This document shows, one piece after another, positions 1 to 64,000 of a stretch of 64,000 bases of DNA. Each line of letters begins with the position of its first letter. The first letter of the stretch is position 1. This DNA comes from Bacteroidota bacterium (GTDB lineage Bacteria > Bacteroidota > Bacteroidia > UKL13-3). Made by a program: the position numbers and the translations under genes. Location of the stretch: positions 124,001-188,000 of the forward strand of contig JAIXWI010000029.1 in the NCBI GenBank assembly GCA_027491355.1, written 5' to 3'. The notes beneath the pieces were generated by a model that was not told where the DNA came from, ran no database searches, and saw only the letters and a list, made by a program, of their open reading frames with translations.

Positions 1-476
1 CCTCCTTTACCAGAAAAAATTTTAGAAACAGGAACCATGAACGTATCATTTTTGACACTGTCTATTGAGTTTATTTGGTAACCAATTGATGAAAAAGGCG
101 CCAATCCAAATGACAACCCTATTTCTTTTTTAGTCGACAAAGGCATTCCAAAATTGATATAGGAAAGCCATGCATTGCTATTGGTTACTTTTTGATTAGC
201 TGTTGCTATTTCAGCATTGCTTAAGGCAGCACCTGCTTCAATATTGGTTTGTTTTAAAGCTCCAAAAGATGCGCTATTGGAAACATTGATCAGAGATTGC
301 ATGCGTATACCCTGGCCTATTTGTCCCATAGACAAAAAATTGGCATTGCCAGTATATACAATTTCACCTATCCCCAACATAGAATAAGGAGAAGCTGTAA
401 TGTTTTGAGCATACACAAACCTACATGTCATAGTCAAAATAGCCGCAAAAAATAAACAGAATCTGTTTTTAAACAT
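1..476 (-). CDS. Outer membrane protein, 5' part only (C-terminus runs off the window)
   Basis: Not in ORF track. Minus-strand reading gives MFKNRFCLFFAAILTMTCRFVYAQNITASPYSMLGIGEIVYTGNANFLSMGQIGQG..., a signal peptide plus FadL/OMPP1-like N-terminus. Its ATG overlaps the coaX stop (ATGTTTAA). Confidence 0.65.
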   Translation of the reverse strand, partial: MFKNRFCLFFAAILTMTCRFVYAQNITASPYSMLGIGEIVYTGNANFLSMGQIGQGIRMQSLINVSNSASFGALKQTNIEAGAALSNAEIATANQKVTNSNAWLSYINFGMPLSTKKEIGLSFGLAPFSSIGYQINSIDSVKNDTFMVPVSKIFSGKG

Positions 477-1182
477 TCAATTGCAAAATTAAATGAAGCC
501 CGTACATCATCAGGTTTCTCTCAACAAATAAAGGGCTTTTAAGTTGTTTTGACAAAAGTTCTGCATTTCCACCGCAAAGCAAAACTTGTAAATCAGGGTA
601 TTGCACTCGAAGTGCCTGAATGTGGTATTCAATTTCTGCAATCATACCAAAGTAAGCGCCACTTTGCATGCAATCTATTGTGTTTGTACCTATTTGTACT
701 TCAGGAATTTTAGCTGCTAAAAGTGGCAATTTACCAGTAAAATGATGCATGCTATTTAAACGCATTTGTAAACCAGGACTGATTGTACCGCCAATGTATT
801 CATTTTTTGCATTTACCAAATCCAGCGTCAAACAGGTTCCCGCATCAAACACTAAACATGATTTTCCCTTGTGAAAATATTGTGTTGCAGCCGCCAATGC
901 AATTCTATCTGTGCCCAAGGTTGTAGGACTTGAATACTTATTAATAAAAGGTAATTTGAGGTCATGGTTTAGCAAAAGCAATCCTTTAATTGAAGTAAAA
1001 TCTTCAACTGATTTAGAAGTTACGTTACTGGCTATAGCATGATTTACATTGTTTACATCCATGAGCATTTGTAGCTCAGTTGCTACTAAATTGTCAAAAG
1101 TCTTACACCATTCCAATTGTGATCCTTTAAAAAGAGCCACTTTGGTGCTCGTATTTCCAATATCAACTGTCAGTTTATTCAT
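469..1182 (-). CDS. coaX: Type III pantothenate kinase
   Basis: N-term LTVDIGNTSTKVALF, GTDRIALAAA, VFDAGTCLTLDLV, GGTISPGLQMR motifs typical of CoaX. Confidence 0.93.
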   Translation of the reverse strand: MNKLTVDIGNTSTKVALFKGSQLEWCKTFDNLVATELQMLMDVNNVNHAIASNVTSKSVEDFTSIKGLLLLNHDLKLPFINKYSSPTTLGTDRIALAAATQYFHKGKSCLVFDAGTCLTLDLVNAKNEYIGGTISPGLQMRLNSMHHFTGKLPLLAAKIPEVQIGTNTIDCMQSGAYFGMIAEIEYHIQALRVQYPDLQVLLCGGNAELLSKQLKSPLFVERNLMMYGLHLILQLNV

Positions 1183-1936
1183 TGCTGCTATTCAAACTAC
1201 AATATACAAGCTCTTTGTTCAAAAAACTCAAAATCTCCCCATCAATCATAACATGTAACTTACCATGGTTACCGATTCCCAATATTTGACCTGTCTGTTT
1301 GATACCTTTAATGATAAATTCGGCAGACTCACCTTTTTGCAGTAAATGACTTTCATACAAACTTTTCAATGGTTCAAATTTTCTCATTTGCAGCATGCTA
1401 TAAAAATGATCTAGACACTGACAAAGGGCTTTTCTGAGCATTGGTAATTCAAATTTTGTACCACTTAGTTGAGCCAATGAAATTGCGAATGCGTTCTCAA
1501 AGTTAAGTTGATTGACATTGAGCCCAATTCCCACTACACTGTTTTTGAGTTTATTACCAGCAATGGAATTTTCAATCAAGATACCCCCTATTTTATGCCC
1601 ACTCACTACCAAATCATTGGGCCACTTAATCCAAACTTTTTTATCAGGAAGAAAGGTGGCTAAAAACTGCCTGCAGGCCAAGGCAATGGCAAAATTCAAA
1701 TACATTTGTTCCTCAATCTTTAAAAAATGAGGGTTATACAGTACGCTTAATAATAAGTTTTGTGAAGGCGCAGACTCCCATTTAGCATTTGCTTGTCCTT
1801 TCCCTTGGCTCTGAAAATGAGTGTAAAGTAAAGTCCCCTCAGGTATTTTATTAAACTGTTCTTCCAATTTCAATGCTTCATTGGTAGAACTTGTTTCTTC
1901 AATAAAAATAACGTGATTACCTGTAATAGAGTTCAT
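1175..1936 (-). CDS. birA: Biotin--[acetyl-CoA-carboxylase] ligase
   Basis: SSTNEAL, QGKGQANAKWES (GRGR-like loop), WIKWPNDLVVSGHKIGGILIEN, VGIGLNVN. Confidence 0.93.
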   Translation of the reverse strand: MNSITGNHVIFIEETSSTNEALKLEEQFNKIPEGTLLYTHFQSQGKGQANAKWESAPSQNLLLSVLYNPHFLKIEEQMYLNFAIALACRQFLATFLPDKKVWIKWPNDLVVSGHKIGGILIENSIAGNKLKNSVVGIGLNVNQLNFENAFAISLAQLSGTKFELPMLRKALCQCLDHFYSMLQMRKFEPLKSLYESHLLQKGESAEFIIKGIKQTGQILGIGNHGKLHVMIDGEILSFLNKELVYCSLNSSNE

Positions 1937-1981
1937 ATTGAGGAAAAAGGTTATTTTGCATAAATTTTAGTTCCTGTAAAA

Positions 1982-2512
1982 ATGGCCAAAAGCACCGAAA
2001 AAAAAACACCTTTGAAAAAAACACCTGCAAAAAAAGTTGCTGTAAAAAAAACACCTGCAACAAAAAAAGCAGCTGTAACTGCGGCTAAAACCGCTAAATC
2101 TTCCCCAAAAACAAGCAAAGTAGCGCTTAAAAAAGCCGAAAAAACCATTGAAAAAATGGATGATGGAACCTTGTTGGCTTTGACTGTAGCACAAGGCATG
2201 TTTGAGAAAAAAGCGGAAGACATTCGTATTTTAGACATGCGTCAATTGAAAGGAGCATCTGCAGACTTTTTTGTAATCAGCCACGCGAGCAACGACAAAC
2301 AAGTAGAGGCTATTTCTAAAAGTTTAGAAGATGAAGTAAAAAAGAATCTCAATCAAACTCCTTGGCACCGAGAAGGATACGAGAATTTAGAATGGGTACT
2401 TACTGATTATATTGATGTTGTTGCACATGTTTTCCAAAAAGACCTAAGGGGTTTTTATGACATTGAAGGTTTATGGGGAGATGCTGTTGAAGTTCCATTT
2501 GAAGGAAAATAA
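1982..2512 (+). CDS. rsfS: Ribosome silencing factor RsfS with Lys/Ala-rich N-terminal extension
   Basis: C-terminal ~119 aa (from Met59): ADFFVISHASNDKQVEAIS...WVLTDYIDVVAHVF...YDIEGLWGDA. The first 58 aa are H1-like (KKTP x3). Confidence 0.9.
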   Translation: MAKSTEKKTPLKKTPAKKVAVKKTPATKKAAVTAAKTAKSSPKTSKVALKKAEKTIEKMDDGTLLALTVAQGMFEKKAEDIRILDMRQLKGASADFFVISHASNDKQVEAISKSLEDEVKKNLNQTPWHREGYENLEWVLTDYIDVVAHVFQKDLRGFYDIEGLWGDAVEVPFEGK

Positions 2513-2537
2513 TTTCACTTTCAATTTTGCTGATTTC

Positions 2538-4214
2538 ATGTTAAAAAAATACTTGATTTTAATAGGGTTATTTGTTCTAGCTTTCAATACATTAACGGCA
2601 CAGACAGAGAAAACTCAAGAAAAAGGAGAGTTTTCAGGCAACTTCCAAACCAATAACCAATTTTATGTTAAAGATAGTAGCATTGGAGCCAATACCACCC
2701 AATACCAAAAACAACTATCAAGTACAGATGCATGGTTATTGCTCAATTACAAATACAATGGCTATGCAGTAACTTTGAGATATGATTTGTTTAATAATTC
2801 GCCGCTAATGAACCCACAAGAGGCGTATACAAAATCAGGATTGGGAATTTGGAGCATTAGTAAACAGTTTGACAAACTAGATGTAACCGCTGGTTATTTT
2901 TATGACCAAATTGCTTCAGGGATGGTATTCAGAGCCTACGAAGATAGAAATCTTGGACTAGACTTTGCTGTTCAGGGGGCTAGACTCAGATGGAACCCAA
3001 CTGAAAATACCAGCTTTAAAGCATTTACTGGATTGCAGAAATACAGATTTGATTTGAGACCTGTTGTAATAAAAGGAGCCGATTTAGAACATTTGGTTGA
3101 AATAAATGAAAATCTTAGTTTAAATCCAGGTGTCGGCATAGTCAATAGAACCATTGACAACAACACCATGGATGTAATTGCCGCTAGTATCAACAATTAC
3201 GCCATAGAAAACCGTTTCTTACCTACTTACAACGTGTTTGCTGTATCATTGTACAATACCCTTCGGTATAAAAACATTACATGGAGTGTAGAGTACGCAC
3301 AAAAAACTGAAGAAGCAATTGTCAATCCTAGTAATAGCAGAATGGAACTGCATGCAGGAAAAGTATTTTTAACAAGTTTTTCATATTCTCAAAAGGGATT
3401 TGGATTGAATGCCCAATACAGGTACATCGATAAATTTTCATTCAGGACCTCTCCACTAGAAAATCAGAACTTAGGAATGATTGCATACTTACCAAGTATT
3501 ACCAAACAAAATGTTTACAGACTTTTAGCCAGGTACAATGCTTTTACGCAAGAATTTGGTGAAAACGGACTTCAAATAGAACTCAGCTACAAACCAAAAT
3601 TTTTGAAAAAACACCAAAGTCAAATTAATTTCAACTATTCATTAGCAACAGCATTGAACAATATGAACCTGCAAACACTTGGTTTTTCAGGTGCAGATAA
3701 ACGCAGGTATTTTAGAGAATACAATATTGAAGTACAACACAAATTTAATAAATCGTTTAAGTTGAGTTTGGGCTATCAAATGATCAACTACGACCAACAA
3801 CTCTATGAAGCTAAACCAGGCGTACCATATGTTCAATCTCAAACATTTTTTGGCGAAGCAACTTATAAACTTACCCCTACCAAATCTATCAGAATAGAAG
3901 GTCAATACTTGACATCCAAACAAGATTTAGGAAGTTTTGTAAACGGCTTAATCGAGTTAAACATAGCACCACATTACTCTTTTAGTATTGGAGATATGGT
4001 GAATATAGAACCCGGTTACATCAACAAACCAGCTTCAGGTAAATCATTTGAATTGGTTCATTATTACACTTTTTTTGGGGCTTACACATATAAAAACACC
4101 CGCTTAACAGGTGGCTATATCAGACAAGTTGAAGGGGTTAATTGTACAGGAGGAGTATGTAGGGTTGAACCAGCTTTTAATGGTGTAAGAATTGGTTTGG
4201 TTACAAATTTTTAA
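2538..4214 (+). CDS. DUF6029-like beta-barrel/porin-like outer membrane protein
   Basis: Start re-assigned to ATG 2538 (MLKKYLILIGLFVLAFNTLTAQ signal peptide). Long barrel-like sequence with NNQFYVKDSSIGA and ending in F. Confidence 0.7.
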   Translation: MLKKYLILIGLFVLAFNTLTAQTEKTQEKGEFSGNFQTNNQFYVKDSSIGANTTQYQKQLSSTDAWLLLNYKYNGYAVTLRYDLFNNSPLMNPQEAYTKSGLGIWSISKQFDKLDVTAGYFYDQIASGMVFRAYEDRNLGLDFAVQGARLRWNPTENTSFKAFTGLQKYRFDLRPVVIKGADLEHLVEINENLSLNPGVGIVNRTIDNNTMDVIAASINNYAIENRFLPTYNVFAVSLYNTLRYKNITWSVEYAQKTEEAIVNPSNSRMELHAGKVFLTSFSYSQKGFGLNAQYRYIDKFSFRTSPLENQNLGMIAYLPSITKQNVYRLLARYNAFTQEFGENGLQIELSYKPKFLKKHQSQINFNYSLATALNNMNLQTLGFSGADKRRYFREYNIEVQHKFNKSFKLSLGYQMINYDQQLYEAKPGVPYVQSQTFFGEATYKLTPTKSIRIEGQYLTSKQDLGSFVNGLIELNIAPHYSFSIGDMVNIEPGYINKPASGKSFELVHYYTFFGAYTYKNTRLTGGYIRQVEGVNCTGGVCRVEPAFNGVRIGLVTNF

Positions 4215-4218
4215 GCAT

Positions 4219-5118
4219 ATGCATTTCAAACATATTTATTTTTTTATTGCTGCTTCTTTATTCATTGTAGCTTGTAAAGAAACACCACCATATATCAATT
4301 TAACACCATCTAATGTCAATTCAGATACAACTTTTGTTGTGCAACAAATTCCTGCTGCCCAAGCATCTACAGTATTGATAGAAGATTTTACAGGGGTAAG
4401 GTGTCCGAATTGTCCCGATGCACAAGTGGAAGCTAAAAATCTAATGGCAAACAATCCAAATAGAGTGAATGTAATTACCATTCATCCTTTGAATTTATTG
4501 AATTCACTTACTACTCCTTTTAGTAAGGAATTACGTGGCGATAAGGTTACCAGTAATTATGATTTTAGAACACAAGCTGGTAAAGAAATTTTCAGTTTGA
4601 TTGGTATCTCTAATTCTTTACCAATAGGAACCATCAACAGAAACTTATTTTCTGGTGAAACAAACAGAGTCATCGATTATCCTAAATGGGCTGCTTATGT
4701 AAATGCTGAATTATTAAAATCAACACCTGTAAACATTGATGTAAAATCGTATTACACACCTAAAGACTCCATAGCTATTGATTTAACTTTAACTTATACA
4801 GAAGCTGTTGCTGATACTAACTATTTTACTGTTGCCATCATAGAAAACAAGTTAAAAGATGTTCAAGAAAGAAACACAGGAACGGGTGTAATTTATGATA
4901 CAGCTTATATTCATGAACACATTCTAAGAGCTGTTGTTACCAGTTTCCAAGGTGATTTATTAAAGGCACCATTGGTGAAAGGACGTGTTTTTAAAAAGAT
5001 TTTATTGTATAAAACTGATCCTGCATGGAACAAAAACAATTTAAAAATCATTGCTTTTGTGCATGGAAATACAACCATTAAAAATGTTATACATAGCAAA
5101 GAAGTTGATATACAATAG
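4219..5118 (+). CDS. Omp28-related outer membrane lipoprotein
   Basis: Start re-assigned to ATG 4219. Lipobox FIVACKE; FTGVRCPNCPDA CxxC region typical of Omp28-like proteins. Confidence 0.75.
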   Translation: MHFKHIYFFIAASLFIVACKETPPYINLTPSNVNSDTTFVVQQIPAAQASTVLIEDFTGVRCPNCPDAQVEAKNLMANNPNRVNVITIHPLNLLNSLTTPFSKELRGDKVTSNYDFRTQAGKEIFSLIGISNSLPIGTINRNLFSGETNRVIDYPKWAAYVNAELLKSTPVNIDVKSYYTPKDSIAIDLTLTYTEAVADTNYFTVAIIENKLKDVQERNTGTGVIYDTAYIHEHILRAVVTSFQGDLLKAPLVKGRVFKKILLYKTDPAWNKNNLKIIAFVHGNTTIKNVIHSKEVDIQ

Positions 5119-5713
5119 TTGGTTAATTGTTGCTGGCTTATGCTGTCTTTCAATTGCATGTAACAATGCAAAGGATGATGCTTATGTGAATGGCATTGCT
5201 GCTGAGCGTTTGCAGGAGCAAGCCTTATTTATAGATCCAGTAAACAGCCCACTTGATAGTATTGAGAGGATTGGTTTTACAAGACTTAACTACTTTCCCA
5301 TTGATATGGCATACAAGGTAAATGCCAATTTACAAAAATTCACCCAAGTAGATACATTCGACTTACCTCATTCCAATAACTTTAGAAAACCCTATCAAAA
5401 ATATGGGGTAGTTCAATTTGAACTCAATGGACAAACATTTGAATTATTGGTGCTAGAACCCGTAAAACATAAACCTGGTTACGAAAACTCATTGTTACTT
5501 TGTTTTACAGATGCTACATCCGGGAAAACCAGCTACCACAATGGACGTTACCTCGACTTGGTTAAACCAGACTCAACTTTAATTGAACTAGATTTTAATA
5601 AGGCTTATAATCCATATTGCGCGTACAGCAAAAGGTACCATTGTCCAATTCCTCCTGCAATGAATCGCTTAAATATTGCCATTGAAGCTGGAATGAAATT
5701 TGAATCACACTAA
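5084..5713 (+). CDS. DUF1684 domain-containing lipoprotein
   Basis: Lipobox LSIACNN; GFTRLNYFPIDMAYKV, LLLCFTDATSGKTSYHNGRYLDL, DFNKAYNPYCAYSKRYHCPIPPAMNRL. Confidence 0.8.
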   Translation: MLYIAKKLIYNSWLIVAGLCCLSIACNNAKDDAYVNGIAAERLQEQALFIDPVNSPLDSIERIGFTRLNYFPIDMAYKVNANLQKFTQVDTFDLPHSNNFRKPYQKYGVVQFELNGQTFELLVLEPVKHKPGYENSLLLCFTDATSGKTSYHNGRYLDLVKPDSTLIELDFNKAYNPYCAYSKRYHCPIPPAMNRLNIAIEAGMKFESH

Positions 5714-7062
5714 GGCTTTCTCTGAACCCAATAATAAATGGGGATACCCGCTAATACAATGCCTAAACCTGGGTAACTGAATTCTGGTTTTAACAACAAC
5801 AAACTGATACAAATGCCCGTTGCAATAACAATGTACAATAAGGGAATAAACGGGTATGCCCAAACTTTGTAAGGTCTATCCAAATCGGGTTGTTTTTTCC
5901 TTAAAACAAAAACAGCAGCAACGGTTAAAATGTAAAACAACAACACTGCAAAAACAACATAGTCGAGCAAGTCTCCATAAGAACCACTAAGGGTTAACAA
6001 GGCTGCCCATACCCCTTGAATGAGCAATGCAACTTGTGGACTTTGGTTCTTGTTGAGTATTGCCGCTTGTTTAAAAAACAAACCATCTTTGGCCATGGCA
6101 TAATAAACCCTTGCACCACTCATTGTAAGACCATTGATACAACCAAAGGTAGAAACCATAATGAGGATAGCCATCATATAAGCCCCATATTCACCAAAAA
6201 GGGTTTGCATAAACAAGGTACCTACCCTGTCTGAAGGTGCATGCTGTATGGCATCAAAAGGCAGTACTTGAACGTACATAAAATTGGCCAACACATATAA
6301 AAGCGTTACCCCACTTGTCCCTATCACCAATGCCTTAGGTAAATTCCTATCTGGCCGATTGATTTCTGATGCAGAGAAGGTAATATTGTTCCAAGCATCA
6401 CTGGAGAAGATTGACCCTACCAAAGCTGCAGCAAACAAAACAGGACTTAAGTTTGAAAATGAAACATTTTGGCTATTGAATTGCCATTGACTGCTGTTAT
6501 TACCCATTAACCAATACATGCCACTACCAATTAAAAAAAGTAGGGCCAATACTTTACTAACCGTAAAAATGTTTTGCAAAAAAGCTGCTTTTTTAACCTC
6601 TCTGAAATTTGAAAGTGTTAACAGAAATATAGTAGAAATTGCCAATACCTGAACAGTACTCAATTTAAAACCAGCAACTGAAAACAAAATTTGTTGTTCA
6701 GAAATCTGAGGTATAAGTACGCCAGTGAAACGGGCAAAGGCAACAGCAACAGCAGCAATGGTTCCTGTTTGAATAACTGTGAACAAAGTCCATCCGTATA
6801 AAAATCCAAACAGCTTACCATAAGCTGCCTGTAAGTATACATATTGACCACCCGCTTTAGGCATGGCTGCCCCTAATTCAGCATAACTTAATGCAGCAAG
6901 TAAAGTAAACAACCCTGTTCCAACCCAAGCTAACAAAAGCATTTCAGGGCTTAACAATTCTCTTGACATGCCAGCTGAGACTATAAAAATGCCTGAACCA
7001 ATCATACTGCCCATGACCAACATGACAGCATCAAATAAGTTCATTTTTTGAATATTTTTCAT
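5710..7062 (-). CDS. APC-superfamily amino acid permease
   Basis: MNLFDAVMLVMGSMIGSGIFIVSAGMSREL; AELGAAMPKAGGQYVYLQAAYG; about 12 hydrophobic segments. Start taken as ATG 7062. Confidence 0.88.
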   Translation of the reverse strand: MKNIQKMNLFDAVMLVMGSMIGSGIFIVSAGMSRELLSPEMLLLAWVGTGLFTLLAALSYAELGAAMPKAGGQYVYLQAAYGKLFGFLYGWTLFTVIQTGTIAAVAVAFARFTGVLIPQISEQQILFSVAGFKLSTVQVLAISTIFLLTLSNFREVKKAAFLQNIFTVSKVLALLFLIGSGMYWLMGNNSSQWQFNSQNVSFSNLSPVLFAAALVGSIFSSDAWNNITFSASEINRPDRNLPKALVIGTSGVTLLYVLANFMYVQVLPFDAIQHAPSDRVGTLFMQTLFGEYGAYMMAILIMVSTFGCINGLTMSGARVYYAMAKDGLFFKQAAILNKNQSPQVALLIQGVWAALLTLSGSYGDLLDYVVFAVLLFYILTVAAVFVLRKKQPDLDRPYKVWAYPFIPLLYIVIATGICISLLLLKPEFSYPGLGIVLAGIPIYYWVQRKP

Positions 7063-7544
7063 GAGCAGATTTGTTTGGCAATGGGCACCCAATTTTCATT
7101 TGGCGCAATTAAAAATCCTTGAACACCAACGGCCAATCCACAGTCAATGTCTCTTTGCTTGTCGCCTATAAAATAAGATTGAGTAGGGTCAATACCGTAT
7201 TTAGCAATAGCTTTCTCTACTAACAAAGAGGCAGGTTTCCTACACAAACATTTGCTTTGATTGGGATGATGCGGACAGTAATAAATATGGGTCAATTCAA
7301 TGCCAGAATTGCCTAAATAGTTCTTTAAATAACTGTGCATGGCATGCATTTCAGTACGTCCATATTCCAATTTGGAAATACCACCTTGGTTGGTAATAAC
7401 AATGAGTAAAAAACCATTGTCTTTAAAAAGTTGTAAGCCTTCAACAACATGAGCTAACACTTCAAAATCAGAAAGTTTTTTGACATAATCGCCTAGTTCT
7501 TTATTGATTACACCATCTCTGTCTAAAAAAATTGCTTTGTTCAT
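7059..7544 (-). CDS. HAD-family hydrolase, D-glycero-beta-D-manno-heptose 1,7-bisphosphatase-like
   Basis: FLDRDGVINKE, ITNQGGI, CLCRKPASLL, YFIGDKQRDIDCG (GmhB-like, with Zn-type Cys cluster YCPHHPNQSKCLC). Confidence 0.85.
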   Translation of the reverse strand: MNKAIFLDRDGVINKELGDYVKKLSDFEVLAHVVEGLQLFKDNGFLLIVITNQGGISKLEYGRTEMHAMHSYLKNYLGNSGIELTHIYYCPHHPNQSKCLCRKPASLLVEKAIAKYGIDPTQSYFIGDKQRDIDCGLAVGVQGFLIAPNENWVPIAKQICS

Positions 7545-7704
7545 GTTGTCCTTAAATTCCTATTAAAATGCAAGTAAAGAAATTAAGTGCACAAATAGAA
7601 AAACCAAATGAATAGAACAAACAATAAAATAAGTCTGCCACAAACTCAAGTGTCAGGTCTTATTAATTTGGCATTTTAACTTGTATCAATTAATATTGAA
7701 GAAC

Positions 7705-8439
7705 GTGGGCAAAAAAATTGTTATCATACCAACTTACAACGAAAAAGAAAACATCCGAGAAATTCTGCAGGCTGTTTTTAACTTGAATCAAGATTTTCAT
7801 GTGTTGGTTGTTGACGATAATTCTCCGGATGGCACAGCTGGTATTGTGAAAGCCCTTCAAGAACACCACCCAAATCAACTCCATTTATTAAATAGAAAAG
7901 AAAAAAACGGCTTAGGTACAGCTTATATAGATGGATTCAAGTGGTGTTTGAACGCAGGCTATGATTTTATTTTTGAAATGGACGCAGATTTTTCTCACAA
8001 TCCATCTGATTTACCTAAGTTACTTTCAGCATGTGAACAAGGTGCTGATATGTCTATTGGTTCTAGATATAAAACTGGTGTAAATGTGGTTAACTGGCCC
8101 ATGAGCAGAGTAATGTTGAGTTATTTTGCCTCTTCTTATGTAAGGCTCATTACTGGTTTAAAAATTCATGATACCACCGCTGGATTTGTTTGCTACCAAG
8201 CACATGTATTGAAACACTTGGATCTTGACAAAATCAAATTCAGAGGTTATGCTTTTCAAATTGAAATGAAGTATACCACTGCCATGCATGGATTTCAAAT
8301 TGAAGAAGTTCCAATTATTTTCACAGACAGAACCAAAGGTGAATCAAAAATATCAAGAGGCATCATTAAAGAAGCCATTTGGGGCGTATTGAGCATGAGA
8401 CTCAAAAGTTTTTTCAGAAAGTATCCAAGCTACAAATAA
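7705..8439 (+). CDS. Polyprenol/dolichol-phosphate mannosyltransferase-like GT2
   Basis: IIPTYNEKENI, VVDDNSPDGTA, FEMDADFSHNP, MSIGSRYK. GTG start at 7705 preferred over TTG 7681. Confidence 0.88.
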   Translation: MGKKIVIIPTYNEKENIREILQAVFNLNQDFHVLVVDDNSPDGTAGIVKALQEHHPNQLHLLNRKEKNGLGTAYIDGFKWCLNAGYDFIFEMDADFSHNPSDLPKLLSACEQGADMSIGSRYKTGVNVVNWPMSRVMLSYFASSYVRLITGLKIHDTTAGFVCYQAHVLKHLDLDKIKFRGYAFQIEMKYTTAMHGFQIEEVPIIFTDRTKGESKISRGIIKEAIWGVLSMRLKSFFRKYPSYK

Positions 8440-8446
8440 GCTTTCC

Positions 8447-8587
8447 CTATTTACAATTTGGATTTACCATGCCATTGTTTTCAAAATAAGAACTTACATA
8501 AGGAATACCTAAGTTCAAACCTCTCAATATAAAAAGTATGCCCATGAGCAATAGCATATAAGGTGTAAATTTCAATATTTTACTACG
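8447..8587 (-). pseudogene. C-terminal relic of a TauE/SafE-family membrane protein
   Basis: Open stretch reads ...RSKILKFTPYMLLLMGILFILRGLNLGIPYVSSYFENNGMVNPNCK*, resembling the end of Bacteroidota 'sulfite exporter TauE/SafE' proteins. A stop lies just upstream and there is no remaining N-terminus. Confidence 0.5.
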
Positions 8588-8660
8588 TTATACAATTGGA
8601 ATAAGTAGACCCTTCATCATTCAAATTGATTGACATTACTGCAATCAAAAAACATATAAA

Positions 8661-9440
8661 CTAAAGCTTTGCTATTTCAGATGTAATGGTATTTTTAGTG
8701 TATTCATAACCGCTTTCGAATATTTTTTGAGCAGCGGAAAGCTTGAACAAATGGTATTGCATTAAACCTGGTGGTTCTATAAATAAATCGCATTGGGCAA
8801 TTGCGTTTTGAATATTCGCCCTGATTCCAATATGAATGAGCCTATCAGTGTAATTTCTAGCACTGTATTTTACTGGCTCTACTTTTACAGGGTTGACATT
8901 GACACCAATAACTTTATCTACTTTCCCTAACAATGGCTGAACAGGTAAGTTATTCACCAAACCTCCATCTACAAACAATGTGCCTTGAATGGCGTATGGC
9001 CTAATGATCAATGGAAATGCAGATGAAGCCATGATGGCATCAACCAAGTTCCCATGTGAAAAAACATGTGCACTTGCATCTGATAAATTGGTTGCAGTTA
9101 CATACAATGGCATTTGTAGGTCTTCCATGTTTTTGTTTGCTAAAATTCTTTCTAAATTTTTTTTGAGGCCGTCTGGTTTAAAGATTCCTAAACGCGGTCT
9201 TCTGAGGGAGAGCAATTCAAACAAATCCAGATCATGAATCAACTCAAAAATAGTATCAGGAGAATTGCCTGCTGCATACAATGCACCTACAATGGCACCT
9301 GCACTGACGCCAGAAATCATTTGCGGGTAAATTCCAACTTCATTCAGCGCCTTTAAAACTCCTATATGCGCAATGCCTCTTACACCACCACCCGAAAGCG
9401 CAATGCCAATTTTGTAGTTACCGTCATTAAACGGAAGCAT
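8661..9440 (-). CDS. Patatin-like phospholipase family protein
   Basis: ALSGGGVRGIAHIGVL, GVSAGAIVGALYA (GxSxG), VDGGLVNNLPV (DGG). Confidence 0.92.
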   Translation of the reverse strand: MLPFNDGNYKIGIALSGGGVRGIAHIGVLKALNEVGIYPQMISGVSAGAIVGALYAAGNSPDTIFELIHDLDLFELLSLRRPRLGIFKPDGLKKNLERILANKNMEDLQMPLYVTATNLSDASAHVFSHGNLVDAIMASSAFPLIIRPYAIQGTLFVDGGLVNNLPVQPLLGKVDKVIGVNVNPVKVEPVKYSARNYTDRLIHIGIRANIQNAIAQCDLFIEPPGLMQYHLFKLSAAQKIFESGYEYTKNTITSEIAKL

Positions 9441-10137
9441 GAGAAATTTTTTCGAGTGCAGCCCTGTTCATGATTCTTATCTTTTTACCTTCCATGTCTA
9501 TGTATTTGTCGTTTTTAAATTCTGACAACAAACGGATAACTGTTTCGGTGGCAGTACCAACAATATTTGCAATGTCTTCTCGAGGAAGCGTAACAGTAAT
9601 TAAATTTTCAGACTGTAGGTTTTCTTCATGGAAAGTTTTGTGCAAAAACAACAAGGTTTCAGCCAAACGTTCACGCACACTCTTTTGTGCCAAACTTTGA
9701 ATTTTCTCATCGGCTATGCCCAAGTCATGACATAACGACTTTAACATCATTTTATTGATTTGAGCATTCTTTTCTACCAATTCTAAAAAAACATGCTTGG
9801 GTATAAAACAACAAATGGTATCTTCAATACAAGTTGCAGTAGCTACAAACGGTTCGTCCGCAATGATTCCGCGGTAACCTAAAAACTCTCCATCTTTTGC
9901 AAATCTTACAATTTGCTCTTTCCCATCTTTATTAGAACGTGTCAGTTTAATGGAGCCTTTGCTGATACAATAAATACCCAATGGCAAATTGTCTTCATAA
10001 AATAAAGCTTGACCCTTTTTATAATGACTGCAAGTTTTGGACATGGTAATTTTTTCTTTTTCTTCAGGTGTACAGTATTGAAAAAATGATATTTTACCTG
10101 CATCACAATTTTGGCATTCTAAATGGATTTTCTGCAT
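9427..10137 (-). CDS. Crp/Fnr family transcriptional regulator
   Basis: cNMP-binding fold (KKGQALFYEDNLPLGIYCISKGSIKL), HTH (LPREDIANIVGTATETVIRLLSEFK); N-terminal Cys residues CQNC...YC. Confidence 0.92.
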   Translation of the reverse strand: MQKIHLECQNCDAGKISFFQYCTPEEKEKITMSKTCSHYKKGQALFYEDNLPLGIYCISKGSIKLTRSNKDGKEQIVRFAKDGEFLGYRGIIADEPFVATATCIEDTICCFIPKHVFLELVEKNAQINKMMLKSLCHDLGIADEKIQSLAQKSVRERLAETLLFLHKTFHEENLQSENLITVTLPREDIANIVGTATETVIRLLSEFKNDKYIDMEGKKIRIMNRAALEKISHASV

Positions 10138-10187
10138 AGTGGTATAAAGCTAATCAAAAACGAATCAGTAAATTTAACTAATTCGGC

Positions 10188-11660
10188 TCAAGCTGACAAG
10201 TTTAACCACTTTTTAAATAGCTGTAATTGTTCTGGAGTCTGATCTAATTTGATTTTAATACAACAATCCACCTGCCCATTTTCTGCTAATTGGGTTTCTA
10301 TTTCACATCCAATCCAAGAGAGCACTGCTGCTAATTGAGCGGTCATCTTTCCTTTACCTTCAATGATGTCTTGAAAATACCAATCCATGTTTTGGCCACT
10401 CCATTTCTCAAGCAATTGTTTGTACAAAGCTTTATTGTAGCCTTTCTGTTTCAAATAAGTTTGTGCATACATATCAGAAAGTACTTGATTTAATCTGTAC
10501 TTACCATTGCTTTGTTGAAGGATGTACAAATCTGCTATCAAAGCAGCAACCAAGCCCTCTGTATAAATGGAAACTTTTCTTCCTGGAACGCCTGGTACAT
10601 AGCCATCAACCCATGTATCAAAACTAGCATCTTCTAATGAATAGTTGAACCGGCCTTCATTGTTGATATGTTTTTTTAAATCATCAGACAAAGATTTCAA
10701 ATAGGTTTCTTGACTCCAAACACCTGCATGTACCAATGTCAAATCTCCGTAATAAGTGGTAATGCCTTCGTATACATATCCCATTTTACTGTAATTTTCT
10801 TTGGTAAAATCGTAGGGTAACATTTCTACTGGGCGCATCCTTTTGATATTCCACACATGAAACAATTCATGCGAGCTGATGGCCAATAAGTCGTTGTATG
10901 CAAGCGGCTCAATCATTGATTTGCCAGGCCCCATGGCAATAACAGTAGAATTGGCGTGTTCTACGCCATGTCTGAAAACATCCGCTCTAAACAAATACAA
11001 GAAATGAAAATCTTTCATGGGCAATGCCCCAAATATTTCTTCTTGAATGTTGGCATATGCAATTGTATCTAACTTCAATTGTTCCCAATTCATTGCAACT
11101 TCACCTGCTGCCCAAAAATGAATGTTACAATTACCATGTTGAATGGAATGGTGGTGTAAATTAGCTGAAATAAAAAACGGACTATCTGCCAATTGGTCGA
11201 AGTTTTCAGCATGCAAGCTATTTCCATCAAAAGGAAGCTGACATGCTACTTGAGCTGATGCAGACATGGGCAATTTTATTTCGCAAGGGAGGTGTTGCAT
11301 GCCTTCTACATAAAGTAAACAATTTACTGGGTTGATATAACACAATTGCGTATTCACAAAGGAATTACCTGCATCAGGTTGCTGTGCGTAATATTCATAA
11401 CTGACTGTTATTTCTACATTCATCGAAGATGGTAAAGCCCATTTTTCTTTGGTTATTTTATCATAAGGAATAGCTATTCCTTGTTCATTTTTAATACTGA
11501 AATTTTTAATATTTCGGGCATAATTTGCCAACTCATAGCGCCCGGGTCTCCAAGCAGGTAATTGTAAAACAATGGGGGTATTGGATGCAGCCTTGAACCT
11601 CATTTCTATATGAACAAAACCATTTGATGGCTCGTAAGTACTGATGCTATAATGTATCAT
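10188..11660 (-). CDS. M61 family metallopeptidase
   Basis: HELFHVWNIKRMRP (HExxH), YVYEGITTYYGDL, PGRKVSIYTEGLVAALIADL. Confidence 0.88.
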   Translation of the reverse strand: MIHYSISTYEPSNGFVHIEMRFKAASNTPIVLQLPAWRPGRYELANYARNIKNFSIKNEQGIAIPYDKITKEKWALPSSMNVEITVSYEYYAQQPDAGNSFVNTQLCYINPVNCLLYVEGMQHLPCEIKLPMSASAQVACQLPFDGNSLHAENFDQLADSPFFISANLHHHSIQHGNCNIHFWAAGEVAMNWEQLKLDTIAYANIQEEIFGALPMKDFHFLYLFRADVFRHGVEHANSTVIAMGPGKSMIEPLAYNDLLAISSHELFHVWNIKRMRPVEMLPYDFTKENYSKMGYVYEGITTYYGDLTLVHAGVWSQETYLKSLSDDLKKHINNEGRFNYSLEDASFDTWVDGYVPGVPGRKVSIYTEGLVAALIADLYILQQSNGKYRLNQVLSDMYAQTYLKQKGYNKALYKQLLEKWSGQNMDWYFQDIIEGKGKMTAQLAAVLSWIGCEIETQLAENGQVDCCIKIKLDQTPEQLQLFKKWLNLSA

Positions 11661-11690
11661 ATCTAAATCTAAAAAATGAAAACAAACATA

Positions 11691-12467
11691 CTAAAACAAT
11701 CTTGACACCCCTGCTCCAAATAAAGCAAAATCGAATTTAACGGGATCTTTAGGATCTAGTTTTCGGAGTGCAGCAGTTAATTCTAAGGCGGCCTGCCAAT
11801 CATCTTGGGTTCTTTCTAACAAAGCAAATGCCCTGGCTACCCTACCCGAATGAAGGTCTAAAGGACAAACCAATTGTGAAGTTTTAATAGTTTTCCAAAT
11901 ACCAAAATCTACCCCATGATTGTCTTTTCTTACCATCCACCTCAAATACATGTTGATGCGTTTACATGCCGATTTGTAAATTGGTGCTGCAATGTGCTTT
12001 CTGGTTCGCTGTGGCAAATCTGACAGCCCAAAAAATAAGGCATTGAAACCATTTAATCCATTTTCAATGGTTTCATCTTTGGGATGAAGATGCTTGGTAA
12101 AGGCCTGTTCAAGTGATTCATTTTTTGTGTACCACTGGTGTAAAAAATATACAAAATACAACAAATCGGTATCGTTGAAAGTACGGTGCTTAAACCCCAC
12201 TAGTTTTTGCAAATCTGATTCTTGGTATTGTGTAATAAACTCATGAGGAGAATGGTCCATACGCTGCAACAAATCGGTGCATTTAAGGATGATGGTTTTG
12301 CGCTGACCCCATGCAAAAACAGCTGCAAAAAAGCCCGCAATTTCAATGTCTTGCTGCTTCCTAAACAAATGTGGAATGGAAATAGGATCATTTTCAATAA
12401 ACGCAGGTTGGTTGAATTGTTTGTATAATGTAACCAATTGCTTTTTATGTTGAATGAATGCTTCCAT
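11691..12467 (-). CDS. TIGR02757 family protein
   Basis: DPISIPHLF...FFAAVFAWGQRKTI...CPLDLHSGRVARA...LDPKDPVKFDFALFG. Confidence 0.85.
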   Translation of the reverse strand: MEAFIQHKKQLVTLYKQFNQPAFIENDPISIPHLFRKQQDIEIAGFFAAVFAWGQRKTIILKCTDLLQRMDHSPHEFITQYQESDLQKLVGFKHRTFNDTDLLYFVYFLHQWYTKNESLEQAFTKHLHPKDETIENGLNGFNALFFGLSDLPQRTRKHIAAPIYKSACKRINMYLRWMVRKDNHGVDFGIWKTIKTSQLVCPLDLHSGRVARAFALLERTQDDWQAALELTAALRKLDPKDPVKFDFALFGAGVSRLF

Positions 12468-12657
12468 GAAAATTTTACCCGAATTATTTTCTGTAAAGTA
12501 AATAAGTATTGGATTGAATTGAAGCCTTTGAAAATAAAAAAATAGTATTGTTAGCTAGTTAAAGCACATTGACAGCACATTTAGCAAAGAAATACAGCTT
12601 CAGGCTAAATTTTTTTGAACACTTAAAGCCTTCCCCCGATAGGCCCTTGTTTTGAAT

Positions 12658-12688
12658 TTTGTTTTTATAAAACATTGTATTTCATTTG
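12658..12688 (+). promoter_or_regulatory. Bacteroidota sigma-A-like promoter upstream of M49 peptidase
   Basis: TTTG-N19-TTCATTTG, 7/8 match to the TAnnTTTG -7 box with canonical N19 spacing to TTTG; predicted short leader to ATG 12714. Confidence 0.5.
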
Positions 12689-12713
12689 AAATCCATTCTG
12701 AAACATTAAAAAA

Positions 12714-14768
12714 ATGAAAATAAAACAATTCATGTTGATTTCTACATTAGCTGCAGGAACAATGATGTACAGCTGTTCTTCTAACCAGAACAAAGCGCAT
12801 GACCATGACGATTTTGATGTAAACTGTGACCAGTTTGCAGATTTACAAGTATTACGTTACCAGATTCCAGGATTTGACGAGTTGACGCCAAAACAAAAAG
12901 AATTGGCTTATTACTTATATGAAGCCGCCAATGCCGGTCGTGATATTATTTACGACCAAAACAATAAAAACAATTTATTGGTACGTAAAACCATCGAGGC
13001 CATTTTTGAAGCAAATCCTAAACACGAAGCAACAGAAGATTGGAAAAACTTTGAGATTTACGCCAAACGCTTTTTCTTCTCTAACGGTGTTCACCACCAT
13101 TATTCAAATTTAAAATTTGTACCTGCTTGCAGCTTTGAGTTTTTTGCTGATTTGGTAAAAAAATTAGATCCTGCAAAATTACCAGTAAGTGGTAAAACTG
13201 CTGATGAGTTTTTGGCAATGATCAAACCCATCATTTTTGATAGCAATTTTGAAGCAAAAAAAGTTGATTTGGCATCAGGCATAGACAATGTGGCTGCTTC
13301 GGCAAACAATTTTTACGAAGGTGTTACGCAAAAAGAAGTAGAAGATTATTACAATGCGCGTATCAAGAAAGACGATACCGAGCCTATTTCATGGGGATTG
13401 AACAGCAAAATGACCAAAGTAGATGGCAAAATTGTTGAGCAAGTTTGGAAAGTGGGTGGCATGTATTCAGCAGCCATTGAAAAAATTGTTTACTGGTTAG
13501 AAAAAGCTGCAAGTGTTGCTGAAAATGACAAACAGAAAAAAGCCCTAGATTTATTGGTTGAATATTACAAAACTGGTGATTTAAAAAAATGGGATGAGTA
13601 CAATATTGCATGGGTAAACGATACTGAAAGCAGATTAGATGTGGTGAATGGTTTCATTGAAGTGTATGATGATGCCATTGGTAAACGCGCCAGCTTTGAA
13701 TCGGTGGTTTCTATTAAAGACATGGAAGCAACCAAAAGAATTGCAACAATTGCAAAAGAAGCACAATGGTTCGAAGACAATTCACCTATTGCAGCTGAAC
13801 ACAAAAAGAAAGAAGTGAAAGGTATCACTGCAAAAGTGATTACTGTAATTCAAGAATCAGGTGCAAGCGCACAATCAACCCCAATTGGAATTAACCTTCC
13901 AAATGCAAACTGGATTCGTCAAAAACATGGTAGCAAATCTGTTTCATTGGGAAATATTGTTCATTCCTACAATATTGTTGGCGCAAAAAGCCCAGTATTG
14001 AAAGAGTTTGCTGAAAACGAAGCTCAAATTGCCAGAGCTAAAGAATATGGCTCATTGGCAGGTGATTTACATACAGACATGCACGAAGTAATTGGACATG
14101 CAAGTGGTCAAATCAACAAAGGTGTTGGAGATCCAGATCAAACTTTGAAAAACTATGCAAGTACACTAGAAGAAGCGCGTGCCGACTTAGTTGCATTGTA
14201 CTATGTTTTAGACCAAAAACTGGTAGATATTGGGGTGATGCCAAGTTTAGATTGTGGTAAAGCTGAATATGATGGCTATATCATGAATGGTTTGATTACA
14301 CAATTGACCCGCTTGAATATAGGCGAAAACTTGGAAGAAGCGCACATGCGTAACCGCCAATTGAATGCCAAATGGGCTTACGAAATGGGTAAAAAAGACA
14401 ATGTGATTGAGTTTATCAAACGTGATGGCAAAACTTATGTAAAAGTAAATAACTACGAGAAATTACGCGATTTATTTGGCCAGTTATTGAAAGAAATTCA
14501 AAGAATTAAATCCGAAGGCGATTACAAGGCTGCAACGGCTTTAGTAGAAGGTTATGGTGTAAAAGTTGACCAAGAATTATTGAAAGAAGTAAAAGAGCGT
14601 TTCAACAAATTAAATGTTGCGCCATACAAAGGATTTATCCAACCAAAATTGGTTCCTGTCATGCAAGGTGAAAACATGGTAGATGTAAAAGTTGAATACC
14701 CGAACGATTTCCTTAAAAACCAATTGGAGCAAGGCAAAAACTACGGCTTGCTTCCTGTTAAAAACTAA
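12714..14768 (+). CDS. Dipeptidyl-peptidase III-like (M49) lipoprotein
   Basis: HEVIGHASGQ (HExxxH) with downstream EEARADLVALYY; lipobox MMYSCSS. Confidence 0.88.
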   Translation: MKIKQFMLISTLAAGTMMYSCSSNQNKAHDHDDFDVNCDQFADLQVLRYQIPGFDELTPKQKELAYYLYEAANAGRDIIYDQNNKNNLLVRKTIEAIFEANPKHEATEDWKNFEIYAKRFFFSNGVHHHYSNLKFVPACSFEFFADLVKKLDPAKLPVSGKTADEFLAMIKPIIFDSNFEAKKVDLASGIDNVAASANNFYEGVTQKEVEDYYNARIKKDDTEPISWGLNSKMTKVDGKIVEQVWKVGGMYSAAIEKIVYWLEKAASVAENDKQKKALDLLVEYYKTGDLKKWDEYNIAWVNDTESRLDVVNGFIEVYDDAIGKRASFESVVSIKDMEATKRIATIAKEAQWFEDNSPIAAEHKKKEVKGITAKVITVIQESGASAQSTPIGINLPNANWIRQKHGSKSVSLGNIVHSYNIVGAKSPVLKEFAENEAQIARAKEYGSLAGDLHTDMHEVIGHASGQINKGVGDPDQTLKNYASTLEEARADLVALYYVLDQKLVDIGVMPSLDCGKAEYDGYIMNGLITQLTRLNIGENLEEAHMRNRQLNAKWAYEMGKKDNVIEFIKRDGKTYVKVNNYEKLRDLFGQLLKEIQRIKSEGDYKAATALVEGYGVKVDQELLKEVKERFNKLNVAPYKGFIQPKLVPVMQGENMVDVKVEYPNDFLKNQLEQGKNYGLLPVKN

Positions 14769-14784
14769 TTGTTAGGTTTCCTTA

Positions 14785-14832
14785 AAAAGGATAAGGGCGG
14801 CAACCATAGGTTGCCGCCCTTCTCCTTTTTAA
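14785..14832 (+). terminator. Rho-independent terminator
   Basis: AAGGGCGGCAACC-ATA-GGTTGCCGCCCTT (stem 14793-14805/14809-14821) followed by CTCCTTTTT. Confidence 0.9.
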
Positions 14833-14852
14833 TAGGGTAGTGATTCAATAAA

Positions 14853-15338
14853 TTATTTTTTAGTGGCAAATACAGAGTAGGTATAGCCAGTGTATGGACC
14901 TTCAATCATCTCATAGCTGTAAATAACAACTTTTTGCGCAGCTTGAAAGGCAAACTGTTCATCGTTTGCACCTTTCCCTCTGATTGAAACTGTTTGTCCG
15001 CTTATCTTTCCAGTTTGAGTTGGAATAATGCTGTAGAAGTTATTACCTGAAACTACAATTGCATCTGTTGTAATGGTAATTCCATCCTCTGTTATGGTTA
15101 CAGAATTGCCAGCGCCTTTGGCAATCACAAATGTAGTAGTAGTATCATAGACAGTATTTCCTGCTGTATCTTTAATGTTTGCATTACCAGTATAGGTTCC
15201 TACAGCTAAATCGCGCACATCGGTTTGTGTAGATGCAGGCGTAGCAGTTTTGTTGTCTTTTGAACAACTTACAAAAGTGAAGCAAGCTACAACAGCAGCA
15301 AGTACAAAGAATGAATAAATTGGTTTTAAATGTTTCAT
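14853..15338 (-). CDS. Putative lipoprotein of unknown function
   Basis: Lipobox CFTFVSCSKDNK; beta-rich small secreted domain. Confidence 0.65.
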   Translation of the reverse strand: MKHLKPIYSFFVLAAVVACFTFVSCSKDNKTATPASTQTDVRDLAVGTYTGNANIKDTAGNTVYDTTTTFVIAKGAGNSVTITEDGITITTDAIVVSGNNFYSIIPTQTGKISGQTVSIRGKGANDEQFAFQAAQKVVIYSYEMIEGPYTGYTYSVFATKK

Positions 15339-15362
15339 TTGTAGTATCTGAATTTGTAAAGA

Positions 15363-15968
15363 TTAGTTAAAAGTATAATTAATACCTGCGTTAAACAGAC
15401 CGTTCATACCAAAGCCCAATTCAGCATAAGCTCCAAGTTTAGAAGACTTGGTAAATCTGCCTTTGTAACCAATTGCAGTCAGATGGTAACTTACTCCGCT
15501 GCTTAAACTGTTGTATTTGACTGCGAGGTCTTTGTTCCCTGATATAATTTCCAACTCTCCCTCAACAGAAAAAGAACCAGCAGAAACGCCAGAATACAAA
15601 ACCATTGCTTGTTTCTCATTTTGATACCATGCATAATTCAATTGAGTCATTAACATTGAAATATTCATATTGGTTTTAAATGAAACAGCATCAGTGGCTG
15701 TAACTATTGTTTGTTTCCCTGTAGAAGCACTTTGGTAGGAATAGGCCAAGCCAAGCATGAGCTTGTCTGTCAGATGGTATTGATAGCCTAAAATATATGG
15801 ACCAAAAGAATTGGAGGCATCTTCTCCAACGGAATTCAAAGCTTTTGCTACTGTATTAGAAGCTCCAACACCCGCAAATACACTCATATTTCCTTTTTGA
15901 AATACTTGTGCTGATAATGACTGAAAAATCCCTGCACATAGCAAGGCGGATAGAATTAGTTTTTTCAT
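15363..15968 (-). CDS. Outer membrane beta-barrel protein
   Basis: Signal peptide MKKLILSALLCAGIFQSLSAQ; alternating barrel strands; C-terminal NAGINYTFN. Confidence 0.75.
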   Translation of the reverse strand: MKKLILSALLCAGIFQSLSAQVFQKGNMSVFAGVGASNTVAKALNSVGEDASNSFGPYILGYQYHLTDKLMLGLAYSYQSASTGKQTIVTATDAVSFKTNMNISMLMTQLNYAWYQNEKQAMVLYSGVSAGSFSVEGELEIISGNKDLAVKYNSLSSGVSYHLTAIGYKGRFTKSSKLGAYAELGFGMNGLFNAGINYTFN

Positions 15969-16071
15969 GTTTTGTTTACAATTTCAAACGAAACTAATTC
16001 TCACAATACCAATGCCTGTAGCTTTCTTCCAAACAGTTTGTTTCAATTACCCAAAACAGCATATGAATCTC

Positions 16072-16827
16072 CTAGCCAAACAATGTGGTGTTCCTGAACC
16101 ATTCTATCAATTTATTCTTTGAGCGATCTGTTATCGCAACAATTAGTTGTCCTGTTAACTCCAATGAATTGCCTTGTTGTTTGATAAACTGCTTTACATG
16201 CGCAGGATTGATCATCCACGACCGATGTACCCTAAAAAATCCTTCTGGCGATAACAATTTATCTATCCAAGCCAAAGGCTTACTGATAATGATTTTACCT
16301 TGCTCTAAAGTGTAAATCACACAATAACTCCTTTCGGCTTGTATGGCAATGATGTCTTTTAATTTAACCAATATCTGTCCGTTGGAAACAGGCAATGCAA
16401 TTGCTTCAATAGCGCTTTTACTGACATCATCTAGCATAGATTGGTATTGGTTCATGTATTGTGGCTCTAACTTACGTCTTCTGTGCAATGCAATTTCAAT
16501 GCTCTCTTTTAAGCGCTTATTTGAATAGGGTTTCATAATGTAATCCACTGCATAAAACTCAAATGCCTTGATGGCAAAATCTTGGTTACCGGTTATAAAT
16601 AACAATTGCTTGCCCTCAAGTGGAATGTCTTTGAGTGCGTTAAAAACCGGGACCCCATTAATCAGAATATCTAAAATTGCCAAGTCAAAATCTCCATTTT
16701 TAAGAACTTTCTTTGCAGCATCAAAATCACGTACACCCAAAACCTCAAATTCAGAGAATTCTTTCTTTAGAAATTCCATTAAACCTGCCAATTGTGCTGG
16801 CTCGTCCTCAATAATTAAAACCTTCAT
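16072..16827 (-). CDS. LytTR-family DNA-binding response regulator
   Basis: REC domain (VLIIEDEPAQ, LAILDILI, ITG, DYIMKPYS) plus LytTR domain (LVKLKDIIAIQAERSYCVIYT...FFRVHRSWMINPAHVKQF). Confidence 0.93.
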   Translation of the reverse strand: MKVLIIEDEPAQLAGLMEFLKKEFSEFEVLGVRDFDAAKKVLKNGDFDLAILDILINGVPVFNALKDIPLEGKQLLFITGNQDFAIKAFEFYAVDYIMKPYSNKRLKESIEIALHRRRKLEPQYMNQYQSMLDDVSKSAIEAIALPVSNGQILVKLKDIIAIQAERSYCVIYTLEQGKIIISKPLAWIDKLLSPEGFFRVHRSWMINPAHVKQFIKQQGNSLELTGQLIVAITDRSKNKLIEWFRNTTLFG

Positions 16828-17495
16828 GCGCTTGTTTTTGCAATGCTCAACACCAATTCATTTCCCTCTATTTGAATTGCTTTTAAATAGTTACAACCAA
16901 AATAATGGTTAAAATAACTCAACCTGTTTTTAAGACTGTATAAACCATGACCCATTTTAGGATATTTGATAACCTCATTTTGAGGCAAATCGTAACCACT
17001 CAAAGAAACCCTCATTGAAAAATAATTCGAACTGATATTTATATTTATCTGCTGACTATCTGATTGTACAAATCCATATTTCAAAGCATTTTCAACCAAT
17101 ACTGCTAGAGAAAAAGGAGCAATTTTATTGTACAAATCAGTACCTTCTACCTCTAAATGGATTTGAATATTAGACTGATGAATTCCATTGTGGGCAGCTA
17201 TGAGTTCGTTACAGCATGCCAATTCTTGAGCAATTGAAATGGCTAATTGATGCTGTTGTTTGTACACATAATTTACTATGGTACCTGTATTTGAAATAAA
17301 CTGTTGTAAATTGTTATGACCTGATTGATACGATATATTCTGCAACAAATTATTTAAAGTATGTTGGGATAAAAACCTACCATTCATAAAATATTGACTT
17401 TTTTGGTAGTAATCTCCAAACATGAGTATAACAAAGCATAAAAATAGCAGTAAATAGGGATTGCTATTGGAGGTAAAAAAAGTTTCAGTAAGCAT
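16824..17495 (-). CDS. LytS-type sensor histidine kinase, short, no large sensor domain
   Basis: H-box-like SQHTLNNLLQNIS, N-box LAVLVENALKYGFV, G-box MGHGLYSLKNRLS; 4-nt overlap with the LytTR gene. Confidence 0.85.
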   Translation of the reverse strand: MLTETFFTSNSNPYLLLFLCFVILMFGDYYQKSQYFMNGRFLSQHTLNNLLQNISYQSGHNNLQQFISNTGTIVNYVYKQQHQLAISIAQELACCNELIAAHNGIHQSNIQIHLEVEGTDLYNKIAPFSLAVLVENALKYGFVQSDSQQININISSNYFSMRVSLSGYDLPQNEVIKYPKMGHGLYSLKNRLSYFNHYFGCNYLKAIQIEGNELVLSIAKTSA

Positions 17496-17568
17496 TTCCG
17501 AAAATAAGTTAAAAAAACACTTGGTTAGGGATAAAGATTTCCGAAAACAGGTTATTAATTTCCGAAAA
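17494..17568. promoter_or_regulatory. Triple direct repeat ATTTCCGAAAA (candidate LytTR operator array)
   Basis: Exact 11-mer at 17494-17504, 17537-17547 and 17558-17568; start-to-start spacing 43 and 21 bp. Lies in the divergent intergenic region of the LytS/LytTR operon and a PorT-like gene. Confidence 0.6.
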
Positions 17569-17659
17569 TGGTAAATTTACTTTTAGGATATAAATCAGTT
17601 TCATGTAAACAATAATTCAAAAAGAAACAGCTAATTTTATGCCACCAATCTACTGCGCT

Positions 17660-18298
17660 ATGAAAAAAATCAACTTATTGATCCTCTTCCTTGCAACTAC
17701 AACATGTTTAAATGCACAATCTCTAGAATTTGGATTGAAAGCTGGAATGAATACTGGGAAATCTCAAATCAATGAATTGAGCAGTTATTCGTTTTCAAAT
17801 AACGAAACTACCATTTTACAAGCTGGTGTTTATTCTCAATTTAAAATTTGGCTGATTGGCACCTATATACAACCAGAATTGTTGTTAACACGTAGAACCA
17901 ACTCAATGGAAATTAAAGGCATCCTGAACAGTGGGAGTCCTCAAGCCAGTGCTACAGTCAAAAGCAATGATTTGTACTTGAATGTTCCAATTTATATTGG
18001 TAAACAATTTTTTAAACTGTTCAGGGTATACGCTGGTCCTAACTTTCAAATTTTACTCGATCCACAAACAAGTTTACCTGAAAACGCAGACCTGCTCAGC
18101 AAAACCGAAATCAGTAAGTTTATCACTGGTTTTGCTGTAGGTGCGGGATTGAACATTTTAAAATTTAGGGCTGATATCCGATGGGATTATTCGGGTAATT
18201 TGGGTAGTCATATTCAAATCAATCAAAACCTTCAACCTACCCTAAGCAATGGTATGATTTCAATTCAATTAGGTTACAAACTATTTGGCACATTGTAA
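17660..18298 (+). CDS. PorT-family outer membrane beta-barrel protein
   Basis: MKKINLLILFLATTTCLNAQ signal peptide; SLEFGLKAGMN...; start re-assigned to ATG 17660. Confidence 0.78.
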   Translation: MKKINLLILFLATTTCLNAQSLEFGLKAGMNTGKSQINELSSYSFSNNETTILQAGVYSQFKIWLIGTYIQPELLLTRRTNSMEIKGILNSGSPQASATVKSNDLYLNVPIYIGKQFFKLFRVYAGPNFQILLDPQTSLPENADLLSKTEISKFITGFAVGAGLNILKFRADIRWDYSGNLGSHIQINQNLQPTLSNGMISIQLGYKLFGTL

Positions 18299-18657
18299 TG
18301 AACATTGAACATTTCAGAGATGCATGCCTCAGTTTGCCGTATACAGAAGAAACATTGCCTTTTGACGATCAAACACTTGTTTACAAGGTTGGCAATAAAA
18401 TGTATGCCCTCATTGGCATGGATAAGCCCAATGCATGTAATTTAAAATGCAATCCAGCATACGCCATTGAATTGAGGGCTAACTTCGTAGGTATCTCCCC
18501 TGGTTTTCATATGAATAAAAACCATTGGAACACCATTAAATTCAATGAAGATGTTGGAGACCAACTTATTTTAGAACTGTTAACGCACTCCTATCAATTG
18601 GTTTGGGATAAATTGCCTAAAAAGGTAAAAGCAACCTATAGCAGAGGCGCTTTTTAA
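18298..18657 (+). CDS. MmcQ/YjbR family DNA-binding protein
   Basis: MNIEHFRDACLSLPYTEETLPFDDQTLVYKVGNKMYAL...LKCNPAYAIELR...HMNKNHWNTI. Confidence 0.9.
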   Translation: MNIEHFRDACLSLPYTEETLPFDDQTLVYKVGNKMYALIGMDKPNACNLKCNPAYAIELRANFVGISPGFHMNKNHWNTIKFNEDVGDQLILELLTHSYQLVWDKLPKKVKATYSRGAF

Positions 18658-18731
18658 ATTGAACATTTGTTGTCAATCGTTTAAAAAAATATTTATATTT
18701 CTGAAACAGATTTACTTATTTGCCCTTTCAG

Positions 18732-19751
18732 ATGCGTATTTTTCAAAACATATCACTCAAACCATACAATACCTTTGGTATCGAGGCAAAAGCAAGTCAA
18801 TTTGTTGAACTCAATACTTTAGAGGAAGTACAAGTACTCTGCAAAACATTCAACCTTTCTGAACGAAAGCTTTTGATTTTAGGAGGAGGATCCAATATTC
18901 TTTTGACCAAAGATTTTGATGGCATGGCTATTAAAATTAACCTGAAAGGCATTCAGGTGCTTCAATCAGATGAAGACACAGTTTTGATAGAAGCCATGGC
19001 TGGTGAGGTTTGGCATGACTTTGTAATGTATTGTGTACAGAACAATTTAGGAGGTGTAGAAAACCTTTCCCTCATTCCAGGCTGTGTTGGTGCTGCACCC
19101 ATGCAAAATATAGGTGCATATGGTGCTGAAATCAAACAAGTGTTTGATTCATTAACAGCTGTTGAAATTGCAAGTGGCGAATTGGTTACTTTTACCAATG
19201 AACAATGCGAATTTGGCTACAGAGAAAGTGTTTTTAAAAATGAACACAAAGGCAAATACATCATTGTATCTGTTACTTTCAAATTAAACAAAAAGCCTGC
19301 TCTGAATCATAGCTACGGAGCAATTCAAGAAGTACTTCAAAAAGCAGGTATTGCCAAGCCTGGCATTCAAGATATCAGCAATGCAGTAATTGAAATCAGA
19401 AAAAGCAAACTCCCTGACCCTGCTATACTAGGAAATGCTGGAAGTTTTTTTAAAAATCCAGAAATCACAATAGATGCCTTTAACCATCTCAAAAATCAGT
19501 ACCCCGATATGCCAGGTTATATTACTACTGAAAATACTATGAAAGTGCCAGCAGGATGGCTCATTGAACAATGCAATTGGAAAGGTAAAATGATAGGAAA
19601 TACCGGAGCGCACAAAAATCAAGCCTTGGTATTGGTAAATTACGGGGCAGCAGATGGCAATGAGGTATTGAACCTAGCCAAACAAATTCAAGAATCTGTA
19701 CGCCAAAAATTTAATATTCAAATTCAAGCTGAGGTCAACATTATTGAATAA
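18732..19751 (+). CDS. murB: UDP-N-acetylmuramate dehydrogenase
   Basis: LILGGGSNILLTKDFDG, LSLIPGCVGAAPMQNIGAYGAE, GYRESVFK, LGNAGSFFKNP; ATG 18732. Confidence 0.95.
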   Translation: MRIFQNISLKPYNTFGIEAKASQFVELNTLEEVQVLCKTFNLSERKLLILGGGSNILLTKDFDGMAIKINLKGIQVLQSDEDTVLIEAMAGEVWHDFVMYCVQNNLGGVENLSLIPGCVGAAPMQNIGAYGAEIKQVFDSLTAVEIASGELVTFTNEQCEFGYRESVFKNEHKGKYIIVSVTFKLNKKPALNHSYGAIQEVLQKAGIAKPGIQDISNAVIEIRKSKLPDPAILGNAGSFFKNPEITIDAFNHLKNQYPDMPGYITTENTMKVPAGWLIEQCNWKGKMIGNTGAHKNQALVLVNYGAADGNEVLNLAKQIQESVRQKFNIQIQAEVNIIE

Positions 19752-19803
19752 TACTGAACAGATTTGGTGCATTCAAACATGCGCAGCATATTTGTGGCTA
19801 TAA

Positions 19804-21213
19804 ATGGCAAGAAAAAAGAAAGCACCAAAATTTTATCCATCATTGGAAATAACCAACGCCGGAAGTGAAGGTAAATGCATTGCACGCGTTGATGGGAAAG
19901 TGATATTGATAGAAAGGGCTGTACCAGGAGACATTGCAGCTGTTAAAACAACCTATCAAAAACATAAATACGAAGAAGGTCATATTGAAACATTGATTCA
20001 GCCTTCACCCGATAGAACAGATACCTTTTGTGAACATGTTCAAGTTTGTGGCGGTTGCAAATGGCAACAAATGAGTTACCCTGCGCAATTGAAATACAAA
20101 CAACAACAAGTAGTTGATGCATTTCAAAGAATTGGCAAATTTGATTTTCCTGAACCATACCCTATCATTGGTTCAGAGAAAATCCATTTTTATAGAAATA
20201 AATTAGAGTTCTCTTTTACCCACAAAAAATGGCTCACACAAGTACAAGACAAAGTGTCAATGTCAGACAATGAGCATCCCGGTCTAGGGTTCCATATTCC
20301 TGGCCGATTTGACAAAGTATTTGATGTACAAAAATGTTGGCTTATGGACGACCTCAACAATGCCATCAGAAATGAAATCAGAACCTATGCACTCGCCAAC
20401 GAACTCAGCTTTTTTGACCTGTATAACCAAAGCGGTTTTTTAAGAACCTTTACCATTCGTAACAATTCAAAAAACGAATGGATGTTGATCCTCTCGTTTG
20501 GCTATGATGATGCAATGCTAAGAGATGGTCTATTGAAGCAATTAGCTGAAAAATTTCCGGAAATCAGTGCATTGTTATATGTCATCAATGACAAAAGAAA
20601 CGATACCATTTTTGATTTACCCATTCAAGTATACAAGGGCAATGATTTTTTGATAGAAACATTAGAAGGAATTCAATTCAAAATAGGGCCAAAATCTTTC
20701 TTTCAAACCAATACAGCACAAACTTTAAATTTATACGGGAAAGCAAGAGAATTTGCGAATCTAAGCGGAAATGAAATTGTCTATGATCTTTATACTGGAG
20801 TAGGAACCATCGCTTTGTTCATGGCAAAATCTGCTCAAAAAATAGTTGGCATTGAATACGTGCCACAAGCCATTGAGGACGCAAAAATAAATGCTGCATT
20901 GAACCAAATTACACATGCTCATTTTTATGCTGGCGACATGAAAGATTGTTTATCAGATGAGCTCATTGAATTGCACGGCAAACCAGATGTAATCATTACA
21001 GATCCTCCAAGAGCCGGCATGCATGCTGATGTTTGCAAAAAACTTTTGGCACTCAAGTCACCAAAAATTGTTTATATCAGCTGTAACCCTGCTACACAAG
21101 CAAGAGACATTGCTTTGCTCGATGAATTGTATCAAGTTACAAAAGTGCAGGCCGTTGATATGTTTCCACACACACATCACGTAGAAAGTATTGCTTTACT
21201 AGAATTAAGATAA
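19804..21213 (+). CDS. rlmD: 23S rRNA (uracil-5-)-methyltransferase, RlmD/RumA family
   Basis: TRAM-like N-terminus, Fe-S motif CEHVQVCGGCKWQ, VYDLYTGVGTIALFMA, DPPRAGMH, YISCNPATQARD. Confidence 0.9.
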   Translation: MARKKKAPKFYPSLEITNAGSEGKCIARVDGKVILIERAVPGDIAAVKTTYQKHKYEEGHIETLIQPSPDRTDTFCEHVQVCGGCKWQQMSYPAQLKYKQQQVVDAFQRIGKFDFPEPYPIIGSEKIHFYRNKLEFSFTHKKWLTQVQDKVSMSDNEHPGLGFHIPGRFDKVFDVQKCWLMDDLNNAIRNEIRTYALANELSFFDLYNQSGFLRTFTIRNNSKNEWMLILSFGYDDAMLRDGLLKQLAEKFPEISALLYVINDKRNDTIFDLPIQVYKGNDFLIETLEGIQFKIGPKSFFQTNTAQTLNLYGKAREFANLSGNEIVYDLYTGVGTIALFMAKSAQKIVGIEYVPQAIEDAKINAALNQITHAHFYAGDMKDCLSDELIELHGKPDVIITDPPRAGMHADVCKKLLALKSPKIVYISCNPATQARDIALLDELYQVTKVQAVDMFPHTHHVESIALLELR

Positions 21214-21603
21214 ATGGACCAACAACAAATCTTCAACAAACTACTAGAAAGTCTTCAGGATGATTTGGCTTTTTACGCGCCCATGATCAAAGAGGTAGCT
21301 GTAGAAATGATGAAGGAGAAATTTACAGCCTATCCTGTTTTTATTGCACACCAACATGAAGTTAAAATTGGGGAACTAATATTGGCCAAAGAAGACTTTG
21401 CCAGAGATTTCAGCATCAATGCCAGTACTTTGGAAGCATTGGTTGAAGCCAAAATGATATTACCAGAGCGCAAAGACGATTTTATCCGTAATTACCAAAA
21501 TCCTAAAACAACCATGTGTATTTTATTGGTTTTGGTTACAGGGGCCCATTTCATATTTGTTCCATATGCCATCAAAGCCAAACCAAAGCATGAGTCAAAC
21601 TAA
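21214..21603 (+). CDS. Conserved Bacteroidota-type hypothetical protein
   Basis: Intact 129-aa ORF between rlmD and GT2, with 1-nt junction upstream and 14-bp overlap downstream. Confidence 0.65.
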   Translation: MDQQQIFNKLLESLQDDLAFYAPMIKEVAVEMMKEKFTAYPVFIAHQHEVKIGELILAKEDFARDFSINASTLEALVEAKMILPERKDDFIRNYQNPKTTMCILLVLVTGAHFIFVPYAIKAKPKHESN

Positions 21604-22630
21604 AATAGCGGTTGTTATCATTCATTGGAACAACAGACATTTGCTGGAACAATTTCTTCCTAATTTAGTGAAGAACATACCCTCTAACGCTTGCATTTAT
21701 TTGGCAGACAATGCCTCTACCGATGACAGCATTGCATATACACAAGCCCATTATCCAAACATTCAAATTGTTCCGCTCAAGGAAAACTACGGGTATGCCA
21801 GGGGTTACAATGAAGCGCTTCAACAAATAACAGCTGATTATTTTGTTTTGCTCAACAATGATGTAGAAGTTCGACCAAACTGGATAGAACAGGTTATTGC
21901 AGAGATGGAAAAAGACCCCAATATAGCAGCAGCCCAACCAAAATTGCTTCAGTATAAGAACCCTAAAAGTTTTGAATATGCGGGTGCAGCAGGTGGCTAT
22001 ATAGACCAATTGGGTTACGTATTTTGTAAAGGACGCATATTTGAACAAGCTGAACCTGATTCTGGTCAATACCAACAAACCGATAGTATTTTCTGGGCTT
22101 CAGGCGCATGTATGTTTATCAAAAGTGCTGATTTCTTTGCAGCAGGAGGTTTTGATGCTGATTTCTTTGCACACATGGAAGAAGTAGATTTATGCTGGAG
22201 ATTACAATTATTAGGAAAAAAAATCATCGCTGTTCCTCAAGCTGAAGTGTTACATTTAGGTGGAAGTACTTTGCAAAAAGCTAGCCCACAAAAAACCTAT
22301 TTAAATTTCAGGAATTCACTCATCATGTTGCTCAAAAACTTACCTGGAAATCAGTTATGGTGGTTTATTCCATTCAGGTCTTTTTTAGATTTAATCAGCT
22401 CGGTATTTTTTATCATGAACGGAGAGTTTAAACATAGTTGGGCCATTCACAGAGCTCACGCACATTTTTTCTTTAGGTTCAACCATTGGTTCAAAAAAAG
22501 AAAATCAATCAAGCGGTATAAAAATTTAGCTGTAAATGAAAATGTATACCCGGGTAGTATTGTCTTTGAACATTTTATTGAAAAGAAAAATACCTTTAAT
22601 GAGCTGAAAAATTGGTCGTCAAGAACCTAA
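21590..22630 (+). CDS. Glycosyltransferase family 2 (rhamnosyltransferase-like)
   Basis: VVIIHWNNRHLLEQFLPNL, LADNASTDDSI, NNDVEVRPNWI, EEVDLCWRLQLLG; start ATG 21590. Confidence 0.9.
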   Translation: MSQTKIAVVIIHWNNRHLLEQFLPNLVKNIPSNACIYLADNASTDDSIAYTQAHYPNIQIVPLKENYGYARGYNEALQQITADYFVLLNNDVEVRPNWIEQVIAEMEKDPNIAAAQPKLLQYKNPKSFEYAGAAGGYIDQLGYVFCKGRIFEQAEPDSGQYQQTDSIFWASGACMFIKSADFFAAGGFDADFFAHMEEVDLCWRLQLLGKKIIAVPQAEVLHLGGSTLQKASPQKTYLNFRNSLIMLLKNLPGNQLWWFIPFRSFLDLISSVFFIMNGEFKHSWAIHRAHAHFFFRFNHWFKKRKSIKRYKNLAVNENVYPGSIVFEHFIEKKNTFNELKNWSSRT

Positions 22631-23027
22631 TAGCCATTTCGTAAGACTGCAATCCCATACCACAAACCAACGCTTTTGCATGTTTACTGATATATGAATG
22701 ATGTCTGATTTCTTCTCTTGCAAATACATTGCTCATGTGAACTTCAACCACAGGAATTTGAATGGCAGCTACTGCATCTCCAATTGCTAATGAAGTATGG
22801 GTATATGCACCTGCATTCAAAACAATGGCATCTTTGGTTTTTCTAGCATCTTGTATCTGATTGATGATTTCACCTTCAATATTGCTTTGGTAATATGAAA
22901 TTGTCTGTTCAGGAAATTGTTTTTTGAGCTGTACCATGAATTCATCAAAACCCATTTTACCATAAATTTCAGGTTCTCGCTCCCCTACTAAATTCAAATT
23001 TGGCCCGTTGATGATGATAATTTGCAT
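22596..23027 (-). CDS. aroQ: Type II 3-dehydroquinate dehydratase
   Basis: IIINGPNLNLVGEREPEIYG, YQSNIEGEII, LNAGAYTHTSLAI, EVHMSNVFAREEIRHHS. Confidence 0.95.
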   Translation of the reverse strand: MQIIIINGPNLNLVGEREPEIYGKMGFDEFMVQLKKQFPEQTISYYQSNIEGEIINQIQDARKTKDAIVLNAGAYTHTSLAIGDAVAAIQIPVVEVHMSNVFAREEIRHHSYISKHAKALVCGMGLQSYEMAIRFLTTNFSAH

Positions 23028-23111
23028 ACCACGAATATCTTAAATATTCCTTTAAATCAACTGAAAATACCAAGCACTTGATTTTCATTTAGAAATTTAG
23101 CATGGTATTTG

Positions 23112-23119
23112 TATATTTG
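23112..23119 (+). promoter_or_regulatory. Putative -7 box TATATTTG upstream of the T9SS protein
   Basis: Perfect TAnnTTTG 20 bp before ATG 23139; -33 element weak. Confidence 0.4.
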
Positions 23120-23138
23120 GAAAGTAAACAAGGTCCAA

Positions 23139-23804
23139 ATGAAAAAGTTAATTGTCAGTTTATTTTTGGTTGCACTCTTCAAAGCGAGTCTAGCTCAATT
23201 CACTATTAATCCAAGAATTGCAAAGATTTCAGGCTCATGCTCAAAATTTTTGTTAGAGGCAACTTCTCAGTTTGCAAAAACAAGCAATGATACACCATAT
23301 ATGTGGGAAGTACTTGAAATCAGTGTTCCTTCCGGTTGGGAATTTGGTCTTTGCTCTCCGTTTGAATGTAAAAGTAGTTTAATGGTTGGTAATACTGGTA
23401 AGTTCTATGATGAGGGTGAATTCAAAGGTGATTTTTCACCCAATAACATTTCTGGAAGTGGCTATGCTAAGGTATTGTTAAGTTCTGTGAGCAACCCTTC
23501 GCTCAAGGATACACTTACATTCATTGCCAACGCTTGGGCTGTAAGTGTTAAAGAAATCAACAAAAACAACAGCGATTTCAGTTATTACCCAAATCCTGCA
23601 AAAGACAAATTGATCATTAAATTCAATGTTAAAGAGCCAATTACCATTCATTTATTCAATATTTTAGGAACCAAGGTAAAGTCATTTGTTCATTCAGGAA
23701 CAGAATCAGAAATAAACATTGCCGACTTGCAAAATGGTATGTATTTCTTAAGGTTCAAAGAAGGCAACCAAACCATTTCTAAGTCATTTGCCAAAACCGA
23801 ATAA
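23139..23804 (+). CDS. Secreted protein with T9SS type A C-terminal sorting domain
   Basis: Signal peptide MKKLIVSLFLVALFKASLAQ; C-term FSYYPNPAKDKLIIKF...LFNILGTKV...LQNGMYFLRFKEGNQTISKSFAK. Confidence 0.85.
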   Translation: MKKLIVSLFLVALFKASLAQFTINPRIAKISGSCSKFLLEATSQFAKTSNDTPYMWEVLEISVPSGWEFGLCSPFECKSSLMVGNTGKFYDEGEFKGDFSPNNISGSGYAKVLLSSVSNPSLKDTLTFIANAWAVSVKEINKNNSDFSYYPNPAKDKLIIKFNVKEPITIHLFNILGTKVKSFVHSGTESEINIADLQNGMYFLRFKEGNQTISKSFAKTE

Positions 23805-23828
23805 TTTTTAATGGTTCATATAAATACC

Positions 23829-23873
23829 AAAAGAAAAGGGGCGGAAAACAAAGTTTTCCGCCCCTTTTCTTTT
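23829..23873. terminator. Bidirectional terminator between convergent genes
   Basis: Perfect 21-bp stem AAAAGAAAAGGGGCGGAAAAC-AAA-GTTTTCCGCCCCTTTTCTTTT; U-tract on both strands. Confidence 0.92.
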
Positions 23874-23881
23874 GGTGTAAA

Positions 23882-25396
23882 CTAAAACTTCACTGACATT
23901 CCCATGGCAAAAAGTACCCTGGTAAATTGTGTTACAGCAGTGTATGCATTGGCTTCATATGATTTGGTATAATTTTTACCTGTTATGTAATTCATGGCAA
24001 AGTCAAATGATACCTGTTCATCGAATGCAAAACCTAGTCCTGCACTGTAAAGTCTTCTACTGCCATTGGCTTCACTGACTTCATTCGGGTTATAAGGACT
24101 TCCCAAATAGCCATAGCCTGCTCTAAATTTCATGTAATCAGCTTTAATTTCTACTCCAGCCCTATAATTTGCGGCCATTTGGTATTTCTGATTCATTTCT
24201 ATGTTTTTTGACAAAATGTATTGTTGACTGCTACCATCAGATGCAAGTCTTCCGGTGCGATAATCAACAGCATCATAATCAAAAGAAAACAATCCAATAT
24301 TTGGTATGATTATGGCTGTTTGAACGCCAAGCCTACCCGGAGTGGTAATTCTGTATTCAAAAAAGTCGACTCTTTTTTCAGCTGGTTGAGAATAAATGTT
24401 TCCCTCACTGGTAGCTACGCTCAAGGAATTATAATACTCGTCTTTTAAATTTAAAATAACAGGGGTTTGGTATGAAAAACCAAGTCTAAAAAAGTCATTA
24501 GGGCGAATAATCATACCTATTCTTCCACCAAAACCAGAACCTCTGGTGGTAAGACTCGTATTGACATTGGTTGATTGGTAAATATTTTTGGCAACACTTG
24601 TTTGAACCAGGCTTTCTGTAAAAGACATATCAGAAGTAAAATTCACATCCTGAATAACAAACGACGCTCCTAGGTAAATTAAATTTGAAAAATTTAAACC
24701 TCCTGAAATATACCATTCATACATTCTTCCTCTGTTTTTGAGCGACTGTGCCTCTGACATCACATAGTCTGTATCATTTTGAAGCTTTTGAATAGAGGCA
24801 TATGTTTTTCCATCAGTTACATTTTGTATCAATCCAACCCTTCTTGAAAGTGCATAAAGTGTGTTGTCATAATCTGAGTTAAAAAAAACAGCACTGTCTT
24901 TTCCTTTTGCCAATTGTGCAAAATAATCTGAAATGGAATTGTTTTTTGTATTGCCTAAAACAGTAACGTTCTGATGAAAATCAGCCAATCTGTTCATTCC
25001 AAATGCCAATTGATATGCAACCAGACCTTGCCTTGTATCTTTGCCCATATAAGGATTGGTTTGGTTCAAAACAAAACCAAAATTCGGGATATTGAAACTG
25101 AGTTTATAATCGTGTTGATCTTGGTAAGCAGAAGTGCCATAATTGGCATCTGCCGAATATGAATTGAACGAAACAGCTGTTAACAATTCGTTTCTTCTGT
25201 ACAATGCAATACCTGCTGGGTTAATACTTGCTGATGACAAATCGGCTCCAACAGCGCCCCATGCACCTGCAGTTGCCATGGTTCTTGGGGTTCCCTGGTA
25301 ATTATACAAAGAGTACCTAAATACATCTTCATGATTTTGAGCATTGGCATTTACAAAAGCAATACAACTAGCCAATAAGATGATATGTTTTTTCAT
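23882..25396 (-). CDS. OMPP1/FadL/TodX-family outer membrane transporter
   Basis: Start re-assigned to ATG 25396 (MKKHIILLASCIAFVNANAQ); GAWGAVGADLSSASINPAGIALYRRNELL; C-term MGMSVKF. Confidence 0.88.
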   Translation of the reverse strand: MKKHIILLASCIAFVNANAQNHEDVFRYSLYNYQGTPRTMATAGAWGAVGADLSSASINPAGIALYRRNELLTAVSFNSYSADANYGTSAYQDQHDYKLSFNIPNFGFVLNQTNPYMGKDTRQGLVAYQLAFGMNRLADFHQNVTVLGNTKNNSISDYFAQLAKGKDSAVFFNSDYDNTLYALSRRVGLIQNVTDGKTYASIQKLQNDTDYVMSEAQSLKNRGRMYEWYISGGLNFSNLIYLGASFVIQDVNFTSDMSFTESLVQTSVAKNIYQSTNVNTSLTTRGSGFGGRIGMIIRPNDFFRLGFSYQTPVILNLKDEYYNSLSVATSEGNIYSQPAEKRVDFFEYRITTPGRLGVQTAIIIPNIGLFSFDYDAVDYRTGRLASDGSSQQYILSKNIEMNQKYQMAANYRAGVEIKADYMKFRAGYGYLGSPYNPNEVSEANGSRRLYSAGLGFAFDEQVSFDFAMNYITGKNYTKSYEANAYTAVTQFTRVLFAMGMSVKF

Positions 25397-25406
25397 AAAT
25401 TTAATT

Positions 25407-26915
25407 TTAACGAGGACGAGAAATTGAGCCACCAGATCTGTTACCAGAACTATTAGAACCACCACCACCTGAACCATTTGAAAATCCATTGAATCCACCA
25501 CCATTCCTTTGTGGAGATGAAGCCGGCGCTTGGTATTCTATTCGCTCATGAACCCTTGAGGGAAATTCATTTCTAGGTGCTGGAGATTGAATTTGTTGGA
25601 TAGATTGGTTCCTATCTGGTATATACCCTCTATTTGGTTGCATTTCTTGGTTCCCTATTCCTTGAATGCGATTGGGCTGTGTACTACGTTCAGGCATGGT
25701 TTGAGACACGTTGTCTCTTGGTGGAACATAGATAGGTCCATTACTTCCATTGATTAATTTACCCCCGTCTTGAAGGGACTCTTCACCCCTGAATGATTTA
25801 TCCCTATAGTTACTCGGATCTGCATAAACAGGATTATTTACAGGAGGTATTCCATTGACAGATGGTTGTGTGTTGTCTGCTGGTTGTTGCATTGGCAAAC
25901 CAGGATTGGTGTTTGGTTTAGCTTCAATTGGAACAGAAACTGCCGGAGCAGCTTGTTGTTTTGGCAAAGCCATTCCAGGATTTCTCATTTTCCCTTGGCC
26001 AGAAACAGTGGCTTCATCGCTTTCCTTTTTACCTAAAAAGGGCCTGGTTCCCGGGTTAAGCATGCCTCCATTAGGATTTGAATGATCTTGACCTGAACTC
26101 CCTATGGATTCTCTTGGTCTTGACCTTGAAGGATTGAGGTTGCGTTCATGTGTTCTAAACCAAGGAGAATAATAACCTATCCAAGGATTGGCATATCCAA
26201 AATAATTGGGGTAAAAAGGATTGCACCAAGGACTGTAAAATTGGTTATAAAAACCAAAATTGTTAAAAAATGGATTGAAGCCCCAATAATTCCCAAAAGG
26301 TTGATGCCATAGTGGAGCCCCCCACATTGAATTGAAAACTGGCCACTGATAGCCGAATTGCCAGCCTGAGAAATCATTCCATCCAAAATAGCTATTGCCA
26401 AAATAAAAGTCATTCATTGATGGATTCAACCACCTTGAGTTGTAACGTAAACCTGTTCTGAATGAACGGTTATTTGAAAAATAGTTATTGTTATAGTTGT
26501 TGACTGTAAATGGTTGAGAGTTTTGAGGAGCAGTTGCGGGTTGTAATTCTTGTATAGTGTTGGTTTGAGAATTAGCTGTACTGTTTTGATTGTTGCTTAA
26601 TCTTTGTTGATTCCATGCTTGATAAGCAGCTTCTGCTCTTGCTTCATCATTGGGTTCAACCCCAACAGCCTCTTCTTGAAGAGATGATTCCTGAAGCTGT
26701 TTGGGTTGTCTTGGTTTTGACGGTTGTTTTTGAGGAGGTGTTGATGGGGCTTGTTCAAATTTAACATCATCTAAAGATTTCTCTTTTTGTTGACTGTCTG
26801 AACTTTTCCAATACACATCATCAGGTTGTTCATGCTGCAAGCGATAGTTAGGATAAGAGCAAGAACTTAATCCAATAAAAACCAAGTTACTGAATAAAAA
26901 AATGAGATTTTTCAT
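25407..26915 (-). CDS. Low-complexity secreted/lipoprotein with aromatic/Asn-rich core and Gly/Ser-rich tail
   Basis: Lipobox GLSSCSYPNY; core FGNSYFGWNDFSGWQFGYQWPVF...; tail NGGGFNGFSNGSGGGGSNSSGNRSGG. Confidence 0.75.
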   Translation of the reverse strand: MKNLIFLFSNLVFIGLSSCSYPNYRLQHEQPDDVYWKSSDSQQKEKSLDDVKFEQAPSTPPQKQPSKPRQPKQLQESSLQEEAVGVEPNDEARAEAAYQAWNQQRLSNNQNSTANSQTNTIQELQPATAPQNSQPFTVNNYNNNYFSNNRSFRTGLRYNSRWLNPSMNDFYFGNSYFGWNDFSGWQFGYQWPVFNSMWGAPLWHQPFGNYWGFNPFFNNFGFYNQFYSPWCNPFYPNYFGYANPWIGYYSPWFRTHERNLNPSRSRPRESIGSSGQDHSNPNGGMLNPGTRPFLGKKESDEATVSGQGKMRNPGMALPKQQAAPAVSVPIEAKPNTNPGLPMQQPADNTQPSVNGIPPVNNPVYADPSNYRDKSFRGEESLQDGGKLINGSNGPIYVPPRDNVSQTMPERSTQPNRIQGIGNQEMQPNRGYIPDRNQSIQQIQSPAPRNEFPSRVHERIEYQAPASSPQRNGGGFNGFSNGSGGGGSNSSGNRSGGSISRPR

Positions 26916-27003
26916 AGCATGGATTTTGAATAGCCTTCACAAAGTAACAAAAAAAAGTATTTTCGCATTGGATTATCATTAATCAAATACTATTCCAAAA
27001 AAA

Positions 27004-28479
27004 ATGGACATCAAAAAAATTAAACGGAGTGAAGATTACAGTGCATGGTACAACAACCTGGTAAAAAACGCTGATTTAGCAGAACATTCAGCTGTTAAAG
27101 GATGTATGGTAATTAAACCGTATGGGTATGCAATCTGGGAAACCATGCAGTCAGAATTAGACAGACGGTTCAAAGATACTGGACACCAAAATGCCTACTT
27201 CCCTCTTTTTATACCTAAAAGTTTCTTTAGCAAGGAAGCTAGTCACGTAGATGGTTTTGCAAAAGAATGTGCCGTAGTTACCCATTACCGACTAAAAGTA
27301 GACGAAAAAACAGGTGAAATAGTTGTTGATCCAGAAGCAAAATTAGAAGAAGAATTAATTGTAAGACCAACCTCAGAAACAATTATTTGGAATACTTACA
27401 GAGATTGGATTCAAAGCTACCGCGATTTGCCAATTTTAATTAATCAATGGGCTAATGTGGTGAGATGGGAAATGAGAACCCGTTTGTTTTTAAGGACCGC
27501 TGAATTTTTATGGCAAGAAGGACATACTGCTCATGCATCAGCGGAGGAAGCAATTGCTGAAACAAAGCAAATGTTAGATGTTTATGCTGATTTTGCTGAA
27601 AATATTCTAGCAGTTCCGGTAATTAAAGGTTTTAAAACTGCCAACGAACGTTTTGCAGGGGCACTAGAAACCTATTGCATAGAGGGCTTAATGCAAGATG
27701 GCAAAGCGCTTCAAATGGGAACGTCTCATTTTTTGGGTCAAAATTTTGCAAAAGCATTCGATGTGAAATTTGTAACAAAAGAAAACAAACAAGAATATGT
27801 TTGGGCTACCAGTTGGGGAGTATCCACCCGATTAATGGGCGCATTAATTATGAGCCATAGCGATGATGAGGGCTTGGTACTTCCTCCCCGTTTAGCACCT
27901 ATTCAGGTTGTTATTGTTCCTATTTTCAGAAAACAAGAAGAGCAAACTTTGGTATTAGACAAAGCCAATGAGATAGCGCAATCATTGAAAGCGTTGGGAA
28001 TAAGAGTAAAATTAGATGCCAAAGACAACCAATCTCCCGGTTATAAATTTGCCGAATACGAATTAAAAGGAGTACCTGTTCGTATTGCCATCGGTCCGAG
28101 AGACGTGCAAAATGGAACCATTGAAGTTGCTCGAAGAGATACCAAGGAGAAACAAAGCATGGATGCCAGCGATGTGGCGCATAAAATCTCGCATTTATTA
28201 GAGCAAATTCAACAGAATTTGTTTCAACGTGCACTTGATTTTAGAGAAGAACACATTACAACAGTTGACACTTGGGATGAATTCTTGCATACACTAGAAA
28301 ACAAATCTGGATTCATTTCGGCACATTGGGATGGCACAACAGCAACTGAGTTAAAAATAAAAGAAGCCTGTAAAGCAACCATTCGCTGCATTCCACTTGA
28401 CAACAAACAAGAATCAGGAAATTGTGTTTTTACAGGTAAACCCTCTTCACAAAGGGTACTTTTTGCTAAAGCTTATTAA
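27004..28479 (+). CDS. proS: Prolyl-tRNA synthetase
   Basis: [72 protein letters not shown]. Confidence 0.95.
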
Positions 28480-28483
28480 AAAA

Positions 28484-29164
28484 ATGACACCTAAAATTGA
28501 AAAAGTAAAACAGATTTTACTAGAAAAATCATCAGTAAAACAATTGGCATATCGTCAAACCATCAAAAGTTTTGATGTGCTAAGGGAATCTGTCAAACAA
28601 ATAGCTATGCAACTCAACCAAGAAGTTGCAAAAACAGATCCATCTGTAGAAATTAAATATTACGAAAAATCTGATTTTGAATTTCACTTAAAATTTTCGG
28701 GTGATACATTGGTATTCATGATGCACACCAATGTATTTGACTTTGATTCCAGTCATTTTATACACCAAACACCTTATGTAAAATCAGATTCAACAAGAGA
28801 GTTTTGTGGCATGATTCAGGTATATAACTTTTTGGCTGATTCTATTAAATACAATAGAGAAGGAGATGTTGGTTACTTGGTGGGCCGTTTGTTCGTCAAT
28901 AAAGACCAACATTTTTTCATAGATGGCAACAGACCTTTGTCTTTTTTGTACAGCAATTTTGCCGAAAATGAAATCAGCGAACAAAACATGGCTGAATTGG
29001 TAACTGAGTGTATGCAATATTGCCTACATTATGATTTAATGGCCCCGCCTATTGAAGCTGTTTTTCATTTAACAGTTGAACAAAAAAACTTCATGAGTTA
29101 TAGCAGTGGCATCCCTACTTCAAAAACAATGGGATTCAGAATGGAATCCTCGGACAATAAATAA
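28484..29164 (+). CDS. Conserved hypothetical protein
   Basis: Intact ORF from ATG 28484 just after proS; no recognised motif. Confidence 0.65.
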   Translation: MTPKIEKVKQILLEKSSVKQLAYRQTIKSFDVLRESVKQIAMQLNQEVAKTDPSVEIKYYEKSDFEFHLKFSGDTLVFMMHTNVFDFDSSHFIHQTPYVKSDSTREFCGMIQVYNFLADSIKYNREGDVGYLVGRLFVNKDQHFFIDGNRPLSFLYSNFAENEISEQNMAELVTECMQYCLHYDLMAPPIEAVFHLTVEQKNFMSYSSGIPTSKTMGFRMESSDNK

Positions 29165-29388
29165 TTTTTTTCTTTTTTGTTTCGGTCATTTTGACCACTT
29201 TTTGGGATTGGCTTGATTCATGTCATTCTCTTGCAAAGCTGACATTTTTTTGAAGGCACAATCCCTTTTTCTATTAATTAGCTGAATTACAGCTAAAAAA
29301 AAGGAAATTTCTTTGCCCATTAAACAAGGTGAATCAGCCAAAAAGATTTAAATTTACACCCTATACGAGAACATAAAGACAGCACAAC

Positions 29389-32300
29389 ATGATTGGTAAC
29401 ATTTTCAAAGGTTTAACAAAAATTTTCGGCAGTAAATCGGACAGAGATTTAAAAGAATTGTATCCAATAGTAGAACAAATCAATGAGCATTATGCACAAT
29501 TGAACAGTTTAACTGATGATCAACTCAGAAACCGTACTACTGAATTCAAACAAAAAATTCAAACACATTTAGGCACCATTCAATCTGAAATAGCTGAACT
29601 CAAAGCCCAAACCCTCCAAGAAGACATAGATCTTAATAAAAAAGATGAACTTTTCAAACAAATTGAACAACTTGAAAAAGATGCCAATGCCGCTTTAGAA
29701 GTTGTACTGCTTGAAATTCTACCTGAAGCATTTGCTGTTGTAAAAGAAACAGCTCGAAGATTCAGCGAGCAAAAACAAATGGTTGTTACCGCAACCGAAT
29801 GGGATAAGCAACTCAGTGCTTACACTAGGTCAAAAAAACCAGTACAAATTTCAGGTGAACAAGCCATTTGGAACAATACTTGGGAAGCTGCTGGCAATGC
29901 TATCACTTGGAACATGGTACATTACGATGTGCAACTAATTGGTGGGATGGTGCTACACAAGGGCCAAATCTCTGAAATGGCAACTGGCGAAGGGAAAACG
30001 CTTGTCTCAACACTACCAACATACCTGAATGCGTTGGCAGGGAAAGGCGTTCACATTGTTACCGTAAACGACTATTTGGCACGAAGAGACTGTGAATGGA
30101 ATGCACCAATATTTGAATTCCACGGACTTAGAGTAGATTGTATAGACTACCATCAGCCCAACTCAACTGCCAGAAGAAATGCCTATTTAGCTGATATTAC
30201 ATACGGAACCAACAATGAATTTGGTTTTGATTACCTCAGAGATAACATGGCTAGTAATTTGCAAGAATTGGTGCAACGCAAACACCATTTTGCAATGGTA
30301 GATGAAGTAGATTCTGTATTGATTGATGATGCAAGAACTCCTCTCATTATAAGTGGGCCTGTTCCAAAAGGCGATGACCAACAATTTCACCAACTCAAAC
30401 CTCGAATTGAAAAATTGGTCAATGCACAAAAAACATATATCAATACCGCTTTGGCTGATGCCAAAAGATTAATTGCAGCTGGGAATGACAAAGAGGGTGG
30501 ATTTAAATTGTTGCAAGCATACAGAGGATTACCTAAAAACAGTTCTCTGATTAAATTTTTAAGCGAGCCTGGTACCCGTCAATTGCTTACCAAAACTGAA
30601 AACTTCTACCTGCAAGATCAGCAAAAAGAAATGCACAAAGTAGATGCTGATTTGTTTTTTGTGATAGATGAAAAAATAAATGCTGTAGACCTCACAGAAA
30701 AAGGAATTGAACTGATTACCTCTTCAGGAGAGGACCCACATTTCTTTATCATCCCTGATGTTGGTAGTTCTATTGCTGAAATAGAGAAAAGTACAATTGC
30801 AGAGGAAGAGAAAATCAAACACAAAGAACAATTGATGCTAGACTTTTCTATTAAGTCTGAGCGCATTCACACTGTTAATCAATTACTCAAAGCCTATTGC
30901 ATGTTTGAAAAAGATGTAGAATACATCATTCAAGATGCCAAAGTGAAAATTGTGGATGAGCAAACAGGTCGTGTATTGGATGGTAGAAGGTACAGTGATG
31001 GTTTACACCAAGCAATTGAGGCCAAAGAAAATGTTAAGGTTGAAGCAGCAACGCAAACCTATGCAACCATAACTTTACAAAACTTCTTTAGAATGTACCA
31101 CAAATTGGCTGGTATGACTGGTACTGCAGTAACTGAAGCTGGTGAGTTTTGGGAAATTTATAAATTAGATGTAGTTGAGATTCCAACAAATAGAGCTATT
31201 TCTAGAAAAGATGAAGAAGATGTGATCTACAAAACGAAAAGAGAAAAATTCAATGCAGTCATAGAAGATGTGATTCGTTTAACTGAACTAGGTAGGCCAG
31301 TTTTAGTAGGAACAACCTCTGTTGAAGTATCTGAATTGTTGAGTAGAATGTTAACCATGCGTAAAATCAAACACAATGTTTTGAACGCAAAACAACACCA
31401 AAGAGAAGCTGAGATTGTTGCTGAAGCAGGTCAAAAAAGTGCTGTAACCATTGCCACTAACATGGCTGGTCGAGGTACAGATATTAAATTGGGTGAAGGA
31501 GTTAGAGAAGTTGGAGGTTTGGCAATTATTGGAACTGAAAGACATGAGAGCAGAAGGGTTGACAGACAGTTGAGAGGAAGAGCAGGTAGACAAGGAGATC
31601 CTGGATCTTCAAAATTTTATGTTTCACTTGAAGATGATTTAATGCGTTTATTTGGCTCTGAGAGAATTGCTGGAATCATGGACAGACTTGGCATGAAAGA
31701 AGGTGAAAACATTGAACATTCTTTGATTACCAAAAATATTGAAAGGGCTCAGAAAAGAGTTGAACAAAATAATTTTGGCATCCGTAAAAGATTATTAGAA
31801 TATGATGATGTAATGAATTCTCAAAGAGAGGTTATCTATGCAAAAAGAAGAAATGCCCTTTACGGAGATAAATTGCAATTGGATTTACAAAACATGTTAG
31901 CCGATACCTGTGAAGAGTTAGTTGAAGTATACAGGGAACAAAAAAATTACAAAGAGTTTAATTTTGAATTGCTAAGAATTTTTGGTTTGGATACCCAAAT
32001 CAATGAAGCAGATTTTTTTGCTCATAAGCATGAAGCTTTGGTTGACCGTTTGTTTACTGAATTGGTGAATCATTATCACCAAAAAATAGAGGAACTAGCA
32101 GCCTTGTCTTTCCCGGTTATTCAGAATGTATTTGTGAACCAAGGATCACAATTTGAAAACATTTCAGTTCCAATTACAGATGGTTTGCACCACATGCAAA
32201 TTCCAGTGAACTTGAAAAAAGCATACGAAACAAATGCAAAAGAAATTAGCAGAACATTCGAAAAGTTTGCCAGTTTGTATGTCATAGACAATGAATGGAA

Positions 32301-32718
32301 AGAGCACCTAAGAGAGATGGACGAGTTGAAACAATCGAGTCAGAATGCAGTATTTGAACAAAAAGATCCTTTGTTAATTTACAAGTTAGAGTCGTTTAAA
32401 TTGTTCAATGAAATGCTTTCTAAGGTAAACAAACAAACATTGGGTATGCTTTACAAAGCATTCATACCTATGGACGACCCAAATGAGGTGAAACAAGCTA
32501 TTGAAACCAAAAAAAATGATGCGGGTAAATTAAAAACATCTAGAACAGATGAATTAGGAGATGCTAACAGAAGAAACCAAGAAGCCATGCAGCAAAGCGA
32601 ATCTCCAAAGGTTCAACAAGTTAAAGGAGTTGTTAAAATTGGCCGAAATGACCCATGTCCATGTGGTAGTGGAAAAAAATACAAATCTTGTCATGGTAAA
32701 GATGAATTAACAAACTAA
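29389..32718 (+). CDS. secA: Preprotein translocase ATPase SecA
   Basis: GEGKTLVSTLPTYLNAL, VNDYLARRD, MVDEVDSVLIDDARTPLIISG, TNMAGRGTDIKLG, RQLRGRAGRQGDPGSS, CPCGSGKKYKSCHG. Confidence 0.98.
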   Translation: MIGNIFKGLTKIFGSKSDRDLKELYPIVEQINEHYAQLNSLTDDQLRNRTTEFKQKIQTHLGTIQSEIAELKAQTLQEDIDLNKKDELFKQIEQLEKDANAALEVVLLEILPEAFAVVKETARRFSEQKQMVVTATEWDKQLSAYTRSKKPVQISGEQAIWNNTWEAAGNAITWNMVHYDVQLIGGMVLHKGQISEMATGEGKTLVSTLPTYLNALAGKGVHIVTVNDYLARRDCEWNAPIFEFHGLRVDCIDYHQPNSTARRNAYLADITYGTNNEFGFDYLRDNMASNLQELVQRKHHFAMVDEVDSVLIDDARTPLIISGPVPKGDDQQFHQLKPRIEKLVNAQKTYINTALADAKRLIAAGNDKEGGFKLLQAYRGLPKNSSLIKFLSEPGTRQLLTKTENFYLQDQQKEMHKVDADLFFVIDEKINAVDLTEKGIELITSSGEDPHFFIIPDVGSSIAEIEKSTIAEEEKIKHKEQLMLDFSIKSERIHTVNQLLKAYCMFEKDVEYIIQDAKVKIVDEQTGRVLDGRRYSDGLHQAIEAKENVKVEAATQTYATITLQNFFRMYHKLAGMTGTAVTEAGEFWEIYKLDVVEIPTNRAISRKDEEDVIYKTKREKFNAVIEDVIRLTELGRPVLVGTTSVEVSELLSRMLTMRKIKHNVLNAKQHQREAEIVAEAGQKSAVTIATNMAGRGTDIKLGEGVREVGGLAIIGTERHESRRVDRQLRGRAGRQGDPGSSKFYVSLEDDLMRLFGSERIAGIMDRLGMKEGENIEHSLITKNIERAQKRVEQNNFGIRKRLLEYDDVMNSQREVIYAKRRNALYGDKLQLDLQNMLADTCEELVEVYREQKNYKEFNFELLRIFGLDTQINEADFFAHKHEALVDRLFTELVNHYHQKIEELAALSFPVIQNVFVNQGSQFENISVPITDGLHHMQIPVNLKKAYETNAKEISRTFEKFASLYVIDNEWKEHLREMDELKQSSQNAVFEQKDPLLIYKLESFKLFNEMLSKVNKQTLGMLYKAFIPMDDPNEVKQAIETKKNDAGKLKTSRTDELGDANRRNQEAMQQSESPKVQQVKGVVKIGRNDPCPCGSGKKYKSCHGKDELTN

Positions 32719-32721
32719 AGT

Positions 32722-33396
32722 ATGAATAACCCTGCGGAAAATAGAGTACTGGCTCAATTTATTGAACACACTTTGCTTAGACCCGACTGCACAGTTGAAG
32801 AAATTACAAAATTGTGTGAACAAGCAATTGCTCAAAATTTTATTGGAGTTTGTGTTCCTCCCTATTTTGTGCAGCATGCAAAAAAAGTATTGAACAATTC
32901 CAATGTTAAAATTGTAACAGTTGTAGGGTTTCCCTTTGGTTACAACATTGTTTCCAGTAAGGTTGAAGAAGTAAAAAAAGCCATCACCTCTGGTGCTCAT
33001 GAAATAGATATGGTCATGAACATTGCTGCACTAAAAAGCAAAGACCTCTCTACACTTCAAAACGACATACAGTCTGTTGTTACAGCTTGTCATTTACAAA
33101 ATAGAATTTGCAAAGTCATTATTGAAACTGGTAATCTGACCGAAGAAGAGTTAAAATTGGCTTGTAAAATTTGTGTAGACTGTGAAGCTGACTATGTGAA
33201 AACTTCTACAGGTTACGGCAATGCCGGAGCAAGTGTTGATATTGTAAAACTGATGAGAAAAGTACTACCTGCCCGAACAAAAATTAAAGCTTCTGGGGGT
33301 ATTAAAAGCCGCAAATTTGCACAAGAACTAATTGATGCTGGTGCAAATAGAATTGGCACTTCGGCTGGTATAGCAATTTTAGAGGAAGAAATTTAA
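32722..33396 (+). CDS. deoC: Deoxyribose-phosphate aldolase
   Basis: IEHTLLRPDCT, VVGFPFG, EIDMVMNI, CKVIIETGNL, YVKTSTGYG, KASGGIKS. Confidence 0.95.
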   Translation: MNNPAENRVLAQFIEHTLLRPDCTVEEITKLCEQAIAQNFIGVCVPPYFVQHAKKVLNNSNVKIVTVVGFPFGYNIVSSKVEEVKKAITSGAHEIDMVMNIAALKSKDLSTLQNDIQSVVTACHLQNRICKVIIETGNLTEEELKLACKICVDCEADYVKTSTGYGNAGASVDIVKLMRKVLPARTKIKASGGIKSRKFAQELIDAGANRIGTSAGIAILEEEI

Positions 33397-33407
33397 AACT
33401 TGATACT

Positions 33408-33800
33408 ATGAAACTATTGTTGGCTTTTCTCATGGGTCTGTTTACAATAAATTTTACCTTGGCACAAAAAGGCAGTTTAAAAATTGTCAATGATGTGTAT
33501 TTAGACAGCTTGATTGAAAAAAACAAAAACATCCATAAAATCAAAAACTCAATGGATGGCTTCCGCATTCAATTGTTTTCTGGAACCGAAAGAAACAATG
33601 CAAATCAATTGAAAGCAAAGTTTTTAGCAGCTTATCCAGCGGTTCCAGCTTACCTCATCTACCAACAACCTTATTTTAAATTGAGGGTTGGCGACTTTAG
33701 AAACAAAATGGAAGCTCAAAATTTATTTCACCATTTAAACACTGAATTTAACCAGGCAATAATTGTAGCCGATAAAATCAACTTTCCAAAACTCAAATAA
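33408..33800 (+). CDS. SPOR domain-containing secreted protein
   Basis: Signal peptide; GFRIQLFSGTERNNANQLKAKF...PYFKLRVGDFRNKMEAQNL. Confidence 0.85.
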   Translation: MKLLLAFLMGLFTINFTLAQKGSLKIVNDVYLDSLIEKNKNIHKIKNSMDGFRIQLFSGTERNNANQLKAKFLAAYPAVPAYLIYQQPYFKLRVGDFRNKMEAQNLFHHLNTEFNQAIIVADKINFPKLK

Positions 33801-33801
33801 C

Positions 33802-34812
33802 ATGAAACTAATAACCTATACTTTTAAAGAAAATACAAGTGCTGGAATTTTACATGAAGAAAAAATCTGGCCTTTTGAGTCAATTTCAAAATCGTTACCA
33901 AGTTCAATTTTGGCATTGGTTCAAGCTGGCGAGCAAGCCATGAACGACTTGAAAAAAATCAACCAAGATTTAATTGAAGGCAAATTAAACATCCCTTTTA
34001 TTTCAGTATCGGACGTAAAAATTGAGGCACCTATTCCCAATCCTACATCTTGTAGAGATGGCTACGCATTCAGACAACATGTTGCTGCAGCAAGAAGAAA
34101 TAGAGGTGTTCCCATGATTCCTGAATTTGACCAATACCCTATATTTTATTTTACCAACCACAATGCCATTCAAGGACCAGGTCCTATACTGTGCATGCCT
34201 GATCATTTTCAAAAACTTGATTTTGAATTAGAGATTGCTGTAGTAATTGGTAAGAAAGGGAGAAACTTTACTGCTGCTGAAGCTGATGCATACATTGCTG
34301 GTTACACCATTATGAATGACATGAGTGCTAGAACACTCCAAATGGAAGAAATGCTATTGAATTTAGGACCTGCAAAAGGCAAGGATTTTTCAACAGTCAT
34401 TGGTCCGTATTTTGTGACTCCTGATGAATTGGCTCCATTTCTTGTACCAGCAAAGCATAACCACACAGGCAACAATTACAATTTAGACATGAAATGCTGG
34501 GTAAATGGTAAACTGGTAAGTCAAGGTAATGTGGCAGACATGGATTGGACTTTTGCAGAAATTATTGAACGCTGCGCTTATGGGGTTGATGTGCTGCCTG
34601 GTGATGTCATTGGTTCTGGAACTGTAGGCACTGGATGCTTCTTAGAACTCAATGGAACGGGTTTACTCAATGACCCTAATTACCAAACCCAATGGCTTCA
34701 AGCAGGTGACATTGTAGAAATGGAGATAACTGGACTTGGATGTTTGACAAATACAATTGAAAAAGTGGCAACTGATTTTTCAATCCTTGCTTTGAAAAAA
34801 CAAGCTTTGTAA
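33802..34812 (+). CDS. Fumarylacetoacetate hydrolase family protein
   Basis: SCRDGYAFRQHV, LDFELEIAVVIG, GYTIMNDMSAR, LLPGDVIGSGTVGTG-like segment. Confidence 0.9.
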   Translation: MKLITYTFKENTSAGILHEEKIWPFESISKSLPSSILALVQAGEQAMNDLKKINQDLIEGKLNIPFISVSDVKIEAPIPNPTSCRDGYAFRQHVAAARRNRGVPMIPEFDQYPIFYFTNHNAIQGPGPILCMPDHFQKLDFELEIAVVIGKKGRNFTAAEADAYIAGYTIMNDMSARTLQMEEMLLNLGPAKGKDFSTVIGPYFVTPDELAPFLVPAKHNHTGNNYNLDMKCWVNGKLVSQGNVADMDWTFAEIIERCAYGVDVLPGDVIGSGTVGTGCFLELNGTGLLNDPNYQTQWLQAGDIVEMEITGLGCLTNTIEKVATDFSILALKKQAL

Positions 34813-34872
34813 GCTGTTCAATCTTTCTTAATACGCTCTAAAACATTCCGCCAATTGAATGGTTTGGTAGGT

Positions 34873-35559
34873 ATGGGAATATATTTGGTTGCTGGCAGTT
34901 CGAGCGGAATAGGACTGTCTATTACAAAAAATTTACTGAATCAAGGACACCAGGTGATTGGACTCAACAGGACAATGCCTGATTTAAACAGCGATTTGTT
35001 TTCATTTTACGAGGTAGACTTCAGTAGCCAGGAAATTAACCTGCCAAATTTTGAACAACCTATAGACGGGCTATTTTATTGTCCAGGCTCCATCCAACTG
35101 CGTCCATTCAAAAATTTAAAAACCGAAGACTTTATCAATGACTTTGTTTTGAATGTAGTAGGTGCAACAATGCTCATCAAAAAATATTTACCCCAACTTC
35201 AACTGGCAAATCAACCGGGTATAGTATTATTTAGTTCAGTTGCTGCTCAAACGGGTATGAGTTTTCATAGCAGCATTGCAACTTCAAAAGCTGCGATAGA
35301 AGGCTTAACAAAAAGTTTAGCTGCTGAATTCGCCCCTAAAATTCGTGTTAACGCCATTGCACCCTCTTTGACCCAAACTCCATTGAGCGAAAAATTCATC
35401 AATACACCAGAAAAACTTACTGCATCAAAAGAAAGGCATCCCTTAAAAAATATTGGTACAGCAGATGAGTTGGCATCATTTGCCATTCAAATCATGCACA
35501 ACAATTGGATGACAGGTCAAATCATAGGCATGGACGGAGGTTTAAGTAGCATCAGGTAA
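34873..35559 (+). CDS. SDR family oxidoreductase
   Basis: YLVAGSSSGIGLSI, SSIATSKAAIEGLTKSLA, VNAIAPSLTQTPL; start ATG 34873. Confidence 0.9.
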   Translation: MGIYLVAGSSSGIGLSITKNLLNQGHQVIGLNRTMPDLNSDLFSFYEVDFSSQEINLPNFEQPIDGLFYCPGSIQLRPFKNLKTEDFINDFVLNVVGATMLIKKYLPQLQLANQPGIVLFSSVAAQTGMSFHSSIATSKAAIEGLTKSLAAEFAPKIRVNAIAPSLTQTPLSEKFINTPEKLTASKERHPLKNIGTADELASFAIQIMHNNWMTGQIIGMDGGLSSIR

Positions 35560-36192
35560 ATGAAAACATTTCACAAAATAGAACTCGCGTTGCTCGAAAA
35601 ACAACACAGAACCAATTTAATCAACGCGCTTTCAGGTATTAGGCCTGCCAACCTTATTGGCACTATCTCTGAAACCAAGGTGAGCAATTTAGCCATCTTT
35701 AATTCTGTCATGCATATTGGTGCGGACCCCGCATTGATGGGGTTTATCATGCGACCTACTCATGTCAACAGAGACACCTTTAAAAACATTGAAACAACTC
35801 TGGAATTTACCATCAATCATGTTCACATAGATTGTATTGCAGCAGCACACCAAACATCCGCAAGATACGAAGAGTCAGAGTTTGAAGCCTGTGGTTTTAC
35901 ACCTGAATACAGCAATGCAATTAAAGCTCCTTATGTTGCTGAATCAATCATACAAATAGGTTTGAGCTTGGCCGAAATTATTCCTATCAACTCTAACCAG
36001 ACCAAACTAATTGTGGGTGAAGTTCAAGAAATAAGAATAAAAAATGAAGCCTGTTTGGAGCAAGATTTGAGAATCAATTTAACCACCGCAAACAGCTCAG
36101 GTGTGAATGGTTTAGATACCTATTATGCTCTAGAAAAAAAAGCTACCTTTAAGTATGCCAAACCCAACGAAAAACCTGAACAAATTTTTTAA
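35560..36192 (+). CDS. Flavin reductase (FMN-binding split barrel) family protein
   Basis: GIRPANLIGTISETKVSNLAIFNSVMHIGADPALMGFIMRP; TLEFTINHV. Confidence 0.85.
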   Translation: MKTFHKIELALLEKQHRTNLINALSGIRPANLIGTISETKVSNLAIFNSVMHIGADPALMGFIMRPTHVNRDTFKNIETTLEFTINHVHIDCIAAAHQTSARYEESEFEACGFTPEYSNAIKAPYVAESIIQIGLSLAEIIPINSNQTKLIVGEVQEIRIKNEACLEQDLRINLTTANSSGVNGLDTYYALEKKATFKYAKPNEKPEQIF

Positions 36193-37313
36193 AACCAGAT
36201 GGCAAAATTACCTACCATTTGCATGCAATATTTAGTAGGTTGACTCAGTTCATTCAAAAAAACTGCCTCTTTTGCTTGGTATGATTTCAACTCCATTTTA
36301 AAAGCTGTGTTCTTGTATTTTTTTAATTGGTAAGAGCCTGTTAAACCAAAAACTTCGAAACCTGCAGCCCCTGTATTGACGTTGGCAACCATTAAATCAG
36401 GGTCACTGAAATACTCTGCTCGTACAGCAAATGATTGTGCTTTGTCTATGGCTATTTTACCTTGAATATTTGCATTGTACCATCTACCTTGGTGTTCAAC
36501 GCCTGCAGCGTTTTTAGTTTGTTGAAACCCTAAATAAACGTCTCCTGACAAACCTAAAGTTTTATTGATGTTCTCATAAATGAAGTAACAATCCATGAAT
36601 GTTCTGTTTCTAAAATCACTCCTTGAATTGGCATTTTGGGTATTTCCATAAAATACATTAAAATCAACTAATAACTGCTTAGATGGCCTATACTCAAATT
36701 GTAAAGCATACGACTTATCTGAATTAAGAGCGATGGTTTGTTGCCATCCATTCAAAACATAAAAACTTGATGACCATTCATTGTCAATTGGAATTGACAA
36801 CCTAGCACCGGTTACAAAATATGGTGAGAATTCTGCACCTATTGAACGCGAATAAAGGAGTTGATCTTTACTTACTGGCGACTCATTTGTTATTGGTGAA
36901 TTTAAAACTCCTACATCCAACCATATTTTTCTTTCTTTATGTAACAAAATACCCGCGTTTGCTTCCAATAAATTTTGTAATGTTTGTGGTTCTTTTGCAT
37001 AATTGGCATTCATGTAAGTACCAAAAGCAGGCACAAAAGATGCCCTGTAATTTTCGCCGTGCAACCTAAAATCTGCATAAGCCAAATTGATATTGAGCTC
37101 ATTGTGTCTGGCTGATGAAACCTGATAAGGGGTTTCTAAACTTTTTGGTTGGTTAAAATCAAAATTATAATAAGTGTCTATGAAGCCATGTATAGATAAC
37201 TTTGAATCTGTTTCAGCATAACTCGTATCTATGGCAGCTGTATTGATAACTTGCGCATTTGCAATTTTGAGACAGCTCAATCCAATTAAAATTCCTGTAA
37301 AATATTTGTTCAT
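36189..37313 (-). CDS. Outer membrane beta-barrel/porin family protein
   Basis: Start ATG 37313 (MNKYFTGILIGLSCLKIANAQ); HGFIDTYYNFDFNQP, NLAYADFRLHGENYRASFVPAFGTYM. Confidence 0.82.
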   Translation of the reverse strand: MNKYFTGILIGLSCLKIANAQVINTAAIDTSYAETDSKLSIHGFIDTYYNFDFNQPKSLETPYQVSSARHNELNINLAYADFRLHGENYRASFVPAFGTYMNANYAKEPQTLQNLLEANAGILLHKERKIWLDVGVLNSPITNESPVSKDQLLYSRSIGAEFSPYFVTGARLSIPIDNEWSSSFYVLNGWQQTIALNSDKSYALQFEYRPSKQLLVDFNVFYGNTQNANSRSDFRNRTFMDCYFIYENINKTLGLSGDVYLGFQQTKNAAGVEHQGRWYNANIQGKIAIDKAQSFAVRAEYFSDPDLMVANVNTGAAGFEVFGLTGSYQLKKYKNTAFKMELKSYQAKEAVFLNELSQPTKYCMQMVGNFAIWF

Positions 37314-37370
37314 TTGTTGGCTATTAATTTTAGTTCCAAACCAAATGTACAAAATTCTGTTATTAATTGT

Positions 37371-37994
37371 ATGAATACCCTTTTATTGTATCTGCTTCAG
37401 TTATCTTTGCTTGGCAGCAATCAAACCAAATTTAATCACATGCAACAACAAGAAAATCATTCTTTACAAACCATTGTTTTAGGTGCAGGTTGCTTCTGGT
37501 GCGTAGAAGCCATTTATGAACAAATTAGAGGAGTGATAAAAGTAGAAAGTGGCTATGCTGGTGGGCAAACTATAAATCCAACCTATGAAGAAGTTTGTTC
37601 AGGAGCAAGCAACCATATTGAAGTGTGTAAAATAACTTATGACCCTCAACAAATTACATTCCAAGATTTGCTAACGGTTTTTTGGGAAATGCATGATCCA
37701 ACAACTCCAAACAGACAAGGAAACGATATTGGCACACAATACCAATCTGTTATTTTTTGCAACAATGAAACAGAAATGAAACAAGCACTTGAACAAAAAG
37801 CTGCACTCAATGCTGCAAAAAAATTCAGTAACCCTATCGTAACTTCAATTCGTAAAATGGAACCATTTTACAAAGCCGAAAACTACCATCAAAACTATTT
37901 TAATAACAACAGTACTCAACCCTATTGTAAATTTGTTATTCAACCTAAATTAGAGAAGTTTAAAAAATCTAAATCTCCGTACTTAAAGCACTGA
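37371..37994 (+). CDS. msrA: Peptide-methionine (S)-S-oxide reductase
   Basis: GAGCFWCVEAIYEQIRGV, SGYAGGQTINPTYEEVCSG, NDIGTQYQSVIF, YHQNYF. Confidence 0.95.
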   Translation: MNTLLLYLLQLSLLGSNQTKFNHMQQQENHSLQTIVLGAGCFWCVEAIYEQIRGVIKVESGYAGGQTINPTYEEVCSGASNHIEVCKITYDPQQITFQDLLTVFWEMHDPTTPNRQGNDIGTQYQSVIFCNNETEMKQALEQKAALNAAKKFSNPIVTSIRKMEPFYKAENYHQNYFNNNSTQPYCKFVIQPKLEKFKKSKSPYLKH

Positions 37995-38009
37995 ATCAAT
38001 CATAGATAT

Positions 38010-38474
38010 ATGTTAGCAACAGCAGCATCGGCATTGAAACAACAACTCATTGAAACGGCAATACAAGCATTGAAAGAACGAATTAGCAATGCTGAAAATG
38101 CAATGAAGGAAGCCCAAGAATCCGCCAATCAAGAAGAAAAAAGTAGTGCAGGAGACAAATATGAAACTGCAAGAGCAATGGGACAACTTCAAAGGGACAT
38201 GAATGCCAAACAATCTATATTGGCTAAAAAAGAACTCGCATTCTTACAACAACTCAATCTAAATCCAAAGCAAACCGTTGGTAATGGGTCTATTGTTAAA
38301 ACAGCAACAGCATGTTACTTTGTTTCAATTGGTTTAGGAACAATTGATTCAAACCAAGGAAAAGTTCACCTGATTTCCATAGAATCACCAATTGGAAAGG
38401 TTATGAATGGTCTAGGCATCAATGAACAGTTTAAATTTTTAGAACAAACCCATCAAATAGAATTTATTGGATAA
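38010..38474 (+). CDS. GreA/GreB-like coiled-coil plus C-terminal domain protein
   Basis: N-terminal coiled coil with AGDKYETARAMGQLQRDM; C-terminal HLISIESPIGKVMNGLGINEQF resembles the GreA C-terminal domain. Confidence 0.6.
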   Translation: MLATAASALKQQLIETAIQALKERISNAENAMKEAQESANQEEKSSAGDKYETARAMGQLQRDMNAKQSILAKKELAFLQQLNLNPKQTVGNGSIVKTATACYFVSIGLGTIDSNQGKVHLISIESPIGKVMNGLGINEQFKFLEQTHQIEFIG

Positions 38475-38504
38475 TGCGGTAAAAAAATTACTAATTTGCA
38501 GCAT

Positions 38505-38990
38505 ATGATACAAAGATTACAAAGCGTTTACCTGCTTACAATTATTCTAATCCTGGTTCTTTTGTGTAGCATGGATACCATTCATTACATTCAACTCATA
38601 CCTGAGGGCAAAAGCATCGCCTACAAAATAAACTTGTTTTATTTCAACTATTTCGAAAACGGACAATTGATTGAAAGTAAATTGCAATTGGGCTTGATTG
38701 CACTCTGCGCTATTACCATAGGACTTTGTACAATGGCAATTTCATCCTACAAAAACAGGCCAAAACAAATAAAATTGTGTTGGGGTGTTTTTACCAGCCA
38801 CTTCTTTTTAACGCTTTCATTTTTGGTTAAAACAATGGTTTATATTCCATCGTTTGATTCCAAAAACTTACTACTCCCATCTATGTTTGGAATTGCATTG
38901 TTGTTCTTCAATTTCTATTTAGTTATAAGAAGCATAGCACTCATCAAGAAAGATGAAGAGTTGGTTAAAAGTGCAGACCGAATCCGTTAA
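38505..38990 (+). CDS. DUF4293-like integral membrane protein
   Basis: MIQRLQSVYLLTIILILVLLCSMD, four hydrophobic helices, C-term IRSIALIKKDEELVKSADRIR. Confidence 0.85.
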   Translation: MIQRLQSVYLLTIILILVLLCSMDTIHYIQLIPEGKSIAYKINLFYFNYFENGQLIESKLQLGLIALCAITIGLCTMAISSYKNRPKQIKLCWGVFTSHFFLTLSFLVKTMVYIPSFDSKNLLLPSMFGIALLFFNFYLVIRSIALIKKDEELVKSADRIR

Positions 38991-38996
38991 TTCAAT

Positions 38997-40151
38997 CTAG
39001 TCTTCTTTATTTTTAGCAATCATCATGAGCTGATACGCCCCTGTGATGACAAATTTTAAGCCATTGGTTTGCATGCCATTTTTTAATTCAAATGCTGTAT
39101 AACCAGAGCCTGAAATGCCTGTTTCTACTTCCATCATTTCAAAAACTCCTTTGGCTTTCTCAACAAACACATAATTTTTATTGGCATATTGAACAAATGC
39201 TGATTCAGGTAAAACAGTTGAAGCAACTGGATTGGTTTGCATTTCCGCATTCATATAAGTTCCGGGGCTTAATAATTGGTCATATTCCTCAAAATGACAA
39301 TGAATTGTGGTAAAACGCTCTTTGCTTAAATCCTTCCCAATTAGAATAACTTCACACAAATATCTTTTACTAGGATTGTTATTGGTGTATGCATACACTC
39401 TCTGTCCAATAAATACCTTGGCTAAGTCAGATTCAAAAACATTTAAACTTAAATGAATATCTGTAGGGTTTACGAGCTCAAATAAAACCTCAGTTGGTGA
39501 TACATATTTACCAATATTCACATTTACCTTAGAAACAAATCCATCAATGGGCGATTTTAAGAAAATACTTTTAGACAATGTTCCTGCATTCAAGTGTATG
39601 GGATTGATACCTACCAATTTTAACTTTTCAGACAAAGATTGACAGGTAATTTTTTGGCTCTCATAATCATTTTGGGCAAGTTGAAATACCTTGTCACTGA
39701 TGGCCTTACTTTGGTTCAAGGCTTGTTGTCTTTGAAAATCCAATTCTAACAATTTCAATTTTGATTGAGCAATCAAATAATCTTGTTGCAATTGAATGTA
39801 TTGTTGGTCTTCCATTTCCGCAATCACTTCCCCTTTTTTAAGGTGCATACCAGGCAACAACTTAGTAGATTTTAAATACCCACCCAATGGCATACTAACA
39901 GATACCATATTTTGAGGAGGTACATCTATTGAACCACTCAGATTGAAGCTCGAAGACATTTCTTTGTTTTGTGCCAATGCAAGTTTGAGTTCAATGTTGT
40001 TCATTTGTGCGGAATCTAATTGAACAAGGTGCTCATTGGTGTTTTCTATAACTACTTCTGTTTTCTCTTTATTGCCATTTTGACAAGCTATGTTGAGTAT
40101 TATGAACAAATGAATCAGTAACGTATATTTAAAATGGTTAAGCATATTCAT
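38997..40151 (-). CDS. Efflux RND transporter periplasmic adaptor subunit (CusB/CzcB-like)
   Basis: GGYLKSTKLLPGMHLKKGEVIAEMEDQQYIQLQQDYL; SPIDGFVSKVNVNIGKYVSPTEVLFEL; lipobox LNIACQN. Confidence 0.9.
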   Translation of the reverse strand: MNMLNHFKYTLLIHLFIILNIACQNGNKEKTEVVIENTNEHLVQLDSAQMNNIELKLALAQNKEMSSSFNLSGSIDVPPQNMVSVSMPLGGYLKSTKLLPGMHLKKGEVIAEMEDQQYIQLQQDYLIAQSKLKLLELDFQRQQALNQSKAISDKVFQLAQNDYESQKITCQSLSEKLKLVGINPIHLNAGTLSKSIFLKSPIDGFVSKVNVNIGKYVSPTEVLFELVNPTDIHLSLNVFESDLAKVFIGQRVYAYTNNNPSKRYLCEVILIGKDLSKERFTTIHCHFEEYDQLLSPGTYMNAEMQTNPVASTVLPESAFVQYANKNYVFVEKAKGVFEMMEVETGISGSGYTAFELKNGMQTNGLKFVITGAYQLMMIAKNKED

Positions 40152-40155
40152 GTAT

Positions 40156-43100
40156 TTATTGAAAATAATTTAATTGAATAATGGTTTGATTGAGTTGAAA
40201 TTTTGCATCCAAAGCCTCTAATTCATTAGCAATGGCATTGTTCATTAAAAGACTAAAATCAAGAAAATCTATAGCCCCCTTATCAAACAATTCCTTGCTA
40301 GTAATTATGAGTTGGCTGCGTTCTTGTACTTGACTGTACAGCTGGTTGATTTGTTTTGCTGCATCGTAACGGGCAAGTAAATCTTTGTATTTATTGGTTA
40401 TCAAATGTGTTTTGTTGTTGAATTCCTGTTGCGCAATGGTGTAAGCAATTTTTTTGGCCTTGGTTTGTTGCAACTGGCTTCCAAAGAACAATGGAAAATT
40501 CAGCCCCCCTTGAATGGAATTGAAGCGAGTTTGTAAACCATAATTTTGATTGTCAGCACCCATTCCTTGTATGGTTACCGACTGAAATCCTATTTGAAAA
40601 TCTGGTAAAAATTTTAATTTTTCCAATTGGTATTGTTTCAAACTGTGATGAACCAACTGTGCTTGTTCTCTTAATTGAGGATGCATTGCTGTTTTGTTAA
40701 GCATCACTTGCTCATTGAGTTCAAAATTCCAATCTGTGGCAGCTGGCTCTATGTCATTAAGGGTGTTGAGTAAATACTGCAGGTATAATTTTTCAGACTG
40801 AAGTTTACTTTGTAGGTTCAAGATTTCTTTTGATGCATGCACCTTTTGTATTTGCGCATGGGTCAATTCAGGCATAGCAGATTCGCCTAACTTGTTTCTT
40901 AACATGGCTTTTTCTAAGAATAACTGATACAAACTGTCTGCATAGGTCCAAATTTGTATCTTTCTAGATAGCAACAATAATTCATTGAATGTATTAGCTA
41001 CTGCCTGTTTGAGTTCATTCTCTTTCCATTTAATTTGAAATTGATGCGCAGCTAAAGCACTAGATGCCAATTGTTGTTGTTTAATAATGGTGAATGGTGA
41101 CTGAATATTTTGACTCAACCCAATGCGGTTGTCTTTGAAAGCAGAATTAAATTGACCATACTCTAAGTTAAATGTAGTATTGGGTATTGCTACTGCCGCT
41201 TTTTTCACATGAGTTAAGTATTGTAAATACAATTTATCGTTCCTAAACTGTAAGTTATTTGAAAGTGCAGAATCGATGGCAGTATTTAGTTTCAAAATTA
41301 CTGTAGTTTGAGCATGAATTTTTGAATTCATTAACAGCACAAACAAAAGACAAATAGCTGTTTTGGAAAATTTCATTTTGATTTGACTTTTCTCTATTGC
41401 TAAATACATCAACGGCAATAAAAACAAGGTAAGAAAAGTAGCAAAGAGTAATCCACCAATTACAACTGTTGCCAATGGCCTTTGAACTTCTGCTCCAGCG
41501 CCATTGCTCAGTGCCATTGGTAAAAAACCCAATGATGCCACAAAAGCAGTCATCAATACGGGCCTTAAGCGGTTTTTGGTACCTTGAAGAATAATTGAAT
41601 CTAAGTCTGATTGGCCTGCAATTTTTAATCGATTGAACTCACTGATCAAAACAATGCCATTCAATACTGCAACTCCAAACAATGCAATAAAGCCTACACC
41701 TGCAGAAATTGAAAATGGAATACCACGCAAAGCCAACGCAAAAATGCCTCCGGTTGCTGATAAAGGAATGGCAGTAAAAATTAAAAGTCCTTTTAACATT
41801 GATCCAAATGTTAAATACAATAACAATAAAATTAGAAACAGTGCAACAGGAACAGCTATCAATAGTCTGGATTTTGCTTCTTCTAAATTCTCAAAAGAAC
41901 CACCAAATTTCACATAGTATCCTGGCGACAAGTGTAGCTGCTTTTTTACGCTTTCTTGCAATTCATTGACAACCGTTTGAACATCCCTACCGCGCACATT
42001 AAACCCAACCATGATTCTTCTTTTTGCGTCTTCTCGCTGAATTTGTGCAGGCCCTTCTTGTAAATCAACACTGGCTACTTGGTATAATGGCACATCTACA
42101 CCTTTATTATTTGGAATCAATAAATTTTGAACCGCTGTTAAATTGTTTCTTTTTTCATTTTCTAAGCGAACCACCAAATCGAATCGTTTTTCACCTTCAA
42201 ATACCAAACCCGCATTTTTACCAGCAAATGCAGCGTTAACACAAGTATTTACAGTTTCAACCGACAAGCCAAGTTGTGCCATTTTTTGCCGATTGTATTT
42301 GATAACAATTTGAGGCATTCCGGTAACCACTTCAACATAAATGTCTTTAGCTCCTTCTACACTATTTGCAATAGCACCAAGTTGCTTGGCATAATTTGCT
42401 AAAGAGTCTAAGTCTTCCCCAAATATTTTACAAACCACATCTTGTCTGGCTCCTGTCATTAGCTCATTGAAACGCATTTGAACAGGGTATTGAAAACCAA
42501 AATTCACACCTGGTATACTTGCTAATTCTTTAGCCATTTTATCAGACATTTCTGGAAATGTCTTAGCATTTTCCCAGGTAGATTTATCTTTCATGATTAC
42601 CATTAAATCCATTGCTTCAATAGGCATTGGATCCGTTGGAATTTCACCACTTCCAATTTTTGCAACTACTTTTTCAACTTCTGGAAATTTAGATCTCAAT
42701 AATTGAGATGCTTGGTTTGCTATTTGGATGCTCGATTGCAAATTAGAACCCGTTAATATTCTAGTTTCTACTGCAAAATCGCCCTCCTCTAAAACTGGTA
42801 TAAACTCTCCTCCCATTTGAAACAACACAAGCAATGCTAATACAAAGAGGACAAAAGAACCTATGATCAACTGTTTTGAATAACGTATACTTTGTTTTAG
42901 TTTTTCAGAAAAAAATGTAGTCAAATGATGCATCAACTTTTCTGAAATGCTTTTTGGATTCACTTGTTCGCTTTTTAAAAAGAGTGCACACATCATTGGC
43001 ACATAAGTTAAAGAGAGTATGAAGGCTCCCAATAAAGCAAAAGCTACAGTTTGAGCCATAGGCTTAAACATTTTACCTTCAATACCAGACAGAGAAAAAA

Positions 43101-44496
43101 TTGGCAAATAAACTATTAGAATAATGATCTGACCAAAGACTGCGCTATTCATCATTTTACTTGCCAAACTTTGTACATTTTTATTCATCTGATCTTTGCT
43201 CAATTGAATACCAGGTTGAGTAATTGCTTGAATTTGTAAACCATGTAATACTGCTTCAACGATAATGACTGCACCATCTACAATTAACCCAAAGTCAAGT
43301 GCTCCCAAGCTCATTAAGTTGCCGCTTACCTTGAATACATTCATCATAATAATTGCAAAGAGCATCGACAAAGGAATAACAGATGCAACCAACAAACCTG
43401 CTCTCAAATTGCCTAAAAACAATACCAATACAAAAATGACAATGAGCGCACCTTCCAATAAGTTTGAACGAACAGTTCCAATGGCATTGTTTACCATTTT
43501 GGTTCGGTCTAAAAAGGGTTCTATAACAACCCCTTCAGGTAAAATTTCTTGAATACTTGCAATTTTACTTTTAACTTCTTGAATGACTGTGTTTGAATTT
43601 TCCCCTTTCAACATCATCACCACAGCTCCTGCTACTTCATCACCTCCGTTATATGTCATTGCACCATACCTTACAGCATACCCAAAACCAATTGAAGCAA
43701 TATCTCTGATAAAAATAGGTGTAGCATTTGCTGTTTCTTTTACAACAATATTCCCTATATCTTCTGTTGATTGAATTAAACCTTCACTACGAATAAATAA
43801 GACTGAAGGCCCTTTTTCAATGTAAGCACCACCTGTGTTCTGATTGTTATGACTGAGTGCCAAAAACACATCATTGATGGACAACTGATAGGCACTTAAT
43901 TTATTGACATTGATAGCAATTTCATACTGTTTGAGCTTACCACCAAAACTACTGACATCAGCAACCCCCTTTATGCCCAGCAATTGCCTCCTAACAATCC
44001 AGTCTTGTATTGTACGAAGTTGCATTGCATCATAAGTAGCTTCGTAGCCAGGTTTTGGCCTGAGTACATATTGGTATATCTCGCCCAATCCTGTAGTTAC
44101 CGGACCTAAACTTGGAACACCAGAACCAGCAGGAATTTGGTCTTTGACATTGATTAAACGTTCACTGACTTGTTGCCTTGCCCAGTAAACATCCGTTTCA
44201 TCATTGAAAACCAACGTTACCAATGACAAGCCAAATCTTGAAAAACTTCTGATTTCAATTAAACCAGGAATATTGCTATTTGCTTGTTCAATTGGAAAAG
44301 TAATAAGCCGTTCAACATCTGGAGCTCCTAATGAAGGTGAAACAGTAATTACCTGCACCTGGTTATTGGTTATATCAGGCACTGCATCTATGGGTAATTT
44401 TGTAAACTGTACAATGCCTGTTACAATCAATAACAGCACACCTGCACCTACAAGTAATTTATTTCGGACCGAAAATCCGATGATTTTTTTTAACAT
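40156..44496 (-). CDS. CusA/CzcA-family heavy-metal RND efflux pump fused to TolC-family outer membrane domain
   Basis: N-terminal ~1035 aa CzcA (DAVPDITNNQVQV, LDFGLIVDGAVIIVE, GDFAVETRI). C-terminal ~405 aa TolC-like domain begins MKFSKTAICLLFVLLMNSKIHAQ (internal Met at 41376). Confidence 0.92.
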   Translation of the reverse strand: MLKKIIGFSVRNKLLVGAGVLLLIVTGIVQFTKLPIDAVPDITNNQVQVITVSPSLGAPDVERLITFPIEQANSNIPGLIEIRSFSRFGLSLVTLVFNDETDVYWARQQVSERLINVKDQIPAGSGVPSLGPVTTGLGEIYQYVLRPKPGYEATYDAMQLRTIQDWIVRRQLLGIKGVADVSSFGGKLKQYEIAINVNKLSAYQLSINDVFLALSHNNQNTGGAYIEKGPSVLFIRSEGLIQSTEDIGNIVVKETANATPIFIRDIASIGFGYAVRYGAMTYNGGDEVAGAVVMMLKGENSNTVIQEVKSKIASIQEILPEGVVIEPFLDRTKMVNNAIGTVRSNLLEGALIVIFVLVLFLGNLRAGLLVASVIPLSMLFAIIMMNVFKVSGNLMSLGALDFGLIVDGAVIIVEAVLHGLQIQAITQPGIQLSKDQMNKNVQSLASKMMNSAVFGQIIILIVYLPIFSLSGIEGKMFKPMAQTVAFALLGAFILSLTYVPMMCALFLKSEQVNPKSISEKLMHHLTTFFSEKLKQSIRYSKQLIIGSFVLFVLALLVLFQMGGEFIPVLEEGDFAVETRILTGSNLQSSIQIANQASQLLRSKFPEVEKVVAKIGSGEIPTDPMPIEAMDLMVIMKDKSTWENAKTFPEMSDKMAKELASIPGVNFGFQYPVQMRFNELMTGARQDVVCKIFGEDLDSLANYAKQLGAIANSVEGAKDIYVEVVTGMPQIVIKYNRQKMAQLGLSVETVNTCVNAAFAGKNAGLVFEGEKRFDLVVRLENEKRNNLTAVQNLLIPNNKGVDVPLYQVASVDLQEGPAQIQREDAKRRIMVGFNVRGRDVQTVVNELQESVKKQLHLSPGYYVKFGGSFENLEEAKSRLLIAVPVALFLILLLLYLTFGSMLKGLLIFTAIPLSATGGIFALALRGIPFSISAGVGFIALFGVAVLNGIVLISEFNRLKIAGQSDLDSIILQGTKNRLRPVLMTAFVASLGFLPMALSNGAGAEVQRPLATVVIGGLLFATFLTLFLLPLMYLAIEKSQIKMKFSKTAICLLFVLLMNSKIHAQTTVILKLNTAIDSALSNNLQFRNDKLYLQYLTHVKKAAVAIPNTTFNLEYGQFNSAFKDNRIGLSQNIQSPFTIIKQQQLASSALAAHQFQIKWKENELKQAVANTFNELLLLSRKIQIWTYADSLYQLFLEKAMLRNKLGESAMPELTHAQIQKVHASKEILNLQSKLQSEKLYLQYLLNTLNDIEPAATDWNFELNEQVMLNKTAMHPQLREQAQLVHHSLKQYQLEKLKFLPDFQIGFQSVTIQGMGADNQNYGLQTRFNSIQGGLNFPLFFGSQLQQTKAKKIAYTIAQQEFNNKTHLITNKYKDLLARYDAAKQINQLYSQVQERSQLIITSKELFDKGAIDFLDFSLLMNNAIANELEALDAKFQLNQTIIQLNYFQ

Positions 44497-44539
44497 GTTA
44501 AATTGAAATTGAATGGAAATAAATCAGCGAAACAAAACC

Positions 44540-44932
44540 TCAAGCAAATTGGGGTGGCTGAAAAATTGATGTCAATTTATCAAAAGAATAAGAATCTGTA
44601 TAAGCAAAACAAGGTTGTGTGAAACCACTCGATTGAATTGCTAACTCAGGAATGAATATAGAATTTGTAATGAGTACAAAACAAGCTGAACTATTTAAAA
44701 ACAATGGCAAGTCGTCATGATTTTCTGCCGATCGATGGGATGAATTTTGACCATAATGCAATGCCAAAAAATCTAGGAATCCTATTTGTTCATTTTCATC
44801 GTAAACATGGTGATGGTAATGGGCTACCAAACTCGGAATTTTTGACAATTGCAACAGCAAGTCGGGTTTTACCGCATTTGCCAGCATTGCAAAAAGCATG
44901 AACTTTACTATGATTTGTTTCAAGAGATTCAC
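44540..44932 (-). CDS. Small His-rich protein upstream of metal efflux genes
   Basis: Intact ORF just upstream and co-directional; SLVAHYHHHVYDENEQIGFLDFLALHYGQNSSHRSAENHDD. Confidence 0.7.
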   Translation of the reverse strand: MNLLKQIIVKFMLFAMLANAVKPDLLLQLSKIPSLVAHYHHHVYDENEQIGFLDFLALHYGQNSSHRSAENHDDLPLFLNSSACFVLITNSIFIPELAIQSSGFTQPCFAYTDSYSFDKLTSIFQPPQFA

Positions 44933-44966
44933 TTATCAAATATAAGTATTTGCATATCAATAAAAC

Positions 44967-44998
44967 AAAAAGGGGCGAACCATGGTTCGCCCCTTTTT
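44967..44998. terminator. Perfect 32-bp palindromic terminator
   Basis: AAAAAGGGGCGAACCATGGTTCGCCCCTTTTT, U-tracts on both strands; lies between two minus-strand genes. Confidence 0.85.
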
Positions 44999-45018
44999 AA
45001 TAAAACACAACTAGAAAA

Positions 45019-46935
45019 TTATTGGATGATAAATTTCTTGGTTGCAGTACCCCCATTTTGGGTATTGATATTGATAAAATATGCACCTGAACCAATTCCA
45101 TTCAATGAAATTTCTTGAGTATTTGTATTGAATCCTGCATATGATTTTACTTGACGACCCAAAATGTCTATGATTTGGATATCAGTAATCTTAGCATTTG
45201 CATCCAAACCTATTTTTACACTTGAAGTAGCAGGATTTGGGTACAATGTAATGTATTTGTTGTAGTTAGCTTCATTGATACCAACTGCAGCACGTTTTGT
45301 TAAATTGATAGCGAAAGGTTGTACAGCCATTTTACCATACAAAGCATTTTTAGACATTACTGTCCATTTTAAATTTACTTCTTGGTCAACATTAACACCT
45401 AATGAAGTTAACAAGTTCCAAATTGTACTTTCTGAAAATACAATTGAGTCTGCTGTTACAGCAGTTGAGAACAATGGATCTGAAAAATCAGCGTTGATAT
45501 TGTCAATTGCAAATACATAGTCTAATCCTTCAGTACCTTGCCATTTAGCAACCATAAATGCTGCAGTATCATCTTGTATATCAATAGACGTTCCAGTTTG
45601 AGGAGCAGTCAATGAAAAATCGTTGATTGCTAAACCTCCCATCAAATCCATTTGTACTGCAATTCTAGGAGCAACAAAACCTACAATGGTATCAATGTAT
45701 GCTTTTCCTCTTTCTGCAGACATAAAAGGATTGGTTTTAATTGATAATGTATCAGCAGTAAAACCATTTGCAGGTAATGGAATTGCATCTCTGTACAAAA
45801 CACTTTGTTTGGCTTGCATGCTTGGTCTATCCCACCACTCCCATGGTGAACCTTCAAATGGGAAAGTAGTTTCAAAACCAAATAAATTATTTACACCTTG
45901 AGCTACAGTGTAGGCTCTTTCGCTCATTGGGTCTAAATAAACATAGCTGTTTAATTTGTTGTTTACACCCAATGCATTTGCTTTAGGAATCACATCACCT
46001 GCACCTGAAGCATTTGGAATAACTGTTAAACCAGTTGTAGGAACAATTACGTTACCTGTATTGTATGGAGCAAATGGATCTTTTGTTGTGTGCATTGCAA
46101 CCATAGGCTTGCTAGATGCTTTCATCCAAGCAGTATCTCCCATGGCACCACCAAAATTGAAAAACATATTTACATCAGATGAAACACTTGCATCGGCAGG
46201 ATCATTGTATGGAAGTACGCCGCCTATACCAGTCCAATCACCTAGAGTATCCACGCTAACCATAGCTGAAGCATCTCCTCTTCTAAATTTAATGTTTGAT
46301 TCAATGTCAGCTCTGTCACTTACTGTTGCGCCAGCAAGGGCAATATATCCACCAGTACCTTGTCCACCAAAAATGATTTTGCTTTCATCAATGCCATATA
46401 TGTCTGAATTTCTTCTTAAGAAACGAACGCAGTTTCTCATGTCTTGTAAAGCCCTGTAAGTTGCTTTGATCAGTTGTTCAGTGGCTACTTCTTGTGAGGT
46501 AGCAGCTGGGTTCCATCCCAATCTGTAATTCATTGCTACCACTACATATCCTCTTTTAGCAAAACGATTGGCCAATTCAACGATAGAACTGTCGTCCTTG
46601 CTACCAGTTGTTTGCTTGTTCACCAATGGTGGCAAATAACTACCAGTATGTGCTAAAATGATTACTGGTCTGTTATTATTCGTATCGCCATCTGGTGTGT
46701 AAATATCACATTTTAATTTTTCACTCCAAACTGGAGATGATGTAAATTGGGCTGGAATTTGTGGATTAGGATTACCAAACAACAAATTAATGGCATAGTT
46801 GGTATCATACACCACATTGCTACTTTTGCTTACAGAAGTAAACACTTCATCTAAATAACGATTTTGTGCAGTTGCTTCATTCAATGCAAACATTGATGTA
46901 AAGAGAGCAAAAACGGAGAGTAATTTTTTGTTCAT
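45019..46935 (-). CDS. Secreted alpha/beta-hydrolase (carboxylesterase-like) with T9SS type A sorting domain
   Basis: RGYVVVAMNYRLGWNP, ESKIIFGGQGTGGYIALAGA; C-term LYPNPATSSVKIGLD...GSGAYFININTQNGGTATKKFIIQ. Confidence 0.85.
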   Translation of the reverse strand: MNKKLLSVFALFTSMFALNEATAQNRYLDEVFTSVSKSSNVVYDTNYAINLLFGNPNPQIPAQFTSSPVWSEKLKCDIYTPDGDTNNNRPVIILAHTGSYLPPLVNKQTTGSKDDSSIVELANRFAKRGYVVVAMNYRLGWNPAATSQEVATEQLIKATYRALQDMRNCVRFLRRNSDIYGIDESKIIFGGQGTGGYIALAGATVSDRADIESNIKFRRGDASAMVSVDTLGDWTGIGGVLPYNDPADASVSSDVNMFFNFGGAMGDTAWMKASSKPMVAMHTTKDPFAPYNTGNVIVPTTGLTVIPNASGAGDVIPKANALGVNNKLNSYVYLDPMSERAYTVAQGVNNLFGFETTFPFEGSPWEWWDRPSMQAKQSVLYRDAIPLPANGFTADTLSIKTNPFMSAERGKAYIDTIVGFVAPRIAVQMDLMGGLAINDFSLTAPQTGTSIDIQDDTAAFMVAKWQGTEGLDYVFAIDNINADFSDPLFSTAVTADSIVFSESTIWNLLTSLGVNVDQEVNLKWTVMSKNALYGKMAVQPFAINLTKRAAVGINEANYNKYITLYPNPATSSVKIGLDANAKITDIQIIDILGRQVKSYAGFNTNTQEISLNGIGSGAYFININTQNGGTATKKFIIQ

Positions 46936-47013
46936 GATTTAAATTAAATTTTATTCAAGTTAAAACAAAAAAACAACAAATCAAACAAGCGTTTTTAAAA
47001 TGGTATTTTCTGC

Positions 47014-49788
47014 TTACTTTTTTAGTTCAAACAGTATGGAAATATAAGCCATTCTACCTACTCTCGGACCACCATAAACCTGAATAACACGGTTATCTAG
47101 GAGGTTGCTCGCACCCATTTTGAAAGTGATTTTTTGATTCCAAAAAGACTTGTTCAATTGGGCATCTAACATCCCATAGGCTGGAACGGCTCCAGTAAAC
47201 TGAGGTGAACCTTCAAAATTGAAGCCCTCTTGCCATTTCCAATTAATGCTGTAGCCAAATCCTGTGATTGCTTCATTTAAAAATTGAAAACCAATGTCAC
47301 GACCATTGATACCTATATTGTATTTGTGTTCAGGGGTATTGAATGCAGGAATAAGCGGATCGGTTGAACCCATCCTGTCTAATTGATTCCAAGAATAATT
47401 ACCTACAAAACCCAGGTATTTTTTGAAGTAATAATTGAGTCCAATGGTGAAACCTTGTGTAGTTACTGCATCTTTTGAATTAGTTGCCACCCTGAAAACC
47501 TGCAACCCATTTGGCAAAAATGTACCAACTGGCCAATCTATGTCTGCCCCAATTTTGTATCCAATAAAATTGGTATAATAACTAAAATACCAACTCATGT
47601 CTAAGTAAAACTTATCAGTAAAATTGGTTCTGTAACCCAATTCAATTGTTTTTACTTGCTCTGGTTTTATGGGGTCAACATCAAAATAACTCAGTTTGTC
47701 TCTACCATTGTTAAATGCATCTAACATAGAAGGTATGGTTACCAAGCTATCAAAACCATTCAGATTGCCTAATAAAACAGCCCTACCTACATTCAAGTTA
47801 ATGTACTGATCGGTAAGAGTAGGATTGCGAATGGCTGAAGACAAAGAAAACCTTAATACATGGGCTTGATTGGTATAAACCATTGTTGCAGCAGGCGAAA
47901 ACAAGAAATTAAAATTCTGGTTTTTATCAACCCTAAATGTAAAACTGGTTTTCAAATGCTCGTTTAAATCTTTCCTTTCTAGCCCCAAATATGCGCCAAA
48001 TTCATGGTTGTAAATGCGTTGACTTGGAACTGTATCCAAGAAAATTGTACCTTTAGAAAAAGGAGCATATAACCTAAAATTAGCTCCCACTTTTACAATG
48101 TTTCCAAGTAGTATGTCCTGGTATTCGCCCATCACATGGTACAAAGCAGATTTGTCAAAAAAGCGCGAACCACCCTCTCGGTTTGTTCTTGAAATAATAG
48201 ATTGATAAGCTTCATTGAATGCAGCTGTACCAGGGATCAAACGGTCAATTCCGCCTCTGGTACTTGAGAAGGAGGTGTCTGTTATTTGATTGTTGAGCCA
48301 ATGGTAATAATTGAGTGAATCGGCAAATTTTTCTTGCATGTACTGATTGGCATAATCTTCGTAACGCACACCCGTTGGTTGAGAACCAATTTTAGGTCGG
48401 ATGGTTTGAATGCGGTTGAAGATAAAACGGTTCCAATTTTCTGCATAATCGGCAGCCCAGTTATTGTCTGATTTAGCGGCATTTTGTAAAAGCAATGCTG
48501 TTGAATAAGCATCAAAACTATTGCCCGCATCTTCATGGGTTGCATAAGCTCTAATAAAATAATGGTTCTCTTTTCTAAACTCTATTTTATTCTGAAAAAA
48601 ATAAATATCCTTTAAGCTAAAACGGTTGTCACCTTGGTAAATGGTAGTACCATTACCCATATTGGAAGCCAAGATCAATTCCCTTTCGTTTTTAAACTTC
48701 ACATGAACGGCTGCATTCAATTTTAAATTCTTGGTATTGTAATCTACCAAGTCTTCTTCTTTGTAGCCTCTTCTGAGGGCATAACCATAACCTAAATAAG
48801 ACAAACCTGTTTGACGGAACCTTGAATTTGAGTATTCGTCTCCATAAACATTTACTGCATCATAACCTCCAGGGTTATTGGTGCCAACTGGTGACTGCGC
48901 AGTAGCGTCATAATTTCTGGCCTGCCAGTCAAGTGCAGACATGCTAAACACATTGAGTTTGAATGCCAGTTTATTCGGCTTTAAAATTTCTGCATAACGT
49001 ATGGCTGTTTCTATCAATTCTCGTTCGCCAAATCTGGTTTGTATACTTAAACCAGGAAACAAAAAAGGACTTTTGCTCTGCATATTAATAACCCCATTGA
49101 AGGCATTTGGGCCATAGTAAGCACCACTTGCACCAACAACAAGGTCTACTTTTTGTACATCTAGTTCACTGGCACCCAAAAAATTACCCAAAGAAAAATT
49201 CAACCCAGGACTTTGGTTATCAACTCCATCAATCAATTGCAAAGACCTAACCGGAGAAGTACTATTAAAACCTCTGGTATTGATAATTTTAAAACCAATA
49301 CTGGCACTGGTCATGTCTACGCCTTTTAAATGAGCCAAACCTTCATAAAAATTTGCTGCCGGCGTTTGTTTGATAGCAAGTGCATCCATTGTTTCAATGG
49401 TAAGCGGTGCTTGTTTTTGCTTTTCAGTGATTCTAGAATCTTTTACACTCACTTCCTTGAGTTGCTTGGCATCTTGTTTTATTTTTATGATTAAGTCGGC
49501 ACTGGCTTTGTTCAAACTAATTTCTTCTGTTTGATAGCCCATATAACTCACTACAATAACCAATGGAAAACTACCATTGTATTTGAGTTGGAAATGACCT
49601 TCGAAATCGGTACTGGTTCCAATTTTAGAATTTTTAATAGAAAGTACTGCACCAATAATGGGCTCTGCTGTTTTAAAATCCTTTACAGTGCCTTGAATAA
49701 CGGAGGTCTGAACAATCTTGTTTTGAGCAAATAAACTGCTAATGCATGAAGCAACAACAACAAATAGAACCGGTATGATTTTTTTCAA
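47014..49788 (-). CDS. TonB-dependent receptor with carboxypeptidase-like N-terminal domain
   Basis: VIQGTVKDFKTAEPIIGAVLSIKN...SYMGYQTEEI, plug IINTRGFNSTSPVRSLQLIDGVDNQSPGLNF, VDLVVGASGAYYGPNAFNGVINM. Confidence 0.93.
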   Translation of the reverse strand: MKKIIPVLFVVVASCISSLFAQNKIVQTSVIQGTVKDFKTAEPIIGAVLSIKNSKIGTSTDFEGHFQLKYNGSFPLVIVVSYMGYQTEEISLNKASADLIIKIKQDAKQLKEVSVKDSRITEKQKQAPLTIETMDALAIKQTPAANFYEGLAHLKGVDMTSASIGFKIINTRGFNSTSPVRSLQLIDGVDNQSPGLNFSLGNFLGASELDVQKVDLVVGASGAYYGPNAFNGVINMQSKSPFLFPGLSIQTRFGERELIETAIRYAEILKPNKLAFKLNVFSMSALDWQARNYDATAQSPVGTNNPGGYDAVNVYGDEYSNSRFRQTGLSYLGYGYALRRGYKEEDLVDYNTKNLKLNAAVHVKFKNERELILASNMGNGTTIYQGDNRFSLKDIYFFQNKIEFRKENHYFIRAYATHEDAGNSFDAYSTALLLQNAAKSDNNWAADYAENWNRFIFNRIQTIRPKIGSQPTGVRYEDYANQYMQEKFADSLNYYHWLNNQITDTSFSSTRGGIDRLIPGTAAFNEAYQSIISRTNREGGSRFFDKSALYHVMGEYQDILLGNIVKVGANFRLYAPFSKGTIFLDTVPSQRIYNHEFGAYLGLERKDLNEHLKTSFTFRVDKNQNFNFLFSPAATMVYTNQAHVLRFSLSSAIRNPTLTDQYINLNVGRAVLLGNLNGFDSLVTIPSMLDAFNNGRDKLSYFDVDPIKPEQVKTIELGYRTNFTDKFYLDMSWYFSYYTNFIGYKIGADIDWPVGTFLPNGLQVFRVATNSKDAVTTQGFTIGLNYYFKKYLGFVGNYSWNQLDRMGSTDPLIPAFNTPEHKYNIGINGRDIGFQFLNEAITGFGYSINWKWQEGFNFEGSPQFTGAVPAYGMLDAQLNKSFWNQKITFKMGASNLLDNRVIQVYGGPRVGRMAYISILFELKK

Positions 49789-49850
49789 TGCGATGGTATT
49801 TTAGAACCAATATTACGCATTTGTATGAAAAAGTGAAACAGAAATTTGCG

Positions 49851-50621
49851 TTAGTCAATTCCAAACACCCGTTTTGCATTGGCAGTTGTTGTATTTGCCA
49901 GCAAATGCAAACCAACAGACTTAATTTCTGCAATTTTTTTTGCAGTTTCTATCAAATAAAAAGGCTCATTTCTTTTACCCCTAAATGGAGCTGGTGCCAA
50001 ATAAGGGGCATCGGTTTCTAATACAATTTTATCTAATGGAATTTCAGCTACAATTTTATCCAAACCACTGTTTTTATATGTAACCACCCCTCCTATTCCA
50101 ATATAGAAATTGAGAGCAATGAGTTGTTGGGCTTGTTCAAGCGTTCCACCGAAACAATGGAATATACCTCTTAATTTAGGATGTTTCAATTCAACTAAAA
50201 TTGCAATGACCTCTTCGTTACTGTTTCTTGAGTGAATCACAACAGGTAAATCCATTTGAATGGCCCACATCAATTGTTTTTTAAATGCCATGATTTGCTG
50301 TTCTTTGAATTCAGTGCTCCAATAAAAATCGAGACCAATTTCACCTACTGCATAAAATTTTCTTTTTTTAAGCCATTTCTGAATTTGAAACAATTGAGCT
50401 TCCACATGCACATCAACTGAACAAGGGTGTAAACCCATCATTGGGAAACAATGTAAAGGGTATTCCCAAACCAAATCAAGCATGGGTTGTATAGAAGCAT
50501 TGTCAATGTTTGGTAAAAACAAATGCTGAATGCCATTTTGTAGTGCTTTATCAATCAATTGTTTACGGTCTTCATTGAACTCCTGAGCATACAAATGGCA
50601 ATGCGTATCTATAAAATTCAT
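49851..50621 (-). CDS. TatD family hydrolase
   Basis: FIDTHCHLYAQEF, VGEIGLDFYW, VIHSRNSNEEV, GIFHCFGG, VLETDAPYLAP. Confidence 0.95.
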   Translation of the reverse strand: MNFIDTHCHLYAQEFNEDRKQLIDKALQNGIQHLFLPNIDNASIQPMLDLVWEYPLHCFPMMGLHPCSVDVHVEAQLFQIQKWLKKRKFYAVGEIGLDFYWSTEFKEQQIMAFKKQLMWAIQMDLPVVIHSRNSNEEVIAILVELKHPKLRGIFHCFGGTLEQAQQLIALNFYIGIGGVVTYKNSGLDKIVAEIPLDKIVLETDAPYLAPAPFRGKRNEPFYLIETAKKIAEIKSVGLHLLANTTTANAKRVFGID

Positions 50622-50622
50622 G

Positions 50623-51744
50623 TTAGTTAATTGGTTCGTTTTTAATAGAATAAGTTCTTTGTTTCCAATTCATTTTTAAAGGCAACACATAAAAAAATAC
50701 AGTTGCCATGGCTATGATTTCTTGGTAAACAATAAACAAAGGTAATAAGTACCACGTTATTTGAAATGAGATTTGCCTACTAAAGCTAAAAATTTGAATG
50801 CATTGCAATACAGCCTTTACTAAAAAAACAAACAAGGCCAATTTAAAATTCACAAAAGCTACCGCAATCAAAGCAGGTAAAAATAAAGCCTGTAACAAGA
50901 ATATACATTTCCAAATAGCAGGTAAATTACTGCCACCAATCAACCATCTCTTTCTTTGATGCAAGAGTGATTTGAAGCTATACTGTGCAGCAGAAATGTT
51001 CAAAGCATGAGTAGTACAAATGGTTTTATTTTGATACCCATGGCTTCTAAAAGCCATGGTAAGCGCTAAATCTTCTGTTACCGAGAAGGCAATATTGGCA
51101 TAACCTCCTGTAGCCAAATAAGCCGCCTTTGTAAACGCCATATTGTTGCCAACTGCAGTACTTGGTAACCCCATTTTTTCGAACCCAAATAAATTGGAGA
51201 ATCCCAATAACCACTCAAAACTTTGCATTTTCCCAAAAAAAGTTTGGCCTTTTACAATAGTAATGCCGCTTGTCATTGCAACTGTATCCAATTCAGGCAA
51301 CAAAGCTTGTAACCAATTTGGGTTAACTTGAATATCAGCATCTGTTATACATACCAAATCTGTTTCTACATATTGCATCAAATGTTCAATCACATTGGCT
51401 TTTGCTCTCGCTTGGCCATGAACCTGATTTACTTTTATGCATTCAAAGTTTTGGAACTTAGACTTCCATTCCAATGCCAATTGATATGTATTGTCTGAAG
51501 AGCTATCGTCTCCTACCAAAATAAATAGTTTTTCAGGAGGATAATTTAGTTTAGAAAGCGACTCCAAGCACAAAGCAATATTGGAGGCTTCATTGCGAGC
51601 AGGAATTAAAACACTCACCGATGGATTGGCTTCAATTGGCAATAATTGTTGCTTTTTGTAAGCAAATTGCTGGTACAACAACATCAATTGAACTGCACAA
51701 TAAACCCATAGCAACAACAAACAAACAAGCTCAATATATATCAT
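50623..51744 (-). CDS. Membrane glycosyltransferase family 2
   Basis: SVLIPARNEASNIALCLESL, VGDDSSSDNT, ITDADIQVNPNWL, QRKRWLIGG; C-terminal TM helices. Confidence 0.9.
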   Translation of the reverse strand: MIYIELVCLLLLWVYCAVQLMLLYQQFAYKKQQLLPIEANPSVSVLIPARNEASNIALCLESLSKLNYPPEKLFILVGDDSSSDNTYQLALEWKSKFQNFECIKVNQVHGQARAKANVIEHLMQYVETDLVCITDADIQVNPNWLQALLPELDTVAMTSGITIVKGQTFFGKMQSFEWLLGFSNLFGFEKMGLPSTAVGNNMAFTKAAYLATGGYANIAFSVTEDLALTMAFRSHGYQNKTICTTHALNISAAQYSFKSLLHQRKRWLIGGSNLPAIWKCIFLLQALFLPALIAVAFVNFKLALFVFLVKAVLQCIQIFSFSRQISFQITWYLLPLFIVYQEIIAMATVFFYVLPLKMNWKQRTYSIKNEPIN

Positions 51745-52358
51745 GGCCTTTGTTCCAATGAATGAAAAAGAAAGCCCCTGTTGTGAAAATAGCTAAGTAA
51801 TTCGGGCAAAAGCAACTGTAAATTAGAAAAAGATTTTTCACTGTCATGAAAAACAAAAATGGCTCCAGGCCCTGCTTTCTTTAGGGCATTCAAGCTTTCC
51901 TCTATGGCTAAGTTTGGTTCATAATCGCGACTCAGGTGACTCCACATGATTAACTCGTATTCCTTTTTCAAATATTTGGCTTGTGAGGGTTTCATTTTCC
52001 CATAAGGGGGCCTAAACAATTTGCTTTTAATAAGCGTTGCAGCTTTTTGAACGTTTTCAAAATACAGTTCATTGGATGTAATCCAACCTTTCAGATGGTT
52101 GTAAGAATGATTGCCAACTGTATGCCCTTGTTGTAAGATTAACTGGTAGGTTTCAGGGAATTTAGCAACATTTTCACCTACACAAAAAAAACTTGCTTTG
52201 GCATTGTACTTGGCCAATTCATTCAAAACCCATGGTGTAATTTGTGGGTGAGGCCCATCATCAAAGGTAAAATACAAGTTTTTGCCCTTTGTTTTTGCCC
52301 ACCAAGTGTATGCTGGAGCAATATATTTGATAAATTGAGGGAATGAATATTTAAACAT
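51741..52358 (-). CDS. Polysaccharide deacetylase family protein
   Basis: NLYFTFDDGPHPQITPWVL, GNHSYNHLKGW, LFRPPYGKMKPSQ; start probably ATG 52358 (or 52382). Confidence 0.92.
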   Translation of the reverse strand: MFKYSFPQFIKYIAPAYTWWAKTKGKNLYFTFDDGPHPQITPWVLNELAKYNAKASFFCVGENVAKFPETYQLILQQGHTVGNHSYNHLKGWITSNELYFENVQKAATLIKSKLFRPPYGKMKPSQAKYLKKEYELIMWSHLSRDYEPNLAIEESLNALKKAGPGAIFVFHDSEKSFSNLQLLLPELLSYFHNRGFLFHSLEQRP

Positions 52359-52366
52359 TATTTTTG
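52359..52366 (+). promoter_or_regulatory. Putative -7 box TATTTTTG for the TolC/adaptor operon
   Basis: Perfect TAnnTTTG 24 bp upstream of ATG 52391, abutting the divergent deacetylase start; -33 unclear. Confidence 0.4.
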
Positions 52367-52390
52367 CCTTGATTTCATCCAAACAAACAG

Positions 52391-53839
52391 ATGGTACCTC
52401 AAATATTAAAAAAAAGAATTGGATTTTGTTTTTTTGTCTTGCTGTTATGTCATTTTACATACGGACAGCAGCAAAATAGCTGGACTTTACAAGCTTGCAT
52501 CAAGCAAGCAACTGAAGCCAATATCAACATCCAACAAAAGCAAATTGAAAACAAAATGTTGAGAGCGAGCTTCATTCAAGCTAAAGCCGCTTCGCTTCCT
52601 TCAGTGAATGGTAATTTTTCAAACAGTTGGCAAACAGGATTTGCCATCAATCCAGAGACTAACTCTGCGCAAAAAGACCAATCTTTTCAAACAAGTTCAG
52701 CTGGTATCAATGCCAATTTGAATTTATTCAATGGATTTCAAAACAGCAACAATATTCGACTACAAGCCCAAAAACTCAATGCCAGCAAAAAGGATTTAGA
52801 ACAAGTAATCAACAATGTACAGTTAAGCGTATGCAATGCCTATTTAGCTGTGTTGCAAAACATAGAACTCAAAGAAGCGGCTAAAGCTCGTGTAGAGGCG
52901 GCTAAAAAAATGCTAGAAAAACAAGAAAAAATGTTTGAACTAGGCAATAGCAATAAAGCTAGGTTGTTGCAACTAAAAGCTGAGTACAGTAATCAATTGT
53001 CAAACTTAGTAAATGCTGAAAATGCCTGTGAACTCTCCTACCTTGAATTGTGTAATTTATTAAACATCAAAAAAGATGCTAACATGCAAATTGCACCCAT
53101 CAATGATGAAGCAAGTTTAAACGAAAATAGCAATCTGTCTGCCGATGAAATATTCGATAAATTCGTAAAAGTAAGTCCAAATATCAAAGCCAGTAACTTA
53201 CGAATAGAAAGTGCCAGGCTTGAAAAATTACTTGCAATTGGTGGACGCTCGCCAAGAGTGAGTTTAAATGCAGGCATCAACTCATTTTATACTTCTCAGA
53301 GTAAATTTGGTGTTGGCACCCCTACTTTTGTTGATAGACCCTTTGGATATTGGTATAACAGTGGTAGCCCGGTTCCAGTTTATATGCCTTATCCAACCTA
53401 CAGTGCCTATGAAACCAATTCTTTCAAAAATCAATTCGAACAAAACCTGGGCTCATCGGTTTCATTGTCTGTTAGCTTACCTATTTTTAATTCATGGAAT
53501 GTGAATACAAACATTCAGAGGTCAAAATTAGGAATAGAAAACAATAAGTTAGCATTGCGTCAAGCAAACCAAAGCTTATACCAAGAAATAACAAAAGCGC
53601 ATCAAGATTTAGCATTTGCGCAAAAAAAACATTTGGCTAGTAAAAACAATTTCAATGCCAACAAAGAATCTTATGAAATTGCTCAACAACAATTTGAAAT
53701 AGGTCAGATGGGTATTACAGACTATTTAAATACCAAGAGTAATTTCACTTTAGCAGAAACAGAATATACCCAAGCCAAATACAATTTAATCTTCAGAAAA
53801 AAGATGATAGATTTTTACCTTGGAAAAGAACTTAACTAA
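52391..53839 (+). CDS. TolC family outer membrane efflux protein
   Basis: SWTLQACIKQATEANINIQQKQIENKML repeat architecture; LNLFNGFQNSNNIRLQAQ. Confidence 0.92.
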   Translation: MVPQILKKRIGFCFFVLLLCHFTYGQQQNSWTLQACIKQATEANINIQQKQIENKMLRASFIQAKAASLPSVNGNFSNSWQTGFAINPETNSAQKDQSFQTSSAGINANLNLFNGFQNSNNIRLQAQKLNASKKDLEQVINNVQLSVCNAYLAVLQNIELKEAAKARVEAAKKMLEKQEKMFELGNSNKARLLQLKAEYSNQLSNLVNAENACELSYLELCNLLNIKKDANMQIAPINDEASLNENSNLSADEIFDKFVKVSPNIKASNLRIESARLEKLLAIGGRSPRVSLNAGINSFYTSQSKFGVGTPTFVDRPFGYWYNSGSPVPVYMPYPTYSAYETNSFKNQFEQNLGSSVSLSVSLPIFNSWNVNTNIQRSKLGIENNKLALRQANQSLYQEITKAHQDLAFAQKKHLASKNNFNANKESYEIAQQQFEIGQMGITDYLNTKSNFTLAETEYTQAKYNLIFRKKMIDFYLGKELN

Positions 53840-53847
53840 ATAAAGAC

Positions 53848-55161
53848 ATGAAAAATAAAATATACTATATCATAGGTGGCGCCGTATTGGTTTTATTGGT
53901 TTTAGCCATTGTTGGGAAAAAGGCGGGCTGGTTTGGTAAAGAAAAAGGATTAAGAGTAAACTGTATCAAAGCAGAGAAAAGAACACTGGTTGAATCAGTT
54001 TCTGCAAACGGAAGAATACAACCTGAAAAAGAGGTAAAAATCAGTTCAGATGTTTCTGGCGAAATCATGGAACTTTATGTAAAAGAAGGCGATTCAGTTT
54101 TTGTGGGCAAATTACTAGCAAAAATTGACCCAGAACTGTACTTGTCTTCTTTAGATAGAAGCGAAGCTTCGTTGAACAATACTAAAGCTAATTTAGCCAG
54201 CACAAGAGCCAGGTTATTACAAGCACAGGCCAAATTCAATGAAATTGAAAATGCATTCAAACGAAATGAAAAAATGCGTGCCCAACAATTGATTTCAGAA
54301 GCAGAATTTGAAAGTGCTAAGTCTGCCTATGAAAATGCAAAAGCAGAAGTTGAAGCTGGAAAGCAAAACATCATCGCTGCAGAATTCAGTGTTAAGAGTT
54401 TCAATGCCGCACTCAATGAGGCCAAGAAAAACTTGAGCCGTACCAACATCTATTCACCCGTAAACGGAATTGTATCTAAATTGAGTGTAGAAAAAGGTGA
54501 AAGGGTGGTAGGAACCTCACAAATGGCTGGTACTGAAATGATGCGTGTTGCCAACTTGAACCAAATGCAAGTCAATGTGGATGTGAACGAAAATGACATT
54601 GTTAAAGTTGGTATTGGCGATACCGTTAAAATTGATGTAGATGCATACCCGGGTCGTAAATTTACTGGTTTAGTGAGAGAAGTTGCAAACAGTGCCACTA
54701 CCAATGCAGCTACTACATCTGATCAAGTAACCAATTTCATTGTTAAAATTAGTATCCTCAACTCTAGCTATGCAGATTTAAAAGCGCAATTTGGCAAAAG
54801 AAAATCTGTATTCAGACCAGGTATGAGTGCAAGTGTTGAAATAGAAACATCAAAAATTCAAGATGCATGGTCTGTTCCCATAGAGGCAGTAACAGTGCGC
54901 AATATAAAAGACATTGATTCCATTGAAACTGACGGACCAGATAAAGAAATTGAAGTGGTATTTATTAATAGCAACAATGAGGCTTCCATTAAAAAAGTTA
55001 AAACTGGTATCCAAGACGACAAATTCATACAAATTATCAATGGAATAGATTCATCTGATGAGATAGTTGCTGGACCTTACAATGTAGTTTCAAAGCTTTT
55101 GAAAAAAGGTGATAAAATTCAAAAAGTAAGCAAAGAGGAATTGTTTGAAAACAAAGAATAA
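53848..55161 (+). CDS. HlyD/MacA-like periplasmic adaptor
   Basis: VSANGRIQPEKEVKISSDVSGEIMELYVKEGDSVFVGKLLAKIDP; long coiled coil; IYSPVNGIVSKLSVEKGERVVGT. Confidence 0.92.
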   Translation: MKNKIYYIIGGAVLVLLVLAIVGKKAGWFGKEKGLRVNCIKAEKRTLVESVSANGRIQPEKEVKISSDVSGEIMELYVKEGDSVFVGKLLAKIDPELYLSSLDRSEASLNNTKANLASTRARLLQAQAKFNEIENAFKRNEKMRAQQLISEAEFESAKSAYENAKAEVEAGKQNIIAAEFSVKSFNAALNEAKKNLSRTNIYSPVNGIVSKLSVEKGERVVGTSQMAGTEMMRVANLNQMQVNVDVNENDIVKVGIGDTVKIDVDAYPGRKFTGLVREVANSATTNAATTSDQVTNFIVKISILNSSYADLKAQFGKRKSVFRPGMSASVEIETSKIQDAWSVPIEAVTVRNIKDIDSIETDGPDKEIEVVFINSNNEASIKKVKTGIQDDKFIQIINGIDSSDEIVAGPYNVVSKLLKKGDKIQKVSKEELFENKE

Positions 55162-55641
55162 ATTCAAAAAACAGAACTAATCTTTTAAAACAATCACTGC
55201 TATATTAACCGTTATCAATTTAGAAAAGCTTTGACTGTTTTAACCATGGGCTTACTAACCATCATCCAAACATGAAATGAACCTATGGAAATATGCTATG
55301 TGAAGGCAATTTTATTTTGGGTTAATTAACCTTTACACGTACCCATCGTTTTAAGTCATCAAACACAAAATTGCAAACAAAACAGTTAGCACTAAATGCA
55401 ATTAATCAATTTTAAAAATCTGGCATAGCTAACCATGACAACGTAATTGAAAATTAGCATCAATTAATTGGAAATGCTGCTTCAATGAATCATATGCTAG
55501 GTGAATGAACTTGTGTTGTTTCAAGCATGATTGTTATGCCTGTTTGAATGACAAACTTTATTTGCCAAGTATAAACAGTTTTAGCCAAGACATTAAATAT
55601 TACTTTTTGAGAAAAAATAAATTACATTACTTTTGAATACC

Positions 55642-56532
55642 ATGAAGCTAAATAATTGGTTCAATATTTTGGTAAATCCTGAGACAGGAGAAACCCTTAG
55701 CAAAGTTGAAGATAACACGCTCATTTTTGGCAAAAGCACCTTCCCCATTATTAACGGCAAACCAGTATTTATTAATTTTGAGAAAGGGGCGTTGTTTGAA
55801 CAGCAAAAAGACAGGTTAGACCACATTAAAACTGTACTCAAAAATACGTTTGGCAGGTATTATATGTTTTTAATTTACATCATTGCTCCAGTTTATGTGC
55901 GTTTGCATTGGCCTACCCTTCAAACATGGTTCACGCATCAAGTAAAACAAATTTGTAAGCATAAAAAACATGTCATACAAATTGGAAGTGGCAACGACAG
56001 AATTAGTGAGAATGTATTGAATATTGATATTTTTAGCTACGCAGAAGTAGATATGGTTGCTGATTGCACAAAACTACCATTTGCTGATGGGAGCATAGAT
56101 TGTGTGGTAAGCAATGCCGTATTAGAACATGTCACAAATCCTGAGGCTTTTATTAAAGAAGCATATCGGGTTCTTAAACCAGGTGGTACAATCATATCTG
56201 GGGTTCCATTTATTCAAGGATTTCATGCCTCTCCAAATGATTATTACAGATGGACAGATAAAGGCTTGGAATACATGCATGCCTCACATGGATTTACGAA
56301 GGAAAGTATTGTTGCTCAAAGTGGTCCAACAAGTGGATTTTTATGGATTCTACAAGAATGGTTAGCCATTACACTCTCTTTTAACATTCCTATTTTATAC
56401 CTATTCTTCTGGTTCCTATTTACGGTTGCATTGATGCCTATCAAGTTCTTGGACATCTTGCTTATTCATTACAAACAGGCAAATAAAATCAACTCATTTT
56501 TTATTTATACTGGCACTAAGCCAATCAAATAA
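55642..56532 (+). CDS. Class I SAM-dependent methyltransferase
   Basis: VIQIGSGNDRISENVLNIDIF, DCTKLPFADGSIDCVVSNAVLEHVTNPEAFIKEAYRVLKPGG; start ATG 55642. Confidence 0.88.
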   Translation: MKLNNWFNILVNPETGETLSKVEDNTLIFGKSTFPIINGKPVFINFEKGALFEQQKDRLDHIKTVLKNTFGRYYMFLIYIIAPVYVRLHWPTLQTWFTHQVKQICKHKKHVIQIGSGNDRISENVLNIDIFSYAEVDMVADCTKLPFADGSIDCVVSNAVLEHVTNPEAFIKEAYRVLKPGGTIISGVPFIQGFHASPNDYYRWTDKGLEYMHASHGFTKESIVAQSGPTSGFLWILQEWLAITLSFNIPILYLFFWFLFTVALMPIKFLDILLIHYKQANKINSFFIYTGTKPIK

Positions 56533-56540
56533 AATTTGGG

Positions 56541-57701
56541 TTAAACATTTTGAAAGTACTGTTGAATTGTATTGATGATCAATTCTTGTTGATCAAGTTC
56601 TAATTCATAATACATGGGTAACCTAACCAAACAATCGCTGTAAAAATCACTGTTCGGTAAAATTCGTCCATCGTGCTTCCCTTCAAAAAACGCAGACTTA
56701 TGTAATGATAAATAATGAAAAACAGCCAAAACACCTTTTGATTTTAATGCTTGAATAAGTCCTTCGCGTTCATTTGCATTTCTACAAACAATATAATACA
56801 TGTGCGCATTGTTAGTTGCAAAACTGGGTATGAACGGTAATGTAATTTTTTTAGCCTGTACTAAATTTTGTAAAGCTTGATGGTAGCGCTCCCAAATTTC
56901 TTTTCGACGTTTTTGAATATCAGATAAGTTCTCTAATTGGGCAAACAAAAACGCGGCAAGTATGTCGGAGGGAAGAAAAGAGCTCCCCATATCTACCCAA
57001 CCATATTTGTCTATTTCACCTCTAAAAAAAGCTGAGCGGTTTGTTCCCTTGTCACGAATAATTTCTGCACGTGCTGCAAATTGAGCATCATTTATAACCA
57101 ACATGCCTCCTTCCCCACTCATGATATTTTTAGTTTCATGAAAGGAGAATGCTGCTAAATGTCCAATACTTCCAAGAGGTTTAGATTTACCATCCTTGCC
57201 TATGAAATAGGAATCTATTGCTTGTGCGGCATCCTCAACAACATAAATTCCGTTTGCATTTGCCAATTCCATAATAGCATCCATATCGCATGAAATTCCT
57301 GCATAATGAACAGGAACAATGGCTTTGGTTTTAGGTGTAATGCATGCTTTTATTTTTTCAATGTCAATGTTCGGATTATCTGATGAGCTGTCAACAAAAA
57401 CCAATTTAGCGCCTCTTAATACAAATGCATTTGCAGTAGAAACAAAAGTGTAAGAAGGAAGTATTACCTCATCTCCGGGCACTATGTTTAATAAAATGGC
57501 TGCCATTTCAAGCGCATCGGTGCAGCTTGTTGTTAACAAACACTTTTTAAAACCGAAGTTGTGTTCAAAAAAAGCATGGCATTTCTTGGTAAACAATCCA
57601 TCACCAGATATTTTACCGCTTGCAACTGCTTGATAAATATAATGAGTTTCTTTGCCTGTGAGGTAAGGTTTATTAAATGGGATTGTATTTTTTACTTCCA
57701 T
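56541..57701 (-). CDS. wecE: dTDP-4-amino-4,6-dideoxygalactose transaminase-like (DegT/DnrJ/EryC1/StrS, WecE/RffA type)
   Basis: IPFNKPYLTGKETHYIYQAVASGKISGDGLFTKKCHAFFE, SCTDALEMAAILL, PSYTFVSTANAFVLRGA, VEDAAQAIDSYF, FSFHETKNIMSGEGGML. Confidence 0.9.
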   Translation of the reverse strand: MEVKNTIPFNKPYLTGKETHYIYQAVASGKISGDGLFTKKCHAFFEHNFGFKKCLLTTSCTDALEMAAILLNIVPGDEVILPSYTFVSTANAFVLRGAKLVFVDSSSDNPNIDIEKIKACITPKTKAIVPVHYAGISCDMDAIMELANANGIYVVEDAAQAIDSYFIGKDGKSKPLGSIGHLAAFSFHETKNIMSGEGGMLVINDAQFAARAEIIRDKGTNRSAFFRGEIDKYGWVDMGSSFLPSDILAAFLFAQLENLSDIQKRRKEIWERYHQALQNLVQAKKITLPFIPSFATNNAHMYYIVCRNANEREGLIQALKSKGVLAVFHYLSLHKSAFFEGKHDGRILPNSDFYSDCLVRLPMYYELELDQQELIINTIQQYFQNV

Positions 57702-58363
57702 ACGTGGTAAATAAAATTACGGTTTAAAATTTCGAATTTATTTTTTTTATAAAAAGCCATGGCATTCAAATTTTTGCCTTGGGTTGTAACAGTCAATTCC
57801 TGAAATTTATCTCTTGCTAACAACACATTTAAGTAATTCAAAAGGGCGGAACCTACACCTTTACCTCTGGCATTTTCGTCAACAGCAATAAGACCAATAT
57901 CTGGTATACCATTTTTTATTTCAAGAGTAGTAAATGCTAACATACTGTCTCCTTCTTGATACACAAATACCCTGGCTTTTTTAAAAGAATTGATCATCCA
58001 TTGTTTGTACAATCTTTCAAATTCATTGTTTACAAAATGAGCATCTACATTGAACCTAGAGTATACGCCACTTTGAAGAGCCAATTGAAATAGTTCTGGA
58101 GTTGGTTCAAATACTTCTTTTATTTCTGGTTTAATTGAACCTAAGTTTTGATCAGCTACTTTCATTTTTAAAACTACCTTTTCATCAGCCAAAAAATAAT
58201 TGGTAGGAACATTTAAAATGAGTTCTTGAGTAAACACATATAACAATTTAAATGAACTTTTTTGAATGGCATTCATTTCCTCGTTTGAGCCAGTAAAATC
58301 TATTACTTTGGCAACCTCATAACCAAAAAAATCACTGTCCCAATCCAATCTTATAAGTTTCAT
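57692..58363 (-). CDS. GNAT family N-acetyltransferase (WecD/RffC-like)
   Basis: LDWDSDFFGYEVAKV N-terminus typical of WecD; IGLIAVDENARGKGVGSALLNYL, GKNLNAMAFYKKNKFE; start ATG 58363. Confidence 0.82.
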   Translation of the reverse strand: MKLIRLDWDSDFFGYEVAKVIDFTGSNEEMNAIQKSSFKLLYVFTQELILNVPTNYFLADEKVVLKMKVADQNLGSIKPEIKEVFEPTPELFQLALQSGVYSRFNVDAHFVNNEFERLYKQWMINSFKKARVFVYQEGDSMLAFTTLEIKNGIPDIGLIAVDENARGKGVGSALLNYLNVLLARDKFQELTVTTQGKNLNAMAFYKKNKFEILNRNFIYHVWK

Positions 58364-58364
58364 G

Positions 58365-59279
58365 TCAGATGGTTTCATCAACAAGGTACAATGGTCTACC
58401 TTTAACACTATCAAAAATTTTACCAATGTATAAACCTAAAATTCCGAGAATGAAAATGATTAAACCCGAAAAGAACCAAATTGAGATGATGATGCTTGCA
58501 TACCCACTAACCTGAATCCACCCCAACATGTAAGCAAACACATTGTACAATGCGTAAAGAAAGGCCAGTAAAGAAATTGTTAATCCAGCTTTAACAGCTA
58601 ACCTGAGTGGCTTTTCAGAATATGCTATTGAAATATCCAATGCCAAGTTTATCAACTTAGACCAATTATATGAGGTAGTACCCTCGAATCTTTCAGCATG
58701 TTGTACATCTATGGCTGTCCTTGTAAAACCAACCCATTTAGCCATTGGTGCAAATGCGCGCATTGGTTCACGCATTGTATTAATTGCTGTGATTACTTTT
58801 CTACTGTATATACCAAAATTGGCAATGGTTCCATCTTGTGGAACCCCAGATAAATAGGCAAAGGCTTTGTAAAACAACAAAGAACTCATGCGCTTTATCC
58901 ATTTATCTTGTCTGATTACCCTTCGTCCAAAAACAATATCATAACCTGTTATTGCTTTTGTATAAAGTGATACAATTTCTTCTGGTCTGTCTTGTAGGTC
59001 ACAATCCATCACAACTACCCAATTGCCAATACTAGCATCTAATCCTGCAGTAATGGCATGGTGTTGACCAAAATTTCTACTTAATTTTATGCCACGTACT
59101 TTGTTATTTCTTTTAGAATTAGCAACTATTTTTAACCAAGATGAATCCGGACTACAATCATCTACCAAGATAATTTCATAATCAACCTGCATGCTATTGA
59201 GCACGTTTTCTAGTCGTGACACCAACTCATCAACTATATTTTCTGCTTTGTAAACCGGACTTACAATTGAAACAATCAT
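58365..59279 (-). CDS. GtrB/DPM1-like GT2, polyprenyl-phosphate sugar transferase
   Basis: SIVSPVYKAENIVDELVSRL, ILVDDCSPDSSW, VVMDCDLQDRPEEIVSL, two C-terminal TM helices. Confidence 0.9.
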   Translation of the reverse strand: MIVSIVSPVYKAENIVDELVSRLENVLNSMQVDYEIILVDDCSPDSSWLKIVANSKRNNKVRGIKLSRNFGQHHAITAGLDASIGNWVVVMDCDLQDRPEEIVSLYTKAITGYDIVFGRRVIRQDKWIKRMSSLLFYKAFAYLSGVPQDGTIANFGIYSRKVITAINTMREPMRAFAPMAKWVGFTRTAIDVQHAERFEGTTSYNWSKLINLALDISIAYSEKPLRLAVKAGLTISLLAFLYALYNVFAYMLGWIQVSGYASIIISIWFFSGLIIFILGILGLYIGKIFDSVKGRPLYLVDETI

Positions 59280-60580
59280 ACTTCTGAATCATTTAAATTG
59301 GATGTCTCTGCCATTCGAGATAAAATGATGATGCTTATTACCAATGGAACCCAATTGAGGTAAAGATACGGAATGGTAACGAAAGCATAAAAAAAGGTGA
59401 GCATAAACTTCAGACTTAAAAGTGAAAAAAGATTAGCAGGCAATACCTTTTTAATTTTTGGAGTAAGTAATATGAGCGAAATCATTGTCAATAGTGACAC
59501 CAAAAGTAAACTAAAATTTATGGCATTAATTTTATCTACCAAACTCCCCGGATACAATTTATAATACCATGATGCTACACCTACTCCATGAAATAATTGA
59601 AATGGATTGTCACCTGGTTGTTGCCATGATTGTCCCCCCCACTCTCGCAAAGCTGCTATCAAATAATTGGAATTGAACCCAACAAACATATCTGGTGTTT
59701 GAATAACAAACGGTCCAAGAAAAATAAGTAACAGCGTAATGCCACAAATACTAACCCCTAAAAATCTTTTGGGTTGAGAACTGATCCAAGAAAAAAAATG
59801 AACAGGTAACCAAAATAAAAATGAATACCTAGAAAGCAATGGCAATAGCATGCCAGATGCCTGCACGAGATAATGCTTAGAAAACAATGAAAGGCCAAGC
59901 ATTAAATAATAGCCCATGATCATAATTTCAATGGTGTGTACTGCATCTTTTCCTTGGCTTTCAAGTATTGAAAAAACCAATAAAAATGGCAAAAACAACA
60001 AAAACATCATACGTTTAAGCGAGGTAAAATTTCGCAATAAAACATGTGTGTATGTAGCAATGGCTATCAAATAAATCAAAAATAAAATCCACCTGTGATC
60101 AAACGAAGCATAAAAACTTATTAAAAAACCCAACCAATGGAACGGCATGTAATTCGGGTGAAAAGGGCCATATCCAAAACCATCATAAATACTATATACT
60201 GGAATGGATTTGTCCCATCTTTTCAAAAACACATCATCAATAAAGGGTATGATATCGGATTGGTTTACGTCAATAGGAAACTTATCAATATAAAACTTTA
60301 ACCACAAACCAAATACCATTGCTAATAGCACAAATAAACCAACAAGGTAATACCGAGTTTTAGGTTCTGCTCTGTAATGTTCATTGTTACTTTCTAGAAA
60401 CAATTCTGTTGCAATTTTAGGGTTGTTCTTTATTAAAAAATAAGGATAAATACACATGAACAACCCAGCACCACTAAACAAAATGGCACTTAAATAAATG
60501 CCCAATTCGTTTTTTCTGTAAAATAAAAAAAACAACTCTATAAAAAAGGCCAGAAACATGAGGTATTGTTTATTATTCAT
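59276..60580 (-). CDS. Polytopic membrane protein, probable GT-C-fold glycosyltransferase
   Basis: About 10-11 hydrophobic segments; luminal-type loop NQSDIIPFIDDVFLKRWDKSIPVYSIYDGFGYGPFHPNYMPFHWLGF; ATGA overlap with the GtrB-like gene. Confidence 0.55.
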   Translation of the reverse strand: MNNKQYLMFLAFFIELFFLFYRKNELGIYLSAILFSGAGLFMCIYPYFLIKNNPKIATELFLESNNEHYRAEPKTRYYLVGLFVLLAMVFGLWLKFYIDKFPIDVNQSDIIPFIDDVFLKRWDKSIPVYSIYDGFGYGPFHPNYMPFHWLGFLISFYASFDHRWILFLIYLIAIATYTHVLLRNFTSLKRMMFLLFLPFLLVFSILESQGKDAVHTIEIMIMGYYLMLGLSLFSKHYLVQASGMLLPLLSRYSFLFWLPVHFFSWISSQPKRFLGVSICGITLLLIFLGPFVIQTPDMFVGFNSNYLIAALREWGGQSWQQPGDNPFQLFHGVGVASWYYKLYPGSLVDKINAINFSLLLVSLLTMISLILLTPKIKKVLPANLFSLLSLKFMLTFFYAFVTIPYLYLNWVPLVISIIILSRMAETSNLNDSEV

Positions 60581-62579
60581 CTGGATTTTGAATGAATTGC
60601 AGCTCTTGTTCTAATAGTGTGTCGTTTACTAATGAGTCTGACTTAATTACCAATGATCTAGCCTTACCCGATAAATCAACTAAGTGTGTTAAGCCAATTG
60701 TATCAGTTGGAAGTATCCATTGGCGGAAGAGCATTTTGTTGGCCAAATAATGGTAAGATTTTTCTAGATAGGCTTTCGCTGTTCCGTCAGTATTGAAGCG
60801 CCACATAAAACCTTTGGGTCTTGGAATAATGGTTGCCAAAAAAAGACATTCACTCAATGTCAATTGAGAAGGATGTTTCTTAAAATAAAATTGTGCCGCC
60901 TCTCCTATTCCATATACATTTGGCCCCCACTCAATGATGTTGAAATATACTTCCAACATGCGGTCTTTTGGAACAATGTAATTGTTTTCAAGAATGTACA
61001 CCAATAAGATTTCTTCTAGTTTTCTTGCCATGGTTTTTTCTCTTGTCAGAAATACATTTTTGATTAATTGCATGCTAATGGTACTGGCACCTCTTTTGAA
61101 TTTTCCAGTACGTATATTTTTAACAATTGATTGTCTGAATGCTTCAGTAACAAAACCTCTGTGGTAAAAGAAAGATGGGTCTTCAGTTGTCAAAACACAT
61201 TTGGCTAAAAATGGTGAAATAAAAGCCAATGGTGTATAATTAGGATTTGACATCCCCACAACAATTGGTCTGGTAGGTCTGCCATTTTCGTACGGATAAT
61301 GTACAAATTCTCCGTTCATTTTATTCAAATTAGCCGCCCCAAATTGTTCAATTTTCAACCCTTTTTTAATGAAATTACTTTCAAAAATCATTTCTTGAGG
61401 TTTGTTTTCATTGTAAACAAAATCAAGACGGTATGAAAAATCTCCAGCTGCTTTCATGCCTCTGGTATGTGTAAACAAGCCATCAGGCAATGCATTGATG
61501 AAATGCTGAGCAGGAGCTTCTTCTGTAACAACAGACAAGTAAAACACTGTATCTGTAGCGTTTTCAAACTTTATAAAAGGATGAATTACAAAGTTATTGA
61601 GCTGAATAGACGAGGTACTATCTAGCGATATAAATTGTGGACCAATGAGGTAATCAAAGTCAAACGCTGCCTGCTTAACTACAACATCTTGTGAGGCTAT
61701 TTTAGGATGGTTGACCACTAGTTGACTCACTGATGCTTGTCCGTTTACTTTGAGTTCTTTACCTGCCATTTGAACCTCATCCAATTCTAAGCGAACACTT
61801 TGAAAACCAGCTTTTAAACCAAAACGTTCAAACAAATATGGTATCTGAACAATCTCTTTGTCAGCTCCTTCAAACAAGATATTTGCTGTTTTCGCAGATA
61901 AATTCACATCGCCCACCAACTGCCAATGTTGTTGAACTGAATTTGAGCTTACTGCTATTTGCGCATTGAGCTTTTGGTCTAACAATTTGGTATCGGTTAG
62001 TAAAAAGGAAAAGTAGCGACTATCATCAACGCCTTTAAAACAAAAATTAGTAAGTACAAGGTTGTTCGGAATTTTGTTTAAAAACCGACTGATCATTTTG
62101 TAAATCCTGGATGCGTAGTTTTTTTCTTTTGGTGTATCGTTTTCTTTTTTTAATTGTTGCTCTCCAAATGGGTGAAGCAAGGTTTCAAAATTTCTCAGTT
62201 TACCTTGTTTGATTAATTGAAGATAACCATCTGATAAGGTAAAACTATTGAGCTTTAAATTGCCAACACATGCATTCCAAAAATTAAAAGTCAGCTTTAA
62301 ATCTTGAACTTTAAACAAGGTATCCATTTGATCAGGAACCATACTCACTCCTTTGATGCGTATGGTAGAGAATCCTTCAAATGCTGCTTCATCAAGTGCC
62401 AAAACAATTCTGTACTTTTCGTACATTTTAGTTTTTGCCTTGTTCAATCCCCATTGCATAACGCTGGTTCTAAAACCAAAATAGCCAACAAAGAACAATA
62501 GTAAAAGTAAGCCGATGAACATCAAACTTCTGATACCAATGGTTCTGAAACGATTCAACTGAACAGGATTGAACGCCAT
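60573..62579 (-). CDS. GT51 biosynthetic peptidoglycan transglycosylase with AsmA-like N-terminal region, no transpeptidase domain
   Basis: CVLTTEDPSFFYHRGFVTEAFRQSIVKNI..KRGASTISMQLIKNVFLTREKTMARKLEEILLVYILE...EVYFNIIEWGPNVYGIGEAAQFYF; N-term MSVVPDQMDTLFKVQDLKLTFN-type AsmA-like stretch. Confidence 0.85.
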   Translation of the reverse strand: MAFNPVQLNRFRTIGIRSLMFIGLLLLLFFVGYFGFRTSVMQWGLNKAKTKMYEKYRIVLALDEAAFEGFSTIRIKGVSMVPDQMDTLFKVQDLKLTFNFWNACVGNLKLNSFTLSDGYLQLIKQGKLRNFETLLHPFGEQQLKKENDTPKEKNYASRIYKMISRFLNKIPNNLVLTNFCFKGVDDSRYFSFLLTDTKLLDQKLNAQIAVSSNSVQQHWQLVGDVNLSAKTANILFEGADKEIVQIPYLFERFGLKAGFQSVRLELDEVQMAGKELKVNGQASVSQLVVNHPKIASQDVVVKQAAFDFDYLIGPQFISLDSTSSIQLNNFVIHPFIKFENATDTVFYLSVVTEEAPAQHFINALPDGLFTHTRGMKAAGDFSYRLDFVYNENKPQEMIFESNFIKKGLKIEQFGAANLNKMNGEFVHYPYENGRPTRPIVVGMSNPNYTPLAFISPFLAKCVLTTEDPSFFYHRGFVTEAFRQSIVKNIRTGKFKRGASTISMQLIKNVFLTREKTMARKLEEILLVYILENNYIVPKDRMLEVYFNIIEWGPNVYGIGEAAQFYFKKHPSQLTLSECLFLATIIPRPKGFMWRFNTDGTAKAYLEKSYHYLANKMLFRQWILPTDTIGLTHLVDLSGKARSLVIKSDSLVNDTLLEQELQFIQNPDE

Positions 62580-62585
62580 CTGAAC

Positions 62586-63152
62586 TTATACGTGCATCAC
62601 CTCTGCTTCTTTAGCAGTGGTTAAATCATCGATTTTTTTAATGAAAGCATCCGTGGTTTTTTGTACCTGTTGTTCAGCGCTTTTGGCTTCATCCTCAGGT
62701 AAACCATCTTTTTGTAATTTTTTCACTTGTTCATTGATATCTTTTCTGATATTTCTGATAGCTACTTTTGCATTTTCAGACTCTCCTTTTACTTTTTTAA
62801 CAATCTCCTTTCTTCTTTCTTCTGTCAAAGGAGGCAAAACAACCCTAATAACTGTACCATCATTGGTAGGATTAAAACCTAAATTGGCAATAATGATTCC
62901 CTTTTCAATGGCTTGTAACATTGGTTTCTCCCATGGTTGAATAGCAATGGTTCTGGCATCGGGTGTATTAACACTGGCAACTTGGTTAATTGGTACCAGT
63001 TGTCCGTAATAGTCTACTTTAACAGCATCCAACATGGTTGGGTGTGCTTTACCGGCTCTGATTTTTGTAAATTCAGAAGCAGCATGGTCTACTGCTTTTT
63101 CCATCTGTTCTTTTAAACTGTCAAATACAGGCTTTAATCTTGGATCGCTCAT
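62586..63152 (-). CDS. frr: Ribosome recycling factor
   Basis: FTKIRAGKAHPTMLDAVKVDYYGQLVPINQVASV, ARTIAIQPWEKPMLQAIEKGI, PPLTEERRKEIVKKVK. Confidence 0.97.
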   Translation of the reverse strand: MSDPRLKPVFDSLKEQMEKAVDHAASEFTKIRAGKAHPTMLDAVKVDYYGQLVPINQVASVNTPDARTIAIQPWEKPMLQAIEKGIIIANLGFNPTNDGTVIRVVLPPLTEERRKEIVKKVKGESENAKVAIRNIRKDINEQVKKLQKDGLPEDEAKSAEQQVQKTTDAFIKKIDDLTTAKEAEVMHV

Positions 63153-63271
63153 AATTGGGAATTTGAAGCTGCAAAATAAGGATGGATAGTGGTTTATAAC
63201 AAGATTTTTTGATTTTTCTTTTTTAAAGCCCCGTTCGGGTCAAAATGAAAGTTGATTTGGCTAAAAATATA

Positions 63272-63279
63272 TATCTTCG
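63272..63279 (+). promoter_or_regulatory. Putative -7 box TATCTTCG upstream of gltX
   Basis: TATCTTCGC, near-match to TAnnTTTG, 9 bp before ATG 63289; weak GTTG at -33. Confidence 0.4.
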
Positions 63280-63288
63280 CCCATCATT

Positions 63289-64000
63289 ATGGACAGAAGA
63301 GTACGCGTAAGATTTGCACCAAGCCCAACAGGTGCATTGCATATTGGTGGCGTTAGAACAGCCCTTTATAATTATTTGTTTGCAAAAAAACATGGTGGAG
63401 ATTTTATACTAAGAATTGAAGATACCGACCAAACTAGGTTTGTTCCGGGTGCTGAAGCCTACATCATTGAATCTTTGAAATGGCTATCAATCAGTCCAAT
63501 TGAAGGAGTTGGTTTTGGTGACGGCCCTCATGCACCATACCGTCAAAGTGAGCGCAAACCCCTTTACAAAAATTATGTCATGCAGCTCCTGGACGCAGGT
63601 CATGCCTATTACGCTTTTGACACGCCTGAAGAATTAGAGGCCATGCGAGATAGACTTAAAGCCAGTAATGTTGATGCCAAGTACGATGCCATCACCAGAG
63701 GAAGCATGAAAAACAGTTTAACACTCTCTGAAGACGAGGTGAACAAACGTTTAACCAACGGAGACGCTTACGTAATACGTATCAAATTACCTAGAAAAGA
63801 GGAAGTAAAATTCCACGATGAAATTAGAGGTTGGGTCAGTTTCAACACCTCTCAAATGGATGACAAAGTTTTGTACAAAAGTGATGGCATGCCAACCTAT
63901 CACATGGCAAATGTTGTAGACGATTATTTGATGCAAATATCGCATGTTATCAGAGGTGAGGAATGGTTGCCATCTGCTCCTTTACATGTATTGTTGTACC
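63289..64000 (+). CDS. gltX: Glutamyl-tRNA synthetase, N-terminal part (runs off the window)
   Basis: Not in ORF track. [52 protein letters not shown]...[38 protein letters not shown]. Confidence 0.96.

Follow-up and report, generated by a model that had tools for sequence, protein, structure and literature searches.

The window (the whole 64,000-nucleotide stretch of DNA analyzed in this study) carries a cluster in which a LytS-like kinase gene, a gene for a response regulator, a gene for an exported probable beta-barrel protein and a putative lipoprotein gene are located on the minus strand, divergent from an OMP gene. The DNA upstream of the kinase start contains a pair of repeats, and a weaker pair of the same kind lies between the regulator and the barrel gene (Table 1).

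Table 1. Coordinates of the genes and of the observed and predicted sites at the locus
Feature	Position	Strand	Remarks
Putative lipoprotein, last gene of the cluster	14853..15338	-	Signal peptide, VSCSKD lipobox-like motif; present in four relatives
Exported probable beta-barrel protein, 201 aa	15363..15968	-	3' of the regulator in five relatives
Second candidate operator-promoter, TTGGGTAAT-N12-TTTGGAAGA-N28-TAGTTTCG	15989..16054	-	In the regulator-barrel gap; weaker than the first
Response regulator, receiver + LytTR	16072..16827	-	Pfam LytTR 5e-15, Response_reg 1.7e-13; FFRVHRS motif
LytS-like kinase gene, divergent	16824..17495	-	Weak His_kinase PF06580 match, below cut-off, in 6/6 orthologues
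Copy 1, probably no half-site	17494..17504	+	-7 box plus start codon; genus-restricted
Putative -7 box of the kinase promoter, TATTTTCG	17499..17506	-	Within copy 1; assignment inferred
Proximal half-site TTCGGAAAT (copy 2)	17537..17545	-	21 bp from the distal half-site; kept in 7/7 loci, usually as TTAGGAAAT
Distal half-site TTCGGAAAT (copy 3)	17558..17566	-	Kept in 7/7 orthologous loci; degenerate TTAGAAAAC in G017
Second conserved intergenic element, AGCTAATTTTATGCCACC (also given as AGCTAATTTYATGCCACC)	17629..17646	+	Exact core at the locus

Genes of the cluster

The regulator has the receiver-LytTR architecture of a LytS/LytTR two-component system, and the LytTR contact motif FhRhHRS is found in it as FFRVHRS. 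Orthologous regulators are present in 7 of the 66 genomes in the family, these seven spanning five genera; identity is 80–91% in five other family genomes and 44% in one (G017). Between genera the regulator is 80–82% identical, compared with 64% for MurB (G033), and yet it is patchily distributed; horizontal transfer or strong constraint may lie behind this combination.

The kinase evolves much faster than its partner, with an identity of 37–62% against 81–91% for the regulator in the same five-genome comparison. A phosphoacceptor-like histidine (H45) and an ENALK box are invariant in the orthologues, which match PF06580 only below cut-off, and no DxGxG-type ATP-binding (G1) box was seen when it was looked for in them. 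Taken together, these features suggest that the protein may be a degenerate LytS kinase. The predicted structure of the probable beta-barrel protein is strand-rich and of low confidence; its mean pLDDT of 53.7 does not permit a fold search. A sequence search of the PDB gave mostly receiver domains among its matches, and an Rfam scan of the window found no RNA families. In G033, a fragment upstream of the kinase (L042, 4879–5151) shares 69% identity across 91 residues with the C-terminal end of the window's peptidase-like gene (12714–14768), a sign of rearrangement around the cluster.

Repeats upstream of the kinase gene

A sequence-only reading of this DNA had drawn attention to three identical copies of the 11-mer ATTTCCGAAAA on the plus strand, at 17494, 17537 and 17558, with start spacings of 43 and 21 bp. 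The copies are exact and far above chance: among 60 order-3 Markov windows there was none in which an 11-mer occurred three times inside 80 bp. Only two stretches in the whole window show such a triple, the other being A-rich and located near position 2000. Moreover, three of the eight copies of ATTTCCGAAAA in the genome (2.44 Mb) are at this locus, which also has the single exact pair at 20–22 bp found genome-wide.

Read on the kinase strand, copies 2 and 3 take the form TTCGGAAAT-N12-TTCGGAAAT, followed 28–30 bp further on by a -7-like box of the Bacteroidota type. They lie exactly 21 bp apart in all seven orthologous loci, including the one whose regulator is 44% identical (G017). Alignment of the upstream regions in the kinase sense gives one sharp block in 7/7 loci, made up of distal TTCGGAAA and proximal TT(A/C)GGAAAT with a 21-bp period, in which some of the seven loci have single changes. 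The intergenic DNA of Bacteroidota is A/T-rich and could in principle give rise to such a pair by chance; however, the Markov result and the retention of the pair in seven genomes, although the flanking DNA diverges, leave this explanation with a negligible probability.

The pair is also rare. When whole genomes were searched for TTTCCKAA-N13-TTTCCKAA with at most one mismatch (six genomes, G076 being left out), the site upstream of the kinase was the sole match in five of the six (G000, G001, G004, G033 and G017). The remaining genome, G007, has three matches, one of which is the site at the kinase; its kinase gene is divided between two contigs, and the pair is on the contig piece that carries the kinase start. 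The match in G017 means that the motif search alone leads to the operon, although the regulator there is only 44% identical.

It is documented that LytTR proteins bind direct or inverse repeats of 9–11 bp separated by spacers of 11–13 bp, with no common consensus (PMC4847170), and that in LRS operons such repeats precede the promoter by a few bp (PMC6193735). The pair has half-sites of 9 bp and a spacer of 12 bp at all seven loci, lies 28–30 bp 5' of the predicted -7-like box, and is adjacent to a LytTR regulator encoded in the same operon. Its conservation, fixed 21-bp spacing, rarity and location with respect to the -7-like box make it very probable that copies 2 and 3 are operator half-sites. 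We place somewhat less confidence, a probability of about 0.82, in the full statement that they are LytTR operator half-sites bound by the adjacent regulator, which most likely activates its own operon. Two molecules of the response regulator would occupy TTCGGAAAT-N12-TTCGGAAAT on the same side of the double helix, at a separation of two turns. LytTR operators themselves are already known; the pair is a candidate new one.

The proximity of a regulator gene is no proof that its product is the binding protein, and the pair might serve a different, unlinked transcription factor. We consider this highly unlikely, in view of a pair that is nearly unique in the genome, accompanies the regulator in 7/7 genomes across genera, and has a spacing that is both typical of LytTR sites and enriched beside other LytTR genes (see below).

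Predicted promoter architecture and probable direction of control

The distance from the proximal half-site to the -7-like box is 30 bp in the three loci of the same genus, which have TATTTTCG, and 28 bp in the four other loci, which have GTAATTCG, TTAATTCG or TTTCTTCG. The boxes are imperfect, with TTCG in place of TTTG, and no clear -33 element was seen at the expected position upstream of them. In the window, the kinase ATG follows three bases after the box; with this arrangement, the mRNA in this genus would be leaderless or begin inside the gene.

Copy 1 overlaps the kinase start codon, as the sequence-only reading had noted, and is best read as the putative -7 box plus the ATG. It is absent outside the genus, and in two of the three same-genus genomes one base is changed: these two relatives retain TATTTTCG and have a different base of copy 1 altered, and the other four keep the -7-like part only. 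Because the -7-like part is kept while the remainder is changed or lost, copy 1 probably resembles the motif through this overlap and does not represent a third operator. One may still suppose that the three copies form one array, in which the copy spanning the -7 box and the start codon autorepresses once the upstream pair is full and which also controls the divergent OMP gene. Copy 1 is exact in the window, 43 bp is about four helical turns, and CoxC represses from three repeats across a -35 box (PMC11347149), all of which would fit. We nevertheless find such an array quite improbable, given the fate of copy 1 in the relatives, where the -7-like part persists, and the displacement or loss of the OMP gene outside the genus.

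With regard to this divergent gene, the upstream MPP frame is not retained in relatives, which places the likely start at 17660 (signal peptide MKKINLLILFLATTTCLNA) and not at 17639. Copies 2 and 3 therefore lie ~92–123 bp upstream of the start, and not at the -33 region of a PorT-like gene as had been proposed. Moreover, the OMP gene adjoins the pair within the genus only. A gene of 30% identity to it starts ~530 bp from the kinase start in G033, and G076 and G017 have other genes at its position; the pair, in contrast, remains with the kinase. Control of the OMP gene by the repeats is thus not supported. What stands of the proposed autoregulatory operator array is an operator-like pair for the operon of the adjacent regulator, based on conservation, rarity and the -7-like box; an array of three copies is not supported. 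The second conserved intergenic element (Table 1) has an exact core only at the kinase locus in G000, G001, G004, G076 and G007, despite differing downstream genes, and its distance to the 21-bp pair differs by ~21 bp between genera. It is perhaps a divergent -7 region.

If the regulator binds the pair, it would be positioned just upstream of the -33 position, with the end of the operator 28–30 bp from the -7-like box, and would most likely activate the kinase-regulator operon in a positive feedback. Activation, and not repression, is most likely the mode of control by analogy with known autoregulated LytTR operons, which likewise have no good -33 element. LytTR proteins are able to repress, as CoxC does (PMC11347149), and the pair could be a repressor-type operator through which the regulator switches off its own operon. 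We regard this as unlikely, in that the pair is located upstream of the -33 position rather than across the promoter, and in that a good -33 element is absent, as in autoactivated LytTR operons (PMC6193735).

The system is close to LytTR operons of the LRS-like kind in Bacteroides, two of which have ACCGGAAATCA-like repeats that precede TATCTTTG (PMC6193735). In these operons (Btheta7330_RS19915/RS19920 of B. thetaiotaomicron; PMC6193735, Table 3), direct repeats likewise lie 5' of the regulator's own operon and 5' of a Bacteroidota TAnnTTTG box, and the half-site ACCGGAAATCA is close to TTCGGAAATCT of the present operon. The suggestion of a possibly new binding specificity thus has to be narrowed; a wholly new one is not supported, since TTCGGAAAT on the kinase strand is close to ACCGGAAATCA (PMC6193735). 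These Bacteroides operons differ in having 11-bp repeats, an 11-bp spacer (22-bp period) and a distance of 34 bp between repeat and -7 box, and the regulator in them is a membrane protein with an NfeD/DUF2154 protein as its neighbour, whereas here a soluble receiver-LytTR protein is encoded beside a kinase (PMC6193735). An LRS has a dedicated membrane inhibitor in place of a phosphosignalling partner; the present regulator has a receiver domain and a kinase-like partner. We therefore liken the promoter to an LRS promoter in its putative mode of working and do not class the system as an LRS.

Other known systems share part of this arrangement. YpdA/YpdB of E. coli is a LytS/LytTR system with two direct repeats GGCATTTCAT, an 11-bp spacer and a 21-bp period, but it has another half-site and its described target is yhjX, not its own operon (PMC4847170). 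AgrA of Staphylococcus aureus is a LytTR protein with an FhRhHRS-type contact motif that binds two direct repeats upstream of its own-system promoters, and differs in half-site and signalling kinase (quorum sensing) (PMC4227749). CoxC of Afipia carboxidovorans binds, through its LytTR domain, three direct repeats at 18–21-bp intervals, two helical turns apart, but is a one-component repressor acting across the -35 box (PMC11347149). Our searches of the open-access literature gave no report of LytS/LytTR operators in the present lineage, and predicted LytTR operators for Bacteroidota only for the Bacteroides LRS-like operons (PMC6193735).

A second site and the 21-bp spacing at other loci

The sequence-only account does not mention the 21-bp pair before the barrel gene, which lies 28 bp from a putative -7 box. 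In a scan of the seven regulator-barrel gaps with a matrix trained on the kinase-promoter repeats only, a spacing of 21 bp was the best in G000, G004, G001 and G017; taken singly, the gaps of G033, G076 and G007 did not have it as the best spacing and were not significant alone. Summed over the seven gaps, 21 bp scored 52.6 and the next spacing 23.5. In a whole-genome search for the full layout with at most two mismatches, perfect matches were confined to the second promoter of G004, that of G001 and the counterpart in G017, and in the genome of the window the second site was the best match, with one mismatch; the layout was derived from the same loci, so that this search shows rarity and is partly circular. 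This weaker copy of the same layout points to the barrel and lipoprotein genes as a probable second target of the regulator.

The spacing extends beyond the orthologous loci. An out-of-sample set was made up of the noncoding DNA that flanks 88 LytTR genes of Bacteroidia not orthologous to the present one, and was searched for direct 10-mers at least 9/10 identical, with the other spacings as control; separate control loci were set aside, as they were biased by retrieval with 21-bp patterns. Repeats at 21 bp occurred in 22 of the 88 loci, while the other spacings from 15 to 60 bp averaged 2.0 loci and reached 7 at most. In the gaps directly beside the regulator, 16 repeats had the 21-bp spacing and the other spacings averaged 0.6; as the loci are treated as unrelated, Poisson values for these gaps are indicative only. 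Among 66 TAnnTTTG boxes on the regulator strand, nine had a 21-bp repeat, matching at 8/9 or better, that ended 24–33 bp upstream; 15 other spacings together gave three. The only enriched spacing was 21 bp, and half-site sequences varied between loci. One spacing survey also peaked at 14, 28 and 35 bp, which is at least partly due to short-period repeats in single loci, e.g. L139. The noncoding DNA of the window outside the locus contained no repeats (a small sample of 3 kb).

A CGGAAAT-like motif general to LytTR genes was considered and rejected: pairs at 20–23 bp gave one match beside 24 unrelated LytTR genes, so that only the spacing, and not the motif, is general. Of sixteen upstream regions of other LytTR paralogues in the family, most are preceded by long genes and contributed nothing to the footprint. 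We lean towards the view that Bacteroidia LytTR regulators commonly have a private operator beside the regulator gene, its half-sites nearly identical and exactly 21 bp apart and the nearer one ~28 bp 5' of TAnnTTTG, at an activator-dependent promoter. Bacteroidota are rich in LytTR regulators, most of the genomes surveyed having 3–25 LytTR matches. If such a grammar holds across the class, the motif of each regulator, and hence its regulon, would be readable from sequence alone; with operators findable by spacing, motifs and targets could be assigned to LytTR regulators and promoters chosen for direct tests. At L021/L141 and L071/L215, two unrelated LytTR regulators are directly followed by exact 21-bp repeats (GGTACAAAA and CTGATAATC half-sites) with a TAnnTTTG box ~27–30 bp beyond them, which makes these loci good test cases.
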